In this document: positions 1 to 64,000 of the stretch, piece by piece
Layout of the letters: every line of letters starts with the position of its first letter
How positions within the stretch are numbered: position 1 is the first letter of the stretch
Origin: Candidatus Schekmanbacteria bacterium RIFCSPLOWO2_02_FULL_38_14
GTDB lineage: Bacteria > Schekmanbacteria > GWA2-38-11
Assembly (NCBI GenBank): GCA_001790855.1
Contig: MGDH01000008.1
Coordinates: 14,990 to 78,989, forward strand
Direction of reading: 5' to 3'
DNA: 64,000 nucleotides
Notes under the pieces: model-generated
The model's input: only the letters and a program-made list of their open reading frames with translations
What the model was told of the DNA's origin: nothing
Databases searched by the model: none
Translations under genes and position numbers: made by a program

Positions 1-2
1 CA

Positions 3-380
3 CACCCTGTAAGGATTTACAAATATAAAGTCAGCTTCCAGAAAATCGGAAGCTCGGTAAAAAAAAGCAAGATGCCTGATATAAAGGGTTTTTTAAGAAA
101 CATATCTTTTACAGTACCTGCTGGTGATGTTGATGAACCTGCTACTAAGGATTTAAAGGTAACAATATTTTCAAAAGCAATGAAGGAAGCCTTTGCAGAC
201 CAGTATATAAAAAAATTTGGAGAGAATCCAAGCGAGACTGGGATTATAAAATATCTTGATTATAATGTAAAAATAAAAATATTTGGCAGAGAAGTTACTG
301 AAGAAAAGAACAGCGCGGGGGCTTCTGGCGAAACCACTATAATCCTCACTGAAGTAAATAACTGCGTAACAAGCGAATAA
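3..380 (+). CDS. hypothetical protein, C-terminal part (5' end outside window)
   Basis: The reading frame is open from base 3 with no stop before the first ATG at 72. The residues before that ATG (HPVRIYKYKVSFQKIG...) look like coding sequence, so this is probably the tail of a longer gene entering from the left rather than a 102-residue protein. The visible part is rich in alternating hydrophobic and charged residues (predicted beta) and ends in VNNCVTSE. I do not recognise a family. It lies 26 bp upstream of the large secreted Ig-like/FN3 protein on the same strand, so the two may be co-transcribed. No function is assigned. Confidence 0.6.
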   Translation, partial: HPVRIYKYKVSFQKIGSSVKKSKMPDIKGFLRNISFTVPAGDVDEPATKDLKVTIFSKAMKEAFADQYIKKFGENPSETGIIKYLDYNVKIKIFGREVTEEKNSAGASGETTIILTEVNNCVTSE

Positions 381-406
381 TAATAACAAATAGGAGGGGA
401 AAAAAT

Positions 407-3400
407 ATGCTCTCTAAATCTAAAAATATAAGTTTCTTTATTATTGCAATTATCTTTTTTATGTCAGGGCTATTTTTCTTTGAAAGCTCTTTGTATGCGC
501 AGACCCAGAAATATATATTGAATCTTAGTGTTAAACCTAAAATCATCAAAGGTGATGGTAGCGATGAAGCGACAATGACCGCAAAGGTAACAAATTTTAA
601 AAAGATTCCTGTTTCAGGCGTAACAGTATTATTTTCAATTATATCGGGAGAAGGAACCCTCTCAGAAGAATCTGCAACTACAGATGATGATGGGATTGCA
701 ACCACAAGCCTTACAAGCACAACAGCGGGGAATCTTTATGTGCGGGCAAACATTGAAGATGCCAGATTAAGGGGTAAGAGAGTTGTGAGAATAAGAATCA
801 CAAAGTCGCCTACAACAAGTACTTTTAACCTGACTCTTTCAGCAGAGCCCACGAGCATACAGGCAGACGGAGAGAGCGCATCAACCATAAAGGCATTACT
901 GCGCAATAATGTGAATAATCCAGTTGTAGGCGTGCCAGTAACATTTGAAACAACTCAGGGAATAATTACAGGCTTTGCTGTGACAGATACCTCAGGTATT
1001 GCAACTGCAACACTTACAAGCGATACTACTGCGGGAACTGTAACTATTACAGCTAAATATAAAGGCACTAGCAAAACTACCACTGTTGAGTTTACTGAGA
1101 TTACTGAGTCTGTAACTATGACTGTTAAGGCTAATCCAAAAACCATTCAGGCAGACGGAGCCAGCACCTCAACAATAACTGTTCTGTTGCGCAACAGCAA
1201 AAACAACCCTGTGCAGGGAGCCACAGTTTCTTTTGAGGCAGACCACGGAGTGATTCCGTCTTCTGCAGTAACAAACAGCTCAGGAGTGGCAACTGTTGCG
1301 CTTACAAGCGATGATTTTAATGGCGATGTGACTGTGATTGCAAAGTATAATGATATTGAAAAACCAGTTACAGTTAAGTTTGTTGTTGCAGGGCTTTTTA
1401 AGCTGTCGCTTTCCCTTTCAACCAATACAATACCAAGCGATGGCACAACTGCAACCATAACAGCAATCCTTACTGATTCAGCCAACAACCCTATTGTGGG
1501 TAAGACAGTTAAATTTTCAAATGCCCTTGATGTTGATGGAGACGGAACAATTTCTGCCGGGGATACTCTTGATTATGCAACTCTATCAGCTTCAACAGGC
1601 ACTACTGATTCTGACGGAAAGGTAACAGGTATAACTGTTACATCTTCAAATACAGGCACAGTAGTTATAAAGGCTGAGGTTGATGAAGTTGTTGACAATG
1701 AAATACTTAAAATTGTTGCGCCATCTGAGGTTAAGAGTGTTGCAGTAACTACTGATGATACAAAAATACTTGTTGGCGGAGAGACAACCACAATTACAGC
1801 TACTTTCCAGAATGTACCTTCAGGCACAGCTACTTTTACCACTACTTTAGGTTACTTTACAAGTTCCACAGTAATCCCAATTGATGTCGTAATAAATTCA
1901 GGTATTGCAACAGCAACCCTTGCATCAGGGAATAAGACAGGTGTTGCTGAGATAAAGGTTTCAGCGTTGGTAGATGCAACAACAGGTGAAAGGATAGAGG
2001 GAAGCGTATTTGTCAAGATTTCTGCAAACACTGCAGCTACAATTGAACTCTCTTCAAGCCCGAATAATATTCCAATAAATGTTGGTGAGTCAACAATAAC
2101 AGCAAGGGTAAGGGATGCAAGCGGAAACCCGGTTTCAGGAGTGCTTGTAGGGTTTGAAATAGTAAATAGCCCGGGCGGAACAGGTCCAAATGACACAAGC
2201 CAGCTTTCTGCTGCCTCTGCTATTACAGATGATGATGGAATTGCAACTGTTACATTTATTGCAGGAGCTTTAGAAACACCAACCTTTAACGGAGTAAGGA
2301 TTGATGCGTTTTTAACTGATGATACAAGCATTAAAGACACAACATATCTGACAATATCAGGAAAGCCGTCATTCATATCAATAACATATTCTGAAGCTCC
2401 AACTATTAATGAAGATGATTCTTTGTCTGTTCCTGTAACAGCGCTTGTATCTGATATCCACGGAAACCCTGTTGCAGACGGAACCCCTGTTTCCTTAGGA
2501 CTTGTAATCACAAGGCTGGCACGCGCAGGAGATGGAGCAGTTATTGGAGATTTTTCTGGGAGCGAGATTCTTAATTCAGAGGATATAAACCAGAACAGCG
2601 CGCTTGATTCAGGCGAGGATATCAATAACAACGGATTCCTTGATTTTATAGAGGATGTAAACGGCAACGGGCTTTTAGATGACGGTGAGGACTTAGACGG
2701 AAACAACAAGCTAAACAGGAGTGAAACTCTTGAGGAGGTTGGTGTGCTTATTACTCCGGCTAGTGCCACTACAGAGAATGGGGTTGCTAAAGCAGAGTTG
2801 AAGTACGGGCAGAGTCTGATGGAAAAGTATCAAGTTCTGATTACTGCAGAGGCAGGCGGTGTGATAAACAGCCAGTACTTGGTCCTCCCACATACTCTCA
2901 GGGAAATACACATAGAAGGCACAACAGACAAAACAAAATTAGTTCCTACTGACCAGACAGCCTTTATTGTTTCAGACACAACTAACAACGCAATTCCTCC
3001 TGCAGGTCCTACTGAGCTCACAGCAATACTGATTTCTGCAGGGCGCGTATCCCTTGATTGGACTGATAACAGCAATAATGAAACGGGTTTTGAGATTGAA
3101 AGAAGCACAACCTCAGGCTCAGGATTTGTCCAGATTGCAGATAGCTCTGATGTTGGACCAAATACTACAAGCTTTATTGATTCAACTGCATCTGTTGGGA
3201 CAATATATTTTTACAGGGTAAGGGCTGTTAATACAAATGGCAATTCAAGCTATTCAAACGAGGCATCAACTCTGGCTGTAAAGATAAATCCTCCAAGCAG
3301 CCTTGCTGCATATGGTGCTTCATCAAACCAGGTTCTTCTTGTATGGACAGATAACAGCGATAACGAATCAGGATTTATTATTGAGAAGGCATCCTTTGAC

Positions 3401-4159
3401 GGAACTTTTATAAATGCATTTGAAGAAATTGCAAAGGTTGGGAAGGATGTAACCTATTACAGGGATGGAAAAATTTCTCCGGCTTTTACATATTTTTACA
3501 GGGTTAAAGCCTTTTCTGAAACAGATGCATCCCTTTACTCCAATGAGGCAAGCCACAGGCTTGCAGCTTTTGCTCCGAGCAATCTTATTGCCACTGTATT
3601 CTCTGCAACCCAGAACGACCTCACATGGAATGATAACAGCAGTAATGAAACAGGATTTGAGATTGAAAGAAGTGAAAGTTTCTGGAGCGGTTTTGCCAAA
3701 ATAGGGACAAACACAGCAAACGATACGACATATTCTGATACAACAGCAGTTGCTAATACTACTTATTATTATCGAGTAAGGGCAACAACATCAGGTGGAG
3801 GTGTCTCAGGGTATTCAAATGTAATAAGCCCAACAGGTCCAACAATTAATCCTCCAAGTGGTTTAGTAGCAACCGGATATTACTCTGCTGGACCACCCGT
3901 GGTTCGCGGAACAACGCTTACATGGACAGATAACAGCACCAATGAAGTAGGATTTGTTATAGAAGAAAAAACCTTGAATTCACCATATTACACAGAGACA
4001 CTCTGGGTTCCTGCAACTCTTCCTGCAAGTGGGACAGGGGCAATGACTATTACGGTAGTAGGTCTTTCAGAAGCTTCACAGCATTTCTACCGGATAAGGG
4101 CATTTAATGGCTCAACAGTATCAGATTACTCAAATGAGGACGGGGCTGTAGTTCCGTAA
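407..4159 (+). CDS. large secreted surface protein with Big_1-like Ig domains, a Ca-binding-like repeat and FN3 domains
   Basis: A 1250-residue exported protein. Residues 1-32 form a signal peptide (basic start, long hydrophobic core, ending ...SLYAQ). From about residue 35 to 860 there are about seven invasin/intimin-type Ig-like (Big_1) repeats, recognised by recurring 'IQADG.S.STI', 'NPV.GV.V.F' and 'T..SGIATATLTS' blocks; repeats 2 and 3 are the closest pair. Residues 725-772 hold four 12-residue copies of E-D-x-N-x-N-x-x-L-D-x-G, an acidic pattern like calcium-binding type-3 repeats. Residues about 864-1250 are four fibronectin type III domains, each with 'W-T-D-N-S-x-N-E' followed by 'GF.IE'. 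No LPXTG or obvious outer-membrane anchor is seen. An AGGAGGGG ribosome site precedes the ATG. The likely role is adhesion or structural surface display (inference). Confidence 0.85.
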   Translation: MLSKSKNISFFIIAIIFFMSGLFFFESSLYAQTQKYILNLSVKPKIIKGDGSDEATMTAKVTNFKKIPVSGVTVLFSIISGEGTLSEESATTDDDGIATTSLTSTTAGNLYVRANIEDARLRGKRVVRIRITKSPTTSTFNLTLSAEPTSIQADGESASTIKALLRNNVNNPVVGVPVTFETTQGIITGFAVTDTSGIATATLTSDTTAGTVTITAKYKGTSKTTTVEFTEITESVTMTVKANPKTIQADGASTSTITVLLRNSKNNPVQGATVSFEADHGVIPSSAVTNSSGVATVALTSDDFNGDVTVIAKYNDIEKPVTVKFVVAGLFKLSLSLSTNTIPSDGTTATITAILTDSANNPIVGKTVKFSNALDVDGDGTISAGDTLDYATLSASTGTTDSDGKVTGITVTSSNTGTVVIKAEVDEVVDNEILKIVAPSEVKSVAVTTDDTKILVGGETTTITATFQNVPSGTATFTTTLGYFTSSTVIPIDVVINSGIATATLASGNKTGVAEIKVSALVDATTGERIEGSVFVKISANTAATIELSSSPNNIPINVGESTITARVRDASGNPVSGVLVGFEIVNSPGGTGPNDTSQLSAASAITDDDGIATVTFIAGALETPTFNGVRIDAFLTDDTSIKDTTYLTISGKPSFISITYSEAPTINEDDSLSVPVTALVSDIHGNPVADGTPVSLGLVITRLARAGDGAVIGDFSGSEILNSEDINQNSALDSGEDINNNGFLDFIEDVNGNGLLDDGEDLDGNNKLNRSETLEEVGVLITPASATTENGVAKAELKYGQSLMEKYQVLITAEAGGVINSQYLVLPHTLREIHIEGTTDKTKLVPTDQTAFIVSDTTNNAIPPAGPTELTAILISAGRVSLDWTDNSNNETGFEIERSTTSGSGFVQIADSSDVGPNTTSFIDSTASVGTIYFYRVRAVNTNGNSSYSNEASTLAVKINPPSSLAAYGASSNQVLLVWTDNSDNESGFIIEKASFDGTFINAFEEIAKVGKDVTYYRDGKISPAFTYFYRVKAFSETDASLYSNEASHRLAAFAPSNLIATVFSATQNDLTWNDNSSNETGFEIERSESFWSGFAKIGTNTANDTTYSDTTAVANTTYYYRVRATTSGGGVSGYSNVISPTGPTINPPSGLVATGYYSAGPPVVRGTTLTWTDNSTNEVGFVIEEKTLNSPYYTETLWVPATLPASGTGAMTITVVGLSEASQHFYRIRAFNGSTVSDYSNEDGAVVP

Positions 4160-4177
4160 ATAATTTTTTTCAAAAGG

Positions 4178-4215
4178 AGAGAGCGGGGATTAAATTTCCC
4201 GCTCTCTTTCTATTT
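4178..4215 (+). terminator. intrinsic terminator after the surface protein gene
   Basis: A perfect 10-bp stem (AGAGAGCGGG at 4178-4187 with CCCGCTCTCT at 4198-4207) closes a short AT-rich loop and is followed by a T-rich run. It begins 19 bases after the stop codon of the Ig-like/FN3 gene. Confidence 0.8.
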
Positions 4216-4424
4216 TCTCTTTGTTTTCCCTGCCACTAAAATAAACCTTGCAACAAAAGCAGGATTTCCTTTAATATCAGATACACTTGACAGACATTCC
4301 TTATAAAATGCTTTGTAAAAGTTATACGATAGTACTTTTTTCTTTCAATTTAATAGAATTTTTTGATATATTATTTCAATAAATAAAATTGATAATAGCA
4401 TAAAAGAAGGATTGCAAAGAAGAT

Positions 4425-5585
4425 ATGCTCCGCTACTTAACATCAGGTGAGTCCCACGGGAAATTAATAAATGCAATTCTTGAAGGAATTCCTTCAGGGC
4501 TTGAGCTTTCTGAGGAGGATGTAAACATTGACCTCAGGAGAAGACAGTCAGGCTATGGCAGGGGAGAGAGGATGAAGATAGAGCGGGATGAGGTGGAGAT
4601 AACCTCAGGAGTCCGTTTTGGAAAAACAATGGGAAGCCCAATTTCCATGATAATCCGCAACAGGGACTGGGAAAACTGGAAGAATGAGATGTCAATAATC
4701 AGGCGCAATAAAGGGATAAATATGGTTACAAGACCAAGACCCGGACATGCTGACCTTGCAGGAGGAATCAAGTATAACGAAATAGATTTACGTAATATTT
4801 TTGAAAGGTCAAGCGCAAGGGAAACCGCATGCAGGGTGGCTGTTGGGGCTGTTGCAAGAAAAATTCTTGCAGAATTGGGTATAAAAATTTTAAGCCACGT
4901 GATAAGCATAGGAAATATTCGGGCGAAAAACATTCCAAGAAACCCTAACTCAATCGTTCACTTGGCAGAGAGATCAGACCTTCGTTGCGCTGATGCAGAA
5001 GCTGAAAGGAAAATGAAGGATGTGATAGACAAGGCAAAAAACAAAGGAGATTCAGTAGGGGGGATATTTGAGATAATTGTGATGAATCCTCCTGTTGGTT
5101 TAGGAAGCCATACCCAATGGGACAGGAAGCTTGATGGAAAATTAGCCCGGGCTTTAATGAGCATTCAGGCAATAAAAGGAATAGAGACCGGTATGGGTTT
5201 TAGAACTGCCGACCTTTTTGGCTCACAGGTCCATGATGAGATATATTACAGGAAAGACAAAAGAGGCTTTTACAGGAAAACAAATAATGCCGGAGGAATC
5301 GAAGGCGGAATATCAAACGGAGAGGATATTGTTTTGAGGGCGGCTATGAAACCAATTCCGACATTGTTAACTCCGTTAAGATCAGTTGATATTATTACAA
5401 AAAAGCCTTTCAAAGCCTCTGTTGAAAGGTCTGATGTGTGCGCAGTTCCTTCTGCAGCGGTTGTGGGAGAGGCTGTTGTTGCCTTTGAAATGGCTGATGC
5501 TGTGCTGGAGAAGTTCGGAGGAGATAGTTTAAAAGAGATGAAAAGAAATTTCAATAATTACAGGGAGTATATTAACAGGCTGTGA
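4425..5585 (+). CDS. aroC: chorismate synthase
   Basis: Catalyses the last shikimate step, 5-enolpyruvylshikimate-3-phosphate to chorismate, in the cytoplasm using reduced FMN. The 386 residues match the usual family length. Signatures are SGESHGK at residues 7-13, the basic block [12 protein letters not shown] near 38-49, [24 protein letters not shown], and the C-terminal [16 protein letters not shown] motif followed by the conserved KPIPT. The start is the first ATG, preceded by a purine-rich AAAGAAG. The downstream DUF4124-type gene starts 4 bp after the stop, so they are probably co-transcribed. Other aro genes in the window (aroQ, aroF, aroB) lie elsewhere, so the pathway is not a single operon here. 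Confidence 0.97.
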
Positions 5586-5589
5586 GCAG

Positions 5590-6147
5590 ATGAGATTATT
5601 TTTAGCTGTTATAATTTTTTTACTTTTGTTACCTCCAAATGTGTCAGCAAATATATATAAGTTTGTTGACGAGGAAGGGATTATTCATTTTATTGACACC
5701 TATGATGCAATACCTGAGAAATACAGAGAGAAAAAAGTTGAAGAAGTAGTCAGCAGTGATGAAAAAGTGGATGAAAAAATAAAAGAAAAAAAATCCAAAG
5801 AATCTGTTTCAAAGGATTCTAAAGAAAAAGACAAGGCTTTATCTGAACCTGAAAAGAAAAAGACAGAAGCAGAAATAATAAAGGATTGGGATGAAAAAGT
5901 ATCCAAGCAGAAGGAAAAATTAAAGGAAACAAAAAGAAAGCTTGATGAGGCAGAGAGGTCTAAAAACCGCACCACAAGCTCTTATTCAAGGAAACAATAT
6001 TCAAATGCTGACAGAAAAGCAGCAGAAGATGACTATGATGCCGCTAAGAAAGATTATGAAAGTATCCAGAAGGAATGGGATGAGCTTGGAGAAAAAGCAA
6101 AAAAAGAAGCGCCTTATCCATGGTGGCGCCAGAATTTTTACAAGTAG
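5590..6147 (+). CDS. exported DUF4124-like coiled-coil protein
   Basis: A 185-residue protein with an N-terminal signal peptide (MRLFLAVIIFLLLLPPNVSA). This is followed directly by 'IYKFVDEEGIIHFIDTYDAIP', which matches the DUF4124 pattern (I-Y-K-W-V-D-x-x-G-x-x-H-F-T-D) of small envelope proteins. Residues about 50-170 are extremely rich in Lys, Glu and Asp with heptad-like spacing and should form a long charged helix or coiled coil. The C-terminus ends PYPWWRQNFYK. The start codon lies 4 bp after the aroC stop, implying translational coupling. The biochemical function of DUF4124 proteins is not established; an envelope location is inferred from the signal peptide. Confidence 0.8.
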   Translation: MRLFLAVIIFLLLLPPNVSANIYKFVDEEGIIHFIDTYDAIPEKYREKKVEEVVSSDEKVDEKIKEKKSKESVSKDSKEKDKALSEPEKKKTEAEIIKDWDEKVSKQKEKLKETKRKLDEAERSKNRTTSSYSRKQYSNADRKAAEDDYDAAKKDYESIQKEWDELGEKAKKEAPYPWWRQNFYK

Positions 6148-6216
6148 AATCCTTTCGTTTTTTTATTTTAATCCTGAATATTTCCTCTAAGCCTTAATTC
6201 TGTAACCTTTCTATGG

Positions 6217-7284
6217 TCAGATTTCAAATATATGAGGGATATTATTTGTAAGCACTTTACATCCTGATTCTGTTACATAGACCATATCTTCTATCCTTAC
6301 GCCTCCAAAACCGGGGATATATATTCCCGGTTCAACTGTGAATACCATTCCCTCTTTGATTTTTTCCTTTACCTTTTTGCTTATTCTTGGTTCCTCGTGA
6401 ACATCAAGCCCGACCCCGTGTCCCAAGCCATGGCCAAAGTATTTGTCAAAGCCATTTTTTTTTATATAATTTCTTGCTGCATCATCAATTTCTTCACAAG
6501 TTTTTCCGGGCTTTATATTTTCTATGGCAATACTCTGGGCATCCCTGACAATGTTATAAATCTGCTGCTGTTTTTTATCTGGTTTTCCAATTATAAAAGT
6601 TCTTGTAACATCAGAATGATAACCATTATAGGAACAGCCAAAATCAATTATTACAAATTCTCCCTTTGATATTTTTTTATCTGAAGCAACTCCGTGAGGA
6701 AGGGCAGACCTTTTTCCTGATGCAACTATTAAATCAAAAGATAATTTCTGTGCGCCGAGTTTTTTTAGCTGGTATTCAAGTTCAAGAGCTATCTCTCTTT
6801 CTTTAAGTTTTTTCCTTAGCATTGGAAGAACAGGCTTTAACCCTTTTTCAAGAATTGAGACTGCTTTCCTTATACATATCATTTCGCCTTCATCTTTTAC
6901 AATTCTCAGTATTTCAATAACGCCTGTGGTTGGAATGAGTTTAACAGGGGATAAGGCTTTTTTAAAGTTTTTATAAACAGAGAATGGCATATAAGAAGCC
7001 TCAAAACCAAGATTTTTAATCCTTTCCTTTTTACAGAAATTTTTAATTGCTTCGTTTTGATTTTTAAATTCTTCGATTTTAAACCCTGAGACTTCTTTTT
7101 TAGCCTGTGTTGTGTAACGGAAATCAGTAAAGAAGAAGTTTTTTTTAGGGGACATTATAATAAAACCAGAAGAGCCTGTAAAATTTGAGAGATACCTGAC
7201 ATTGATAAGATTTGTGATAAGTAATCCGTCAAGGGGCGGCTTTATAAAGGACTGTAGGGCTTTGGCACGGGCGGTTGTTTTCAC
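6217..7284 (-). CDS. Xaa-Pro aminopeptidase family (M24) metallopeptidase
   Basis: A cytoplasmic dinuclear-metal peptidase removing an N-terminal residue next to proline. The 355 residues show the two-domain PepQ/PepP layout: a creatinase-like N-terminal domain (about 1-120) and a pita-bread catalytic domain (about 130-355). Metal ligands are visible: the first Asp in 'VIIDFGCSYNGYHSD' and the second in 'SDVTRTF', the His in 'GHGLGHGVGLDVHEEP', the first Glu in 'VFTVEPGIY', and the second Glu in 'GGVRIEDMV'. The start is a GTG with AAGGA upstream. It reads against the aroC pair, with the two stops facing each other across about 70 bp. Confidence 0.92.
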   Translation of the reverse strand: MKTTARAKALQSFIKPPLDGLLITNLINVRYLSNFTGSSGFIIMSPKKNFFFTDFRYTTQAKKEVSGFKIEEFKNQNEAIKNFCKKERIKNLGFEASYMPFSVYKNFKKALSPVKLIPTTGVIEILRIVKDEGEMICIRKAVSILEKGLKPVLPMLRKKLKEREIALELEYQLKKLGAQKLSFDLIVASGKRSALPHGVASDKKISKGEFVIIDFGCSYNGYHSDVTRTFIIGKPDKKQQQIYNIVRDAQSIAIENIKPGKTCEEIDDAARNYIKKNGFDKYFGHGLGHGVGLDVHEEPRISKKVKEKIKEGMVFTVEPGIYIPGFGGVRIEDMVYVTESGCKVLTNNIPHIFEI

Positions 7285-7319
7285 TTATTGTTCCTTCGAT
7301 GATTTGCTTATGTCCCTAA

Positions 7320-7393
7320 AAATGTAGAAACAGGTCTTCAGACCTGTTAATCTATTGAATAACTAACACACCTGAAGGTGTGTTTCTACATTT
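7320..7393. repeat. 74-bp palindromic element with two internal hairpins
   Basis: Outer inverted repeats AATGTAGAAAC (7321-7331) and GTTTCTACATT (7382-7392) are perfect and extend by one base each way. They enclose two independent hairpins: AACAGGTC-ttca-GACCTGTT (7329-7348) and AACACACCT-ga-AGGTGTGTT (7365-7384). The layout is cloverleaf-like. It fills most of the gap between the M24 peptidase gene and aroQ. An element of the same design lies at 54758-54826. Confidence 0.75.
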
Positions 7394-7453
7394 CCTGCTT
7401 AATATAAAAGTCGGTATTAAAAAAAACCTTGGCAATTACTATTCTTTCAAAAA

Positions 7454-7894
7454 TTACTTTGATTTAAGATAATCTATTGCAGCGCTGAATGCGAGGATGT
7501 AAGACTTGCTTCCAAACCCTGTAATTGTTCCTACTGCAATATCTGAGATTAAAGATTTTTTTCTGAACTCTTCTCTTTTGAAGATGTTAGACAGGTGGGC
7601 TTCAATAAACGGGATTTTTGTGGACAGCAAAGCATCCCTGATACAGACAGAGGTATGGGTCAGTCCTCCGGGATTAAGTATTATGAAATCAATCTTTTTT
7701 AAGCCTTCCTGTATTGCATCCACAATTTCTCCCTCGTGGTTTGACTGAAAGAATTTAATATTCATTCCAGCCTCTTTGGCGATTTTTGAAAGAGATGAAT
7801 TGATATCCTTGAGGGTTTCTTTTCCGTAAACCTCAGGCTCTCTTGTTCCTAAAAGATTTAAATTTGGGCCATGGATTACGAGGATGGTTGGCAT
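7454..7894 (-). CDS. aroQ: type II 3-dehydroquinate dehydratase
   Basis: Dehydrates 3-dehydroquinate to 3-dehydroshikimate, the third shikimate step. The 146 residues have the type II fold signatures: '[21 protein letters not shown]' at the start (catalytic Tyr in VYG), '[15 protein letters not shown]' (Asn and His of the active site), '[19 protein letters not shown]', and '[17 protein letters not shown]'. A longer open frame reaches upstream to 7969, but the family begins at the ATG used here, and a GGAAGG lies about 11 bases before it. It is divergent from aroF, about 200 bp away. Confidence 0.95.
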
Positions 7895-7993
7895 AGGGTT
7901 TGAATCCTTCCTATATTGAGTAAATATATATTTTAAATAATACCAGCAGAGAACCTCTATGTCAAGCAATCTGATTTTTTCTTTACTTCTATC

Positions 7994-8021
7994 TTGACAT
8001 CTTAAAACGATAAACTATTAG
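7994..8021 (+). promoter_or_regulatory. candidate sigma70-type promoter for aroF
   Basis: TTGACA at 7994-7999 is followed after 16 bases by TATTAG (8016-8021). It lies about 80 bp upstream of the aroF start, in the divergent aroQ-aroF gap. The -35 is a perfect consensus and the -10 is imperfect, so the exact -10 is uncertain. Confidence 0.35.
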
Positions 8022-8099
8022 TATAAAACATTAAACTGAAAAATTAGTCTGTTGAGAAAGAACAGTAATTAGCAAAGGAACGGAAAAGGTAATAAAAAA

Positions 8100-9116
8100 A
8101 TGATTATTGTAATGCGGTCTCATGCAAGTGAGGCAGAGATTGATGAGGTTATAAAAAAAATTGAAAAGATGCACTACAAAACTCACATAATCAAGGGGGT
8201 TGAAAGAACTGTAATCGGGGCTGTGGGCGATGAAAGGGGAAAAGAGAGACTCCAGTCTCTTGAATCAATGCCGGGGGTTGAAAAGGTTATGCCGATTCTG
8301 CAGCCTTATAAGCTTGCGGGCAGAGAATTCAAACACGATGATTCTGTAATAGATGTTGGGAATGTTAGAATTGGCGGCAAGGAAATAGTTGTAATTGCCG
8401 GACCCTGTTCTGTTGAAAGCAGGGAGCAGATAATAGAGTCTGCTGAAATTGTAAAAAAGGCAGGAGCAAAGATTCTGCGCGGTGGAGCTTTTAAACCAAG
8501 AACCTCTCCTTACAGTTTTCAGGGGCATGAAGAAGAAGGGCTTAAAATGCTTGCTATCGCCAGAGAGAAAACAGGGCTTCCCTTTGTTACAGAGATAATG
8601 GATACCGTAGATATTGATACGGTTGCAGATTATGCGGATATGTTGCAGGTAGGTGCAAGGAATGTACAAAATTTTGCCCTTCTTAAAAAACTCGGAAAGA
8701 TAAAGAAACCGATTCTCCTTAAAAGAGGAATGATGACAACTATTATAGAATTCCTGATGAGTGCGGAATATATATTGTCAGAAGGAAACCCAAATGTCAT
8801 TTTATGCGAAAGGGGAATAAGGACATTTGAGACAGAAACAAGGAATACCCTCGACTTAAGCGCCATACCTGTTATTAAGAGCAAAAGCCACCTTCCAATT
8901 ATAGTTGACCCAAGCCATGCTATTGGCAACTGGAAATTTGTAGCGTCAATGTCAAAGGCATCAATTGCGGCTGGAGCTGACGGGCTTTTAATTGAGGTTC
9001 ATCCAAGGCCTGAAGAGGCTTTTTCTGACGGGGCCCAATCGTTAAAACCTGAGAAGTTTTCAAGACTGATGGAAGAACTCAAGACTTTGATAATAGCCTG
9101 CAATAGAGCTTTCTGA
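8100..9116 (+). CDS. aroF: 3-deoxy-7-phosphoheptulonate synthase (DAHP synthase, type I-beta)
   Basis: Condenses phosphoenolpyruvate and erythrose 4-phosphate to DAHP, the entry step of aromatic biosynthesis. The 338 residues comprise an N-terminal ferredoxin-like domain (about 1-70, 'MIIVMRSHASEAEIDEVI...') as in the Thermotoga-type enzyme, where it mediates feedback control, and a TIM-barrel domain. Barrel motifs are 'IAGPCSVES', 'GGAFKPRTSPYSFQG', 'PILLKRGM', 'VDPSHAIGNW' and 'GLLIEVHP'. Feedback regulation by the N-terminal domain is known for the family and inferred here. It has its own candidate promoter. Confidence 0.95.
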   Translation: MIIVMRSHASEAEIDEVIKKIEKMHYKTHIIKGVERTVIGAVGDERGKERLQSLESMPGVEKVMPILQPYKLAGREFKHDDSVIDVGNVRIGGKEIVVIAGPCSVESREQIIESAEIVKKAGAKILRGGAFKPRTSPYSFQGHEEEGLKMLAIAREKTGLPFVTEIMDTVDIDTVADYADMLQVGARNVQNFALLKKLGKIKKPILLKRGMMTTIIEFLMSAEYILSEGNPNVILCERGIRTFETETRNTLDLSAIPVIKSKSHLPIIVDPSHAIGNWKFVASMSKASIAAGADGLLIEVHPRPEEAFSDGAQSLKPEKFSRLMEELKTLIIACNRAF

Positions 9117-9156
9117 AAAACCTGACTCCAACCATTATGAATAACGTCCCACCTCT

Positions 9157-9249
9157 GTCATTGCGAGCAAAAAGCGAAGCAATCTCGTTTTTTTTGAGAT
9201 TGCCACGTCGCCTGCCTGCGGTAGGCAGGCTTACGCTCCTCGCAATGAC
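9157..9249. repeat. GTCATTGCGAG-family palindromic repeat, 93 bp copy
   Basis: Begins GTCATTGCGAG (9157-9167) and ends with its complement CTCGCAATGAC (9239-9249). Internal sub-terminal blocks GCAATCTC and GAGATTGC also pair. The right half contains a nested GCCTGCCTGCGGTAGGCAGGC-type hairpin. It lies between the convergent aroF and PilX-like genes, where it may also serve as a bidirectional terminator. Confidence 0.85.
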
Positions 9250-9306
9250 ACAAAAGGATAGTTTTTTCAGAGGTATGTAAGAAAAGTGGCTTATGTATCT
9301 GAGGCT

Positions 9307-11019
9307 TTACTGAACCTCTCGCCAGCTTATTATCTTTGGGGGTTGTGGGATTACAGTTTTTGTTGAACCGGGAAGGCCTGGGGGTAGATTATTTGCAAGC
9401 GCAGGGACCTGAAATAATGTAGGGCTCTTTATTCCCAAGTTTATATAATTTGATACAAAGGTTCCAGCCACATCATTCTTTTTGGCAGAAACTATTTCAT
9501 TTTCTGCAAAAAAAGCTGCTGCTACAGTGAGGTCACTGTCAGAATCTTTTAAGGCTATTTCAATTTTATCCTTTGCAACAAATCCGAGTGTTTCTCCACC
9601 GGAGGTTGCGAAGGACTTGCTTCCTGAAGGCATGACACTGTTATGAACCTTTACCTTGCCTGAGCCTCCTGTTAAATCAGAATTTGCAAAAATTGTTGAA
9701 CCAACAGTAGTTGTTCCATTTATAGTGGTAGGGTCAGTGATATAGGTTACAATGGCACCATCAGTTCCGTTTCCAATGTCCAAATTACCATCAACAGTTA
9801 CTATTCCTTTTACTTGCAAAGTTTTTGAAGAATTGGTCCATGACATTAAATGCTGGTTTCCGTTGGAGTCTGTACGAGTTATAGTGAAATCTCCTGTACT
9901 CGTATTTGCAGATACAGTGGTTCCAGAATATTTTGATTCAATCTCACTCTTTTTTGCAGAAAGGGTTGAAGCTGCTCCATTAGTAAAATCTATATCAAGG
10001 CTTGGAATATGAAGGGAATTAGTTGTAAGCCAGTTCTCATATGAAACCCCTGAAGATATTTGGTCGCTCAGAGAAGGCATTTTTATCTGGCTTTGGTAAG
10101 ATACTGGAATTGTATCATTATATACTCCGGATTTATCTGTAAAAACCTGATTAACATCATTAGGGTTCACATAACCATCTGTAATGTACACTCCATCCAT
10201 TGTATCTTTGTAAGCAGTAGTTGCTTCAGGTGAACCAATCTTGGAGTCTCCTTCAAGCGATACCTTCCCGTGTTTTATCCTCAACACGCTATTCAGGCTC
10301 TGTGGAGAAGTTGCAAGGTCAGGTATTTTATCCAGCAAACCACTCACTAACCCATCATAATTATTTCCAATCCTTGCCTTTCCGCCCATCTCCAGTATTT
10401 CCAGGTCCACTGCTGTATCTGCATACCCAACTGTTTGCACTCCGCTTGCATTCTCTCCAAGAAGGTGAACAGAGCCGCTGATTATAACCTTTCCTTTAAC
10501 CATTTTTCCTGCCTGTCCGCTTCCTGAGAAAATAGCATTGTTCCAGACAGAAACATCTTCCGGCATATATCCTTCAACCAAAACCTCAATTACCTTTTTT
10601 GCCCCAAACAGAGTGCTGCTTTCAGACCTGATATAAATTCTTCTGTTTGTGTCAACCGCAGGGTCAGGAGTTCCTGCTTCATCATTATCATCCTTTATTT
10701 TTATTACATAATTCCCTGATGATAAAAAACTTACCCAAGGATTTAGTGAAGTTGCTCCGGAAAGCAGGGACGTGAAGCTGGCATTTGAATTTGTCCAGCT
10801 CATAGTTGTTGTTTTTAGCTGGGCAAGTGCGTGCTGGATTCCGCTTTCAGCTCCATAGAAAGCCTTATTTGCTTCCTCGTGGTTATCGCTGACCTTTAGT
10901 TCAACTATATTAATTGTGATGGCAAGTGTAGCAAACAGGGTAAGCACAATCAGAATGACGAGTGAAGCAATTAGCGCTGCACCTTGGTTAGAAATTATAA
11001 TCTGCTCCTTGAAACTCAT
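9307..11019 (-). CDS. large PilX-like type IV pilus minor pilin
   Basis: A 570-residue protein. Its N-terminus has a short basic leader and then 'GAALIASLVILIVLTLFATLAI', the class III signal and hydrophobic helix of PilX-type minor pilins; cleavage is expected after the Gly. 'EEANKAFYGAESGIQHAL' matches the conserved PilX 'A..AEAGI..A' segment. The remaining 500 residues are beta-rich and low in charge, far longer than an ordinary PilX, and resemble no family I can name. There are no other pilin genes next to it; the main minor-pilin operon is 20 kb away. The start ATG has GGTGG upstream. A pilus-tip or surface display role is inferred. Confidence 0.75.
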   Translation of the reverse strand: MSFKEQIIISNQGAALIASLVILIVLTLFATLAITINIVELKVSDNHEEANKAFYGAESGIQHALAQLKTTTMSWTNSNASFTSLLSGATSLNPWVSFLSSGNYVIKIKDDNDEAGTPDPAVDTNRRIYIRSESSTLFGAKKVIEVLVEGYMPEDVSVWNNAIFSGSGQAGKMVKGKVIISGSVHLLGENASGVQTVGYADTAVDLEILEMGGKARIGNNYDGLVSGLLDKIPDLATSPQSLNSVLRIKHGKVSLEGDSKIGSPEATTAYKDTMDGVYITDGYVNPNDVNQVFTDKSGVYNDTIPVSYQSQIKMPSLSDQISSGVSYENWLTTNSLHIPSLDIDFTNGAASTLSAKKSEIESKYSGTTVSANTSTGDFTITRTDSNGNQHLMSWTNSSKTLQVKGIVTVDGNLDIGNGTDGAIVTYITDPTTINGTTTVGSTIFANSDLTGGSGKVKVHNSVMPSGSKSFATSGGETLGFVAKDKIEIALKDSDSDLTVAAAFFAENEIVSAKKNDVAGTFVSNYINLGIKSPTLFQVPALANNLPPGLPGSTKTVIPQPPKIISWREVQ

Positions 11020-11056
11020 AAAACCACCTCATAAGAGTAACCGAGAATCCCTTTTT

Positions 11057-11149
11057 GTCATTGCGAGCGACCGATAGGGAGCGTGGCAATCTCTTTATTT
11101 GCAAGAAAAATTATGAGATTGCTTCGTCGCTATTGCTTCTCGCAATGAC
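11057..11149. repeat. GTCATTGCGAG-family palindromic repeat, 93 bp copy
   Basis: Ends are GTCATTGCGAG (11057-11067) and CTCGCAATGAC (11139-11149), with inner GCAATCTC and GAGATTGC blocks. Its 18-base stretch AATTATGAGATTGCTTCG is identical to the sequence spanning the stop codon of the GIY-YIG gene in the 465 bp element (33998-34462). It fills the gap upstream of the large PilX-like gene. Confidence 0.85.
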
Positions 11150-11186
11150 ATTCTTGATCAGCCTGTCATATGTTTTTCGACATTTT

Positions 11187-11675
11187 CTATAATTTCATTA
11201 TATCTTCAAGCCTCAGTAGTTTCTTCTTAATCTCAATTCCAGATGAAAAACCTCCAAGGCTCCTGTCTTCTCTTATTACCCTGTGGCACGGGATTATGAC
11301 AGGTATCGGATTTTTGCCTACTGCATTGCCAACAGCACGGCAGGCTTTTGGTTTTCCAATTTTTGCCGCAATCAACTTATATGTTGATGTACTGCCATAA
11401 GGTATTTCAAGCAATGCATCCCAGACCTTTTTTTCAAATTCTGTCCCGCTTAAAAAATCAAAAGATATAGAAAAGGTTTTCCTTTTCCCCTGAAAATATT
11501 CTTTTAGCTGCTTTAGACAATTTTTAAGCAAAGATGTTTCATATTTTTTTTCTATAACTTTCCATGGATTACCGTGAAGAGGTGAAATTGAAATACCACA
11601 TATACCTTTTTCTGTTCCCTTAATATAAATCTTTCCAATAGTAGAGTTAAAACAGGTAAAATAAATTTTATTCAT
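11187..11675 (-). CDS. ogt: methylated-DNA--protein-cysteine S-methyltransferase
   Basis: Suicide repair enzyme that moves the methyl group from O6-methylguanine (or O4-methylthymine) to its own cysteine. The 162 residues contain the active-site 'PVIIPCHRVI', the upstream helix-turn-helix 'YGSTSTYKLIAAKIGKPKACRAVGNAVGKNP' region with the conserved Tyr, and the C-terminal 'LGGFSSGIEIKKKLLRLE'. Length fits the Ogt/MGMT family without an Ada regulatory domain. It is on the same strand as the following ATP-grasp gene, 19 bp apart, but no functional link is evident. Confidence 0.95.
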   Translation of the reverse strand: MNKIYFTCFNSTIGKIYIKGTEKGICGISISPLHGNPWKVIEKKYETSLLKNCLKQLKEYFQGKRKTFSISFDFLSGTEFEKKVWDALLEIPYGSTSTYKLIAAKIGKPKACRAVGNAVGKNPIPVIIPCHRVIREDRSLGGFSSGIEIKKKLLRLEDIMKL

Positions 11676-11694
11676 AATATTTTTTTAAAAACTA

Positions 11695-12888
11695 TTAAAA
11701 CAACAATTCGTTAAAAATAGAAAGAGGTCTTATTAAAAATGGTACTATATCATCTGACTGAAAATCAAGGTACACTAATTTCTCATCAAAAAAAGAGGCA
11801 AAAAAATCTCTTAGGGCTTCAATCCTTGATAAAGAAATATCAGGCCACCATTTGGGAATTCCTCTTAATCTTAAGAAAAGGTTTAAAAGATCACCCCAAA
11901 AAAATCTTCCCTTAAGACCTACCTTGTAAAATGTCTCTGAAGAGTCTACAGGCATATCATTGACGCTTTTGAAATATAAGAATGGCATGTCCACTCCTGA
12001 AAAGATAGAGAGAGGAAGAGAGCCCCAGAATCTTCCATTAATCTCAAGAAGATAAATTTCTCCATCTTTCCCTGTTTTGAACTCAAGCATGGCAGGGCCT
12101 GACCATTCAAGGGCTCTCATCAGAGGTAAAGCCTGAGTTTTCAAGGTATCATTTAGAGCTATGCTTTCTGCCAATGCACTTGGTCCTCCTATTGGCCTTG
12201 TCTGCCTTATCCGTTTATAGGCAAAAAGAGCAATTGGATTGCCATTCTTGAAGATTCCAGATATTCCAATGATTGTTCCTGCAATAAACTCCTGAACCAG
12301 GAGTTTATGAAGCCTTGTCTGAAAAACTTTAAGTTTTGATAATAATTCCTCTTCAGAATTTGAATAAATCGTATTACTTCCCCCAATGACTCTGTCTCCG
12401 ATAATATCCGCACTGCAGCAAGCCTTTATCGCCACAGGGAAATTAATCCCTGCATTTTGAAGCAAATTTGATTGCCATTGATCATTATTCAGGAATATTG
12501 TTTTAGGTGTTTTAATGCCAAGGCTCTGGGCAAGTTTCTGGGTCTCAAATTTATTCATTGCGGTTTTGATATGCTTATCCTGAGCCAGAAAAGTCTTTGC
12601 CTTTAAGTCTGCCCTGTGCTCTGAGATTACTATGAGAGTCTTATCAGCTACTGGAATCAACATATCAGGAGAATAATTATCAATTGCTTTCTTTATATCT
12701 TTTAAGAATCTCTCTATGCTTTTCTTCGGGCTTGTATAGATAAACTTTTTCGCCACAGATTTTGAATAAAAACTCATATCTGTGGCTCTTTCTCCGCCAA
12801 CTATTATTTCAAACCCTTTTCTTGCCAATGATCTGGCGACAGAGAGAGTCGCATAGGTGTTTGCATCAGTCAGTATTATTTTTTTCAT
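11695..12888 (-). CDS. ATP-grasp carboxylate-amine ligase-like protein
   Basis: A 397-residue protein of the carbamoyl-phosphate-synthase-like ATP-grasp family, which activates a carboxylate as an acyl phosphate and joins it to an amine or thiol. The N-terminal pre-ATP-grasp domain is Rossmann-like (KIILTDANTYATLSVARSLARKG). The ATP-grasp core spans about 110-320, with 'FPVAIKACCSADIIGDRVI', 'LLVQEFIAGTIIGISGIF' and the metal-binding 'AMLEFKTGKDGEIYLLEINGRFWGS'. The start chosen is the internal ATG, eight codons into the open frame. It is the first gene of the surface-glycan region, so attachment of an amino acid to a sugar or lipid is one possibility (inference). The substrate is unknown. 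Confidence 0.8.
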   Translation of the reverse strand: MKKIILTDANTYATLSVARSLARKGFEIIVGGERATDMSFYSKSVAKKFIYTSPKKSIERFLKDIKKAIDNYSPDMLIPVADKTLIVISEHRADLKAKTFLAQDKHIKTAMNKFETQKLAQSLGIKTPKTIFLNNDQWQSNLLQNAGINFPVAIKACCSADIIGDRVIGGSNTIYSNSEEELLSKLKVFQTRLHKLLVQEFIAGTIIGISGIFKNGNPIALFAYKRIRQTRPIGGPSALAESIALNDTLKTQALPLMRALEWSGPAMLEFKTGKDGEIYLLEINGRFWGSLPLSIFSGVDMPFLYFKSVNDMPVDSSETFYKVGLKGRFFWGDLLNLFLRLRGIPKWWPDISLSRIEALRDFFASFFDEKLVYLDFQSDDIVPFLIRPLSIFNELLF

Positions 12889-12984
12889 GGCTTTTATTTG
12901 TAGTTGCAAAACATCCTGTTATAAATTAGATTTAATTATCTCAGATTAAGGTCTATTTTCCAAATATAAAATTTATCTCTTTTT

Positions 12985-14532
12985 ATGAATCACTCTAACA
13001 GGCTTATAAAAAATATTCTTAGCAATTATGCAGGAGTTCTGATTCCTTCAGCAATCCTTCTCTTCCTTACACCATTCATGATTAAGAAACTTGGAGTTGC
13101 GGCATACGGAATCTGGATTGTTGCAAACTCTCTCAAATCCTATTTTCAGGTCATGGAGCTTGGCATCAGAACTTCAGTAATAAAGTTTATATCACAATAC
13201 CATGCAGCAGATGAGAAAAAGAAAATTGAAGAACTCCTGTCCACTTCATTTTATGTGTTTTTGCTAATAGGAATAATCTCACTATTTGCATTAAAAATTA
13301 TTGCCAATTTTTCTCCTGACATTTTTAAAATCCCTCCTGATTTTTCTCAGACAATAAAAACCATCATTGGTATTTTTGGGATAAATGTGGCTATTGTGTT
13401 TTTAAACAGAATCCTTGAAGGAGCTCTTGTGGGACTTCAAAGGTATGACCTCATAAGCCTCCTCAATATCCTCTCAGAAGCCCTGAATGCTGTATTGACG
13501 GTTTTGCTGCTCTTGTCAGGGTTTGGCATCATCTCTCTTGCTCTTCTCAGCCTGTTTGTAAGTGTTTCAGTTTTTTTTATACAATTAACTATCCTGAAAG
13601 CATATTATGGCTTTGGGATTAAACTCAGCAGATTCAGATGGCAAACTATTAAAAGCATCCTCGATTTCAGTTTTTTCTCTTTTATCCTGGAAATTGCTTC
13701 CAAAGTAACAGCCAAGATGGATAGCCTCATAATCGGGATATTCATGCCTGTAGCTGCAATAACTAATTATATAATCGGGGTGAAACTGGCAAGTATTGCT
13801 GAAAAGCTGACAGATCCCATGGTTGATATCTTCTTTCCCTTTTCCTCAGAGCTTTCAGCAAATAGAGACAGGGAGGGTCTTCAGAGATTATTGATCGAAG
13901 GCACAAGGAGTTCAGCCCTCATTGCCTTTCCACTGGTAGCGTTCCTTTTTTTATCAGACAGGGCTGCAGTAGCTTTATGGGTTGGAAAGGAATACCATAA
14001 AAGCGTTATAATACTTGATATATTTCTGATGATATCTGTATTTACAACTCTTGAGGCAACTGCAAGCAGAATTTTACTCGGGATTGGAAAATTGAGGTTT
14101 ACCGCAGCAGTGTCCATTATTAGCACTCTTGTCAATCTGTTTTTAAGCCTGATTCTGATAAAATCCTTAGGCCTCAAAGGGGTTGCTCTTGGAACTTTAA
14201 TCCCGCTTTCTATAAGCAGTTTATTTTTAGTAATCCCTTATACCTGTGCCATGATAAACCTGTCTGTAAAAGAGTTAATCAAGCGTTCCTTGATCCCACC
14301 GCTAATACCAATTGTTCCTGTTTTTTTCTTCCTGATTTTTTTAAATAACCTTTTAGGCCTTGAAGGCATTAATAAACTTTTTGTGAATGCCGCAGTAATA
14401 TTCCCTTTTTATTTTATTATATTTTTTAAATTCTGCCTGTCAGGAGAAGAAAGAGGTTTTTATGCAGATATGCTCAGGGATTTTTTGAAAGGAAAGAGAA
14501 TTTTCAGGTTCTTTTCAGGAGAAGGTTTTTAA
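12985..14532 (+). CDS. polysaccharide/oligosaccharide flippase (Wzx/MATE-like)
   Basis: A 515-residue polytopic inner-membrane protein with about 12-14 hydrophobic segments, starting 'NHSNRLIKNILSNYAGVLIPSAILLFLTPFMIKKLG'. This opening is typical of Wzx flippases, which carry lipid-linked oligosaccharides across the inner membrane. The conserved N-terminal 'G...YGIW' is present (LGVAAYGIWIVANS). It starts the plus strand next to the ATP-grasp gene, which is divergent. Its 3' end overlaps the convergent GT2-deacetylase gene by 29 bp. It is the only Wzx-type gene in the glycan region. Confidence 0.88.
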   Translation: MNHSNRLIKNILSNYAGVLIPSAILLFLTPFMIKKLGVAAYGIWIVANSLKSYFQVMELGIRTSVIKFISQYHAADEKKKIEELLSTSFYVFLLIGIISLFALKIIANFSPDIFKIPPDFSQTIKTIIGIFGINVAIVFLNRILEGALVGLQRYDLISLLNILSEALNAVLTVLLLLSGFGIISLALLSLFVSVSVFFIQLTILKAYYGFGIKLSRFRWQTIKSILDFSFFSFILEIASKVTAKMDSLIIGIFMPVAAITNYIIGVKLASIAEKLTDPMVDIFFPFSSELSANRDREGLQRLLIEGTRSSALIAFPLVAFLFLSDRAAVALWVGKEYHKSVIILDIFLMISVFTTLEATASRILLGIGKLRFTAAVSIISTLVNLFLSLILIKSLGLKGVALGTLIPLSISSLFLVIPYTCAMINLSVKELIKRSLIPPLIPIVPVFFFLIFLNNLLGLEGINKLFVNAAVIFPFYFIIFFKFCLSGEERGFYADMLRDFLKGKRIFRFFSGEGF

Positions 14533-16228
14533 AATATTTTTTGATGCAAACCCCAGTTTTGACTTTAGATAAAAATTCCAGAAACCCATCGGACCTGAAT
14601 ATCTCTACCCTTTTTAATTCAAAAAAATCATCCTGTGGTTTTACCATGCCCTGTTTTACAGAAAAGGCTGCTAAATACCCTGCCTCTTTTGCAACTCTTT
14701 TTGCTTCCTCATCGTATTTGCCATAGGGGTATGAAAAGAACCTTACTTCTTTACCAAGCTCTTTCTCTATTATTTGTTTAGAAAGAGTTATTTCTCTGAA
14801 GAGTTCTTTTTCAGAGAGCCTGTTGAGTTTTTTATGGGTCAGGGAATGAGATTCAAATTGTATGGTTTCTTCTTTTACCATACGAATATTATCAAATGAT
14901 GCAAGAGGGTAAAGCGAGTCTTTATATTTTTCATCCCAGTCATTCCTTTTACCTGCTTTTTCCGCAACTATAAAAAATGTAGCTTCAATCCTGTACTTCG
15001 CTAAAACTGGCAGGGTATTCTCAAGAGTCTCCTTAAAGCCGTCATCAAAGGTGATGGCTACAGGCTTTGCGGGAAGAGGTTCTCCATTTTTCAAGAACTC
15101 AATGAGTTTATTCAGCGAAATGGAATTAAACCCACTTTGCTTTAGATAAAGCATCTGCTTTCTGAAAGATTCTCCGGGAATCGAGTATTCCTTAAGGTCC
15201 AAACCCCTTCCTTCTCCTATCCGATGATAGGCTAAAATGGGTATCATATTATTCTTGTATCTTAAAAGGTTATCTCCATTTTTTTCTGCCTCATTCTTTA
15301 CACCTATCCAGAATGAATAGTCTAAGATAAACCTCAAAAGGGGAAAGCGGAAAAAACTTAACGGTAAGTGAATAGTTAAATTTATAAGCTCAAGTATAAC
15401 TTTCAATAGAAAAGAACTATCATCAAGCCTTAATAGAAACTCCCTTAGTATCCTCTTTAGAAATGGACCTTTATGATATTTACCAAGATCATATTTCCAG
15501 ATAGATTCAGGATGTTTTTTGCGCATAAGAACTGCAGCTCTTCCCTGACAGTGTGCTTTGGCAATGCTTTCTTTGAAACCTTTCTGATAGAGGTGATAAC
15601 CGATTGCTTTGGGATTAAAGATGAATCTTCCTCCTGCTTTTTCAAAACGATATGCAAATTCTCCATCCTCATTTGCAATCCTTCCTAACTCATCATCAAA
15701 CATTCCGAGTTCTAAAAAAATATTTTTTCTGATTGAAAAATTTCCACCCCTTACATCATTTGCACTAACAGTTTCATGATGCGTTGCCATTCGTTCGTAT
15801 TCTCTTTTAAAAGAATATTCAAAAAAAGATGCCATTGGCTCCTTCAGAATACTCTCATCACTCCTTATATATCCTATTACTGCTTTTTTTCCTTTTTCTA
15901 AAGTATGGGATAAAAGATGTTCTTTTATTAATTCACTTGAAGCAACTATATCATCATCAAGGAAAAGAAGTATTTCTCCCTGAGCTTGAGTTGCTCCATG
16001 ATTCCGTGCAGCGGAAAGTCCGGCATTCTTCTGTCTAACAAATTTGAAGTTATAAGAAGTTTTAATGGTGTTTAAAATCAAAGAGGTATCATCTGTGGAG
16101 CCATCATCTACAACTATTATTTCATAATCACACTTTTCCTGAGTTTGACCTAAAAGAGAATTTAAGATTTTTTTTAGGAACTGACTGCGGTTATAAGTCG
16201 GTATAATAACGCTTATTTTTATTGGCAC
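14504..16228 (-). CDS. fused family 2 glycosyltransferase - polysaccharide deacetylase
   Basis: A 574-residue two-domain protein. Residues about 1-300 are a GT2 domain with 'SVIIPTYNRSQFLKK', 'IIVVDDGSTDDTS' and the metal-binding 'LFLDDDI' (DxD), then 'GGNFSIRK' and an acidic 'ANEDGEFAYR'. Residues about 340-560 are a NodB-type polysaccharide deacetylase with 'ITFDDGFKETL' (catalytic and metal Asp pair near 394), 'ESHSLTHKKL' (metal His pair near 458) and 'FFSYPYGKYDE'. No transmembrane anchor is evident. A single chain that adds a sugar and deacetylates one is plausible for N-acetylhexosamine glycans (inference). It is followed 3 bp upstream by another GT2 gene on the same strand. Confidence 0.88.
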   Translation of the reverse strand: MPIKISVIIPTYNRSQFLKKILNSLLGQTQEKCDYEIIVVDDGSTDDTSLILNTIKTSYNFKFVRQKNAGLSAARNHGATQAQGEILLFLDDDIVASSELIKEHLLSHTLEKGKKAVIGYIRSDESILKEPMASFFEYSFKREYERMATHHETVSANDVRGGNFSIRKNIFLELGMFDDELGRIANEDGEFAYRFEKAGGRFIFNPKAIGYHLYQKGFKESIAKAHCQGRAAVLMRKKHPESIWKYDLGKYHKGPFLKRILREFLLRLDDSSFLLKVILELINLTIHLPLSFFRFPLLRFILDYSFWIGVKNEAEKNGDNLLRYKNNMIPILAYHRIGEGRGLDLKEYSIPGESFRKQMLYLKQSGFNSISLNKLIEFLKNGEPLPAKPVAITFDDGFKETLENTLPVLAKYRIEATFFIVAEKAGKRNDWDEKYKDSLYPLASFDNIRMVKEETIQFESHSLTHKKLNRLSEKELFREITLSKQIIEKELGKEVRFFSYPYGKYDEEAKRVAKEAGYLAAFSVKQGMVKPQDDFFELKRVEIFRSDGFLEFLSKVKTGVCIKKYFKNLLLKRT

Positions 16229-16231
16229 TTT

Positions 16232-17239
16232 TCAAACTCCATTAATCAGATTAATAAAACTCTCTTTACTTCCGCAAGCTTTTCTTAGCCCCTTTAAATA
16301 GTAAAATTCCCTTGTCAGAACCTGTATTTTCCCAAACAGGGTCCCCTTTAGCCCCATCTTTAATGCTATTTGCATGAGGCTTTTTAAAAAATAAAAGTTT
16401 ATGGATAAAAAATCTGGAAGTGATATAAAAAGTTTTTTAAAAAACATTATCTTTTTTGAATTCTGATAATATTTGGAAAACCTCAGTTGTTGTTTCATCT
16501 CACCATGCTTTAAATAGAATTTCAAATCAGCCTTGCCAACTGAAAAGAAATCCTCACAGTATTTTTTGAAATCCTTGTCATAATATTGATAACCTAAGGC
16601 TTTCGGGTTATATACAGGCGATACTCCTGATTTGAGAAGTCTTAAGGCAAGTTCCCTGTCCTCCTCTCCATAAGAATTGAATGTTTCATCAAATCCTCCT
16701 AACCTTAAAAATAACTTTTTGTCAATGGAAGCATTGGCAAAATATATATCTTTAAAGGAAAATTTATATCCTTCTTTTTCAAGTTTTGAAAATTGCTCAT
16801 CTGACCATTTCTCCAAACCTGCTTTTAAGAAATTTTCAGGAGAGGAGGGATGTACTCCGATCTTTCCAAGGAGTATCATAGGTTCCTTGCGCTTATGCTG
16901 TGCATGCTCTGACAGGAGTTCTTTATCTGCTATTATATCATCATCAAGAAAGAGGGCTATTTTTCCTATTGCCTCCTTTGCTCCCTTATTTCGTGCTGAG
17001 GAGGCACCACTATTTTTCTGGTATAGAAACTTTAATCTAAAATCAGGAGAAAATTTGGCAAGTATCTCCATGGTATTATCAGTTGAGCCGTCAACTACTA
17101 CAATTACCTCAAAAAGTTCTTTTCGGTATGTCTGCAGAGCGAGTGCTTCAAGAGAGGATAAGAGTATTTTCCCCCTGTTATAGGTAATTATCACCACAGA
17201 CAGTAACGGTTCGGTTTTCAGGTCTGACATGGAGTTCAT
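16232..17239 (-). CDS. family 2 glycosyltransferase
   Basis: A 335-residue GT-A-fold transferase with 'SVVIITYNRGKILLSSLEAL', 'VIVVVDGSTDNTMEIL', 'SSARNKGAKEA', 'LFLDDDI' and the acceptor-side 'SYGEEDRELALRL'. It is the promoter-proximal gene of a two-gene minus-strand unit, with the GT2-deacetylase fusion 3 bp downstream; the two are similar in their GT2 parts. Two in-frame ATGs (17239 and 17230) are possible starts and neither has a strong ribosome site. The acceptor and donor sugars cannot be read from sequence. Confidence 0.88.
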   Translation of the reverse strand: MNSMSDLKTEPLLSVVIITYNRGKILLSSLEALALQTYRKELFEVIVVVDGSTDNTMEILAKFSPDFRLKFLYQKNSGASSARNKGAKEAIGKIALFLDDDIIADKELLSEHAQHKRKEPMILLGKIGVHPSSPENFLKAGLEKWSDEQFSKLEKEGYKFSFKDIYFANASIDKKLFLRLGGFDETFNSYGEEDRELALRLLKSGVSPVYNPKALGYQYYDKDFKKYCEDFFSVGKADLKFYLKHGEMKQQLRFSKYYQNSKKIMFFKKLFISLPDFLSINFYFLKSLMQIALKMGLKGTLFGKIQVLTREFYYLKGLRKACGSKESFINLINGV

Positions 17240-17309
17240 TTTTTTAAAAGTTGTAAAATCCTTTTTAACATATTATTATATTTTCAACTCTAATATTTCT
17301 TAAAAAATC

Positions 17310-18146
17310 ATGTTTAATGTTGTTTCAGAAGAAGATATTTACCTCCACTTTGAAAAATTCTTTGCTGACAGAGAAGTACTCAGGAAGAGGATAAAAAACT
17401 GGATTCCTGAAAATTGTAACATCCTTCTTGACCTTGGCTGCAAGAACGGAGCTATTACCTATTCTTATTCCAATAGCTCTCAGCGGGTCATAGGCATTGA
17501 TAAAAACTATAAATACCTCTCATCAATTGACAGGAAATATCCTGATATAACCTTTATCAATGGTGATGCCTCTTCTCTTCCGTTTAAAGACTCCTGCGCA
17601 GAGGTTATTGTATCAACTGAAATTCTACAATATATTCCGAAAATTGAAAAGATATTTTATGAGGCTTACAGAGTTTTAAAACCCGGAGGCATTTTCATTA
17701 TTTCTTTACCTCAAAAAGGAATTCTTTCCAAATACTTAAAAATTTTAACTTACGATAATTTGAGAACTTATTTTAGAAAGGAAGGTAAAAATTCCAGAAA
17801 AGAGTTAAACTTTCATTTGCACTCTTTTAAAGATATTGAAAATCTCTCAAGAGATATGTTTAATGTTAAGGTGCATGAAGAAAAAGGGTTTCTGCTTTAT
17901 CCGATTTCCTATGTCTTTATTGAGGTGTTAACCTGGTTAACCTCTGTGCTTTTGCCGGATACTAAAAAACAGGAAAGGAGTTTAATAATATTCTTATACA
18001 GTAAATTGTTATTTTCTTCCTTCAGACTTCTCTTCTGGTTCATTGGACTTTTGATGATTATTGATTCAAATTTAAGTTTCTGGAAATTTTCATATTCTCT
18101 CATCGTTTCGTTACAGAAAATATTGCCAGAAAAAGCTGGAGATTAA
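17310..18146 (+). CDS. class I SAM-dependent methyltransferase
   Basis: A 278-residue protein whose N-terminal two thirds is a Methyltransf_11-type Rossmann domain: 'ILLDLGCKNGAITY' (motif I), 'VIGIDKN' (acidic end of strand 2), 'INGDASSLPF' and 'VLKPGGIFIISLP'. The last third (about 195-260) is hydrophobic, with two likely membrane segments, which suggests a membrane-associated enzyme. It opens a plus-strand run of six genes (methyltransferase, radical SAM, three GT2, GT39-like), so methylation of a glycan or its lipid carrier is likely (inference). Confidence 0.82.
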   Translation: MFNVVSEEDIYLHFEKFFADREVLRKRIKNWIPENCNILLDLGCKNGAITYSYSNSSQRVIGIDKNYKYLSSIDRKYPDITFINGDASSLPFKDSCAEVIVSTEILQYIPKIEKIFYEAYRVLKPGGIFIISLPQKGILSKYLKILTYDNLRTYFRKEGKNSRKELNFHLHSFKDIENLSRDMFNVKVHEEKGFLLYPISYVFIEVLTWLTSVLLPDTKKQERSLIIFLYSKLLFSSFRLLFWFIGLLMIIDSNLSFWKFSYSLIVSLQKILPEKAGD

Positions 18147-18155
18147 GAGGATAAA

Positions 18156-19250
18156 TTGAAACTGAATCTTAAATATTTAAAGGGATTTATTGGATATAAA
18201 CTTTTTGATGGAAAGGCTTTGCCTCCCTCATCCATCTCCTTTAATCTTACATCTAAATGCAATTTAAAATGTGAGATGTGCTGGCAATATAGAGATGGAG
18301 GAATTTTCAAAAAAGAATCTCCTCTGCTTTTGGAAGGAGAGATGGAATTTCAAGATTTGAAAAAAGTTGTAGACGATATTTCAGGTTCTTTAAAAAATAT
18401 AACGCTCTGGGGTGGTGAGCCAATGCTTCACCCTGACTTTGCTCAATTTACAGGTTATATAAAAGAGAAAGAGAAATACTTAAATATAATTACTAATGGT
18501 TCCCTTCTTAAAAGATTTGCAAAATCTTTAGTAGAAATGAAAGTCAATAACATAGTAGTTTCTATTGATGGCCCTCAGGAAATTCATGACGAAATCAGAG
18601 GAGTCAAGGGGAGTTATCAAAGGACAATAGAGGGAATTGAGACAATCAAGGATTTTAAATATAATTATAGCGAAAACCTCCCAAGAATTGAGATAAACTT
18701 TACTATTTCAGATTTAAACTTTGACAGGGTTGCTGATACTGTAAAGATTCTTCAAGGGTTAAATATCAATTCCATAACCATTTCCCATCTCTGGTTTGCT
18801 GATAAAGATATGTATGAGAAAAATGAAAAAATTTTTAAAGATGAATTAAAAACAAGCTCTCCCTATTTTCATGCTTTTATCCGGGAAACTTCAGGGGTTA
18901 ATTTAAAAATCTTAACTTCTGAAATAGCCAAGGTCAAAGAGACAAGATGGAAAATTCCTATTATATTTCTGCCAGATTTAGATAACAAAGAGATTTTTCA
19001 ATATTACAGCAATCCCGGGAATAGCTTCAGGTTCATATACTGCCTTGTTCCATGGAGAACTGCATGTGTTCTTCCCAACGGGGATTTAACTCCCTGCGGT
19101 GACAGGCCTGATTTCATTGTGGGAAATCTTAGAAAAGAAAGGTTCAGCCAGTTATGGAATAATGAAAAGTTCAGGTCATATAGAAGAGCATTGAAAGGAC
19201 ACAAACTTTTTCCTATGTGCAAGCGCTGCTGTGAGTTGTTTCTCCAATGA
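18156..19250 (+). CDS. radical SAM protein with SPASM-like C-terminus
   Basis: A 364-residue radical SAM enzyme. The cluster motif C-x3-C-x2-C is at residues 35, 39 and 42 (KCNLKCEMC), followed by 'LWGGEPMLHPDF' (the GGE SAM-contact motif). The C-terminal region has further cysteines, 'CLVPWRTACVLPNGDLTPC' near 296-314 and 'MCKRCC' near 356, arranged like a SPASM or twitch domain that binds extra iron-sulfur clusters. The start is a TTG preceded by AAGAGG. Its stop overlaps the ATG of the next GT2 gene (ATGA). SPASM enzymes often modify peptides, but members in glycan clusters are known; the substrate here is open. Confidence 0.85.
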   Translation: MKLNLKYLKGFIGYKLFDGKALPPSSISFNLTSKCNLKCEMCWQYRDGGIFKKESPLLLEGEMEFQDLKKVVDDISGSLKNITLWGGEPMLHPDFAQFTGYIKEKEKYLNIITNGSLLKRFAKSLVEMKVNNIVVSIDGPQEIHDEIRGVKGSYQRTIEGIETIKDFKYNYSENLPRIEINFTISDLNFDRVADTVKILQGLNINSITISHLWFADKDMYEKNEKIFKDELKTSSPYFHAFIRETSGVNLKILTSEIAKVKETRWKIPIIFLPDLDNKEIFQYYSNPGNSFRFIYCLVPWRTACVLPNGDLTPCGDRPDFIVGNLRKERFSQLWNNEKFRSYRRALKGHKLFPMCKRCCELFLQ

Positions 19251-20173
19251 AAAAAATATCTATAATAATAGCAACAAAAAACAGACCTCATCTTCTGAAA
19301 GAATCTCTTTCTTCAATTATCTCTAATACTATCCTGCCTGATGAGATGATTGTTGTGGACCAGGGAGACGGAAGCATGGCAGGGGATATAGTTGAGGCTC
19401 TCAAAATAAATTATAAGAACCTGCTTTATTTTAAAGATTCCCGTGTTGGAAAGTCAAAGGCATTAAATTTTGGAATCAGAAAGAGCAGAGGAGATATTAT
19501 TGGCTTTACAGATGATGACTGTATAGTTTCAAAGGAATGGATTTCAAGCTTCAGGGCAGAGGCTGAAAGTTCTCCTGATTTTTCCGCTATTACGGGCAGG
19601 ACTCTGGCTGAACAGGGATTTGAAACAAAAGAATTCTTAAATCTTGTAAGATCAGAGAAAAGAAAGGAGGCTGTGGCTCGCAAAAACCCGTGGGAAATAG
19701 GGTGCTCTGGGTGTAATATGTTTATCAAAAAAGAATTTCTGGTTAATATAGACTATTTTGATGAAGATTTTGGAAGTGGCGCCCGCTTTAAAGCTGCTGA
19801 TGACGGAGATATAATTTACAGAATTCTCAGGGCAAAGGGAAAGGTCATCTATTCCCCAAGAGTCATTGTCTATCACAAGGCATGGCGTGAAAGGGAGGAT
19901 AACATCAGACTGAGGTCTAACTATGCCTTCAGCCTTGGTGCATTTGCAGGAAAATACCTTTTCATGGGAGATGTCTATCCATGCTGGTTTGTTTTTTGTA
20001 AATTTCTGCAAAAAGCCAGAAGACTTGCAATAGGGTTTTTGGTTTTTGATAAAAACAGAATTTCAGATGGCTATTCTCATCTGAAGGGAATAGCCATAGG
20101 GTTTTTAAAAATATTGCTTTATAATTTTAAAAATGGAAGAAAAAATATCAGTAATTATCTGTACAAAAAATAG
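19247..20173 (+). CDS. family 2 glycosyltransferase
   Basis: A 308-residue GT2 enzyme with 'SIIIATKNRPHLLKESLSSI', 'MIVVDQGDGS', 'KSKALNFGIRKSRGDIIGFTDDDC' (DDD metal site) and a late 'AADDGDIIYRILRA' acceptor motif. It overlaps the radical SAM gene by 4 bp and the next GT2 gene by 41 bp, so translation is coupled. It is close in sequence to the following GT2 protein (shared 'NPWEIG.SG.N.FI.K' and 'GDVYPCW/NDLLPLR' regions), pointing to an internal duplication. Confidence 0.88.
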   Translation: MKKISIIIATKNRPHLLKESLSSIISNTILPDEMIVVDQGDGSMAGDIVEALKINYKNLLYFKDSRVGKSKALNFGIRKSRGDIIGFTDDDCIVSKEWISSFRAEAESSPDFSAITGRTLAEQGFETKEFLNLVRSEKRKEAVARKNPWEIGCSGCNMFIKKEFLVNIDYFDEDFGSGARFKAADDGDIIYRILRAKGKVIYSPRVIVYHKAWREREDNIRLRSNYAFSLGAFAGKYLFMGDVYPCWFVFCKFLQKARRLAIGFLVFDKNRISDGYSHLKGIAIGFLKILLYNFKNGRKNISNYLYKK

Positions 20174-21017
20174 ACCCGATGCTTTGGGTGTATGCCTGGA
20201 TTCTATACTTGCCAATACACTTCTTCCCTTTGAAATTCTTGTTATAGACCAGAGTGAATTTCCGGATTCTAAGGAAATAGTCAGAAAGCTTGGAGGAAGG
20301 ACTCTGCCTGTAATTCATATGGAAAACCACCTAAGAGGAGTTTCATCTTCAAAAAACCTTGGCATAAAATATAGCCATGGAAACATTATTGCCTTTACTG
20401 ATGATGACTGCATAGCTTCAAAAAACTGGATTAAAAATGCAGTAAAGGAATTTTCAATGAATCAGAAAATCCACTGTATTGTCGGCAGGGTACTCCATCA
20501 GAGTACCATGGATGAAAGTATGGTATCAGAGGATGGAATGGAAGGACAGTTATTCCATGACAGAGTAAATCCCTGGGAAATAGGACCTTCAGGGGGAAAT
20601 TTATTTATCAGGAAGACTGTTTTTGATAAAATTGGAATATTTGACCCCCTTTTTGGACCAGGAGAAATCTTTAAAAGCGCAGAGGATGCTGATATCATTT
20701 ACAGGATATGTAAAGCTAAGATTGTTATAAAATTTTCACCCTCTGTAGTAATTGCCCATAACAGGCCGAGAAGCGGAGAGGCAAATGATGAAAGGATATT
20801 TCACTATGGTACGGGTCTTGGTGCTTTCGCGTTAAAGCATGTCTCATTTAATGACCTTCTTCCATTGAGAATATTTTTAATTAGATTTTTAACAGAACTA
20901 ATAAGGACTTTAACAGGAGCTTTGCTATTGAAAAAAGAAATGGCAAAAACGGGATATTTGTGGGTTAAAGGATTTACACATGGCTTTCAGTTATTTCTGA
21001 AAGAAAGGAGAAAATGA
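20133..21017 (+). CDS. family 2 glycosyltransferase (paralogue of the preceding gene)
   Basis: A 294-residue GT2 enzyme: 'SVIICTKNRPDALGVCLDSIL', 'ILVIDQSEFPDS', 'SSSKNLGIKYSHGNIIAFTDDDC' and 'SAEDADIIYRICKA'. The layout and several blocks repeat those of the gene just upstream, including 'NPWEIGPSGGNLFI'. Its first 41 bases lie inside that gene's 3' end in another frame. A tandem duplication with divergence of acceptor specificity is the simplest reading. Confidence 0.87.
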   Translation: MEEKISVIICTKNRPDALGVCLDSILANTLLPFEILVIDQSEFPDSKEIVRKLGGRTLPVIHMENHLRGVSSSKNLGIKYSHGNIIAFTDDDCIASKNWIKNAVKEFSMNQKIHCIVGRVLHQSTMDESMVSEDGMEGQLFHDRVNPWEIGPSGGNLFIRKTVFDKIGIFDPLFGPGEIFKSAEDADIIYRICKAKIVIKFSPSVVIAHNRPRSGEANDERIFHYGTGLGAFALKHVSFNDLLPLRIFLIRFLTELIRTLTGALLLKKEMAKTGYLWVKGFTHGFQLFLKERRK

Positions 21018-21916
21018 AAGAACAAAAGCACATCACAATTACAGTAATTATACTCCATGGACATCCAAAAGGAATGCTCATAAAGTCCCTTGAATCTGTA
21101 TTCAAGTCAACTCACAAAAGCTTAAAAATTGCAGTTATAGATAACGGTTCAAAAGATGAGTCATTAGGATTAATACAGAAGAATTTCTCTTCTGTTCAAA
21201 TCCTCTCTTCAAGTAAAAATCTTGGAATTGCATCAGGAAGGAATTTGGGTTTGAGCAGATTATTAGATACAGAAACTGACTATTTTTTTTTAATGGATAG
21301 CGATATCATACTTCATGAGGAATGCCTTGAGGAATTATTAAAGGTGATGACATCTGATAGCAGGATTGGTATTACTGCTCCTGTCATTTTTAAAGAAGAT
21401 GGCAGATTCCTTTCTCTTGGAGGGAGGTATATTAAATTTATGAGCCAGCCATTTTTGTTAGGTTATGGAAAAAAAAATTCAAAGAAGAGGATAAACTTTT
21501 TCAAAAAAGAAACTGACTATGTTACAGGGGCAATTTCACTCATAAGAAAAGATGTTTTTAAAAAAGCAGGGATATTTGATTCAAGGTTTGATCCATACGG
21601 GTTTGAGGATATAGACTGGTCAATAAGGGTAAAAAAAGCAGGGTATAATATTTTAATTGCAGGGAAAGCCTTTGCAACTCATAAAGGAGAATTTTCTTTC
21701 TTTAATCAAACTCCGGAAAAATTATATGAGACTACAAAGAAAAGATTCTTTTTAGCAAGGAAACATCTTCCAAATCTATTATTCTTTCTGGTGTTTTTAC
21801 CGTTCTTTTTTTTGCGTGGAGTTCTTCTGACAACTATTATATATTTATTTAAGGGAAAATTAAACCTCATCAGAGCAACTGCTAAAGGAATGGCTCATGG
21901 TCTTGGAAAATTTTAG
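21014..21916 (+). CDS. family 2 glycosyltransferase (rhamnosyltransferase-like)
   Basis: A 300-residue GT2 enzyme of the WcaE/RfbF-like type: 'ITVIILHGHPKGMLIKSLESV', 'IAVIDNGSKDESLGL', 'NLGIASGRNLG', 'FFLMDSDI' (DSD metal site), 'VTGAISLIRKDVF' and 'GFEDIDWSIRVKKAGY'. A hydrophobic stretch near residues 255-280 (NLLFFLVFLPFFFLRGVLLTTIIYL) suggests membrane association. It overlaps the upstream GT2 by 4 bp and the downstream GT39-like gene by 20 bp. Confidence 0.87.
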   Translation: MKEQKHITITVIILHGHPKGMLIKSLESVFKSTHKSLKIAVIDNGSKDESLGLIQKNFSSVQILSSSKNLGIASGRNLGLSRLLDTETDYFFLMDSDIILHEECLEELLKVMTSDSRIGITAPVIFKEDGRFLSLGGRYIKFMSQPFLLGYGKKNSKKRINFFKKETDYVTGAISLIRKDVFKKAGIFDSRFDPYGFEDIDWSIRVKKAGYNILIAGKAFATHKGEFSFFNQTPEKLYETTKKRFFLARKHLPNLLFFLVFLPFFFLRGVLLTTIIYLFKGKLNLIRATAKGMAHGLGKF

Positions 21917-23867
21917 CAAAACCCAAAATAACTCTAAGTATCTGTTCATAATTGCTTTTGTTATATTTCTAATTTCCCTTTCCTCATTATACTTTACCCT
22001 TTCAGATATAGGAGCCGTTGTTGATGAAATAGGAACATACAGAAAGTCCTCAGTTTCTTTTGTCAACTGGATTGAAGTTGCTTTAAATGCTATCTTTAAT
22101 GGAGACTTCAGCAGTTTCATCAGTAAGGAAGTAGTTGAGAAATATTTCCCAGATAAATATTTTTACCATCCACCTTTTTCAAATTTTCTTAGCGGCATAA
22201 CATGGTATATTTTTCATGACTCTTTAGGAGAGTTCAAAGCATATCGTCTTGCACCTGCTATTCTATTTTCTATTTCCACATCCCTTCTTTTTCTCTGTGT
22301 TGCAAAGTACTATAGTGTTTTAGCCGGTATATTTACCTCTCTATCTTTTATATTTATACCACCTGTGTTTGGATATGCTCATTTATTTACCATAGATAGC
22401 CCTATTGCAATTATGTGGTTTTTAACTGCTTACTGCTTTTTAAGGGGAATTGAAAGCCCCATGTGGAGTGTTATTCTGGGAATTGTATGGGGTTTGAGCT
22501 TGAACACTAAAGTGCATGCCTATTTTATTCCTGTATCACTTTTTCTGTGGAGTTTCATATTTGCCAAGAAAAAATTTCAAAACAATTTTTTTTCAATGTT
22601 TTTTATAAGTCCGGTTGTTCTCTACCTGACTAACCCTTTTTTCTGGTATGATTTTGTTCACAAGTTTTTTATTTTTTTCAGAAAAATGACAACGAGAGAA
22701 ACTTTTGAATTCATCCCTACTTCTTTTTTGGAAAGTATCTACGACTTTTCTCTCCCCTGGTATTATCCATTTTATATGGTATTGATAACAATCCCGCCAT
22801 TGATTGTAATATTTTTTCTTTCAGGCACTTTAATTTCTTTAGGCAGAGAACCTTTTTCTCTTCTTAAAAAAGATAAAGAAGAATCGGGTATTGGTTCTTT
22901 CTTTATTTTGAATGCTCTCGTTCCTTTGATTCTGACTGCCCTGCCTGTAACCCCTGATTATGACGGAGTAAGGCTTTTTTTGCCAGCATATTACTTTCTC
23001 GCTGCCCTTGCTGGAGTTGGTTTTTATTATTTGGAAGGGGCGATATTGAGATTCAATCATGGGAGAATGGCATCTGTTGTGATTCTGCTGATATGCCTTT
23101 TGCCTTCAATCTATTCTCTTATCTCCATCCATCCTTTTGAGCTTTCCTATTACAACAGCTTTATTGGAGGGGTAAAAGGCGCTACAGAGTCAGGATTTGA
23201 GACCACTTACTGGAATGATGCTTTTACACCAAGGGTTGCTTCAGACTTTAACCAGTTATTTAAAGGGAAAATCTTTTCTAAAAGAAATGGTTTGTATATG
23301 AGTTTTGATTATTACCATAGCTTGGGTATTCTGAGAAAAGACATAAAATATTCTGAAGCAGATTATGATTATTATATTTTGTATTTCAGGCAGGGGTGGT
23401 TTAATGAAGAAGATTGGATGTATGCAAAATATATGAGTCCTGTGTATACTGCGGAGGTTGAAAGAACTCCGTTGATTTCTATTTACAAACCCATCCCTTT
23501 TTTGGCCATGCAGATTTCCTCCCTGAATTCAAATATCCCCTTTATGAAGAGGAATTTCGTAGGAGTGTTAAATTGCCTTCTTAAGGTTTCTAAACGAGGT
23601 ATCTATAAGTTTGGTATACTTTCAGACGGAGAATTCAGTTTATCAATAGATGGATACAAAATTCTAAGCCATGGTTCTGTAGGAAAAAAATCTTTCAAAG
23701 AAAAAGAGGTTAATTTAGCCACAGGGTTTCATACCTTGGATATAGAGAGCAGAGATTTAAACAATTTTTATTTAGCATGGCTTACTCCTGATGGCTCAAA
23801 AGGACTTATAGGGCAGAAGAATCTTTTAGCTGTTAAAGCCATCCCTCATTCATATACCAGGCAATAG
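21897..23867 (+). CDS. GT39-like integral membrane glycosyltransferase with C-terminal PA14-like domain
   Basis: A 656-residue GT-C-type protein. About ten membrane segments span residues 15-430; the first periplasmic loop holds the paired acids 'VVDEIGTY' (D43-E44), the usual catalytic region in the PMT/ArnT clan, and a following 'YHPPFSNFLSG'. Such enzymes use lipid-phosphate sugars on the periplasmic side. Residues about 555-656 are soluble and beta-rich: 'GVLNCLLKVSKRGIYKFGI', 'DGEFSLSIDGYKIL', 'ATGFHTLDIESRD' and 'FYLAWLTPDGSKG'. This is the order of motifs in PA14 carbohydrate-binding domains. A second such protein is encoded at 24820-26859. The 3' end overlaps the convergent SDR gene by 35 bp. 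Confidence 0.8.
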   Translation: MVLENFSKTQNNSKYLFIIAFVIFLISLSSLYFTLSDIGAVVDEIGTYRKSSVSFVNWIEVALNAIFNGDFSSFISKEVVEKYFPDKYFYHPPFSNFLSGITWYIFHDSLGEFKAYRLAPAILFSISTSLLFLCVAKYYSVLAGIFTSLSFIFIPPVFGYAHLFTIDSPIAIMWFLTAYCFLRGIESPMWSVILGIVWGLSLNTKVHAYFIPVSLFLWSFIFAKKKFQNNFFSMFFISPVVLYLTNPFFWYDFVHKFFIFFRKMTTRETFEFIPTSFLESIYDFSLPWYYPFYMVLITIPPLIVIFFLSGTLISLGREPFSLLKKDKEESGIGSFFILNALVPLILTALPVTPDYDGVRLFLPAYYFLAALAGVGFYYLEGAILRFNHGRMASVVILLICLLPSIYSLISIHPFELSYYNSFIGGVKGATESGFETTYWNDAFTPRVASDFNQLFKGKIFSKRNGLYMSFDYYHSLGILRKDIKYSEADYDYYILYFRQGWFNEEDWMYAKYMSPVYTAEVERTPLISIYKPIPFLAMQISSLNSNIPFMKRNFVGVLNCLLKVSKRGIYKFGILSDGEFSLSIDGYKILSHGSVGKKSFKEKEVNLATGFHTLDIESRDLNNFYLAWLTPDGSKGLIGQKNLLAVKAIPHSYTRQ

Positions 23868-24816
23868 TTTCCTTTATTCCTGCTTCAATACCTGTTTTTG
23901 GGTAATATCCAAGCTCTCTTTTGGCTTTTTCAATGTTGGTATAGTGAGACTTTGTAAAAAACATAAGCCTTCTTCTTGTAAGGAGTGGAGCAGTTTTTAA
24001 AAGCCCTGAGATTTTTTCAAGGCTATATGCCATCAGGTAGAAGAGAGAATAGGGAATGAGAGGAGTTTTAAAAACCCTCCTTCTAAGATTTTTTGCTATT
24101 GTTTCAAACAAGACCTTGACACTGACTTCCTCAGGTCCGCCAATATTATAAATTGAAACACCATTTTGTTTCATTAAAGAAGCCAGCACTATTCCTTCAG
24201 CAGCATCATCAATATATGTTGGGAGAAAAACAGCTTCCCCTTTTCCGGGAATAAAAGCCATGCTCTTCATGATTGTATTAAAGAGAGGGAGTTTCTGCCT
24301 ATCACCGGGTCCATAGACAAAGTCAGGTCTTACTATGGTAAGAGGAAGCCTTGACTCTTTTGAGGTTTTAATGAGAAATTCCTCTGCTCTGATTTTCGAG
24401 CCCTCATATGCACCCCGCGCTGAATACTCCTCTTCCTCTGTCACAGGATAATTCTTCCCTATCCCGCACACACCGGGGGTACTGCAAAATACGAAATGTT
24501 TTACTTTTTCTTTTAATGCCTCTAAAATTAAATTTTTAGTCCCTGTAAAATTTACTTTATAGAGCTCTGCTGGAGTTGTATTCCAGTCTTCCATCTTCCC
24601 TGCCAAGTGAATCACAATGTCTATCTCTTCAGCAGAACCCTTCAGAGAATCCGCATCAGTAACATCACCTGTTCTGAAAGAGATTTTCCCCAAACTCTCC
24701 CTGAGCCTGTTTTTTGTTCTTGAAAGGATTACTACTTCATGACAGGAGCCAGCCAGCTTTTCTGCCACTCTGTTTCCAATAAAACCTGAACCACCGGTTA
24801 CTAATATCCTGCTCAT
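23833..24816 (-). CDS. NAD-dependent epimerase/dehydratase (extended SDR)
   Basis: A 327-residue extended SDR. It begins 'SRILVTGGSGFIGNRVAEKL' (GxxGxxG nucleotide loop), with 'IVIHLAGKMEDWN', the active-site Ser/Thr region 'VFCSTPGVCGIG' and 'YEGSK' (Tyr-x3-Lys), then 'VRPDFVYGPGD'. The C-terminal part is hydrophobic as in 3-beta-HSD/UDP-glucose epimerase relatives. It likely makes or modifies a nucleotide sugar or a lipid; the substrate is unknown. It follows the second GT39-like gene with a 3 bp gap on the same strand. Confidence 0.87.
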   Translation of the reverse strand: MSRILVTGGSGFIGNRVAEKLAGSCHEVVILSRTKNRLRESLGKISFRTGDVTDADSLKGSAEEIDIVIHLAGKMEDWNTTPAELYKVNFTGTKNLILEALKEKVKHFVFCSTPGVCGIGKNYPVTEEEEYSARGAYEGSKIRAEEFLIKTSKESRLPLTIVRPDFVYGPGDRQKLPLFNTIMKSMAFIPGKGEAVFLPTYIDDAAEGIVLASLMKQNGVSIYNIGGPEEVSVKVLFETIAKNLRRRVFKTPLIPYSLFYLMAYSLEKISGLLKTAPLLTRRRLMFFTKSHYTNIEKAKRELGYYPKTGIEAGIKETIAWYMNEGWL

Positions 24817-24819
24817 TTT

Positions 24820-26859
24820 TTATAGAGGCTTTAAAATAACTTTTTCTATTAGAAGATTCTTTTTGGAGACTTTTTCCCTTTTTCCATCAGGTTTTTCCCA
24901 GAATAGACCTGATGGAAAAATACTGTTTCTGGAAATTTTAACAGATATATTTATAAAATGATATCCTGTGTCAAACATTATCCCTTTTTTATAAAAGCTT
25001 GAATTGTTTATTCCTCCATCTGGCTGGAAAATTTTCTTTTCGTCTATTTCCATCTCTAATCCCTCTCCAGAAAAAGCTAAAATATAGTTTCCATTTTGTG
25101 ATATTTTCAGCAATCCTTTCACTTCAAGAGACCATTTTTCATTCTTATCCCTTTTTGAGAAAAGCTCTGTCAAAATATCTTCCCTGAAAAAAGGAGTTTT
25201 TTCGCTTGGTAAAAAAGAAGCAAGGGTTGAATCCTCGGTTACGTAATAGAGAACTCCTTTTTTATTTTCTCCATTCCATTCCATAATTGGATAAAGATAA
25301 GGATATTTGGATTTGTGGTAAAGGAGTGTTTCCAGTTGAGGCCTGGACTTCATCTCCAGATTGCTGAAATAAATAAAGCTTGCTTTCTTTTTTAAAGCAA
25401 ACTTTACCAGTTCATCAACTGAGGACACTAAAGGGATTTCCCTATATCTTACACCCCCATAAAAAGTTATATTAGGAGAACGGCAGATGAGTAGATTATC
25501 TTCATGTGAGATAAATTTTAGAAAGTCTCCAAAATAAAGAATTTCTGTTGGAAGCCATGATGCTCTCTTTTGATTAAAAGCTATTGCATCTTTAGAAGAG
25601 TAGATAATAAGAAGCAGAAAAGCTATTATCCTTAGAAATAAAAAGGATTTTTCGCTCAAGTGTTTGTTAAAAACATTTAAGAAAAGATGAGCTGCAAAAT
25701 AGATAAAAAATGGAATAAGGAAAATAAAATATCTGTCTTCATAATGGATAAAAAGCATAATTAAATAGTAGCTTGCAGCAAATAGGAAAATAAATATCTC
25801 TTTTTTTGAGAGTTTGCCACCAATTGCTCCAATAAGAAAGTATGCTATTCCTAAAACTGTGACGTACTTTAAAGATTGAGAAAAGAGCAGTGAATTTATC
25901 TGATTGTTAAAATGAGAAAAAAAATGTTCGAGGAGTTTGTATGAAAAGGATACAGGATTATAAAAAAAAACATCTGATGCTGAATGAAAATTATCTGCCA
26001 GGTATTGCCAGTAAAAGTCCTTATTAATATATCCTTCATATATAAAATCATAAGCGAGATTTCTGTAGGAGCGGTTAAAAAAGGGATTACCCGTTTTAAG
26101 ATATAAAAAGATATGCCATGGGGCTATTGTCAAGAAAAAGGAGGCAAGATAGAAGCTGAGCTTCTTGGTTTTTTCCCTGAATCCTTCCTTTTCTTCATCC
26201 AGAAAGAAGAGATATAGAATTACAGGGAGGAGAAGAAAAATTCCATTATATCTTGTGAAATATGCATAGCCTGAGAAAAAACCTGCGAGTAAAAGACGAT
26301 AGGTTTTTGAAACCTTCTCCGTGCAGAGAGAATTTATTGCTGCAAAAACAAGAAAGAGAAAAAACATGTCAGTTCCAACTGTATAGCTTGAAATAATGAA
26401 AAAATTATTTGCCATGGTTCCTAAAATTATTAAAATTCCTGTTAATGGATTAAAGGAGCTGGAGAAGATTTTGTAGATTAAAAACAGAGAAAGGGCTGAG
26501 AAGATTACAGAAATGATTTTCCCTGATACAAAAATATCTCCTGTTGCAAAAGTAACCAAAGCTAAAATAAAATGATACCCTATCCCTTTTAAATCATAAA
26601 ATTCTATTGACCAGAGGTTACCATTTAAAATTTTTTTTGCATCAGGTGCATACCAGTTATAAAAATCATGCTCTACATTCATTTGCTGACCAACAGGATA
26701 GTGGTAGTATGAATAGGTTGCTATTAATAAAAAATAGATTAATATGAAAGCTAAAGCTATAAAGTTAAAAAATTTTGTTGAAAACAGGGGGATAGTTTTT
26801 CTGTGATTTTTATCCATATTTAGGTGATACCCAAGATTTTTCAAAGTTATCAGAGGCAT
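24820..26859 (-). CDS. GT39-like integral membrane glycosyltransferase with C-terminal PA14-like domain
   Basis: A 679-residue GT-C-type protein. Membrane segments run from about 32 to 420, with an acidic first periplasmic loop 'NVEHDFYNWYAPDAKK' (E63/D65). The soluble tail (about 570-679) has 'VKGLLKISQNGNYILAF', 'GEGLEMEIDEKKIF', 'DTGYHFINISVKIS' and 'GLFWEKPDGKRE', the same PA14-like motif order as the protein at 21897-23867, though the two membrane parts differ. The start is uncertain: the first ATG (26859) and an internal ATG (26817) are both without a clear ribosome site. Only 32 bp separate it from the divergent radical SAM gene. Confidence 0.8.
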   Translation of the reverse strand: MPLITLKNLGYHLNMDKNHRKTIPLFSTKFFNFIALAFILIYFLLIATYSYYHYPVGQQMNVEHDFYNWYAPDAKKILNGNLWSIEFYDLKGIGYHFILALVTFATGDIFVSGKIISVIFSALSLFLIYKIFSSSFNPLTGILIILGTMANNFFIISSYTVGTDMFFLFLVFAAINSLCTEKVSKTYRLLLAGFFSGYAYFTRYNGIFLLLPVILYLFFLDEEKEGFREKTKKLSFYLASFFLTIAPWHIFLYLKTGNPFFNRSYRNLAYDFIYEGYINKDFYWQYLADNFHSASDVFFYNPVSFSYKLLEHFFSHFNNQINSLLFSQSLKYVTVLGIAYFLIGAIGGKLSKKEIFIFLFAASYYLIMLFIHYEDRYFIFLIPFFIYFAAHLFLNVFNKHLSEKSFLFLRIIAFLLLIIYSSKDAIAFNQKRASWLPTEILYFGDFLKFISHEDNLLICRSPNITFYGGVRYREIPLVSSVDELVKFALKKKASFIYFSNLEMKSRPQLETLLYHKSKYPYLYPIMEWNGENKKGVLYYVTEDSTLASFLPSEKTPFFREDILTELFSKRDKNEKWSLEVKGLLKISQNGNYILAFSGEGLEMEIDEKKIFQPDGGINNSSFYKKGIMFDTGYHFINISVKISRNSIFPSGLFWEKPDGKREKVSKKNLLIEKVILKPL

Positions 26860-26891
26860 TAGTATTTGTCAAATAGGCAGGAGGAGGAAAA

Positions 26892-28025
26892 GTGAAAGGC
26901 TTTTCCCATTTACCATTTAAGTTTTTAAATTACAGGCTTTCAAGAGCAGGGCTTCTGTCTCCATCTCTTCCAATAAATCTTACCTTTTCAGTAACAAACA
27001 TGTGTCAGTCAAGGTGCAGGACATGCAATATATGGAAAATCTCAAGTAACCGGAAATCATATGACACTGAAGAGCTTGAGCTTTCTGAAATAGAAAAGAT
27101 TTTTAGATCAATGGGAAAAATATTCTTTTTTAATATAAGTGGTGGGTGCCCATTCCTGAGAAAAGACATGCCTGAAATAATTTCTCTTGCCATAAACTTT
27201 CTTAAACCCTCAATCATCCATATCCCAACCAATGCTATTGAGCCTGATTTAGTAGAGAATGGGGTATTAAAGATTTTAAAGGTTTTGGGAGATAGTGGCA
27301 GGAAAACAGAGTTATCATTGAAACTTTCCCTTGATGGAGTTGGCATAGACCATGATGATATAAGGGGTGTGAATGGTAATTTTGAAAATTTGAGAATACT
27401 AATTGCAAGGCTGTTCAAATTGAAAGAGAAATACAGTAATCTTAATCTTGGATTTAATACAATAGTATCAAAAATAAATGTGAAAAAACTTGCTGGTATT
27501 ATAGATTTTGTTGATTCTTTTCCAGTTGATTCCTATGTCATTGAAATAGCCGAGAAGAGAGCAGAAATGGATAATGAAGATGATGATATAACTCCTGAAA
27601 TTTCTGATTACAGGGATGCGGTTAATATGTTTATAGGGAAGAGTCTTCTCCGTCTTCCTCATCTCCCATTTCTGGGAAGAGTTACTGAAAGCCTCAGGAT
27701 TGTTTATTACAGAAATTCAGTTGAAATTTTAGAGAGAAAAAAGCAGATTCCCAAGTGCTATGGAGGGATTTCCAATGCCCATATCTCTTCAACAGGTGAG
27801 GTTTGGCCATGTGCTGTTTTGGGGAATAAAATGTCGCTTGGAAATCTAAGAGAGGTTGATTATGATTTTGGAAAAATCTGGAATTCAGGCAAAGCAAAGA
27901 AAATAAGGAGTTTTATAAAATCTAATGGATGTTTCTGCCCTCTTGCAAATCAGGCATATTCAAATATTCTCATGTCTCCTGTTCAATTTTTAAAGGCTCT
28001 AAAATATTTTTTAGCTCAGCCCTGA
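26892..28025 (+). CDS. radical SAM protein with SPASM-like C-terminus
   Basis: A 377-residue radical SAM enzyme. The start is GTG with a perfect AGGAGG 5 bases upstream. Cluster cysteines are at 38, 42 and 45 (MCQSRCRTCNIWK), followed by 'FFNISGGCPFLRKD' in place of the usual GGEP. The C-terminal part has 'KCYGGISNAHISSTGEVWPCAVLG' and 'NGCFCPLAN', consistent with an auxiliary-cluster SPASM region. It sits alone on the plus strand between the GT39-like and GT4 genes; its 3' end overlaps the convergent GT4 gene by 15 bp. The substrate is unknown. Confidence 0.83.
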   Translation: MKGFSHLPFKFLNYRLSRAGLLSPSLPINLTFSVTNMCQSRCRTCNIWKISSNRKSYDTEELELSEIEKIFRSMGKIFFFNISGGCPFLRKDMPEIISLAINFLKPSIIHIPTNAIEPDLVENGVLKILKVLGDSGRKTELSLKLSLDGVGIDHDDIRGVNGNFENLRILIARLFKLKEKYSNLNLGFNTIVSKINVKKLAGIIDFVDSFPVDSYVIEIAEKRAEMDNEDDDITPEISDYRDAVNMFIGKSLLRLPHLPFLGRVTESLRIVYYRNSVEILERKKQIPKCYGGISNAHISSTGEVWPCAVLGNKMSLGNLREVDYDFGKIWNSGKAKKIRSFIKSNGCFCPLANQAYSNILMSPVQFLKALKYFLAQP

Positions 28026-29156
28026 AGAATCTTCTCCTATTTCTTCAACTGCTTCAATAAGTCTGTTCCATGAGAATCTGCTGATTTCAGAACCGATGTT
28101 AGTTTCAAAGCTTTTGGATTTTTCTTCTTTAAAAAATTTTATCACTCCTTCTGCAAGGGCTTTTTCGTCTCTTGGAGGGACAAGAATTCCTGTAACCCCG
28201 TCTTTAACAACATCTGGAATGCCACCAATTTTAGTTGAAATCAAAGGTTTTCTGAATCCATAGGCAATCTGTATAACACCACTTTGAGAAATCTGAGTGT
28301 AAGGAAGAACTACAACATCTGATGAAGTAAAATAGCTTCCGACCTCCTCATTGGGTATATATTGATTTATTATCCTGATATTTTGCGTGACTCCAGTTTC
28401 TTCTATTAACTTTTTATATTTATTTTCATCTTCATAAAACTCTCCAGCTATTAAAAGATAGCAATCCTTTATTTCCTTTAATATTTCAGGCATGGATTTT
28501 ATAAGATACTTTAACCCTTTGTACTCACGCACATATCCAAAAAAGAGAATGAGTTTATCAGTTGGTTTCAAGCCAAAGTATTCTTTCAGATTCTTATGAC
28601 CATTATTGCTATATATATCACTAAAAACTGAATAAATCGGGTGAGGGATTACTTTTAGCTTTGCATCCTTTTTTATCAGTTTTAGTCCTTCTTCATCTTT
28701 TTTCGAATGAAGTATAAACCATGAAGCATTATAAAAAGCTAATTTTGAAAAGATGTTGTCAGTTATGCTCTTTTCCGGAGGGATTAGGTCATGAACAATA
28801 AAAATAATTTTGGTAAACTTTTTAATGAAAAAACTTATAAAGCTATAGCAGGGGCCAAAAAAAGGAGTCCACCAGTTGAATATTGTAATCTGAGGCTTAA
28901 AGTCCTTTATCTCCTTTATCACTTTTATCCATGAAAAGGGATTTAAGGAGTCAATAATGGCATGGCTTTCAGCCTTTAAAGGTTTCAGGCTTATATCCTT
29001 CTGGGTTTTTCCGGGGAAAAGGAGTTCAGGATATTGACGGCGAAAGGATAAAAATTTTACATCATGCTTTTTTGAAAGGGAATTGAAAGATAAAGTTGAG
29101 TAGTGAGAAATACCCCCTCTGAATGGATGAGTAAGCCCTATTAGAACTATTCGCAT
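28011..29156 (-). CDS. family 4 glycosyltransferase
   Basis: A 381-residue GT-B-fold retaining transferase. The N-terminal domain begins 'RIVLIGLTHPFRGGISHYS' (Gly-rich acceptor loop). The C-terminal domain has 'KLILFFGYVREYKGLKYLIKSM', 'LLIAGEFY' and the nucleotide-sugar site 'VVVLPYTQISQSGVIQIAYGFRKPLISTKIGGIPDVV' (motif positions about 290-325). It is cytoplasmic and probably membrane-peripheral. It is downstream of the STT3-like membrane protein gene, 28 bp away on the same strand, so it may belong to the pilin-operon transcript. Confidence 0.87.
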   Translation of the reverse strand: MRIVLIGLTHPFRGGISHYSTLSFNSLSKKHDVKFLSFRRQYPELLFPGKTQKDISLKPLKAESHAIIDSLNPFSWIKVIKEIKDFKPQITIFNWWTPFFGPCYSFISFFIKKFTKIIFIVHDLIPPEKSITDNIFSKLAFYNASWFILHSKKDEEGLKLIKKDAKLKVIPHPIYSVFSDIYSNNGHKNLKEYFGLKPTDKLILFFGYVREYKGLKYLIKSMPEILKEIKDCYLLIAGEFYEDENKYKKLIEETGVTQNIRIINQYIPNEEVGSYFTSSDVVVLPYTQISQSGVIQIAYGFRKPLISTKIGGIPDVVKDGVTGILVPPRDEKALAEGVIKFFKEEKSKSFETNIGSEISRFSWNRLIEAVEEIGEDSSGLS

Positions 29157-29184
29157 TGAAATAAACTTCCTTCTTTCTCTTTCC

Positions 29185-30669
29185 TCACGACTCTTTCTTT
29201 CTTACCACTGAGTAAATCCTACAGTATGGATCAGTGTATTCAAGTCGTAAATACGGATTCTTATCTGCAAACCTTATAAACTCTGCATGAGAAGAATCTG
29301 TAAAAAGGAAAGGAGTTTTAAAATCTTTTAAAAGTATATCATATAGATTTCCACTTATTTGTCCAGAGTTAATGAGATCCCATTTTTTAAAAAGTTTTTC
29401 ATTATATAAATACATAAAAGCCGGATCTAATCCTACCAGATACCTGTTTTTAGAGTTGTAAAAGAAAAGCTCTGGGAAATCATCCCAATCAGTAGTATAA
29501 ACTGTTGAGCCTGGTGTATGAGTCTCAAGCCATAAAGCTGCACCTTTATATCTATCAACTGGCCTTCTGTCAACTATCAACTCCTCTTGTGCCATACCAT
29601 ATTGATATACTCCAAAAAATATTAAAAGGGCTATTAGAACAAAAGAGAAAAGTACCTTTTCATATATTCTAACTTTATATCTACCGGAGAAAAATTTTCC
29701 CTGTAAATCTTTAATTGAAAAAGCTGAAGCAATCATAGCAAAAGGTGTAAAAAATTCTATAAATCTTCTTGACCTTAAAGTCATTAGCAAAAGGGATATT
29801 GATATAAGGATAAGAGTTATAGTTTCACAACTTATTCTGTTTTTAGAACGTTTTAGAAGAATAATTGAAAATATAAATATTAGAAATAGAGGAAAGGAGT
29901 CTTTAATGAGCAGGAAAGGCTCATAACCGAGCCATTCACCACCACCTTTTATGACACGGCTGATGCCAGCTTTGGTAATTTGAATAAAAATAAACTTTAA
30001 ATTGAAAGAGAAATAGAGGTTTATTATTAAACCAGCAGTTGAACCTATCAATGGGAATAAAATTGTTTTTATTTCAACATCTCTTTTTACTAAGAAATTT
30101 CCAATAAAAGCTAAGATAGCAAAGAGGATCATTAGTATAAAGCCTCCATAAAGCCATACAAAAAAGAATGATAATAAAATAATTTGAAAATATTTTTTCT
30201 TAAAGGTCATATAAAGCCCTGCGAACAAAAATATTAAAGCAATCGCTGGTGCTCTTGGAAGGCACATTCTAAACAAAAAAGGGTGAGATGATGATAATAA
30301 AAGAAGTGACCATATTATTGGAAATTTAACATCAAATTTTTTCAGGAATAAATAAAATGCAAGAACCATAAGGCTCGGGAAAAAAACTGCTGATAGTTTA
30401 GCTCCCTCGATAAGTCCGAAATACGTAAAAGGAATTAAGAGGAAATGATAAAGAAAATGATGATCCACATAATGCTCTTTCAAATCAGTCATCTGGAGCC
30501 AGTGGAATTTTTTGATGATTCCGTGGGTCTTAATAATTTCAGCCATTTTGATGTGGTAATAGCCATCATATCCCGGGATGTTTGTGGTTGTAAATTGAAG
30601 GTTGTAAAAAAAGATAAGAATAAGGGAGAAAAAAAGCAGAGGGATTAATATTTTTTTAAATCCAGTCAT
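29185..30669 (-). CDS. multi-pass membrane protein, GT-C / STT3-like candidate oligosaccharyltransferase
   Basis: A 494-residue polytopic protein with about 10-12 membrane segments. The first periplasmic loop reads 'NIPGYDGYYHIKMAEIIKTHG' (D35), which resembles the 'DPWYYxRLAE.....G' loop of STT3/PglB-type oligosaccharyltransferases. A later 'DHHFLYHFL' (D69-H71) and 'SRRFIEFFTPF' fit the same clan. The soluble C-terminal part has 'TDWDDFPELFFYN' near residue 400 where STT3 proteins carry WWDYG. Resemblance is by eye and weak. It starts 1 base after the TPR lipoprotein stop, in the minor-pilin transcript, so pilin or surface-protein glycosylation is a reasonable guess. Confidence 0.6.
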   Translation of the reverse strand: MTGFKKILIPLLFFSLILIFFYNLQFTTTNIPGYDGYYHIKMAEIIKTHGIIKKFHWLQMTDLKEHYVDHHFLYHFLLIPFTYFGLIEGAKLSAVFFPSLMVLAFYLFLKKFDVKFPIIWSLLLLSSSHPFLFRMCLPRAPAIALIFLFAGLYMTFKKKYFQIILLSFFFVWLYGGFILMILFAILAFIGNFLVKRDVEIKTILFPLIGSTAGLIINLYFSFNLKFIFIQITKAGISRVIKGGGEWLGYEPFLLIKDSFPLFLIFIFSIILLKRSKNRISCETITLILISISLLLMTLRSRRFIEFFTPFAMIASAFSIKDLQGKFFSGRYKVRIYEKVLFSFVLIALLIFFGVYQYGMAQEELIVDRRPVDRYKGAALWLETHTPGSTVYTTDWDDFPELFFYNSKNRYLVGLDPAFMYLYNEKLFKKWDLINSGQISGNLYDILLKDFKTPFLFTDSSHAEFIRFADKNPYLRLEYTDPYCRIYSVVRKKES

Positions 30670-31602
30670 TTACATTTCATTAAAACCTTTTTTTATTTCT
30701 AACAATTCATTCTTTGCTCTTTTTTGAAAAATATTGTCAGGATAATCTTTTATAATATTTTTAAGACTACTTTCAGCTTTTAGGCGAAACTCCTTTGCCC
30801 TGTTTAAATCATCAAAGGACTGCAGTTCGGCTAACTTTATATCCTGAGCCATTTCTTTAATACCCTTCCAGTTTTCTAGAAATCTCTTCAGTGATTCGTA
30901 TCTTTCTTTATACATGAGTGCCCTCTTCTTCAAGAAGATAGCTATCCTCAGAGAAGCTTCAGCAGATATTTCATTTTTGCCATATTCATTTATAACCTTC
31001 CTGTATTCTTCTATTCCTTTTTCAGGATTATCCAAAAAATTGATATAAATATCTCCTATTTTCATATGAGCCTTGGCATCAAAAATACTTTTTGGGTCTT
31101 CATTTATTACGTTTTGAAGCTCTTTAATGCTGCTTTCATAGTCTTTTTTGATTAAAAAAAGAACAGCCAAATGATATCTAATTTCATCAGCTAATTCTTT
31201 ACCTCTGTTCTCATCAATTATCTTTTCAAGCTCTTTAACAGCAGTTTTGAAAAATATATCTTTACTGTCTGTGCTGTTTCCAGCAAGGAAGTTTGCCAGA
31301 GTGGTATCCCCTATTACCCATCGGAGGTTAGATTTTAACTCAAGTGCAACCTGAAGATTCTTTAAAGCCTTATTGTAGTCTTTACGGTTAAGATATGAGT
31401 ATCCTAAATAATAATAGACTCTGGCATTGTCTGAATACTTATTGTTCAGTTCATTTAACTTTGAAATAGCAGAGTTGTACTGCCTTGAATTCAATAGATT
31501 AGCTACATTCTGTAGTTCCTCTTTGCTTGGCTTTGAACAGCAGAATAAAAAAATAGATACAATAAATAAAAAGGTAACTTTTAAGAATGAGGATTTTTGC
31601 AT
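30670..31602 (-). CDS. TPR-repeat lipoprotein
   Basis: A 310-residue lipoprotein with the signal 'MQKSSFLKVTFLFIVSIFLFCCS', a lipobox-like LFCC whose first Cys would be lipidated. Tetratricopeptide-like helical repeats follow: 'YNSAISKLNELNNKYSDNARVYYYLGYSYLNRKDYNKALKNLQVALEL' (residues about 40-90) and more at 130-210, plus a BamD/PilF-like C-terminal third. A GTG eleven codons upstream is also open, but the ATG used here gives a clean signal peptide. It sits between a 52-residue secreted peptide gene and the STT3-like gene. A role as a pilotin or assembly scaffold is a guess from context. Confidence 0.78.
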   Translation of the reverse strand: MQKSSFLKVTFLFIVSIFLFCCSKPSKEELQNVANLLNSRQYNSAISKLNELNNKYSDNARVYYYLGYSYLNRKDYNKALKNLQVALELKSNLRWVIGDTTLANFLAGNSTDSKDIFFKTAVKELEKIIDENRGKELADEIRYHLAVLFLIKKDYESSIKELQNVINEDPKSIFDAKAHMKIGDIYINFLDNPEKGIEEYRKVINEYGKNEISAEASLRIAIFLKKRALMYKERYESLKRFLENWKGIKEMAQDIKLAELQSFDDLNRAKEFRLKAESSLKNIIKDYPDNIFQKRAKNELLEIKKGFNEM

Positions 31603-31635
31603 AACAAAATATAAATCCCTAAGTTCCTCTCTCAC

Positions 31636-31794
31636 TCATTCATGCCAGTTTTTTACTTTTGTACTAGGTGTATAGGGAGGAGTCCCGCCACTGTTGACAT
31701 TAGTATTGGAATTAGTGGATGCTGAGATTATCTCAGTTCCTAAAATACCTATCACTACAATTGCCAGTCCCAGAATTACTAATTTCTTAAACAT
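31636..31794 (-). CDS. small exported peptide, 52 residues
   Basis: A short open frame between pilX and the TPR lipoprotein gene. It has a strong ribosome site (GGAGGTGAT, 4 to 6 bases before the ATG). The N-terminus is MFKKLVILGLAIVVIGILG, a classic signal peptide or single membrane anchor. After it comes a 30-residue tail rich in Ser, Thr, Asn, Gly and Pro, ending KVKNWHE. The stop is followed directly by the next gene's upstream region. Nothing similar is recognised; the tail resembles a flexible linker or an O-glycosylatable peptide (inference). Confidence 0.6.
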   Translation of the reverse strand: MFKKLVILGLAIVVIGILGTEIISASTNSNTNVNSGGTPPYTPSTKVKNWHE

Positions 31795-31828
31795 ACAATC
31801 ACCTCCAGTCATTGTTTTTTAGAAAAAA

Positions 31829-32902
31829 TTACCATTGTCCATGGTTATATGAAGTCCATAGACCTGTAACCGCATCACCATTGCCTGCTGATTTTGTTAG
31901 AGTACTTATATCCACCAGTTCTGCTTTATAAATTTGCCCTGTGGCAATACTTAAAGTTGTTATTGTAGATGTTATATAGTCGCTTCCAACTTTAGTGACT
32001 ACCGGCTCTAACCTGCTAACTCCTGCAACAGCAGTTCCATAAGGGGTATAAAGTTCACCACGTAGCGTTGTCCCGCCCTGCAGTATGAAAGTTTTGTTTA
32101 CATTATTAATAATAGGTTCTCCAACAATATCCCAGTCTTCGGTAGCGAGATTATTGTCACGGTCTTTGTATATTATTAATGCCTTGTTTTGGTCATGGGT
32201 CTCATAGGCATTAGTACAAATTCCTGTTATTTTGCCAAGAGTCGCCGGCTCAATCCCATAATCATATCCATTGCCTCCAATTACTACACTATTGTAAGAG
32301 TAGTTGTCAATATTTAAAGTAGAATTTGAAGAATCTTTAAAAGTTTGAAAAACCAAAAGATTATCTTCGAATTGTACTTCAATATCTCCATTGACTTTTT
32401 TAGGGTTTTCACCTTCAAACATTGATTCAACTGCCGGGAAAGTAATTTTTGTAGGATCTGTCCAAAACCATTTGGGCCTATTAAGGGTTATAAGGGCATT
32501 ACTCCCACTGATTGTTATCCTCTTATAAAGTGGCCAGTTTCCTTCAGCATTGGAAGAACTCAAAAGAGTTAAGAGACTGCTATCTTTATACCATGTAGTA
32601 TCTACCCAATTTAACGGATTTGTAATAGTTGTCCGGGGAGGAGTTGAAGTTGAACCTACTTCGTAGATTTGGCTTGTTTCTGAGAAATTATTACCCGCAG
32701 AAGAAGTGAGACTTGACCTTACTGCCTCCATTCCTCCTTCAGCGATATAAAGGGCTTCTGTCGCTGTCCTTACATTACCTGATATTTTAATTTCAGTGGT
32801 AGAGGTAATCAATATAGCAAGCCCCAAGACGGTTATAGAAACCAGAATCAAAAGAGCAATAACAAAAGCTGCTCCTTTTTCAGAACCAAGATTTAACTTC
32901 AA
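31829..32902 (-). CDS. PilX-like minor pilin
   Basis: A 357-residue minor pilin. It starts at a TTG with GGGAGG 8 bases upstream. The N-terminus 'SEKGAAFVIALLILVSITVLGLAILI' is a short class III leader and hydrophobic helix, and 'ATEALYIAEGGMEAVRSSL' matches the PilX-type 'A..AEAG...A'. Unlike classical pilins there is no Glu5 in the helix, as is usual for PilX/GspK relatives. The large C-terminal domain is beta-rich. It is the last pilin of the FimT-PilV-PilW-PilX set, which primes type IV pilus assembly at the inner membrane. Confidence 0.82.
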   Translation of the reverse strand: MKLNLGSEKGAAFVIALLILVSITVLGLAILITSTTEIKISGNVRTATEALYIAEGGMEAVRSSLTSSAGNNFSETSQIYEVGSTSTPPRTTITNPLNWVDTTWYKDSSLLTLLSSSNAEGNWPLYKRITISGSNALITLNRPKWFWTDPTKITFPAVESMFEGENPKKVNGDIEVQFEDNLLVFQTFKDSSNSTLNIDNYSYNSVVIGGNGYDYGIEPATLGKITGICTNAYETHDQNKALIIYKDRDNNLATEDWDIVGEPIINNVNKTFILQGGTTLRGELYTPYGTAVAGVSRLEPVVTKVGSDYITSTITTLSIATGQIYKAELVDISTLTKSAGNGDAVTGLWTSYNHGQW

Positions 32903-33013
32903 TCCTCTTGCCTCCCTTATAGCTACTATTTTATTTTCGTTAATTTTACTCTTAAACTATAATTTTTGTCCACAGTTTTTATCTGAAAATCTTCCTTCAA
33001 ATTCCCTTTAATT

Positions 33014-33092
33014 CCCCTTTGCTAAAGGGGAGAATTTTAAGTTCCCCTTTGAAACCTGCCTGCCGGCAGGCAGGAAGGGGGATATAGGGGGA
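33014..33092. repeat. composite palindromic repeat in the pilW-pilX gap
   Basis: Contains CCCCTTT-gct-AAAGGGG (33014-33030), a second CCCCTTT and AAGGGGG pair that flank a perfect 20-base palindrome CCTGCCTGCCGGCAGGCAGG (33055-33074), and a trailing AGGGGGAT block. The same 'CCCCCTTT...AAAGGGGG-AT-AG-AGGGGGATTT' block recurs inside the repeat at 59114-59247, and a related CCTGCC hairpin recurs inside the repeat at 9157-9249. It occupies the space between pilX and pilW and could act as a transcript-stabilising or attenuating hairpin. Confidence 0.7.
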
Positions 33093-33105
33093 TTTTTCAC
33101 ATAAT

Positions 33106-33963
33106 TCAATCAGCTAAGTTTCTCAGCATTACATCTGTCTCAAGCCTTGTCCTGTGATAATTTAATTCGTTTGATGGATAAGGGATTCCTGTGTCATAAT
33201 TTCCTGAGCTTGTATATCCCTTTTCGGTTTTTGATGTTCTGCCTACAAGAAGTATGCCAATACTTCTTATTTGTGTTGTGTCAAGAAGGTTGACTCCTGT
33301 ATATGGCGATGGCAATGGATCTGGAATACTAACATTGCTCCCATCGTAATATTTAAACTGGAGATAATCCAAGTTATTGCAAACCGGGTCATTGCCACCT
33401 CCATCTATTTCCCTTGTGAGTTCCTTGTCAGTGGTATCTATTGTATAGGTTACGGTATTGACCACATGTATTGTGCTACCTGCTGGATATGTACTTGACA
33501 GAGCTGAGGTTACGGTTAAAGACCCTGTGGCTGTACTAGAGATAGTAGCTTGGCTCCATTTCGCTCCATCAGTTATATAAATTGTCTTACCGATTCCAAA
33601 ATCCACGCTTGAATTTACAGAGAGTACTGTTCCGGATGCATAATCACTTGATAATTCTGTATGTACATCTGAGCGATTGGCTAAGAAGGTAATGGAATTT
33701 TCTGTAGCATTAGTAATTCTTATTATGGTGCTTGGAGATGTGGCAGAGGGAACACCATAACCTGTTATCCTGAGGTCTCTGCTGAGGGCGTCCGTTGCTA
33801 CTCGCAAATTCTGCTGCATCTCTGTTAACTGGTCCTGAAGGTTATAGCTTTTCTGCTGATAATCAAAAAATTGATAAATAAAAACTACTAATATGCTGCT
33901 TAAAAGCACCGCTATCATCATTTCTATGAGGGTAAAACCATTTATATTTTCCCTATTAAACAT
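33106..33963 (-). CDS. PilW-like minor pilin
   Basis: A type IV pilus assembly minor pilin of 285 residues from the ATG chosen here. The class III signal 'NINGFTLIEMMIAVLLSSILVV' has the Gly-Phe cleavage site and Glu5. Residues 40-80 read 'FDYQQKSYNLQDQLTEMQQNLRVATDALSRDLRITGYG', the PilW hallmark. The frame stays open upstream to 34044, but those extra 27 codons are encoded by the terminal repeat of the neighbouring GIY-YIG element. The inserted element may therefore have removed the original start region; no strong ribosome site is visible before the ATG at 33963. Confidence 0.82.
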   Translation of the reverse strand: MFNRENINGFTLIEMMIAVLLSSILVVFIYQFFDYQQKSYNLQDQLTEMQQNLRVATDALSRDLRITGYGVPSATSPSTIIRITNATENSITFLANRSDVHTELSSDYASGTVLSVNSSVDFGIGKTIYITDGAKWSQATISSTATGSLTVTSALSSTYPAGSTIHVVNTVTYTIDTTDKELTREIDGGGNDPVCNNLDYLQFKYYDGSNVSIPDPLPSPYTGVNLLDTTQIRSIGILLVGRTSKTEKGYTSSGNYDTGIPYPSNELNYHRTRLETDVMLRNLAD

Positions 33964-33997
33964 AAGGCTATTGGATGGTTTCGTTCTCGATTTTACC

Positions 33998-34462
33998 GTC
34001 ATTGCGAGGGACTTTAGTCCCGAAGCAATCTCATAATTCATCATATAAATCTTTCCATTCTGGATTCATATTTTTAATCAATCCAATTTTCTTATCTCTT
34101 GAACCTGACTTAATCTGTTTTTCTCTCAAAATAGCGTTTTCTATATCATCAAATACCTCATAATAAACCAATTTATTAACATTATATTTCTTCGTAAATC
34201 CTTGATGGATTTCTTTATTCCCTTTAGTACAATTTTTATGCTCATAAACCCTTCTTATTAAGTCATTTGTAACTCCTGTATAAAGAACCGTATTCCATTC
34301 ATTAGTCATTATATAAATGTAATATTGCTTTCCCACGAGATTACAGAATTTCTCCTGAGCCTTAAAGAATGAGATTGCGGAGCTTGTTCCGAGCAATGCG
34401 AAGGAATCTGCTCCGGGTTTGCTTCGGCTTTGCCTCGCAACCGCTTTGCTCCTCGCAATGAC
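33998..34462 (-). mobile_element. 465-bp GIY-YIG element with GTCATTGCGAG terminal inverted repeats
   Basis: Bounded by GTCATTGCGAG (33998-34008) and CTCGCAATGAC (34452-34462). Sub-terminal blocks AAGCAATCTCAT (34023-34034) and ATGAGATTGC (near 34370) also face each other. Between them lies a single gene for a GIY-YIG nuclease whose stop codon is inside the left sub-terminal block. Short copies elsewhere (9157, 11057, 59114) have the same ends without the gene. It lies between pilV and pilW and splits the minor-pilin operon. Confidence 0.7.
34031..34336 (-). CDS. small GIY-YIG nuclease-like protein
   Basis: A 101-residue single-domain protein of the UPF0213/YhbQ-like GIY-YIG class. The signature halves are 'YYIYIMTNEWNTVLYTGVTNDLIRRVYEHK' (Tyr-Tyr-Ile ... 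Tyr-Thr-Gly, with catalytic Tyr and Arg). Then come 'VYYEVFDDIENAILREKQIKSGSRDKKIGLI' (conserved Glu) and the end 'NPEWKDLY'. The usual Ile-Gly of Y-I-G is Thr-Gly here. The start is a GTG matching the family N-terminus; an open frame runs further into the flanking repeat. Relatives are DNA nucleases with poorly defined roles. It is co-directional with the pilin genes. Confidence 0.85.
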   Translation of the reverse strand: MGKQYYIYIMTNEWNTVLYTGVTNDLIRRVYEHKNCTKGNKEIHQGFTKKYNVNKLVYYEVFDDIENAILREKQIKSGSRDKKIGLIKNMNPEWKDLYDEL

Positions 34463-34516
34463 ATCTTAACTAAATTATCCCAACTCTTTTTTATGAAAAA
34501 GCCAATTTTTATTCCT

Positions 34517-34906
34517 TTACTGTGCTATTGCGGTCGTTAAACTCACACTGTGCGGTGTTGTTGAGATGAAAGGTTTCATCTCATACCATGTGACAGCAAC
34601 AGTTATTGTCTTCATACCTGTCTGTGGTACACCTGACGCGACTGTTGTAGTCCTTGTAAATGCATTGTTTAATCCTATATTGGTTTCTGTCTGATTGGCG
34701 ATGCTATCATAGTCGGTATTTTTCAACTGCTCAATTTTTTCCTGTGCGAGGTTTGTGGCGTAGGTAATTGCTTTGCTAAAGACATTACTCTTTATAATAG
34801 CTACATTTAATGCAAAAAAACTTAATAACCCTATTGCCAATACTATCATGGCAACCATAACTTCAATGAGAGTAAATCCACCAGCATTTTTTTTAAATTT
34901 TTTCAT
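34517..34906 (-). CDS. PilV-like minor pilin
   Basis: A 129-residue type IV minor pilin. The leader and helix are 'MKKFKKNAGGFTLIEVMVAMIVLAIGLLSFFAL' with cleavage after Gly and Glu5 present. 'KAITYATNLAQEKIEQLKNTDYDSI' is the PilV segment. An ATG with GGGAGT just upstream is used rather than an in-frame GTG. It lies 2 bp after the FimT/GspH-type gene stop, so the two are coupled. The downstream pilW is separated from it by the GIY-YIG element. Confidence 0.88.
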   Translation of the reverse strand: MKKFKKNAGGFTLIEVMVAMIVLAIGLLSFFALNVAIIKSNVFSKAITYATNLAQEKIEQLKNTDYDSIANQTETNIGLNNAFTRTTTVASGVPQTGMKTITVAVTWYEMKPFISTTPHSVSLTTAIAQ

Positions 34907-34908
34907 AT

Positions 34909-35490
34909 TTACTCCCACGGAGGATTAATGCTTGATTTATACCTGTAAGATTTTATTCTTCCTGTTGTAATGACTGTTACTGCCTTCATGCGGTCCTTGC
35001 TACTTGCTGTAAGGTCCTGAGAAAGGATAAAATAAGCAGTCCCGTTATCGCTGGCAGTCCCATCTGTTTTGAAATAAAATTTAGGGGGATTTCCTGAAAA
35101 ATTTACAGAACTTGTAATTGCGCTTCCGCTGACCCCGATGGTTCCGGAAACATATCCAAATCGCACATCCGGGGAATCAGTGCCTATATTTACTGTCTTA
35201 TATAATTCACTACTGTCAGCAGTTCCATTATTATTATTATCATCATAAATACTATAGCGATTGTTGTTTATATCAAAAGTTATAATGTACTTATTATTTT
35301 CAGAAATAGCGCGGAACTTTGCCAGCATTAAATCAGAAAAAAGGTTTCTGGCAGCTCCGTTTACTCTTATGTTCCTAAGCATGGAGATTATTGATGGAGT
35401 AGCAATGGCTGCCATTACACCCATTATGGCAACAACAATAAGGGTTTCTAAAAGGGTAAATCCATAATCTCTTTTTTTAAAATGTTTCAT
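34909..35490 (-). CDS. FimT/GspH-like pseudopilin
   Basis: A 193-residue minor pilin: leader 'MKHFKKRDYG' and then 'FTLLETLIVVAIMGVMAAIATPSI' (cleavage after Gly; Glu5). It is followed by 'NGAARNLFSDLMLAKFRAISENNKYIITFDINNNRYSIYDD', the GspH/FimT pattern. The C-terminal domain is beta-rich. It is the first gene of the minor-pilin operon, with pilV 2 bp downstream. FimT in other bacteria binds DNA for uptake or primes pili; which applies here cannot be told from sequence. Confidence 0.88.
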   Translation of the reverse strand: MKHFKKRDYGFTLLETLIVVAIMGVMAAIATPSIISMLRNIRVNGAARNLFSDLMLAKFRAISENNKYIITFDINNNRYSIYDDNNNNGTADSSELYKTVNIGTDSPDVRFGYVSGTIGVSGSAITSSVNFSGNPPKFYFKTDGTASDNGTAYFILSQDLTASSKDRMKAVTVITTGRIKSYRYKSSINPPWE

Positions 35491-35567
35491 AATTAAAAAT
35501 ACATCAGATTTCTTGCAAAATCAAGAGAACTATTGGGGAACAGGAAACAGATTTTTTCATCATTATG

Positions 35568-35978
35568 CTATTTTTCGGGCTTTTCTTCTCTAAAAGTAGC
35601 CAATAAATTAATCACAAAGAGCAGAATAGAGACAGCCATAGTTATCCCGAACAGCACCAGCAGGTAATCTGTTAATCTTCCTCCAAAATAGACTGAGATT
35701 GTATAAAAGGTTGCCATCCCAATAAGCCCTATGTTTGCGGTCCAGAACTGAATGTTTGCCATTGGTTTGCTGTAAAGTTCCTTGCCACGGAATCTTGGAA
35801 GGACATGGTACCCTACTCCGAAAATCATCATTGATACAAAACCAAGAAGGTTAAAGTGGGAATGAACAAACACAAGGTTCTGATAGTTTGAATTATAAAG
35901 GAAAAGAACTCCCAGGATTGTTCCCAAAAGAAGATAGGTGAGAGATGCTTTTATAAACCTTACAACAAAGATATCCAT
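35568..35978 (-). CDS. small haem-copper oxidase subunit I-like membrane protein
   Basis: A 136-residue four-helix membrane protein: helices at about 8-28, 42-60, 76-95 and 104-127. 'VFVHSHFNLLGFVSMMIFGVGYHVLPRF' resembles the region around haem-ligand histidines in cbb3/NOR-type subunit I (H39, H41 and H58), but the chain is far too short for an oxidase. Comparable stand-alone proteins are annotated as subunit-I-like. A haem-binding sensor or accessory protein is possible (inference). It has a good ribosome site (AAAGGAG). It is downstream of the Crp/Fnr regulator, with a 55 bp gap. Confidence 0.75.
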   Translation of the reverse strand: MDIFVVRFIKASLTYLLLGTILGVLFLYNSNYQNLVFVHSHFNLLGFVSMMIFGVGYHVLPRFRGKELYSKPMANIQFWTANIGLIGMATFYTISVYFGGRLTDYLLVLFGITMAVSILLFVINLLATFREEKPEK

Positions 35979-36033
35979 GCAAAACTCCTTTCTTTTTTAT
36001 TAAAGGGTATTTCAATTTAATATGAGATATATT

Positions 36034-36720
36034 TTACCCTTCGATAATTTTTAACAGCTTGCCTATATTCAAAATTATTATTTTTCTTTCTGATGACTTG
36101 ATAATTCCGTCTTTTGTCCATCTGCTCATTATCCTGATTGTAGTTTCAACAGTTGTTCCAACCATTTCAGCTATATCCTGTCTTGTAAGCAGCAGGCTGA
36201 GTTTTACAGTATTTTTATCCTTTTCTCCAACCTTATCTGCCATTTTAACCAGCAGGCTTGCAATTCTTTTTTCAACTCTTTCAACAGCAAGATTTCTTAT
36301 GGTATCAATGGCTTCTCTGAGCCTTCTTCCTAAAGTTCCAATAATTTTTCTTGCTATAACAGGATATTTTTCTAAAAGATTAAAAAAGTCCTTTCTTGAT
36401 GTCATCATGATTTCACAATCTTCCATTGCTTCAGCAGTAGCCGGGTAGGGACCACCATCAAATATTGAAACCTGGGCAAAGGCTTCACCGCTTGGTATCA
36501 CTTCTAATAATACATTTTTTCCCGTTTCAGAATGTTTTATAATTTTTACCTTTCCTTCTTTTACTATGCAAAGATATTCCGAGGGTTCACCTTCAAAAAA
36601 AATGTATTCTCCCTTTGAATATTTTTTCTCGAAAAAGTTTTTTGCAATAATCCTGCAGTCTTCTTCAGGGAGTGATGAGAATAAAGAGTTTTTCTTCAAA
36701 AGTTCAAATTTTTCATTCAT
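36034..36720 (-). CDS. Crp/Fnr-family transcriptional regulator
   Basis: A 228-residue regulator. A cyclic-nucleotide-binding-like beta-roll covers about 15-120 ('YSKGEYIFFEGEPSEYLCIVKEGKVKI', 'SGEAFAQVSIFDGGPYPATAEA'). A dimerisation helix follows, then a C-terminal winged HTH at about 165-215 ('LTRQDIAEMVGTTVETTIRIMSRWTKDGII'). Cysteines at 22, 51 and about 102 do not form the N-terminal four-Cys motif of classical oxygen-sensing Fnr, so the ligand is unclear. It lies upstream of the oxidase-like gene, which may be its target or share its transcript. Confidence 0.92.
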   Translation of the reverse strand: MNEKFELLKKNSLFSSLPEEDCRIIAKNFFEKKYSKGEYIFFEGEPSEYLCIVKEGKVKIIKHSETGKNVLLEVIPSGEAFAQVSIFDGGPYPATAEAMEDCEIMMTSRKDFFNLLEKYPVIARKIIGTLGRRLREAIDTIRNLAVERVEKRIASLLVKMADKVGEKDKNTVKLSLLLTRQDIAEMVGTTVETTIRIMSRWTKDGIIKSSERKIIILNIGKLLKIIEG

Positions 36721-36872
36721 GCCTTTAACTTATATTAAATTACTTTTTATTTCAATATGTTAATTGATTCTTTCTCAACAACTTAATTTATTTTAAGATT
36801 AAGAAATATCATTTGATTTATGAAGGGCATATATATAACATAGCAAAAAGTAACAATAAAAGGAATAAACAA

Positions 36873-36983
36873 ATGCCCCGTATTTTCGACAATATCCAGC
36901 AACAACTTTTACCAGCTCTTCAGGATACATTAAAAGTCGCAAACCGTGCAGACTTTGAGCATAAGAGAGGGAAAATAAAATAA
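36873..36983 (+). pseudogene. truncated 5' fragment of a PLD-domain/helicase-type gene
   Basis: A 36-codon frame whose first 28 residues (MPRIFDNIQQQLLPALQDTL then KVANRADF) match the characteristic N-terminus of large phospholipase-D-domain SNF2/DEAD helicase proteins found in defence islands, normally continuing 'CVGYFNLRGW'. Here it breaks after ADF into EHKRGKIK and a stop. It appears to be the stub of a deleted gene. It lies immediately before radC and marks the left edge of the accessory region. Confidence 0.55.
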
Positions 36984-36989
36984 AAAATA

Positions 36990-37685
36990 ATGAGTAAAGA
37001 TAAATCTTTCACCATTCACGACCTGCCAAAACAGGAAAGACCAAGAGAAAGGCTTAAGAATCTCGGAGCAGAAGCACTTTCCTCCCAGGAACTTTTGGCA
37101 TTGATTATTGGTCGCGGTATTCCAAAAAAATCAGTCATAAATATTGCACAGGAGTTATTGACAAAGTTTGGCAATATTAAAGCTATAAGTCAGGCAACTA
37201 TAGAGGAACTATCTCAAATAAAAGGGATAGGTTTTGCAAAGGCAGTACAAATAAAAGCCTGTTTTGAATTAGGCAAAAGACAGGATTTGGAACCAGAGAT
37301 TAAAAATATTGATATCTCAAATCCAGAAAGTTTGATAAAAGTTATCAGTGCAAGTATTCAGGATAAAGCAAAGGAACATTTCAAGCTTGTTCTTTTAAAT
37401 GCACGGAATAAAATCATTGGTATATCTACTATATCTGTTGGCACATTAAACTCAAATTTAGTGCATCCGCGAGAAGTTTTTAAAGAAGCTATCGTCCATA
37501 GTGCTGCTTCAGTCGTTTTAGTCCATAATCATCCTTCTGGTGACCCTGAGCCTTCGGAAGATGATTTGACGATTACAAAAAGATTAGTAGAAGCTGGCAA
37601 AATTTTAGGGATTGAGGTTACAGACCATATAATTATTACTAAAAATGGATTTTTTAGTTTTAAAGAGAGAGGATTATTGAGATAA
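36990..37685 (+). CDS. radC: RadC/JAB domain protein
   Basis: A 231-residue RadC family protein. The N-terminal part has a helix-hairpin-helix-like stretch 'ISQATIEELSQIKGIGFAKAVQIKAC' (about 60-88). The C-terminal JAMM/MPN+ metal site reads 'VLVHNHPSGDPEPSEDDLTITKRL' (His-x-His, Asp). Chromosomal RadC has no firm repair role; copies in islands are often associated with mobile elements. It follows the helicase stub by 6 bp and precedes the ORF6N gene by 41 bp. Confidence 0.92.
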   Translation: MSKDKSFTIHDLPKQERPRERLKNLGAEALSSQELLALIIGRGIPKKSVINIAQELLTKFGNIKAISQATIEELSQIKGIGFAKAVQIKACFELGKRQDLEPEIKNIDISNPESLIKVISASIQDKAKEHFKLVLLNARNKIIGISTISVGTLNSNLVHPREVFKEAIVHSAASVVLVHNHPSGDPEPSEDDLTITKRLVEAGKILGIEVTDHIIITKNGFFSFKERGLLR

Positions 37686-37690
37686 ACTTG

Positions 37691-37709
37691 AAGTCACAAA
37701 TTGTGACTT
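37691..37709. promoter_or_regulatory. 19-bp palindrome upstream of the ORF6N gene (candidate operator)
   Basis: Perfect 9-base arms AAGTCACAA and TTGTGACTT around a single A, ending 17 bases before the ORF6N start codon. A second palindrome of the same pattern, TC(A/G)CA-N3-TG(T/C)GA core, lies inside the gene at 37924-37944. Autoregulation by the ORF6N protein is inferred. Confidence 0.55.
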
Positions 37710-37726
37710 TAGAATGGAAAGGGTAG

Positions 37727-38242
37727 ATGAAGACACTGATTCCATTAGAAGCGATTGAGAAAAAAATCTATTTGATACGTGGACAAAAGGTGATGTTAGA
37801 TAAGGACCTTGCAGTTCTTTATTGTGTAAAAGCGATACGATTAAGAGAACAAGTTAAACGAAATATAAAACGTTTTCCTGAAGATTTTATGTTCCAATTA
37901 GATGAAAAAGAGATTGACATTATGGTATCGCAAAATGCGATACCTTCACGTAAATACCTCGGAGGGTATCAGCCTTATGTTTTCACAGAACAAGGAGTTG
38001 CAATGCTCGCCACTGTTTTAAACAGTGAAAGAGCAATAAAAGTCAACATTGAGGTTATGAGAACATTTGTCAGGCTACGCCAGATGCTTGCTTCCAACAA
38101 AGAACTTGCCAAAAGGCTTGATGAACTTGAAAGTAAATATGATGCACAATTCAGGGTTGTCTTTGACGCTATCCGTCAGTTGATGACTCCACCTGAACCA
38201 AGACAGAAACAAATTGGCTTTCTCAAAGGCAAAGAGAAATAA
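37727..38242 (+). CDS. ORF6N domain protein (phage antirepressor-like DNA-binding protein)
   Basis: A 171-residue protein. Its first 90 residues are the ORF6N domain: 'LIPLEAIEKKIYLIRGQKVMLDKDLAVLYCV', 'REQVKRNIKRFPEDFMFQLDEKE', 'LGGYQPYVFTEQGVAMLATVL'. A helical, coiled-coil-like tail follows (about 110-171, 'RLRQMLASNKELAKRLDELESKYD'). These proteins bind DNA, as known for phage antirepressors, and are common companions of restriction-modification genes. It is 15 bp upstream of the hsdM-like gene. Perfect palindromes lie just before and inside it, see the neighbouring entries. Confidence 0.9.
   Translation: MKTLIPLEAIEKKIYLIRGQKVMLDKDLAVLYCVKAIRLREQVKRNIKRFPEDFMFQLDEKEIDIMVSQNAIPSRKYLGGYQPYVFTEQGVAMLATVLNSERAIKVNIEVMRTFVRLRQMLASNKELAKRLDELESKYDAQFRVVFDAIRQLMTPPEPRQKQIGFLKGKEK
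37924..37944. promoter_or_regulatory. 21-bp intragenic palindrome within the ORF6N gene
   Basis: Perfect 9-base arms GGTATCGCA (37924-37932) and TGCGATACC (37936-37944) around AAA. It encodes part of the conserved 'MVSQNAIPS' stretch. Its core TCGCA-AAA-TGCGA resembles TCACA-AAT-TGTGA of the palindrome upstream of the start codon. It could be a second operator or an mRNA hairpin. Confidence 0.5.
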
Positions 38243-38257
38243 AGGATAGTATTTACT

Positions 38258-40267
38258 ATGAAGAATATAACTTACACACCTCCAAAAGAAAGAATTGGCA
38301 CAGAAGAAATCTTTGATCTGATTTTCAAAGATTCTTCTATAAAACATGGGTTACAAGAATTCTCAAAAGACATTCTAAAAAAAGTCAGTGCATTTGAAAA
38401 AGAAAATGGAAGATTTTATGTTCGTTGCTTAAAGAGAAATAAGGACATTTTTGTTTATGACAAAAATAAAAAAATGGGAAAGCCTGAGGAAGTTATACGT
38501 CAGCTTTGGCTAATAAAGCTAACTCAGGGATACAAATATCCAATAGACAGAATAGAGGTTGAGAAGTCAGTTCAATTTGGAAGGGAAGTAAGAACAAAAG
38601 CAGCAGATATTGTCTTATATAAAGAAGATAAAGTTACTCCATACATAATTTTTGAAGTTAAAGAACCTAATGCCAAGAAAGCCGAAGAACAATTAAAATC
38701 ATATTTAAGTGCAGAGGGCTCAGAAGGTGGTGTTTGGTCTAATGGAATTCAAAAATTTATACTTTATCGCCCTTACCCTAAAGAATATGTAACTACCCTT
38801 TCAGATATCCCTGATGTCAATCAAACATGGGATGATCTTTTTGAAGAAAAAAGAACTTACGATGAATTGAAAGACAAGTTTGATTTATCTTTTATCATTT
38901 CCCGACTTGAAGAAATGGTTTTGGCGCAAGCTGGAGTAAACGTATTTGAGGAGGTTTTTAAATTAATCTATGCCAAGCTCTATGATGAAGACCAGGCAAG
39001 AAATGTTAGGGCAAAAGGAGAAGTTCATTTTAGACAATATAAGGAACCAAAGAAAACATACACTATTATTAATGATGAGCTTTTTAAAGGCGCAATTCAA
39101 GAATGGCAAGATATTTTTAACCCTTTATCCAAGATTGATTTGACACCAGAACAGTTACAGATATGTGTTCCTTTCTTAGAAGACAAAAAATTCTTCGGAT
39201 CAGGTAGAGAAGAGTTAGAAATTATAGACCGTGCCTTTGAACATTTGATTGCAGAAGTTTCAAAAGGTCAAAAAGGGCAGTATTTCACGCCTCGTAATGT
39301 AATTAAGATGTGCGTTAAAATACTTAATCCCATAAAGAATGAACATATCATTGACCCTGCTTGTGGTTCAGGTGGGTTTTTACTTCATACCATGTATTGG
39401 GTCTGGGATAATGATTTAAAATCTGCTTCTGATGCTGCAAAACAAAAATACGCTAACCGCTATCTGTATGGAATTGACTTTGATGACAATATGCGCCGAA
39501 TTTCTCAAGCCTTAATGCTTATTGCCGGCGATGGCAAACACAATATCTTCAAGCGTAATTCCTTAGATGGAAGAGACTGGATTGGTGAACAGGCAGAGGG
39601 AGCAAGGATATCTTTAAAATCACTTTTGAGACTGTTTGAAAACTCCAAAGAGAATGAAGAAAATCGTAAGACTTATCGCTATCTCAATTTTGATATATTA
39701 ATGACCAATCCTCCCTTTGCTGGTGAAATAACAGATTCTGCTCTGCTGCGTCAGTACGAATTTGCAAAGAAGAATGGAAAACTTAAACAAAAAGTTGAAC
39801 GCCATTTACTTTTCATTGAGCGTTCTTTAGATGCACTCCGTCCTGGTGGAAGAATGGCGATTGTTTTACCTCAAGGAGTTTTTAATAATACTAATATGGA
39901 ATGGATAAGATTATGGTTTTTTGAAAAAGCACGAATCTTAGCGGTAGTTGGTTTAGAAGGAAATACCTTTAAACTTCCTGCTCCTGCCAAAGGCACAGGA
40001 ACGAAAACCTCGGTTTTGTTTTTGCAGAAATGGGAAAAAGACCAAAAACCTTTAGATGATTATCCAATATTCATGGCTGTCTCTAAAAAATCCGGCAAGG
40101 ATAATTCTGGAGAGTATATTTTTATAAACGATGAAGGAAAAAGAATAACTGCTAAAAATGGCATTTTTGAAGCACATGAGAGTTTAAAGCTTGATGATGA
40201 TTTGAACGAGATTGCAGAAGAATTCATAAAGTTTGCTGGAAAAGAAAAGTTTGAGTGGTGGAGATGA
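38258..40267 (+). CDS. type I-like DNA N6-adenine methylase with N-terminal nuclease domain
   Basis: A 669-residue fusion. Residues about 1-160 are an HsdR_N-type PD-(D/E)xK domain: 'VRTKAADIVLYKED' (D117) and 'YIIFEVKEPN' (E133-x-K135), preceded by 'RQLWLIKLTQGYKYP'. Residues about 330-660 are a gamma-class adenine methylase of the HsdM type, with 'RGQYFTPRNVIKMC'-like 'KGQYFTPRNVIKMC', motif I 'DPACGSGGFLLHT' near 366 and catalytic motif IV 'NPPF' near 483. With the adjacent specificity subunit and no HsdR motor gene, the architecture recalls BcgI-like type IIB enzymes. Whether it cleaves DNA cannot be told from sequence. Confidence 0.87.
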   Translation: MKNITYTPPKERIGTEEIFDLIFKDSSIKHGLQEFSKDILKKVSAFEKENGRFYVRCLKRNKDIFVYDKNKKMGKPEEVIRQLWLIKLTQGYKYPIDRIEVEKSVQFGREVRTKAADIVLYKEDKVTPYIIFEVKEPNAKKAEEQLKSYLSAEGSEGGVWSNGIQKFILYRPYPKEYVTTLSDIPDVNQTWDDLFEEKRTYDELKDKFDLSFIISRLEEMVLAQAGVNVFEEVFKLIYAKLYDEDQARNVRAKGEVHFRQYKEPKKTYTIINDELFKGAIQEWQDIFNPLSKIDLTPEQLQICVPFLEDKKFFGSGREELEIIDRAFEHLIAEVSKGQKGQYFTPRNVIKMCVKILNPIKNEHIIDPACGSGGFLLHTMYWVWDNDLKSASDAAKQKYANRYLYGIDFDDNMRRISQALMLIAGDGKHNIFKRNSLDGRDWIGEQAEGARISLKSLLRLFENSKENEENRKTYRYLNFDILMTNPPFAGEITDSALLRQYEFAKKNGKLKQKVERHLLFIERSLDALRPGGRMAIVLPQGVFNNTNMEWIRLWFFEKARILAVVGLEGNTFKLPAPAKGTGTKTSVLFLQKWEKDQKPLDDYPIFMAVSKKSGKDNSGEYIFINDEGKRITAKNGIFEAHESLKLDDDLNEIAEEFIKFAGKEKFEWWR

Positions 40268-41619
40268 TAACTTATTCAATCATTCAGAAATCTCAACTTG
40301 AGAGTGCAAATAGGCTTGATGCAGAGTATTATCAGCCTGAGTATTTTATAGACTATTCAAAAGGTAATTGGAAACCAATTGGTAGCTTTTTAGAAATTTG
40401 TCAGTATGGTATTTCTCAAGCTATGAACGAAAATGCTGTAGGATGCCCTATTTTTCGAATGGATGATATAAAAAATGCTTTTTTAATGGATGACGAAGTT
40501 AAGTATGTGGAAATTTCTAAAAATATTTTTACTCAATTCAAATTAGAGAAAAATGATGTTTTATTTAACCGGGTAAATTCAGAGGATTTTGTTGGTCGCA
40601 CGGGTATTTTTAAATTAGATGGGATTTTTGTTTTTGCCTCTTACCTTGTTAGATTACGAGTCAAAAAAGAAGACTCTATACTTGCAGATTATTTGAATAT
40701 TTTTCTAAATTCATCCTTTGGTATTAAACAAATTAGAAAATTTAGAAGGCGTGCAGTAAATCAGGCAAATGTAAATGCAGAAGAATTAAAACAGATTAGA
40801 ATTCCTGTCTTTCCACAAAATATTCAAAAAGAAATTGAGCAACTAAGTAACGAGTCATGGAATAATTATGAATTATCCAAAGCCTTATACTCCCAAGCTG
40901 AAGATTTGCTTTTAGAAGAATTGGGTCTGAAAGATTTTAAACCAGAAGAAGATTTATCCTGTACTGTTAACCTCTCCGAAGTAAAGTCTGCTCACCGTGC
41001 CGATGCTGAATACTTTCAGCCGAAATATGAGAAAATAATAGAGAAAATCAAAAAATATGGTGCTGAAGTATTGCTAAATATTGTTGAAAATGTGCCTGCA
41101 AAATTTAACCCTCTTACACAACCAGATAAATTATTTAAATATGTAGAACTTTCAAATATAAACTCTTCAATTGGTATTATTGATGGATATTCTGAGGTTT
41201 CTGGCCAAGAAGCTCCCGGTAGGGCAAAAAGAGTTTTAAAGACAAATGATGTAATTGTTTCCAGTGTTGAAGGATCATTAGAAAAAGTAGCATTAGCGAA
41301 TAAAGAGCAAGATGGATTCTTAGCTTCAACAGGATTTTTTCAATTCCGAGGTAAAGAAATTTTACCTGAAGTTTTATTAGTTCTCGCAAAAAGTCTTGTT
41401 TTACAAATGCAATTAGAAAAACAATGCGCTGGCACAATACTCACTGCTGTCCCAAAAGAAGCAATAAAAAATGTTTTTATTCCTATTCTTCCTAAATCCA
41501 TTCAGCAAAAAATTGCTGATTTAGTTCGGCAATCCCATGAAGCGCGCAGGAAAGCAAAAGAATTATTAGAGGAAGCCAAGCGAAAAGTTGAAGAGATGAT
41601 TGAGAAAAAGTGCAATTAA
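40264..41619 (+). CDS. type I-like restriction-modification specificity subunit
   Basis: A 451-residue HsdS-type protein with two target-recognition domains (about 20-200 and 240-420). Each is followed by a helical spacer: 'FPQNIQKEIEQLSNESW' and 'LPKSIQQKIADLVRQSHEARRKAKELLEEAKRKVEEM'. Repeated 'SANRLDAEYYQPEY' and 'SAHRADAEYFQPKY' mark the two halves and reveal an internal duplication. Start chosen at the ATG that overlaps the methylase stop (ATGA), not an in-frame GTG nine bases upstream. The two TRDs define a bipartite recognition sequence, which cannot be predicted here. Confidence 0.88.
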   Translation: MITYSIIQKSQLESANRLDAEYYQPEYFIDYSKGNWKPIGSFLEICQYGISQAMNENAVGCPIFRMDDIKNAFLMDDEVKYVEISKNIFTQFKLEKNDVLFNRVNSEDFVGRTGIFKLDGIFVFASYLVRLRVKKEDSILADYLNIFLNSSFGIKQIRKFRRRAVNQANVNAEELKQIRIPVFPQNIQKEIEQLSNESWNNYELSKALYSQAEDLLLEELGLKDFKPEEDLSCTVNLSEVKSAHRADAEYFQPKYEKIIEKIKKYGAEVLLNIVENVPAKFNPLTQPDKLFKYVELSNINSSIGIIDGYSEVSGQEAPGRAKRVLKTNDVIVSSVEGSLEKVALANKEQDGFLASTGFFQFRGKEILPEVLLVLAKSLVLQMQLEKQCAGTILTAVPKEAIKNVFIPILPKSIQQKIADLVRQSHEARRKAKELLEEAKRKVEEMIEKKCN

Positions 41620-41775
41620 CCTATGGATATTTGTGACTAGAAATCACACATTTATTAAATAGCCAAATTTGAGCTAAACAAAAAAGTAGGGTGCATCCTT
41701 ATAAAAAGAAGAACTGGACTTCATAATCAACTACGACATCAAATACAGAATGGGGCGGGAGAGTCAGGAGGAGGA

Positions 41776-41916
41776 GTGAGACAGGAAGAACTCAAAAAGC
41801 TGTTAGATGAATTAAGAAATTTGCCAGTGGAAACGGAGTGGAAAACTCTAAAGAAGTTTCTGTTTGACAGTTTTAATCTAACTGTGGCCATAATAAGAAA
41901 TGAGAGCATAACTTAA
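41776..41916 (+). pseudogene. AlbA_2/Schlafen-type gene fragment
   Basis: A 46-codon frame from GTG with AGGAGG upstream: 'RQEELKKLLDELRNLPVETEW' then 'KTLKK'. This resembles the opening of AlbA_2-domain ATP-binding proteins (typically '...LR.LP.ETEW.EFK'), which often accompany type I restriction loci. It terminates after a short unrelated tail. The stretch 41620-41775 before it holds no convincing gene; it is AT-rich and includes TGTGACTAGAAATCACA. Confidence 0.4.
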
Positions 41917-41933
41917 TAATATTGAGGGGAATA

Positions 41934-42227
41934 ATGAAAACACTTGAAGAGATAAGGAATTTGCTGTTAAGGCATAAAGAACAACTAAGGAAAGAATATG
42001 GGGTAAAAGAAATTGGCATATTCGGATCTTATATAAGGGGTGAACAGGACAAAAGCAGCGACCTTGATATTCTCATAGAGCTTGAAAAACCTATTGGGTT
42101 TGTGAAGTTCCTAAAGCTTGAGAATAGCTTATCTGCTTTGATAGGAATTAAAGTCGAACTTGTAACCAAAAAAGCCTTAAAGCCTTATATAGGACAACGC
42201 ATTCTTCAAGAAGTTAGATATGTCTAA
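41934..42227 (+). CDS. mntA: MNT-type minimal nucleotidyltransferase (antitoxin)
   Basis: A 97-residue minimal nucleotidyltransferase: 'KEIGIFGSYIRGEQDKSSDLDILIEL' with the Gly-Ser and Asp-x-Asp metal site. The ATG (with GAGGGGA upstream) is chosen over an in-frame TTG. It overlaps hepT by 8 bp. In known MntA-HepT systems MntA adds AMP to HepT and neutralises it. The pair here fits that organisation. The C-terminal 'ALKPYIGQRILQEVRYV' is usual for the family. Confidence 0.85.
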   Translation: MKTLEEIRNLLLRHKEQLRKEYGVKEIGIFGSYIRGEQDKSSDLDILIELEKPIGFVKFLKLENSLSALIGIKVELVTKKALKPYIGQRILQEVRYV

Positions 42228-42564
42228 AGAACGACTGTTACAGGATTATCTAAATGACATTATAGAATCCATCTCTGATATAAGAGAATTTATAAAAGGA
42301 ATGTCATTTGAAGATTTTTCAAAAGATAAGAAGACAATAAAAGCTGTTGTGAGAAGTCTTGAAGTCATTGGAGAAGCAGCAAACAAAATCCCTCAGAATC
42401 TCAGAGATAATTACCCTGAAACTTCCTGGCAGGAAATTATTGGAATGAGAAATCGACTTATCCACGAATATTTCGGAATAGATATTGAGATTCTCTGGCA
42501 GACAATAGAAGAAGACTTAGAACCCCTATATAAAACTGTCAAAAGAATAGTTTCTGATACCTAA
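42220..42564 (+). CDS. hepT: HepT-family toxin (DUF86)
   Basis: A 114-residue HEPN-domain protein with the RX4HXY ribonuclease motif 'RNRLIHEY' near residues 85-92. Other HepT features are 'FSKDKKTIKAVVRSLEVIGEAANKIP' and the C-terminal 'EILWQTIEEDL'. It forms a coupled pair with the upstream MNT gene, 8 bp overlap. A DUF2283 gene begins inside its stop (TAATG). It probably acts on RNA when not modified by its partner (established for characterised homologues). Confidence 0.9.
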   Translation: MSKERLLQDYLNDIIESISDIREFIKGMSFEDFSKDKKTIKAVVRSLEVIGEAANKIPQNLRDNYPETSWQEIIGMRNRLIHEYFGIDIEILWQTIEEDLEPLYKTVKRIVSDT

Positions 42565-42761
42565 TGAAAATTACATATAACCCTGAAGTTGATATCCTGC
42601 GCATTATTTTTAGTGATGCACCTATTGAAGAAAGTGATGAAGAAAAGCCAGGAGTAATCCTCGATTTTGACAAAGATGGCAACGTTGTCGGCTCGGAAAT
42701 ACTGGATGCATCACACCGCATGGAAAATCCACGCTCTGTCGAATATGCAGTAGCCGGTTAA
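42564..42761 (+). CDS. DUF2283 family protein
   Basis: A 65-residue protein matching DUF2283: 'MKITYNPEVDILRIIFSDAPIEES', then 'PGVILDFDKDGNVVGSEILDAS'. The ATG overlaps the hepT stop by one base (TAATG), so it is translationally coupled to the toxin-antitoxin pair. DUF2283 members are small, widespread in accessory regions and uncharacterised. The short distance suggests it belongs to the same transcript. Confidence 0.85.
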   Translation: MKITYNPEVDILRIIFSDAPIEESDEEKPGVILDFDKDGNVVGSEILDASHRMENPRSVEYAVAG

Positions 42762-42782
42762 GTTTATTGTATGCTTACGGAA

Positions 42783-42857
42783 ATGAGATCTAAAGACGGC
42801 ACTATTAGAACTGTTGGAAAGGGTCCATCTACACTTTGGGAATTAATAACTAACTAA
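42783..42857 (+). pseudogene. possible gene remnant
   Basis: A 24-codon frame, MRSKDGTIRTVGKGPSTLWE and four more residues. It resembles the winged-helix C-terminal ends ('..G.I.RVGS.K.G.WEI') of AlbA_2-type ATP-binding proteins. It could be the tail of the same gene whose beginning is the fragment at 41776. This is weak. The remaining DNA from 42858 to 43130 has no gene: it is AT-rich with the TAAACGAT repeats listed separately. Confidence 0.2.
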
Positions 42858-42880
42858 AATATATTTTTTGCAAACAAATT

Positions 42881-42954
42881 TAAACGATTTTTAAACGATT
42901 TTAAACGATCTAAACAACTAAATCTATTTAATATCAATGAGTTATTATCGTTTA
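42881..42954. repeat. TAAACGAT short repeats
   Basis: TAAACGAT occurs directly at 42881-42888, 42892-42899 and 42902-42909, each in a TTTAAACGATTT-like context, and inverted at 42947-42954 (ATCGTTTA). They lie in the 369 bp gene-free gap between the DUF2283 and DprA-like genes. Spacing of 10-11 bp puts the copies on one face of the helix. Confidence 0.5.
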
Positions 42955-43130
42955 GATTGATTACGAAGCGAAAACGAATAGAGTAATAAACCGTTAAATA
43001 GGGTAATGAATAAGGTAATATAGAAAATCAAAATCCTCTTAAGTTCTATCAAATAATATCTGAAGCAATGCCAATAAAAAATTTGGATATATTATTAAGA
43101 TTATGTATTTAAAAGTAGAGGCAAAAAGGG

Positions 43131-43748
43131 ATGAGTATTAAACAGATTCATCAGAATAACTCTGATTATCCCTCTATCCTGAAAAAATATCTTGATGAGA
43201 ATTCTCCAAAAGTAATTGCCTGTATTGGAAACCTCGACATCCTTAAAAAGAAAACCCTCGCTGTTTTCTGCTCAGTAAAATGCCCCGGCAATCTGATTTT
43301 ACAAACCTATGATTTGGCACAGCACTTAAGAGATGACGGGGTAACAGTCATTAGTGGCTTTCACTCACCAATAGAAAGAGAATGTCTAAATATTTTGCTG
43401 AGAGGAAAACAGTCAGTTATTATTTGTCCAGCACGCAGTATTGAAGGAATGAGGATAAAGAAAGAATTCAGAAAACCTATTGAAGATGGAAGATTGCTTC
43501 TTCTCTCCCATTTTACTGATAAACAAAACCGAATTTCATCGCAAAGGGCTTTAGAAAGAAACCGTTTTGTTGCAGCAATTACAGACAGCATCTTTGTTTC
43601 ATATGCTGCAAAGGAGAGTAAGACAGAAGGGTTTTGCAGGGAAATCCTTAAATGGCAAAAGCCACTTTATACGTTTGAAAGTGATGTCAACGCAAATCTC
43701 ATTGCTCTTGGTGCAAAACCACTGAACCATTTAAAGCTATCTGAATAA
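43131..43748 (+). CDS. DprA/Smf-like DNA-processing Rossmann protein
   Basis: A 205-residue protein of the DprA/Smf type without the SAM-like N-terminal or winged-helix C-terminal domains of full DprA. The Rossmann core shows 'PKVIACIGNLDILKKKTLAVFCSVKCPG', 'GVTVISGFHSPIERECLNIL', 'IICPARSIEGM' and 'LLLLSHFTDKQNRISSQRALERNRFVAAITDS'. AAAAGGG precedes the ATG. Short DprA-like proteins commonly lie in defence or mobile regions. Nucleotide or ssDNA binding is inferred from the fold. Confidence 0.72.
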   Translation: MSIKQIHQNNSDYPSILKKYLDENSPKVIACIGNLDILKKKTLAVFCSVKCPGNLILQTYDLAQHLRDDGVTVISGFHSPIERECLNILLRGKQSVIICPARSIEGMRIKKEFRKPIEDGRLLLLSHFTDKQNRISSQRALERNRFVAAITDSIFVSYAAKESKTEGFCREILKWQKPLYTFESDVNANLIALGAKPLNHLKLSE

Positions 43749-43855
43749 AGAGAATGAAGGCAATAGTTCAATAATTCAGGTCTCTTTTACAAAAGTATTT
43801 TTTGCTGTTGCATTATATTATTATTTATAATAATCAAATTTAACAAAGATAAATT

Positions 43856-44467
43856 ATGAGAAAAATTATCCTTCATCTTTTTTTAAGTTTGTTGCTTTTT
43901 GCTATTTCTTTTCATGGAAAATCTGAATCAGAATCTGCCACTCTATCGGATATAGAGAAGGAACTTTTTGATAGCGGATTGAATTTTAAAACATTAGGCA
44001 GGTGGGATGATGCTATTAATGAATTTAATAAAGTTCTGAATGCGAACCCTAAATCATCTGAAAGCTATTACCAGATTGGTATTATATATGATTATCAATT
44101 AAGGTATGATGAAGCAATAGGTTTCTTTCAGAAGGCATCAGAAACTGACAGCAAATATGCTTTTTTTGCAGGGCTTGATTATGAAAATCTTGGGAAATGG
44201 GATAATGCAATATCCTCATTTAAAAAAGTTTTATCATCTTACCCGGATTTTATAAAAGCAAGATTTCACCTTGGGCTTTCCTATAAAAAAAATGGAATGA
44301 TTAATGATGCAATTTCAGAGTTTAAGAACATACTAATTTATGAGCCGAACCACGGAGGTTCGGTTTATAATCTTTCGATAATTTATAAAGATTTGGGACT
44401 TCCAATCGAAGCTAAAAAAGAAGCTTTAAGATTTAACCAGATAACTTTTTCCGAATGGGAACCTTGA
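43856..44467 (+). CDS. exported TPR-repeat protein
   Basis: A 203-residue protein. The signal peptide is MRKIILHLFLSLLLFAISFHG. Three or four tetratricopeptide repeats follow over about 40-195: 'GRWDDAINEFNKVLNANPKSSESYYQIGIIYDYQLRYDEAIGFFQKA', 'GKWDNAISSFKKVLSSYP', 'GMINDAISEFKNIL'. It is followed 3 bp later by a VanZ-type gene on the same strand. TPRs mediate protein-protein contacts; the partner is unknown. Confidence 0.8.
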   Translation: MRKIILHLFLSLLLFAISFHGKSESESATLSDIEKELFDSGLNFKTLGRWDDAINEFNKVLNANPKSSESYYQIGIIYDYQLRYDEAIGFFQKASETDSKYAFFAGLDYENLGKWDNAISSFKKVLSSYPDFIKARFHLGLSYKKNGMINDAISEFKNILIYEPNHGGSVYNLSIIYKDLGLPIEAKKEALRFNQITFSEWEP

Positions 44468-44470
44468 ACT

Positions 44471-44911
44471 ATGAGTAAAATAGGTTTAAACAGACATAGC
44501 GCAGAAGTTAAGACAGATAAAAGGAGCGAAAACAGATTCATCCTTTTTCTTAAATTATGGGGACCTGTTTTTATCTGGTGTTCATTGATATTTATTTTAT
44601 CAAACCAACCAGATCTTACACTTAACCTTCCAGATGAACTGATTATGAGAAAATCTGCCCATGCTGTAGAATATGCAGTTTTAACCCTCCTGCTTTTCAG
44701 GGCGTTATATAACTGGCAAAGAAAAGGCCCTGCTTTACAGATGCGTTTAAAAATAAACTGCATTATTCTTTCTATTGTTCTTGTTCTTTTCTTTTCCATA
44801 TCTGATGAATTTCACCAGACTTTTATCCCCGGAAGAAATGGAACTCCTTATGATGTAATAATTGATAGCCTTGGAATGATGGTCGCAGGATTAATTTTAG
44901 CCAAAAAGTAA
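44471..44911 (+). CDS. VanZ-like membrane protein
   Basis: A 146-residue membrane protein with three to four hydrophobic segments. It contains the VanZ signature 'FFSISDEFHQTFIPGRNGTPYDVIIDSLGMMVAGLILAKK' near the C-terminus and 'RKSAHAVEYAVLTLLL' (the conserved His and Glu). VanZ proteins are of uncertain function, some linked to teicoplanin resistance or surface glycan lipids. It lies 3 bp after the TPR gene and is convergent with the FrhB-like gene. Confidence 0.85.
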   Translation: MSKIGLNRHSAEVKTDKRSENRFILFLKLWGPVFIWCSLIFILSNQPDLTLNLPDELIMRKSAHAVEYAVLTLLLFRALYNWQRKGPALQMRLKINCIILSIVLVLFFSISDEFHQTFIPGRNGTPYDVIIDSLGMMVAGLILAKK

Positions 44912-44917
44912 AAAGTT

Positions 44918-46162
44918 TTATTTCATTTCCGGCAAGAAGGTTCCGGATTTTTCTCTTTCCTGCTTGACTACTTCATAGAAGGAATCTCTTTTAACTGCCT
45001 GTATCAGACGCAGACGGTTTATCCCTTTAATGCTGCCTGAAGAGCCTTTTTCCATTGGAGAGCCACCAGGAAGATTAGTTGTTGCAAATCTTCCGGTTTT
45101 CAAGAATTCTCCATATCCAATAGAATCATATTTAAAAACATTAGCCTCAAGAAGTCCTTCAAGAATCTCGCTTTTTTCATCTTTAAGAGGTTGAACTTCT
45201 AAAATTTTGTTGTCTATCATTTCTTTTAATACTCTGTCAGCTTTTTCACTCCGGGATATTACATCATTCCATCCCCATTCCTCTATCATGCATTTCCCAA
45301 AAGTTATATCTGAAAGCTTTGCTGAATAAGATGGATAACACAAAAGGCAACCGAGATTCAGCGAGTCAAAATCACTTCCCTCTCCAAAGTCTTCTATCTT
45401 TTGTCCATTATTAAGAATAGCAACTGATTTACCCTTCCAGTTATAAAATTTTTTCAACCCATCTTCTTTAAGCCCGACTCTTGAAAGCAGCCCGTCAACT
45501 CCGTCTTTTTTGAATGCAAAAAAACAATTCAACCCAATCACAAATTCTATATTTCCTACCAACTCCCTGCATTTTTCTTTTGAGACTTTTCCATATTTTG
45601 CTAAATACTGAGCTTTTCTGATTCCCTGAACATGACAGGGAGTGCCAACTATTGCGACTTTTTTCCCTTTAACAGGGAGTTTTGAAAGTATTGGATTCGC
45701 TGTTGGCTTTGTGTAAGCGCAGGCTAATATTTCTTCTTTTGTTGAGGCTTCCATTGACTTTGGATGCCCGCAGAAATCTAAGTTGTGTTCTTTGCCGGTA
45801 AGGAGCGCTTTATCAATTAATCCTTTTTCAAGAAGATAAATAAGAAATGCTGTTGTGCTACCACCGCAATAGGTCTTTTCCCTCAAGGCGCTGTCAGACA
45901 TTCTTGCAAGAAATATCTGATTATAGTTTCCAAGAAGTTCTTCACCAAAATTAATCTTGTTATCTTTTTTCAGGGAGTCAGCTATAAAGCTGAATGGCAT
46001 GTCAACCCTTGGACAGACCTCTCTGCAGATACCACACAGCGTGCAATTATCTAAAATTCTTGGGAGAAAGCTATTATCAAGTTCAATAGCCTCTTCAGGA
46101 CATGCTGAAACACATAAACCGCAGTTGCAGCAGGCATTCGAATCAACAACATCTTTAATCAT
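44918..46162 (-). CDS. FrhB/FdhB-like iron-sulfur flavoprotein with 2[4Fe-4S] ferredoxin N-terminus
   Basis: A 414-residue protein. Residues about 5-50 carry two four-Cys clusters: 'CCNCGLCVSACPEEAIEL' and 'CTLCGICREVCP'. The rest is the coenzyme F420 hydrogenase/dehydrogenase beta-subunit domain: 'KTYCGGSTTAFLIYLLEKG', 'VAIVGTPCHVQGIRKAQYL', 'FVIGLNCFFAF' and 'GCLLCYPSYSAKLSDITFGKC'. Family members bind FAD and pass electrons between ferredoxin and F420 or another acceptor. The ATG with AAAGGAG 5 bases upstream is used instead of an in-frame TTG. No partner subunits are adjacent, so the acceptor is unknown. Confidence 0.88.
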   Translation of the reverse strand: MIKDVVDSNACCNCGLCVSACPEEAIELDNSFLPRILDNCTLCGICREVCPRVDMPFSFIADSLKKDNKINFGEELLGNYNQIFLARMSDSALREKTYCGGSTTAFLIYLLEKGLIDKALLTGKEHNLDFCGHPKSMEASTKEEILACAYTKPTANPILSKLPVKGKKVAIVGTPCHVQGIRKAQYLAKYGKVSKEKCRELVGNIEFVIGLNCFFAFKKDGVDGLLSRVGLKEDGLKKFYNWKGKSVAILNNGQKIEDFGEGSDFDSLNLGCLLCYPSYSAKLSDITFGKCMIEEWGWNDVISRSEKADRVLKEMIDNKILEVQPLKDEKSEILEGLLEANVFKYDSIGYGEFLKTGRFATTNLPGGSPMEKGSSGSIKGINRLRLIQAVKRDSFYEVVKQEREKSGTFLPEMK

Positions 46163-46357
46163 TATTACTCCTTTCAAAGATGTAGATATTTGGGGAACCT
46201 AAAGCAAAATCAAACAGGCTTTGGATTCTTATTAGAAATCTTTATAACCTTTTTCAATAGTCAAAGCAAAGTTTTTATCTTTAAATAATTCTGAAAGGGA
46301 ACTCTTTAGTCTTATTGACATACGGTTTATTGAGTGTTAAAAAGCCTAATACCTACC

Positions 46358-48853
46358 ATGAATACAGAATCAAAATTTATTGATGTTGCAGTTGATAGTC
46401 CGGTTTTCTCTCAATACCTTTATGCAGTTCCTGAGAGCTTAAGGCAGGAAATTGATATTGGTAAAAGAGTTCTTGTCCCATTTGGAAAGAAAATTATAAC
46501 AGGTTACATAACTGCATACAGCACAAAAACCCAGGCTTTTGAAATTAAAGAAGTCATTGATGTGTTGGATGACAAGCCGTTATTATCAGCACGGATGTTA
46601 GATTTATGCAGATGGATTAGCAGATATTATTTTGCGCCTCTCGGTTTGGTTATTAAGTCAGTTCTCCCTGCAGGGATTAACATAAAGAGCCTGACAGTGG
46701 TAAAAATTTCAGGGGCAAGCGGCAAGGGGCAAGGAGGAATGGAACTGGAGTCAGAAGCTGAAAAGCTTGGCGAAACAGAAGAAAAGATTTATGAATTTGT
46801 TAAAAAAAAGGGCGAGGTTTCACTTTCCGGCATTCAAAGGGGATTAAAAATCAATCAGATATATTCTCCGGTAAAGAAATTGTGCTCTGCCGGATTGGTT
46901 GAAACATTTATGAAGGTTAAAGGGCCAAGCACATATTCGATGAAAATCAAATATGTCCGCATTAATTTAAAAGAGGATTTTGAAGCTCTGATAAAAAAAT
47001 TTAAAATTAAAGGGAGAAAAGGATATGAGGTTTTGAAATTAATTTCCGAGAAAGGGGAAATGCCTTTAAAAGACTTAATGTCAGAAACCTCTTCCGGTAT
47101 TTCAACAATAAAATCCTTAAGGAAAAAGGGGATTCTGGAAATATGTGAAAAAAGAGTTTTGAGAGACCCTTACAAAGAGGTTGTTTTTACTAAAAGCGGA
47201 CATCTGCAGTTAAACGACAGCCAAATCCTTGCATTGGAAGGGATTGTTAATGAGATTGACAGAAAGGAATTTTCAGGCATCCTGCTGCACGGTGTAACAG
47301 GAAGCGGGAAAACTGAAGTTTATATTCAGGCTATAGGCAAAACAATAGAGCAGGGGAAAAAGGCAATTGTTCTTGTCCCTGAAATTTCTCTGACGCCTCA
47401 GATGGTTTCGCGTTTTAAGTCAAGATTTGGAGAAAGGGTTGCTGTGCTTCATAGCGCCCTTATGCCTGGTGAGCGTTTTGATGAATGGCAGAAGATATAT
47501 AATGGAACAGTTGATGTTGCAGTTGGCGCACGTTCAGCCATTTTTGCACCCTTTGAAAATACTGGTCTGATTGTTGTAGATGAAGAGCATGACAGTTCAT
47601 ATAAGCAGGAAGAGGTCCCGTGTTATAATGCGAGGGATGTTGCGCTTGTAAGAGGCAAGCTGCAAAATTGCACTGTAATTTTAGGCTCGGCTACTCCATC
47701 TTTGGAATCCTTCTATAATGCAAGAATTGGGAAGTATAAATACCTGAGGCTTGAAAAGAGAATAGGTGATAAGCCTATGCCTGAAGTGGAGATAGTTGAT
47801 ATAAGAAAGAGTTTCAAAAGTGAGAGAAATAAGGATTTTTCAATATGTTCAGAAAATCTCATTGAATCAATAAAATCGGTTTTGAGAAAAAATGAGCAGG
47901 TACTACTGTTCATAAACCGCAGAGGTTATGCAAATTTCATACAATGCACAGCTTGCGGTGAAAGCCTGAGATGCCCGAACTGCAGTGTAACATTGACATA
48001 TCATAAAAAGGAAAAGAGACTTAAATGCCACTATTGTGATTATTCAATTTTTCTTTCTGAAACGTGCCCTCACTGCAACTCTTCTGCGATAAAAGAGATT
48101 GGTATTGGAACACAAAAATTAGAGGAAGAAATTAAAAAATTGTTTCCTGATGCACGCGTAGCGAGATTTGACAGGGATACAGTCAAGGGTAAATTCTCTC
48201 ATCAGAAAATACTTGAAAGGCTTGAGAACGGGGAGATTGATATTCTGATCGGGACTCAGATGCTCTCAAAAGGACATGACTATCCAAAAGTAACATTAGT
48301 CTGCGCAGTTCTTGCAGATTTAGACCTGAATTTTCCTGATTTCAGGGCAGCTGAAAAAGGGTTTCAGCTTCTTGTCCAGGTTTCAGGAAGGGCAGGAAGG
48401 AGTTTTTTTAGAGGGAAAAGCATTATTCAAACACTGAATCCTGAACATTACTGTATTGAGGCAGCCAAAGAGCATAACTATTTAAAATTTTTTGAAAGAG
48501 AGATTAATTTCAGAAAAAGGCTTAATTATCCGCCTTTTACAAGGATAGCAAATATTATCATTAAGGGTGATACAGATGCTGAAACCAAAACTGCAGCGGC
48601 GGAATTTAAAAGATTATTGCTGAAAGCAAGTGAAGACCAGAATATAGAAAGTTTAGATATTCTTGGCCCTTCACCAGCACTCCTGCACAGACTGAGGGCT
48701 AAATATCGATGGCAGATTATTATTAAATCAGAAAAAATAAGTTTTCTTCATTCAGTTCTTAACAAATGCAGGGATACCCTGCAGTTTACTCCTAAAAAGG
48801 AATTTAAAAGGGTTAGTATTCATATTGATATTGACCCAGCCAATTTAGTTTAG
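46358..48853 (+). CDS. priA: primosomal protein N' (replication restart helicase)
   Basis: PriA restarts stalled replication forks as a 3'-5' helicase. The protein (831 residues from this start) has a DNA-binding N-terminal domain ('FIDVAVDSPVFSQYLYAVPESLRQEIDIGKRVLVPFG'), a winged-helix region, Walker A 'GVTGSGKTE' near residue 312 and Walker B 'VVDEEHDSS' near 408. The zinc motifs are four CxxC pairs between 47944 and 48090 ('CTACGESLRCPNC', 'CHYCDYSIF', 'CPHCNS'). The helicase C-terminal block is 'IGTQMLSKGHDYPKVTLV' then 'QVSGRAGR'. A GTG frame extends eight codons further upstream; neither start has a strong ribosome site. Confidence 0.95.
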   Translation: MNTESKFIDVAVDSPVFSQYLYAVPESLRQEIDIGKRVLVPFGKKIITGYITAYSTKTQAFEIKEVIDVLDDKPLLSARMLDLCRWISRYYFAPLGLVIKSVLPAGINIKSLTVVKISGASGKGQGGMELESEAEKLGETEEKIYEFVKKKGEVSLSGIQRGLKINQIYSPVKKLCSAGLVETFMKVKGPSTYSMKIKYVRINLKEDFEALIKKFKIKGRKGYEVLKLISEKGEMPLKDLMSETSSGISTIKSLRKKGILEICEKRVLRDPYKEVVFTKSGHLQLNDSQILALEGIVNEIDRKEFSGILLHGVTGSGKTEVYIQAIGKTIEQGKKAIVLVPEISLTPQMVSRFKSRFGERVAVLHSALMPGERFDEWQKIYNGTVDVAVGARSAIFAPFENTGLIVVDEEHDSSYKQEEVPCYNARDVALVRGKLQNCTVILGSATPSLESFYNARIGKYKYLRLEKRIGDKPMPEVEIVDIRKSFKSERNKDFSICSENLIESIKSVLRKNEQVLLFINRRGYANFIQCTACGESLRCPNCSVTLTYHKKEKRLKCHYCDYSIFLSETCPHCNSSAIKEIGIGTQKLEEEIKKLFPDARVARFDRDTVKGKFSHQKILERLENGEIDILIGTQMLSKGHDYPKVTLVCAVLADLDLNFPDFRAAEKGFQLLVQVSGRAGRSFFRGKSIIQTLNPEHYCIEAAKEHNYLKFFEREINFRKRLNYPPFTRIANIIIKGDTDAETKTAAAEFKRLLLKASEDQNIESLDILGPSPALLHRLRAKYRWQIIIKSEKISFLHSVLNKCRDTLQFTPKKEFKRVSIHIDIDPANLV

Positions 48854-49030
48854 GTTTTCGTTGTTTGGCTTATAGCTTTACAGCCCGGAATTATCTTTTC
48901 CCTGAAACAAGTTATGCCATTTTTGACAATAGCAAAAAGAAATTTTGTCACTATTGGCTTTTTCTGAAACTTATTCAGGCACAAAGAATCCCTCTGACTC
49001 GCAGTTTTTTTTAAACATAAAAGTTTATTC

Positions 49031-49210
49031 TCAAGGGCATTAGAAGAATATGAAAAAGCATTAAAGAAAAAACCTGATTTTGCAAAAGGTTATTATAATC
49101 TTAGTGTGCTCTACTATGAAATGGGAAAATATGAAAAGGCACGTGAAAAATGGGAAACAGTTTTAAGAATTGATCCAAATAACAGGTTTGTAAAAGAAAG
49201 CCTTAAGTAA
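49031..49210 (+). pseudogene. TPR gene remnant (3' fragment, no start codon)
   Basis: About 60 codons in one frame encode a TPR pattern: 'ALEEYEKALKKKPDFAKGYY', 'NLSVLYYEMGKYEKAREKWE' and 'VLRIDPNNRFVKESLK', then a stop. The frame is open only back to 48998, where there is a stop, and no start codon is present. It resembles the C-terminus of a TPR protein whose 5' end is lost. The rest of the 797 bp gap (48854-49650) has an incomplete palindrome repeat at 49370-49450 and no other gene I can support. Confidence 0.5.
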
Positions 49211-49369
49211 ATAATAAATTCTCCGGATAAAAGTTCAAATATCAAATGAATATCAAAATACAGAATTGTAAATTCTGAACCATTGTATGGAACGAAATCC
49301 CTATCGTTCCCACTTTCTTAACAATTTTTCTTAAACCATTAAATCTCCGTCATCTTAATCGTTTGGCTG

Positions 49370-49450
49370 ATCCTTTGACAAGCTCAGGACAGCGTCCTGA
49401 ACTTGCTGAAGGATGCGGTATGGTGAGCCTGTCGGAGCGTCATGACGAAG
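49370..49450. repeat. dispersed hairpin repeat (GACAAGCTCAGGA type)
   Basis: Imperfect hairpin with arms ATCCTTTGACAAGCTCAGGA (49370-49389) and TCCTGAACTTGCTGAAGGAT (49395-49414), followed by a variant half (GTGAGCCTGTCGGAGCG). A related segment 'TTATCCTGAGCATGCCGAAGG' type half-copy lies inside the repeat at 59114-59247. Such repeats are widespread in uncultivated bacterial genomes. Confidence 0.6.
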
Positions 49451-49650
49451 CACTCTCCCCCTATCATGTCTTCTGTCATTGTTTGGGTGTAAGAAAATAA
49501 ATTGACAAAAAGAGGGAAAAATGGGAAATAAAAAATTCTTTGAAAAATATAAAATATACCTTAGGAAGCAAGGCAACAAATCATTAAAACCCCGATAGCA
49601 ATTTGTTAAGGTTATGGGATGAATTTTTTAGTTAACCTATAGGAGTATAA

Positions 49651-50967
49651 ATGGATCAAGTATCTTCAAGTGAAAAAAAATTCTTAGGAATTGTAGTTCA
49701 AAAAGGTCTTACAAAATTTAATTTCATCGCTCTTTTCCTTGCAACTTTTTTTGTAGGATTTCTCATGATTACTCCAACCGTTTTTATCCCTCGATTCTTA
49801 ATTGAAATTATAGAGATAAAGGAAGAAAACTTAGGAAGAATCAACTCCACTCTTGCCAATATAGACCAGATTCTTGCCATTCTTCTTTTCGGGTATATTG
49901 GTGCCCTCTCAGATAGAAAGGGGAGGAAGATTCTTTTAGTCTTAGGACTTTTGGGTGCTGGAATTTCTTATTTCCTTTTTGCCACTCCAAAATTAATTGG
50001 AAATTTTCTGAATCTTGAACCATTAATTTTTGTTTATCTTTTTAGAATCTTTTTGTCTCTCTCTTTCACCTTTGCCATGCCTCAGACTATGACCATGATT
50101 GCAGACTACACAGAAATTCATACCAGAGGTAAAGGAATTGCTTTAAGCGTCATTTCGATGGGAGCTGGAATTATGGCTGCTTTCAAAGTATCTGGCATGC
50201 TTCAAGAAAAAGTAGGACTGATAAATGTCATCCTCTTTTCAGGGCTGATTTCCATTCTCGCCTCCCTTTTTGCAAAGACCTCTTTAAAGGATTATATGCC
50301 TCATTCGGAGCACAAAAAGGAGAGCAAGGGAAGCTGGGGAAAAGTATTTCAGACAATAAAAAATTCTCCCAAGTTAAAACTCTGTATGGCTGCTAACTTT
50401 ACTCAGTCCGCTGAGAGAATGGTTTTAGGAATCTTCCTTTTTAGTTGGATGGTGAAGGTGGCTTCTGAATTTGGCTTGACAAGGGCTCAGGCAACAACTC
50501 ATGGAGGTAAAGTGTTAGCTCTCTCGATTCTTTTCGCTTTCGTAGGAAATCCTGTATGGGGAGTTGTGATAGATAAATGGGGACGTATGCCTGCAATTAT
50601 CGGAGGGTTATTAGTCGAAGGTTTAGCCTTTGTCTGGGTTGGGATTATCAAAAACCCCTTTGGTCTCGACATGTGGTTTGCTACAATTCTTTCAGGTCTT
50701 GGAGCTGGTGGCATAGCTATAGGAGCAAGAACCCTAACTACAGACCTTGCTCCTAAGAATGTGCTTGGAGCAATTTTTGGGGTGTTCAATTCTATAGGAA
50801 TGATAGGTGCCTTTGTATTTGTATTTGTCGGGGGCTTTATTTTTGATTATTTAAGCTACTCAATGCCTCTTATAGTTGTTGGAGTATTTGACCTCTTAAT
50901 TCTACTTTATAGCATATATGTCTTTTTGAAGAATAGGAACACTAAAAATGGGCATGAAATTTCTTGA
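49651..50967 (+). CDS. major facilitator superfamily transporter (tandem copy 1)
   Basis: A 438-residue polytopic MFS transporter with about 12 membrane helices. The conserved loop 2-3 motif is 'GYIGALSDRKGRKILLVLG'; 'MPQTMTMIADYTEIHTRGKGIALS' lies after helix 4; a second-half loop reads 'VWGVVIDKWGRMPAIIGG'. AGGAGTATAA precedes the ATG. It overlaps the next MFS gene by 20 bp and is clearly homologous to it throughout. The substrate is not predictable from sequence alone. Confidence 0.87.
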   Translation: MDQVSSSEKKFLGIVVQKGLTKFNFIALFLATFFVGFLMITPTVFIPRFLIEIIEIKEENLGRINSTLANIDQILAILLFGYIGALSDRKGRKILLVLGLLGAGISYFLFATPKLIGNFLNLEPLIFVYLFRIFLSLSFTFAMPQTMTMIADYTEIHTRGKGIALSVISMGAGIMAAFKVSGMLQEKVGLINVILFSGLISILASLFAKTSLKDYMPHSEHKKESKGSWGKVFQTIKNSPKLKLCMAANFTQSAERMVLGIFLFSWMVKVASEFGLTRAQATTHGGKVLALSILFAFVGNPVWGVVIDKWGRMPAIIGGLLVEGLAFVWVGIIKNPFGLDMWFATILSGLGAGGIAIGARTLTTDLAPKNVLGAIFGVFNSIGMIGAFVFVFVGGFIFDYLSYSMPLIVVGVFDLLILLYSIYVFLKNRNTKNGHEIS

Positions 50968-52315
50968 GAAGAATTTTTCTATGAACTCACAAAACAAAGA
51001 AGTAAAAAGAAAGAAAACCCTCGGCATAGTTATCCTTGAGGGCTTAACTCTTTTAAATTTCTATGCTCTCTTCTGGTGCTCAATGGTTATGTTAATAGGA
51101 ATTACTTGTGTCGCAGTAATCCAACCGATATTTTTAAAGGAGGTAATCAAAGTACCCCAGCAGCATTTTGGAAAAATAAATGCTAATCTTCTCTTATTAA
51201 AAGAGATTGCAGTAATACTGTTTTTAGGAATCGCAGGAGCCTTGTCTGATAAATATGGAAGAAAGATTCTGATGACCTTAGGGCTTTTAGTCTCTGGATT
51301 ACTTTTCATCGTTTTTGGATATGCTGATCACATCGGAAGAGCTACAGATACTAATTCCCTTATATGGGTTTTCATCATGAGATTTTTTTATGCTGTTACG
51401 TTAACATTTGCATGGCCTCAGGTCTTTACTATATTAGGTGACTATACTGAACATGAGAGCAGAGGAAAAGGAAATGCTATTATTGGCATTATGGCAGGTA
51501 TTGGGGCCATGCTCACCTTTATACTTATTTCTAAAATTCCTGAAAAATTTGGCATCCTTGCAGGATTTTATATCTGTGGAGGATTATTAATTTTTACAGC
51601 TCTTGTTTCTCATTTCGGAATTGTTGATAGACTCCCCAAAGATATTTCCAAACGGAAAAAAACTATTGAAATCTTAAAAGAAGCAATGGATGCTTTAAAA
51701 ATCTCTCCCGGACTAAAGCTTTCTTATGCTGCTTCATTTATTTCAAGAGCCACTGTTGGAATTCTAGGGACTTTTATGATGACATGGGTGGTAAAAGTTG
51801 CTTCTGATTCAAACATGGATAGCCATAAAGCAACTGCTGTTGGCGGTATGGTAATCGGGATATCCGCAATGGCTGGACTGGTTACTGCTCCTTTTTGGGG
51901 AATATTGAGTGATAAGTGGGGAAGAATGCCTGCTCTTACTTTAAGTCTCTTTCTTACTGGTTTAGGTTTTGTTCTTATGGGATTTGTAGTTAACCCTTTT
52001 TCAGGATTAACCAAGTTATGTATCATATTTTGTGGAATTGGGCAGATTGGTCTAATGATAGTTTCAACTACTTTAGCAATAGACCTTTCTCCTCCAAAAG
52101 TTCTTGGTTCTGTCCTTGGAGGATTTAATACCTTGGGAGCGTTAGGCATTTTTGTTATAGGTACAATAGGAGGTTTTCTGTTTGATGAGGTTTCCTATGT
52201 AGCACCTTTTGTTCTAACTGGAGCAGTTAGTTTTGTTGTCTTATTATGGGCTATACTTGTCTACAATAAAGTCCCAAAAATTACTGGAAAAAGCAGCGGA
52301 GTTTCTGCTCATTAA
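50948..52315 (+). CDS. major facilitator superfamily transporter (tandem copy 2)
   Basis: A 455-residue MFS transporter, paralogue of the gene just upstream: matching 'GIVILEGLTLLNFYALF', 'GIAGALSDKYGRKILMTLGLL', 'AWPQVFTILGDYTEHESRGKGNA', 'FWGILSDKWGRMPALTLS' and 'LSPPKVLGSVLGGFNTLG'. It has about 12 helices. Start is the first ATG; two later in-frame ATGs (50954 and 50981) are possible. The 20 bp overlap suggests coupled translation and perhaps a heteromeric or paired function. Confidence 0.87.
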   Translation: MGMKFLEKNFSMNSQNKEVKRKKTLGIVILEGLTLLNFYALFWCSMVMLIGITCVAVIQPIFLKEVIKVPQQHFGKINANLLLLKEIAVILFLGIAGALSDKYGRKILMTLGLLVSGLLFIVFGYADHIGRATDTNSLIWVFIMRFFYAVTLTFAWPQVFTILGDYTEHESRGKGNAIIGIMAGIGAMLTFILISKIPEKFGILAGFYICGGLLIFTALVSHFGIVDRLPKDISKRKKTIEILKEAMDALKISPGLKLSYAASFISRATVGILGTFMMTWVVKVASDSNMDSHKATAVGGMVIGISAMAGLVTAPFWGILSDKWGRMPALTLSLFLTGLGFVLMGFVVNPFSGLTKLCIIFCGIGQIGLMIVSTTLAIDLSPPKVLGSVLGGFNTLGALGIFVIGTIGGFLFDEVSYVAPFVLTGAVSFVVLLWAILVYNKVPKITGKSSGVSAH

Positions 52316-52366
52316 ATAAAAATTTGCTGCCAGCAGATTACAGAAAATTCAATTCTGAAGTTTGGA

Positions 52367-53617
52367 TTACGGATACAATCCTCTCTGCCTTTTTGCCTCT
52401 GCGACCCTTCCAATGCCAATCATCAAGGCAGCAGTACGTGTATCACACTTTTTCTCTTTTGTTATTTTTAAAACTTCGTTGAAGGACTTTGAGAGAAGTT
52501 CTTTTACTTCATGGATTACTCTTTCCTGCGACCAGAAAAAACTCTGAAGGTCCTGCACCCATTCAAAATATGAAACTGTGACGCCTCCTGAATTTGCAAG
52601 TATGTCAGGGATAACAAAAATACCTTTATCCTGCAATATCGGGTCTGCATCAAGTGTAGTTGGTCCATTAGCCCCTTCAGCAAGGATTTTGCATTTTAAG
52701 CGGCTGGCATTTTTACTTGTAATTACCCTGGCAACGGCTGATGGTGCAAGGACATCACACCGGACCTCGAGCAATTCTTCATTTGTAATGGAATCTCCGC
52801 CTTTAAAACCTTTTATTTTCCCGGTTTCTTTCATATGGTTTAGCAGCGCATCAATATCGATTCCTTTTGAATTATAGACCCCGCCTGCAACATCGGTAAT
52901 TGCAATTACATCCCAGTTTTTCCTCTTTGCTATTATGCCAATAGATGAACCGACATTGCCAAATCCCTGAATTGCCAGAGTTAATTTTTCCTTTTTAAGC
53001 CCTATTACTTTTTTTGCCTCATCTATCATATGTATTATTCCGCCACCAGTTGCCATTTTTCTTGCTGCGGAACCTCCAAGAAGCAGTGTTTTGCCGGTTA
53101 CGACTCCGGGAATTGTATAGCCTTTTTGCATGCTGTAGGTGTCCATAATCCATGCCATTATTCTTTCATCCGTTCCCATATCAGGAGCAGGAATATCTCT
53201 CTCAGGACCTATTATCATCATTATCTCCGTTGTATATCTTCTGGTAAGGTGCTCAAGCTCATTTTCAGACATTTTGGTCGGGTCGCAGGCAATTCCGCCT
53301 TTTGCTCCTCCATAAGGAAGTCCGATAAGTGCGCATTTCCATGACATCCACATTGCAAGAGCTGCAACTTCACCAAGGTTTACTTCAGGATGGTACCTCA
53401 GTCCGCCTTTTGTTGGTCCCATTGTCATGTTGTGCTGTACCCTGTAACCTACAAACATTTTGGTCTCACCGCTATCCATTCGGACAGGAATAGATACAAC
53501 CAGTGCCCTCCTTGGCAGCCTCAGCCTTTCAAAAACTCCTTGTTCCAAGCCTATTTTTTCAGCGATATTTTCAAGCTGCTTTACTGCCATATCAAACATA
53601 GGACTTTTGTATTCCAT
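52367..53617 (-). CDS. Glu/Leu/Phe/Val dehydrogenase (glutamate dehydrogenase)
   Basis: Reversible oxidative deamination of glutamate to 2-oxoglutarate and ammonia. The 416 residues match the family length. The dimerisation domain has 'GYRVQHNMTMGPTKGGLRYHPEV' and the catalytic-lysine stretch 'GLPYGGAKGGIACDP'. The Rossmann domain has 'LAIQGFGNVGSSIG' (GxGxxG). The C-terminal 'ILANSGGVTVSYFEWVQ' is usual. Start at an ATG preceded by GAGAGGGGAAAA, eleven codons after a longer frame's start. Coenzyme preference (NAD or NADP) is not clear by eye. Confidence 0.94.
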   Translation of the reverse strand: MEYKSPMFDMAVKQLENIAEKIGLEQGVFERLRLPRRALVVSIPVRMDSGETKMFVGYRVQHNMTMGPTKGGLRYHPEVNLGEVAALAMWMSWKCALIGLPYGGAKGGIACDPTKMSENELEHLTRRYTTEIMMIIGPERDIPAPDMGTDERIMAWIMDTYSMQKGYTIPGVVTGKTLLLGGSAARKMATGGGIIHMIDEAKKVIGLKKEKLTLAIQGFGNVGSSIGIIAKRKNWDVIAITDVAGGVYNSKGIDIDALLNHMKETGKIKGFKGGDSITNEELLEVRCDVLAPSAVARVITSKNASRLKCKILAEGANGPTTLDADPILQDKGIFVIPDILANSGGVTVSYFEWVQDLQSFFWSQERVIHEVKELLSKSFNEVLKITKEKKCDTRTAALMIGIGRVAEAKRQRGLYP

Positions 53618-53660
53618 AAATTTTCCCCTCTCATTGAATTTTTTCTCCAAAAATTTATAA

Positions 53661-53740
53661 GTTCAAATTCCAAAATCCAAATATCAAAAGTTTTAATCAT
53701 TTGAGCTTTGGATTTTATTTGGATTTTAAACTTTGACATT
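53661..53740. repeat. dispersed AT-rich repeat (AAATTCCAAAATCCAAATATC)
   Basis: Imperfect inverted repeat: CAAATTCCAAAATCCAAAT on the left and ATTTGGATTTT on the right. Relatives lie at 60221-60255 and 63727-63838. It lies upstream of the glutamate dehydrogenase gene, between it and the nitrilase-type gene. Confidence 0.5.
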
Positions 53741-53763
53741 TGTCATTAGTTTATCTACACTTT

Positions 53764-54555
53764 TTAAACATAAGCTTTTGGTGCTCTGCACTGAAAGCAG
53801 GGAATTTTAGCCCTTGCTTTATCAATCTCATTCAAATCTATCTCTGTCTTAATCACTTCTTCCCCTTCTCCTGCTTCTTTCAGAACTTTTCCATTCGGGT
53901 CAACAATCATTGAATTTCCTGAAAGCACAAGTTTCCTGTCTCCTCCACAGCAGGCTGCGCCTATTACAAACAACTGGTTTTCTATTGCCCTTGCCTGAAG
54001 AAGTGTTCTCCAATGAGATACTCTTACCCGGGGCCACTGGGCAGGGATTACAATTATTTCAGCACCATTCAGAGCTAAAGACCTTGTCAGTTCAGGAAAT
54101 CTTATGTCAAAGCATAGAATTGTTCCAATTTTACCAGATGATGTAATCAGAACATCAGAGCTATTTCCTCTTTTAAAATACTTGTCTTCTCTGAGCAATG
54201 GGAAGAGATGGATTTTTCTGTATTTTCCAATGACTCCTTTATGAGGTTCAACTGTAAATGCAGTATTGAAAAAATATTTTCCATCTCTTTCAACCATTGA
54301 GCTGATAATTGTTGTATTATAGCTGTTGGAGATTTTTTCAAATTCTTTAATAATGAGGTTTGTACGGTCAGATGTTTGTTCTAAATTCTTATAATCATAT
54401 CCTGAATACCACATCTCAGGAAGGACAATCAAATCAGCTCCCTTTTCTGCAGCTTTCCTTACTTTTTTTAAAACACGGTTGAGATTCTGCTCAGGTCGTT
54501 CAGGTCTTATCTCAAGCTGGATAGCACAGACTACTTTTTTCTTATTTTTTAGCAT
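53764..54555 (-). CDS. carbon-nitrogen hydrolase (nitrilase superfamily)
   Basis: A 263-residue hydrolase with the Glu-Lys-Cys triad: E47 in 'LIVLPEMWYSG', K114 in 'KYRKIHLFPL' and C148 in 'GTILCFDIRFPELTRSL'. It hydrolyses a small amide. Members of this size class include omega-amidase-like and deaminated-glutathione amidase-like enzymes. A following Arg-rich 'AQWPRVRVSHWRTLLQARAIENQ' supports the same branch. It lies about 110 bp upstream of a repeat-rich stretch and near glutamate dehydrogenase, which hints at nitrogen metabolism (inference). Confidence 0.92.
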   Translation of the reverse strand: MLKNKKKVVCAIQLEIRPERPEQNLNRVLKKVRKAAEKGADLIVLPEMWYSGYDYKNLEQTSDRTNLIIKEFEKISNSYNTTIISSMVERDGKYFFNTAFTVEPHKGVIGKYRKIHLFPLLREDKYFKRGNSSDVLITSSGKIGTILCFDIRFPELTRSLALNGAEIIVIPAQWPRVRVSHWRTLLQARAIENQLFVIGAACCGGDRKLVLSGNSMIVDPNGKVLKEAGEGEEVIKTEIDLNEIDKARAKIPCFQCRAPKAYV

Positions 54556-54584
54556 ATTATATTTTGATTTTTCCTAAATGCCGT

Positions 54585-54668
54585 GACAGGCGGGACGCCT
54601 GTCCTACTGCTTGAAAAACTCATCATCTTCCTTAAAAAGGAGAGTAGGACAGTTGTCTCGGCTGTCCT
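54585..54668. repeat. palindromic element
   Basis: GACAGGCG-gga-CGCCTGTC hairpin (54585-54603), and CTGTCCTACT (54599-54608) pairing with AGTAGGACAG (54643-54652), followed by a third GCTGTCC arm. It belongs to the same kind of hairpin repeat as 54758-54826. Nothing else is visible in 54556-54865, which is otherwise AT-rich. Confidence 0.6.
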
Positions 54669-54757
54669 TTGGTGTTATTTCAATCCGGGAACTAAAAACC
54701 CTATTGATTTTTTCTACAATTTCTATATTTAGAACAGATAAAAGTCAACGCAAATTG

Positions 54758-54826
54758 GAAATAGCAGGTCAGGAGACCTGCCACTACCCTGGGTAGCATA
54801 GGGTCTCCTGACCCGATGTCTATTTC
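54758..54826. repeat. 69-bp palindromic element with internal hairpins
   Basis: Outer arms GAAATAG (54758-54764) and CTATTTC (54820-54826). Inside are GCAGGTC-agga-GACCTGC, CTACCC-t-GGGTAG and GGGTC-tcct-GACCC. The design equals that of the 74-bp element at 7320-7393: terminal inverted repeats with internal 'GGTCTnnnAGACC'-type hairpins. Confidence 0.65.
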
Positions 54827-54865
54827 TATTATTCTTAGTACCTTATATAAATATGAGTGTTTTAT

Positions 54866-55795
54866 ATGTATTTAGGTTTAGATTTTCTACTCTCTGACAA
54901 AAAAGAAATATTCCTCTCTGAAGTCAATATTGGACTTCCTGGCGGTGCTTTTGAGTATGATATAGCTCATAAAGCTGTTTTTAGCAGAAAAGTAGATGTT
55001 TTTGAGAAAATAGAAGAAATCTCTCAGAGAAATTTCAGGAAAAGCTTCAGGGATTATATACATTCGCTGCCTTTCAGAAAAGAACTTAAAGAGTTTAAGT
55101 TCTTTATGGACAGGGAAATCACAACGCCTTTAAAACTTCATCCTGTTTTGAGGCTTGAAGACAAATGGATTCAGTATAATCTCCTGAGCAAAAAAATTGG
55201 CATGCCCTATACCGAGCTTTTTGATTTTTCTGATAAAGAGCAGATTGAAAGGCTTCTCAGCAGATTTGGTGCTGTAGCCTTAAAAAAGAGAACAGGAAGA
55301 TGGGGAAAGGGATTTGAAGTTTTAAAAGACAGGAAACTGTCTGGAGCCATGATTGACATACCTTATCTGGCTCAGGAGTATGTTACTTCAAAAACAGATA
55401 ATTACCTTTTATCCATAAGAACAGTATCCTTTGAAGGCGAGTTTGTGTGCATGAGCGGTGACCTTTCTGAATCTCACGATTCAAAATGGCGTTACATTGT
55501 TTTTATCAAAGCAGGAGAAAAGGTTTTATTGGAGAATAAGAATTTTGAAATCATAGATTTTGAGGAAATGTCATGGGAAGGAAAGATATGGTATGATGGA
55601 AAAATACCTGAGCATCAGAGGCTGAATCTTGTTGGCGACAAGGTCGCAAAGACATTTCTTTTATTGCCAAATGATATAATTGAAGGAATAAAAAAGATAA
55701 CTGAAGATGTTGGAAAAATTTATATGAATCTGGATTTTTCAGAGCTTCCTGAGGCATGGTTTGAACAGAAAATAAAAGGTAAAAACAAAAAATAA
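54866..55795 (+). CDS. ATP-grasp-like protein
   Basis: A 309-residue protein of an uncertain ATP-grasp-like kind. 'SEVNIGLPGGAFEYDIAHKAVF' near the N-terminus and 'VALKKRTGRWGKGFEVLKD' in the middle (about 140-160) resemble ATP-grasp ligase segments, with 'YLAQEYV' further on. The N-terminus 'MYLGLDFLLSDKKEIFLSEVN' looks like the C-terminal end of an ATP-grasp domain in other proteins, so it may be permuted or shortened at its 5' side. GTG 54857 is an alternative start. The gene begins soon after the palindromic elements at 54585-54826. Confidence 0.55.
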   Translation: MYLGLDFLLSDKKEIFLSEVNIGLPGGAFEYDIAHKAVFSRKVDVFEKIEEISQRNFRKSFRDYIHSLPFRKELKEFKFFMDREITTPLKLHPVLRLEDKWIQYNLLSKKIGMPYTELFDFSDKEQIERLLSRFGAVALKKRTGRWGKGFEVLKDRKLSGAMIDIPYLAQEYVTSKTDNYLLSIRTVSFEGEFVCMSGDLSESHDSKWRYIVFIKAGEKVLLENKNFEIIDFEEMSWEGKIWYDGKIPEHQRLNLVGDKVAKTFLLLPNDIIEGIKKITEDVGKIYMNLDFSELPEAWFEQKIKGKNKK

Positions 55796-55819
55796 ATTTG
55801 TAATTTTGGCTTTTGTATT

Positions 55820-56683
55820 TTACATGCTCAAAAATAAGTAAACTTCTTCAGCTCTCATTTTAATTACTTCTTTTATTGAATACCTCTCCAAAGTTTTTTT
55901 TGCAGCTTTGTATCCGAGATAATAATCTTCCCTGCCGGGAGAATCCTTTGTTAAGGATGATTTCCTGTAGAGCCTGAAAAGGTTTCCTTTGGTATTTTTA
56001 ATCTTGTCAATTCTGTTATAAATTTCATCAAAATGCTCTTCGCACCACATGTATGCAGGCTTTCCATAGAAAAGGTATTCCCAAGGTGGAAGATTTGGGA
56101 AAAGGCATTCTGAAAAAGCAGTTGCAATCCCCTCGCCCATTGAGTGTTCAATGAAAGGGGTAATAGACAGCAATCTGAGGTGATTCATCTTAATATTTCC
56201 TTTGTATGCTTTCATAACTTCGGGAGAGGTATCTCTTGCTGCGTGGGCAAGTTCGTGTGCTGTGACAAGGTCGAAATATTCTTTTTTTCCCGCAGGGTAA
56301 TCAAGCCCAATGTAGATATGGGGGATTCCATTGTGATAAACTGTCACACCATCTACAATTCCGCGAAGGGTGAAGAAGAGGTTTATCCGCGCAGAGATTT
56401 TTCTATCAAGGAGAGTTTCAGCTTTCTTTAAAGTTTTAAAAACCCTTTCAGGATATTTCCATTCATTTAGCTTTTTAAAAATATCTTTATAAAAGTTGAG
56501 GTCAGTTTTTTCAAAAAGAGATTTTATTCCTACATTCCAAAGAAAGTTTAATTTCAGAAGCGGCGACAGATTCTCTTTGTTAGGTTCAAAATAAAGTTTC
56601 TTAAAATCCTTCCAGTTATTCTTGTAACCCGAGCTTTCACAAAATTTTCTAAAATCTTCTATAAGGTTAATAATTTCAGCCAT
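55820..56683 (-). CDS. predicted zinc metallopeptidase (HExxH)
   Basis: A 287-residue protein with a gluzincin-like zinc site: 'VTAHELAHAARD' (HExxH) near residue 141, followed by 'GEGIATAFSECLF' (third-ligand Glu region) and 'YYLGYKAAKKTLE'. The pattern resembles DUF2268-type predicted proteases. No signal peptide is visible, so it is likely cytoplasmic. The next minus-strand gene upstream lies 43 bp away. Function is unknown beyond likely peptidase activity. Confidence 0.65.
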   Translation of the reverse strand: MAEIINLIEDFRKFCESSGYKNNWKDFKKLYFEPNKENLSPLLKLNFLWNVGIKSLFEKTDLNFYKDIFKKLNEWKYPERVFKTLKKAETLLDRKISARINLFFTLRGIVDGVTVYHNGIPHIYIGLDYPAGKKEYFDLVTAHELAHAARDTSPEVMKAYKGNIKMNHLRLLSITPFIEHSMGEGIATAFSECLFPNLPPWEYLFYGKPAYMWCEEHFDEIYNRIDKIKNTKGNLFRLYRKSSLTKDSPGREDYYLGYKAAKKTLERYSIKEVIKMRAEEVYLFLSM

Positions 56684-56726
56684 GGCTACATCAACTTATA
56701 ACCTATAACTTATAATTAATATTCCT

Positions 56727-57539
56727 CTACAAATCAATCAGCTTTATTTTTATCTGTTTTGAAATCTCGTTTTTCAATTTATCGCTTATTTCGTTATTAG
56801 AAAGCAATATCTCAAGGTCCTGTTTCAAAAAATTTTCAAGCAGTGAAACTGATGCTGAAAAAGGAGTCTTTGGGTTTTTGGTAAGATAGAATCTTACCTG
56901 ATAGCGGTTTTTCCATTTCTTGTGAGTAGCAATTACCTCAAGGCTACTTGAAACTGTGTTTTTTTTCTGCATAAGAGTTATAATGTCAATCTCTGTGAGG
57001 CGAGGATTCCACAAAGCTGTCTCAAGAACCATTGGTTCCTTGTCATACAGCAGGACAAGCAAAAGGTCGCGGGGCGCATTCTTTGCCATTGAGATTTTTT
57101 CGCCAAGCGGGATTTCAGGGAGTTTTTTCTGCAGAAGGTCAATTGAGATTTTCCGCAGTCCTGAGGAGATTTCCTTGCTGTTTATGAGCTTGTACAAATC
57201 TCTTTTTAAGAGAAAACCAAGAAGTGCTTTTGAAATGCCAAGCGGGGTTTTAGGGTTTTTTGCAAGGGCAGATTTTACAGAATAATGCTGGTAGAGTTCA
57301 GGGATTTCTGTGATAAGCTTTAAAACCTCTGATGGCGTTTCTTTTCTGTTTGCCAGAAACTCTGCCTCGCTTTCATCAAGGTATCCCCTCTTAATAATTA
57401 TTCCTGCTTTTTCTTCATCAAAAAGTTTTGGAACAAAGGAGAGAAGTTTTTCCTGACTGCCCTTTATAAACCTCTTTAATGACTCGTGTAGCTTCTCTGT
57501 TTCCTGAAGATGATGGTGTTTTCTGCTTTCTTTATCCAT
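56727..57539 (-). CDS. helical-repeat protein of unknown function
   Basis: A 270-residue, charged, alpha-helical protein with internal repeats: 'ALAKNPKTPLGISKALLGFLLKRDLYKLI' (about 90-118) and 'YLTKNPKTPFSASVSLLENFLKQDLEILL' (about 215-245) are related, as is the middle section 'AKNAPRDLLLVLLYDKEP'. The pattern resembles leucine-rich variant or HEAT-like repeats. No signal peptide. It is followed 43 bp later by the metallopeptidase gene. No family name is certain. Confidence 0.6.
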   Translation of the reverse strand: MDKESRKHHHLQETEKLHESLKRFIKGSQEKLLSFVPKLFDEEKAGIIIKRGYLDESEAEFLANRKETPSEVLKLITEIPELYQHYSVKSALAKNPKTPLGISKALLGFLLKRDLYKLINSKEISSGLRKISIDLLQKKLPEIPLGEKISMAKNAPRDLLLVLLYDKEPMVLETALWNPRLTEIDIITLMQKKNTVSSSLEVIATHKKWKNRYQVRFYLTKNPKTPFSASVSLLENFLKQDLEILLSNNEISDKLKNEISKQIKIKLIDL

Positions 57540-57704
57540 TAAGCATAAGCCCTTTTAAGTTATTAATAGTTGAAATAAATGCTTAAGTAAAGGATTGTTT
57601 GATTGCTTACTGATTAGTTTATAAAATATTGGATTGAAATTTAATTTTAAGAGTATAAGATACAAAAAAATATTTTTGACAAAAAATCAGGAGAGGGTTT
57701 TAAT

Positions 57705-57950
57705 ATGACAAAAATAATAGTATCCTATTGCCTCAAGCCCCAAGTTACCAAAGAAGAATATGAGAAATATTTCAGGAAAGAAAAGTATTCGCTGGTTACA
57801 TCATTCCCTTCTGTAAAATCCTTTGAATTGAATAAGGTGGTTAATGTAATGGAAGGAGAAAAAACTGCTGATTATATGGGCATTCTCGAAATTGAGAGCT
57901 TAGAGGCATATCAAAAGGACAGAGAAACAGAAAAATTTCTTGCCAGATAG
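57705..57950 (+). CDS. small REDY/EthD-like protein
   Basis: An 81-residue protein of the dimeric alpha-beta barrel type: 'TKIIVSYCLKPQVTKEEYEKYFRK', 'FPSVKSFELNKVV', 'DYMGILEIESLEAYQKDRE'. This resembles REDY/HapK-like and EthD-type small proteins. AGGAGAGGG lies upstream of the ATG. No neighbouring metabolic partner suggests a substrate. Confidence 0.6.
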   Translation: MTKIIVSYCLKPQVTKEEYEKYFRKEKYSLVTSFPSVKSFELNKVVNVMEGEKTADYMGILEIESLEAYQKDRETEKFLAR

Positions 57951-58041
57951 ATTAATTTTGCTGAACCTTCTTCAATAAGGATTTTTTGTACTGAGCGTGT
58001 AGATATAGGTTTGTGAAGCTAAAAAAGTTTTCTGAAATTAC

Positions 58042-58070
58042 TTGACAATGTTATATGTTTTACTTATTTC
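58042..58070 (+). promoter_or_regulatory. candidate sigma70-type promoter for the transaldolase gene
   Basis: TTGACA at 58042-58047, 17 bases, then TATTTC at 58065-58070. It is 39 bp upstream of the transaldolase start. The -10 is a weak match. Confidence 0.3.
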
Positions 58071-58108
58071 ATTAAACAGAAAAGGATATAAACAAACAGA
58101 GGGGAATT

Positions 58109-58756
58109 ATGAAAATATTTATTGATACTGCTGATATTAAGGCAATAAGAGAAGCTAATGAACTGGGCATAGTTGACGGGGTTACTACAAACCCTTCCTT
58201 GGTTGCAAAAGAGGGCAAGGATTTTAAGGAAATAATAAAAGAAATCTGTTCTATTGTAGATGGTCCAATAAGCGCTGAGGCTGTAAGCCTTGACTGCAAC
58301 GGAATGCTTGCAGAGGCAAGAGAATTATCAAAGATTCATAAGAATGTAGTAATAAAAATTCCAATGATAAAAGAGGGTTTAAAGGCTGTAAAGATTCTTT
58401 CAAGAGACGGAATAAAGACAAATGTTACGCTTGTTTTCTCAGCGTCTCAGGCGCTTCTTGCTGCAAAGGCAGGGGCAACATTTGTGAGTCCATTTATTGG
58501 AAGGCTTGATGATATAAGCCATGTAGGAATGGAGATAATCCATCAGATAAGAACCATATATGACAACTATGGGTTTATAACTAAAATAATAGTGGCAAGC
58601 GTTCGCAATCCGCTCCATGTTGTTGATGCTGCGCTTGCAGGGGCAGATATTGCAACAATACCTCCTGCTGTGATTGACCAGCTCTTCAAACACCCTCTGA
58701 CTGATATAGGGATTGAAAAATTTTTGTCAGACTGGGAAAAGGTTCCAAAGAAATAA
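58109..58756 (+). CDS. transaldolase/fructose-6-phosphate aldolase family protein
   Basis: A 215-residue small transaldolase (TalC/FSA-type). It begins '[36 protein letters not shown]', with the Schiff-base lysine in '[16 protein letters not shown]' (near 86), '[32 protein letters not shown]' and the C-terminal '[14 protein letters not shown]'. It transfers or cleaves three-carbon units in central carbon metabolism. GAGGGG precedes the ATG. It lies 18 bp from a zinc-ribbon gene downstream. Confidence 0.94.
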
Positions 58757-58774
58757 ATTCAAAGGGTAAAAGCC

Positions 58775-58999
58775 ATGCCAATATTTGAATTTCAATGCAA
58801 TGACTGTCACGAGGGATTCGAGAAGCTCGTATTTAAGCAGGATGCTCCTGTCGAATGTCCAAAGTGCAATAAAACAAATATTGTTAAAAAAATGTCTGTT
58901 TGCGGATTTTCAAGCGGTGGTAAATTCACTCCTTCATCAGGTTCTTCAGGGTGTAGCTCCTGCTCATCATCAAGCTGTTCAACCTGTAAGCCTAACTGA
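58775..58999 (+). CDS. FmdB-type zinc ribbon protein
   Basis: A 74-residue protein with zinc-ribbon cysteines at 8, 11, 28 and 31 ('FQCNDCHEGF', 'VECPKCNK'). A Ser/Gly/Cys-rich tail follows (SSGGKFTPSSGSSGCSSCSS and beyond), which is the usual FmdB/YhaP-like pattern. It is a regulator or metal-binding protein by family similarity, with no known role. It lies 18 bp after the transaldolase gene and is probably in the same transcript. Confidence 0.88.
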   Translation: MPIFEFQCNDCHEGFEKLVFKQDAPVECPKCNKTNIVKKMSVCGFSSGGKFTPSSGSSGCSSCSSSSCSTCKPN

Positions 59000-59113
59000 T
59001 GCTGTGATAAGGCATTTGAGTCTAAGTAAATCACCCTGCACGGATAAACAAAACAAGCTATTGAAAAGCTGTAGAAATAGGTCGTTACAGGCTGTTGAAA
59101 AACCTGGTTTACT

Positions 59114-59247
59114 GTCATTGCGAGGAGCAAAGCGACGAAGCAATCTCCATTTTCTCCCCCTTTAGAAAAGGGGGATAGAGGGGGATTTGAGATTGCCACG
59201 CTCCCGAAATTTATCCTGAGCATGCCGAAGGGGTCGCTCGCAATGAC
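59114..59247. repeat. GTCATTGCGAG-family repeat carrying a nested repeat, 134 bp copy
   Basis: Ends GTCATTGCGAG (59114-59124) and CTCGCAATGAC (59237-59247), with GAAGCAATCTC on the left and GAGATTGCC on the right as in the shorter copies. Its centre carries a second repeat: CCCCCTTT (59156-59163) with AAAGGGGG (59167-59174) and a trailing AGAGGGGGATTT, the same block as at 33014-33092. The 371-bp gap 59000-59370 contains this element and otherwise no gene. Confidence 0.8.
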
Positions 59248-59370
59248 AAAAAGGGAATTCTCGGTCAGCCTGTTTAGGTCTGTTTCTACAATTAAGCTCC
59301 ATTAATTATTTTTTATGGAATGATAAGATTAATTAGAAAAATGTTATTCCGTTTTTCAGGATGATAAACA

Positions 59371-60171
59371 ATGTTTCTTGAAAAAATAGCTGAGCATAAA
59401 AGAAAAGAATTAGAAGTTTCAAAAAAGAATCGTTCCCTTAAAGGAATGAAGACGCTCCTTGACAAGTGTTTTCCTTCAAGAAGATTCAGAGATGCTGTTG
59501 CAGGGAAAAATCAGAATAAGGAAATTAAAGGTTCAAAGATAATTGCAGAGGTGAAAAAAGCCTCTCCGTCAAAGGGGGTTATAAGAGAAGACTTCAATCC
59601 CCTGCAAATTGCACTCACCTATCAGAAGAATGGCGCAGTGGCAATTTCGGTTTTAACAGATGAGAAGTTTTTTCAGGGAAGCTTAAACCACATGCATCAG
59701 GTAGCAAAATCAACTATAATCCCTATACTGAGAAAGGATTTTATTATTGATGAATATCAGGTGCTTGAGGCAAGAGCTTGCAGGGCTGATGCCTTTCTGC
59801 TGATTGCAGGTCTTCTTGATAAGGAAAGACTAAGGGATTTCAGGCTCATTGGAGAGGAACTTGGCATGGATGCCCTTGTTGAGGTTCATACAATGGAGGA
59901 GCTTGAAAAGGCTCTTTTAAGCGGGGCTGGAATTATTGGAATCAATAACAGGGACCTTGCTACCTTTGAGGTTGATATAAAAAGAAGCATTGAAATGGTT
60001 CCTCATATACCAAAAGAAAAACTGATTGTGAGCGAGAGCGGAATAAAATCAAGAGAGGATATAATAAGGCTTGAAGAGGCTGGTGTTAATGCCTTTTTAA
60101 TTGGAGAGACACTTTTGAAATCGAATAATATAGGAAAGAAACTAAAAGAACTGATAGGAATATCTGATTAA
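59371..60171 (+). CDS. trpC: indole-3-glycerol phosphate synthase
   Basis: Tryptophan pathway enzyme that cyclises 1-(o-carboxyphenylamino)-1-deoxyribulose 5-phosphate to indole-3-glycerol phosphate. The 266-residue TIM barrel has 'ILEKIAEHKRKELE'-like N-terminus (FLEKIAEHKRKELEV), 'IAEVKKASPSKGVI', 'ISVLTDEKFFQGSL', 'PILRKDFIIDEYQV', 'GINNRDLATFEVD' and 'VSESGIKSREDI'. It is unfused. No other trp gene is adjacent. The half-copy repeat starts 2 bp after its stop. Confidence 0.95.
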   Translation: MFLEKIAEHKRKELEVSKKNRSLKGMKTLLDKCFPSRRFRDAVAGKNQNKEIKGSKIIAEVKKASPSKGVIREDFNPLQIALTYQKNGAVAISVLTDEKFFQGSLNHMHQVAKSTIIPILRKDFIIDEYQVLEARACRADAFLLIAGLLDKERLRDFRLIGEELGMDALVEVHTMEELEKALLSGAGIIGINNRDLATFEVDIKRSIEMVPHIPKEKLIVSESGIKSREDIIRLEEAGVNAFLIGETLLKSNNIGKKLKELIGISD

Positions 60172-60172
60172 C

Positions 60173-60206
60173 GAGATTGCTTCGTCGCTTTGCTTCTCGC
60201 AATGAC
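60173..60206. repeat. half copy of the GTCATTGCGAG-family repeat
   Basis: Starts with GAGATTGCTTCGTCGC (inner block) and ends with CTCGCAATGAC (60196-60206), giving only the right half of the palindrome. It directly follows the trpC stop codon. The left arm is missing, so it is a truncated copy. Confidence 0.75.
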
Positions 60207-60220
60207 ATTAAAAATCTGTT

Positions 60221-60255
60221 TGTTTTGATATTTGAAATTTGGATTTTGAAATTTA
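60221..60255. repeat. AT-rich dispersed repeat (AAATTTGGATTTTGAAATT)
   Basis: A short copy of the repeat also seen at 53661-53740 and 63727-63838. It lies between the half copy at 60173 and the P-II gene, in the convergent trpC-glnB gap. Confidence 0.45.
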
Positions 60256-60257
60256 AC

Positions 60258-61806
<1,549 letters not shown>

Positions 61807-61911
61807 CAGTCTTAGTTTGGCCTGAAAATGCGGAGATGAAAACCCCCGTGTATCGACAGGAGTAACATAATTGTTCTGCTAATTTTTTCTTAATTTAAAA
61901 AGCCGCAAGGT

Positions 61912-63000
61912 TCAGGATTTTTTGTAAAAAAAATTCTCAAGAACAGACCCCACGGTCTTTTCAGGAATATTGTCCCGGATGATTGCAGAGCCAATTTCTT
62001 TTGTCAATACAAAACGGATTTTTCCATTCTTGACCTTTTTGTCTCTTTCCATTGCATTCATTATATCCTTAACAGGAAGAGATAGCTGTTTTTCTGGAAG
62101 CCCTACTGAACCTATCAGATTCTGCTGCCTTTCCATAACTGTTTTGCTGCATAGTCCTGCTTTATAGGCAATTTCTGAAACAAGAAACATTCCAATCAGC
62201 ACAGCTTCTCCGTGCTTAAGAGTATGGTATTTGCCGAGTGATTCAATTGCATGCCCGATTGTATGGCCATAGTTAAGAATTGCGCGAAGACCACTTTCCT
62301 TTTCATCTTCTTCAACTATTCTTGCCTTATGGAAGCATGACCAGTATATGGCTTTGTTTAAAAGTTCTTTATTTGCTGATATTGAGTTAATGTTTTCTTC
62401 AAGGAGTGAAAACAGATTCTTATCCCTTATTGCAGCCATTTTTATTATTTCAGCAATGCCGTTTTTAAATTCTTTCTGAGGAAGAGTTTCAAGGACATCT
62501 GAATCAATTATTACCTGTTTTGGCTGGTAAAATGAACCAATCAGGTTTTTGCCAAGAGGGTGGTTTACAGCTACTTTTCCTCCTATGCTTGAATCAACCT
62601 GTGCAAGAAGAGTGGTTGGAATCTGCACATAGGGTACACCTCTCATATAAGTTGAAGCTACAAAACCTGCAAGGTCACCAATAACTCCTCCTCCAACAGC
62701 AAGGACAAGAGAGCCTCTTTCCATTTTCGCTTTTAACATCTCGTCATAGAGAAACCTTGCCCATTTAAGGCTTTTGGAGCTTTCACCATCAGGCACAACA
62801 GAATGTGCGACCTTATATTTTTTCCGCAGTTTTTTTTCTATTCCCTTTGAGTATAGTGAAAATACTACAGGATTTGTTACTATCATGACCTTTTCTATGT
62901 TGCCAAGGGGTTCAATAAGGGCATTAACTTCTTTCAAAATTCCTGAGCCAATAAGAATTCTGTAACTTCTCTCTTTCAGGTTTACTTTTACAATTTTCAT
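61912..63000 (-). CDS. aroB: 3-dehydroquinate synthase
   Basis: Second shikimate step: DAHP to 3-dehydroquinate, NAD- and zinc-dependent. The 362 residues carry 'LVLAVGGGVIGDLAGFVASTYMRGVPYVQIPTTLLAQVDSSIGGKVAVN', the metal ligands 'NGIAEIIKMAAIRD' (Glu), 'LNYGHTIGHAIESL' (His) and 'YHTLKHGEAV' (His), and 'DGESSK' near 72-77. The start is an ATG at 63000 with weak upstream purines. It heads a minus-strand set with tyrS and glnB and lies divergent from the tRNA block. Confidence 0.95.
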   Translation of the reverse strand: MKIVKVNLKERSYRILIGSGILKEVNALIEPLGNIEKVMIVTNPVVFSLYSKGIEKKLRKKYKVAHSVVPDGESSKSLKWARFLYDEMLKAKMERGSLVLAVGGGVIGDLAGFVASTYMRGVPYVQIPTTLLAQVDSSIGGKVAVNHPLGKNLIGSFYQPKQVIIDSDVLETLPQKEFKNGIAEIIKMAAIRDKNLFSLLEENINSISANKELLNKAIYWSCFHKARIVEEDEKESGLRAILNYGHTIGHAIESLGKYHTLKHGEAVLIGMFLVSEIAYKAGLCSKTVMERQQNLIGSVGLPEKQLSLPVKDIMNAMERDKKVKNGKIRFVLTKEIGSAIIRDNIPEKTVGSVLENFFYKKS

Positions 63001-63163
63001 AACAGGTTACATTTTTCACACAGATTTTCTCAGAAATCAACTTTAATTTGAGAACGGATAAAAAATAAAGCTCTGGATAGAGGATATAAAACAGACTGAT
63101 TCTATTTATTAATAATTGAATTATCTAACATATAAAAAATTTTTGACATTCCTGTTTTTTCGC

Positions 63164-63191
63164 TTGACATAAAATTTATAATGATTAAAAT
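63164..63191 (+). promoter_or_regulatory. candidate promoter for the tRNA block
   Basis: TTGACA at 63164-63169, then TAAAAT at 63186-63191 with a 16-base spacer, about 50 bp before the first tRNA. A second TTGACA lies at 63143 and a TATAAT at 63177, but these do not pair with good spacing. It lies in the divergent aroB-tRNA gap. Confidence 0.4.
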
Positions 63192-63238
63192 TAAAAATTT
63201 CTTAATCGCCGTTTAATCATTTTTAGAGAGTTTATGTC

Positions 63239-63311
63239 GCCGATGTAGCTCAACTGGCAGAGCAGCTGATTTGTAATCAGCAGGTTGGAGGTTCGAGTCC
63301 TCTCATCGGCT
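63239..63311 (+). tRNA. tRNA-Thr (anticodon TGT)
   Basis: Cloverleaf with acceptor GCCGATG/CATCGGC, D-arm 'GCTCAACTGGCAGAGC', anticodon stem CTGAT/ATCAG around TTGTAA (anticodon TGT, decodes ACA) and T-arm 'GGAGGTTCGAGTCCTC'. No CCA is encoded. First of four tRNAs. Confidence 0.95.
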
Positions 63312-63330
63312 AACATAATGATTTTCAAGA

Positions 63331-63413
63331 GGGGAGGTTCCCGAGCGGTCAAAGGGAGCAGACTGTAAATCTGCCGGCGCAGTCCTTCGGAGGTTCGAAT
63401 CCTCCCCTCCCCA
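63331..63413 (+). tRNA. tRNA-Tyr (anticodon GTA)
   Basis: Long-variable-arm tRNA with acceptor GGGGAGG/CCTCCCC, anticodon stem GCAGA/TCTGC enclosing CTGTAAA (anticodon GTA), variable arm 'CGGCGCAGTCCTTCG' and T-arm GGAGG-TTCGAAT-CCTCC. Second in the block, and cognate to the nearby tyrS. Confidence 0.95.
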
Positions 63414-63447
63414 GGAAAAATTGCGAAGCAACTTTTACTGAAAGCTG

Positions 63448-63491
63448 AAAGCTATTGGCTAATAGCTTTTTTAGTGGAAGCGTAAGCTTCC
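63448..63491 (+). promoter_or_regulatory. hairpins in the tRNA-Tyr/tRNA-Gly spacer
   Basis: AAAGCTATT (63448-63456), loop GGCT, AATAGCTTT (63461-63469) then a run of T: terminator-like. Directly after is GGAAGC-gtaa-GCTTCC (63476-63491). They could attenuate the tRNA operon or mark processing sites. Confidence 0.45.
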
Positions 63492-63495
63492 CTGT

Positions 63496-63569
63496 GCGGG
63501 AATAGCTCAGCTGGCTAGAGCGTCAGCCTTCCAAGCTGAGGGTCGCGGGTTCGAATCCCGTTTCCCGCT
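63496..63569 (+). tRNA. tRNA-Gly (anticodon TCC)
   Basis: Acceptor GCGGGAA/TTCCCGC, D-arm 'GCTCAGCTGGCTAGAGC', anticodon stem around CTTCCAA (anticodon TCC, decodes GGA) and T-arm GCGGG-TTCGAAT-CCCGT. Third in the block. Confidence 0.95.
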
Positions 63570-63576
63570 TAGAATA

Positions 63577-63618
63577 TTAAGAGGTCAAAGGCTTTTTTTA
63601 AAGCCTTTGACCTCTTAA
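63577..63618. repeat. perfect 19-bp inverted repeat in the tRNA-Gly/tRNA-Thr spacer
   Basis: Arm TTAAGAGGTCAAAGGCTTT (63577-63595), loop TTTT, arm AAAGCCTTTGACCTCTTAA (63600-63618). The right arm ends 2 bases before tRNA-Thr. Length and perfection exceed an ordinary terminator, and no T-run follows. Confidence 0.8.
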
Positions 63619-63620
63619 TT

Positions 63621-63692
63621 GCCCACGTAGCTCAGTGGTGGAGCACTTCCTTGGTAAGGAAGAGGCCATCGGTTCAATCCCGATCGTGGGCT
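63621..63692 (+). tRNA. tRNA-Thr (anticodon GGT)
   Basis: Acceptor GCCCACG/CGTGGGC, D-arm 'GCTCAGTGGTGGAGC', anticodon stem CTTCC/GGAAG around TTGGTAA (anticodon GGT, decodes ACC and ACT) and T-arm ATCGG-TTCAATC-CCGAT. Last of the block, 184 bp before tuf. Confidence 0.95.
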
Positions 63693-63726
63693 CTGAATTT
63701 GGAAGGATACTTGGAGAATAAAAAAT

Positions 63727-63838
63727 CACAAATTCCAAATATCAAACAAATTCAAAATTTCGATGTTCAAAACTATTTTGGATTTAGGTCATTAGAATTT
63801 AGGATTTGTTTAGGATTTAGAATTTAGGCTTTTGATAT
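63727..63838. repeat. AT-rich 'AAATTCCAAATATCAAA' repeat with 'ATTTAGGATT' runs
   Basis: CACAAATTCCAAATATCAAA followed by CAAATTCAAAATTTCG and a series of ATTTAGG(TC/ATT) copies (63781-63829). It is a relative of the repeats at 53661 and 60221, in the tRNA-tuf spacer. Confidence 0.5.
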
Positions 63839-63876
63839 AAAGGACTAATAAAGAATTTAATTAGGAGGGTGGTATT

Positions 63877-64000
63877 ATGAGTAAGGCTAAGTTTGAGCGC
63901 AAGAAGCCACATGTAAACGTAGGGACGATAGGGCATATAGACCACGGTAAGACGACATTGACCAGTGCGTTGACGCGGGTATTGGCAACGAAGGGATATG
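63877..64000 (+). CDS. tuf: elongation factor Tu, 5' part (runs off window)
   Basis: The first 41 codons read '[20 protein letters not shown]' then '[21 protein letters not shown]', with the P-loop 'GHIDHGKTT'. EF-Tu delivers aminoacyl-tRNA to the ribosome. AGGAGGG lies 8 bases upstream. The gene follows the tRNA-Thr/Tyr/Gly/Thr block, the order known around tufB in E. coli. Confidence 0.97.

Follow-up and report, generated by a model that had tools for sequence, protein, structure and literature searches.

The 465-bp element that we analyzed here is, in our judgement, likely to belong to a REPtron-like system of cognate nucleases and hairpins, as the member that carries the nuclease gene; in such a system a GIY-YIG enzyme would take the place of the Y1/HUH transposase. 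It lies in a window of 64,000 nucleotides (the whole stretch of DNA that was analyzed) and consists of a gene for a small GIY-YIG protein enclosed by two hairpin arms (Table 1). The termini given in the first-pass annotation of this DNA, GTCATTGCGAG at 33998-34008 and CTCGCAATGAC at 34452-34462, were exact matches when the sequence was read, and the three gene-less copies that it listed were also correct in position and length. Its idea that these ends are what the protein acts on has good support on sequence grounds, as the association of gene and repeat is specific, extends across phyla and is accompanied by co-variation of the two partners.

Table 1 Features of the nuclease element and of the related repeats in the window.
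Feature	Position	Strand	Description
465-bp nuclease element	33998..34462	(-)	head-to-head GTC-tagged hairpin arms enclosing the GIY-YIG gene; termini exact
GIY-YIG nuclease CDS	34031..34336	(-)	PF01541, E 6e-15
3'-side arm	33998..34032	(+)	35-nt hairpin GTC-ATTGC-GA-GGGACTTTAGTCCC-GAA-GCAAT-CTC; ssDNA fold
5'-side arm	34371..34462	(-)	92-nt long version; nested inverted repeats
Gene-less arm pair	9157..9249		93 bp; interior nearly all poly-T
Gene-less arm pair	11057..11149		93 bp; AT-rich spacer; extended-flank subfamily
Gene-less arm pair	59114..59247		134 bp; interior with CCCCCTTT/AAAGGGGG repeat
Lone single arm	60173..60206	(-)	missed in the first-pass annotation

The start of the nuclease gene was inferred from its homologues to be the GTG at 34336, where the list of open reading frames has a TTG at 34396 instead. 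Its TGA stop codon lies inside the 3' arm (...TGAGATTGC), as it does in many relatives. The encoded protein of about 100 amino acids contains a single GIY-YIG domain, and in the family alignment (A1) the Y, YxG, R, H, E and N positions, which we take to be the catalytic positions of the fold, are invariant. An AlphaFold model of the protein (pLDDT 91) has UPF0213, Slx1 and UvrC as its nearest solved folds. In this model a GSR tripeptide is found at the turn joining the helix that bears Glu71, presumably the catalytic residue, to the following helix, and the predicted position of this turn makes it a plausible place of DNA contact. A 6-residue insertion after the EHK motif is present in a loop of the window protein and is missing from the second genomic copy and from most relatives.

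Folded as single-stranded DNA, the 3'-side arm reached -6.8 kcal/mol (z -2.9). The longer 5'-side arm shares 97.8% identity over 91 bp with a copy lacking the gene that lies on a different contig of the same genome (G000:C21, L140:2637-2727), indicating that arms have been copied recently within the window genome. A second conserved block, GCTCGGAACAGGCTCCGCAATC, was seen upstream of several nuclease genes (L004, L007, L020, L032 and, in the window, 34371-34400) and may be either a control element or an arm nested there.

Searching the genome for the terminus returned 175 exact copies of GTCATTGCGAG, whereas the reversed control had no match, which excludes chance. A second bracketed nuclease element of 386 bp was found outside the window (G000:C38). 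Pairs of the hairpin repeat are scattered about 100 times through the genome. The arm statistics given here rest on the approximately 318 kb that were read around the listed copies, in which 95 complete arms share the arrangement GTC-ATTGC-GA, a variable part, and GAA/GTG/AAA-GCAAT-CTC. In the repeat unit, which measures about 35 nt, a GTC tag is followed by a stem of 5 bp (ATTGC/GCAAT); a GA/GAA internal loop separates this stem from the variable apical stem, and the tail reads CTC in 75 of the 95 arms and CCA in two. The 60 distinct sequences of the apical parts keep 213 Watson-Crick pairs compared with 88+/-8 after shuffling, so that the hairpin is conserved and not its letters. Arms mostly occur in head-to-head pairs of 73-171 bp, and the two arms of one pair often differ from each other. 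Among the 35 closed convergent pairs the base before the GTC is T in 22 and C in 8, and an A follows the closing GAC in 31.

The association between gene and repeat was then examined within the genome and across bacteria. The window genome encodes three GIY-YIG proteins; the genes for the two small ones are bracketed by termini and the one for UvrC is not. We also collected the 80 homologues from GTDB genomes that are nearest to the window protein; their hosts belong to Myxococcota, Chloroflexota, Nitrospirota, Omnitrophota, Elusimicrobiota, Cyanobacteriota, Bacteroidota, Pseudomonadota, several CPR lineages and other groups. Of the 78 nearest loci with enough flank, 65 are bracketed on both sides, and the density of termini within 300 bp of the gene is 19-fold that found further off for the 80 homologues. 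The gene lies inside one pair at some loci and between complete pairs in Anaerolineales and a few others. No homologue of the nuclease was found in phage records, and PHROGs gave no match for it.

Some homologues are flanked by GTC-tagged palindromes that are not of the window type (for example GTCATTCCCGC...GCGGGAATCCA and GTCATCCTCGGG...CCCGAGGATCCA). These were observed in two relatives of the window genome, G001 (a sister genus) and G003, and in Neisseria, Aeromonas, Azospirillum, Rhizobiaceae and sphingomonads. These palindromes match CGTC-tagged REPs, and those of Neisseria, Aeromonas and Rhizobiaceae are dRS3-like. The protein tree contains two clades that are parted by a strong branch (100/99) and match the two hairpin designs: proteins with the xxxRxKK motif have GA-loop arms at 84/84 loci, and W.R.WK proteins have continuous-stem, CC-tail arms at 19/23 loci and a GA-loop arm at 1/23, as counted with an arm detector that was written after the data had been seen and has low null rates (0.4-2% in shuffled flanks and 1-3% in far windows). 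The TTGC stem of the window-type hairpin accompanies proteins with the GSR motif at 76/76 loci and those with a W/Y motif at 1/31, where related loci are not independent and the switches of motif and stem amount to few independent events in a shallow, poorly resolved tree. The few W- or Y-motif members of the xxxRxKK clade have stems reading CCCC, CCCT, TTCT, TTTC, TCCC or TGCC, and at one of the W/Y-motif loci (L180) a TTGC arm is also present. Counts over whole genomes follow the same division, with 5-191 copies of GTCATTGCGAG in GSR genomes and mostly 0-1 in W-type genomes; Neisseria has none of them and 220 of the other repeat type. The exceptions among non-GSR genomes are G017 with 20 copies (DYRR), G003 with 8 and G001 with 25, the last being a genome 70% complete in which no GSR-type nuclease was detected. 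As judged from these comparisons, enzyme subtype and repeat sequence change together across many phyla. G001 also holds a W-type nuclease gene with an in-frame TGA and GTCATTCCCGC repeats at its flanks (L085/L090, G001:C148).

Comparison of occupied and empty sites showed that the orthologous pilin-operon site of G001 is without the element: the pilin genes are intact and separated by a spacer of 65 bp, whereas the spacer of the window genome holds the 465-bp element. Similarly, the nuclease gene of Azospirillum lipoferum 4B is inserted between sufB and sufC and relatives are without the gene there, the empty-site sequences of Azospirillum and Shinella being too diverged to fix the exact junctions. 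Where Sinorhizobium meliloti Ak57 has nuclease copies, Sinorhizobium K101 has a single palindrome, and the direction of this change is not discernible. Joining flanks to look for empty sites in the 318 kb of the window genome recovered subfamily flanks only. The first-pass annotation had also suggested aligning copies to look for target duplications; at arm pairs there are none beyond chance, as the matches equalled the shuffled expectation.

We propose that the small single-domain nuclease would recognize its own GTC-tagged hairpin, which it would most likely meet as single-stranded DNA, and would cut there or close by. The arms would then be copied or rearranged through repair or annealing at the site of the cut. 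GIY-YIG enzymes do not become covalently linked to the DNA that they cut and cannot reseal it by themselves, which would leave the rest of the reaction to host repair. The repeats would then persist as a genome-wide population, in which one or two of the pairs have the nuclease gene inside them and carry it along. The sequences show the association, the cognate co-variation, the conserved hairpin, the empty orthologous site and the recent sharing of arms; cleavage of the single strand, its role as the driver of repeat spread and the mobilization of repeats by the nuclease are what we infer.

Exact-sequence and term searches of a library of papers gave no earlier report of the window repeat together with a GIY-YIG protein. 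The first-pass annotation knew of no GIY-YIG nucleases that move such palindromic repeats; the association nevertheless has precedents, as the CGTC-tagged REPs and the Ssn family come close. Ssn proteins, which Chenal et al. are said to have described in Nat Commun in 2025, are reportedly site-specific single-stranded GIY-YIG nucleases that go with NTS repeats in Neisseria. The window nuclease is probably a member of this family. The homologue from Neisseria gonorrhoeae (L104), which we take to be the Ssn gene, is 41% identical to the window protein over 95% (E 1e-16) and is flanked by GTCATTCCCGC...GCGGGAATCC. Both systems combine a small single-domain GIY-YIG protein with abundant short cognate repeats, here the 175 exact termini; unlike Ssn, the window system has a hairpin of another class, a GSR motif in place of KWNR, and a gene that is placed within one repeat pair. 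The small UPF0213 or YhbQ-type GIY-YIG proteins (1zg2) provide the closest solved fold to the modelled structure, but flanking repeats are absent at the one UPF0213-like gene seen (G003, L092).

According to Di Nocera et al. (2013, PMC3733652), the CGTC-tagged REPs, among them dRS3 of Neisseria and RPE-4/RPE-6 of Rickettsia, have no association with genes for transposases. They resemble the window repeat in having a C/TGTC tag at the end of a hairpin that starts A-T, in forming head-to-head dimers and in occurring at high copy with no transposase found. In contrast to the window type, with its short stem, internal loop and CTC tail, they have a continuous stem of 8-9 bp and a CCA tail, and a nuclease partner is not reported in PMC3733652. 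In the window genome both repeat classes meet, since a dRS3/CGTC-like pair (TTCCCACGGAAGTGGGAATCCAG ... GTGGGAATGAC) is nested between GTCATTGCGAG arms at L108:4768-5177. REPtrons (TnpA-REP/RAYT with GTAG REPs; PMC8266576) likewise unite tagged hairpin repeats with a gene flanked by its own repeats, and two hairpin designs have co-evolved with two enzyme groups. The window enzyme is however GIY-YIG and not Y1/HUH, and the system is therefore REPtron-like in its working and not a REPtron by membership.

In 2013 the CGTC-tagged REPs, including dRS3 and the Rickettsia RPEs, had no assigned mover. A nuclease gene that is enclosed by its cognate repeat and varies in type along with it is a direct candidate for that role, and the GIY-YIG enzyme appears to be the partner that this class of bacterial repeats has long lacked. 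We regard as possible, though on balance not quite probable, the broader reading that one GIY-YIG nuclease superfamily is the dedicated partner and mover of the CGTC-tagged REP superclass across much of Bacteria, with a split into two lineages that would read continuous and GA-loop stems respectively and a tripeptide before the invariant Arg79 that would partly set stem specificity. The spread of REPs by an enzyme that is not a transposase becomes testable, and the pairs of protein and hairpin also form a natural code by which DNA hairpins would be recognized according to their sequence.

Several other explanations were weighed against a cognate nuclease-hairpin system. It is doubtful that the repeats serve as regulatory or termination hairpins, with the nuclease as a domesticated housekeeping partner that modulates recombination or DNA uptake and has no part in the spread. 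Such a role would fit the intergenic position of the window copies examined and the modulation of natural transformation that Ssn and NTS are said to exert in Neisseria, but the patchy presence in many phyla, the nuclease copies with stops that occur among homologues, an internally deleted copy and a lineage-specific insertion all resemble the behaviour of a mobile element. We consider it unlikely that the gene is a selfish nuclease of the homing type, for which an abundant palindrome spread by other means would be the home and which would cut uninterrupted palindromes and enter by gene conversion. GIY-YIG domains occur widely among homing enzymes, the protein weakly matches a group I intron endonuclease model, and at two Sinorhizobium sites the gene-less strain has a single palindrome tagged at both ends. 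However, single palindromes are also expected from deletion between the direct repeats of the arms, and the empty sites of G001 and Azospirillum contain no such palindrome. Moreover, the window protein is without the DNA-binding domain of homing endonucleases and scores 21 bits against a cut-off of 56 bits for grpIintron_endo, and repeat type follows nuclease type genome-wide.

The first-pass annotation had read the gene-less copies as MITEs arising by internal deletion of the nuclease element, an origin that we now find very improbable. There is one clear case, a Sinorhizobium meliloti Ak57 copy that retains both arms, has lost most of the gene and lies beside a full copy. In the window genome, by contrast, the gene-less copies turned out to be pairs of hairpins whose interiors are other repeats, AT-rich filler or spacers of unrelated sequence. 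The closed gene-less copies that were read hold no gene remnant (best matches 11-12 nt, at the arm edge), and the arms of the pairs are mostly not those of the gene element; for the copies in the window the reading is refuted. IS/MITE-like target-site duplication is absent. The sequence AATTATGAGATTGCTTCG, noted as common to the copy at 11057 and the region of the stop codon, is indeed shared, but 12 of its 18 bases are arm consensus and it is weak evidence for descent. It is still harder to believe that a Y1/HUH transposase (RAYT) moves the repeats and that the GIY-YIG gene is a passenger. The window genome has eight Y1_Tnp matches, and for the GTAG REPs of other bacteria RAYTs have been proposed as the movers (PMC3733652, PMC8266576), yet no repeat terminus lies within about 700 bp of any Y1 transposase gene of this genome, Di Nocera et al. 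found no CGTC-flanked transposase gene (PMC3733652), and co-variation with the hairpin is not expected of a passenger. A RAYT as the mover is already mostly refuted.

Examination of the sequences around and between the arms revealed additional repeats. About 24 bp past the GTC tag (CTGACCGAGAATTCCCTTTTT) are common to a subfamily of arm pairs (11057 and 59114 in the window; L121, L122, L137, L140, L144 and L113), indicating that some copies belong to an inverted-repeat unit of greater length. The inter-arm space holds two more repeat families, AGCTGACAGCTGATAGC-like palindromes and CCCCCTTTTCTAAAGGGGGA blocks, and loci with such extra interior repeats include L113, L114, L119 and L141, L127, L135 and L145, and 59114-59247 in the window. 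An Rfam search returned tRNAs only, and four tRNA genes are clustered at 63239-63692 of the window. Finally, on plasmid p1 of Planktothrix agardhii (L094) a GIY-YIG nuclease gene with GTCATTCTGAG repeats is located between an MmeI restriction gene and the DISARM gene drmA.
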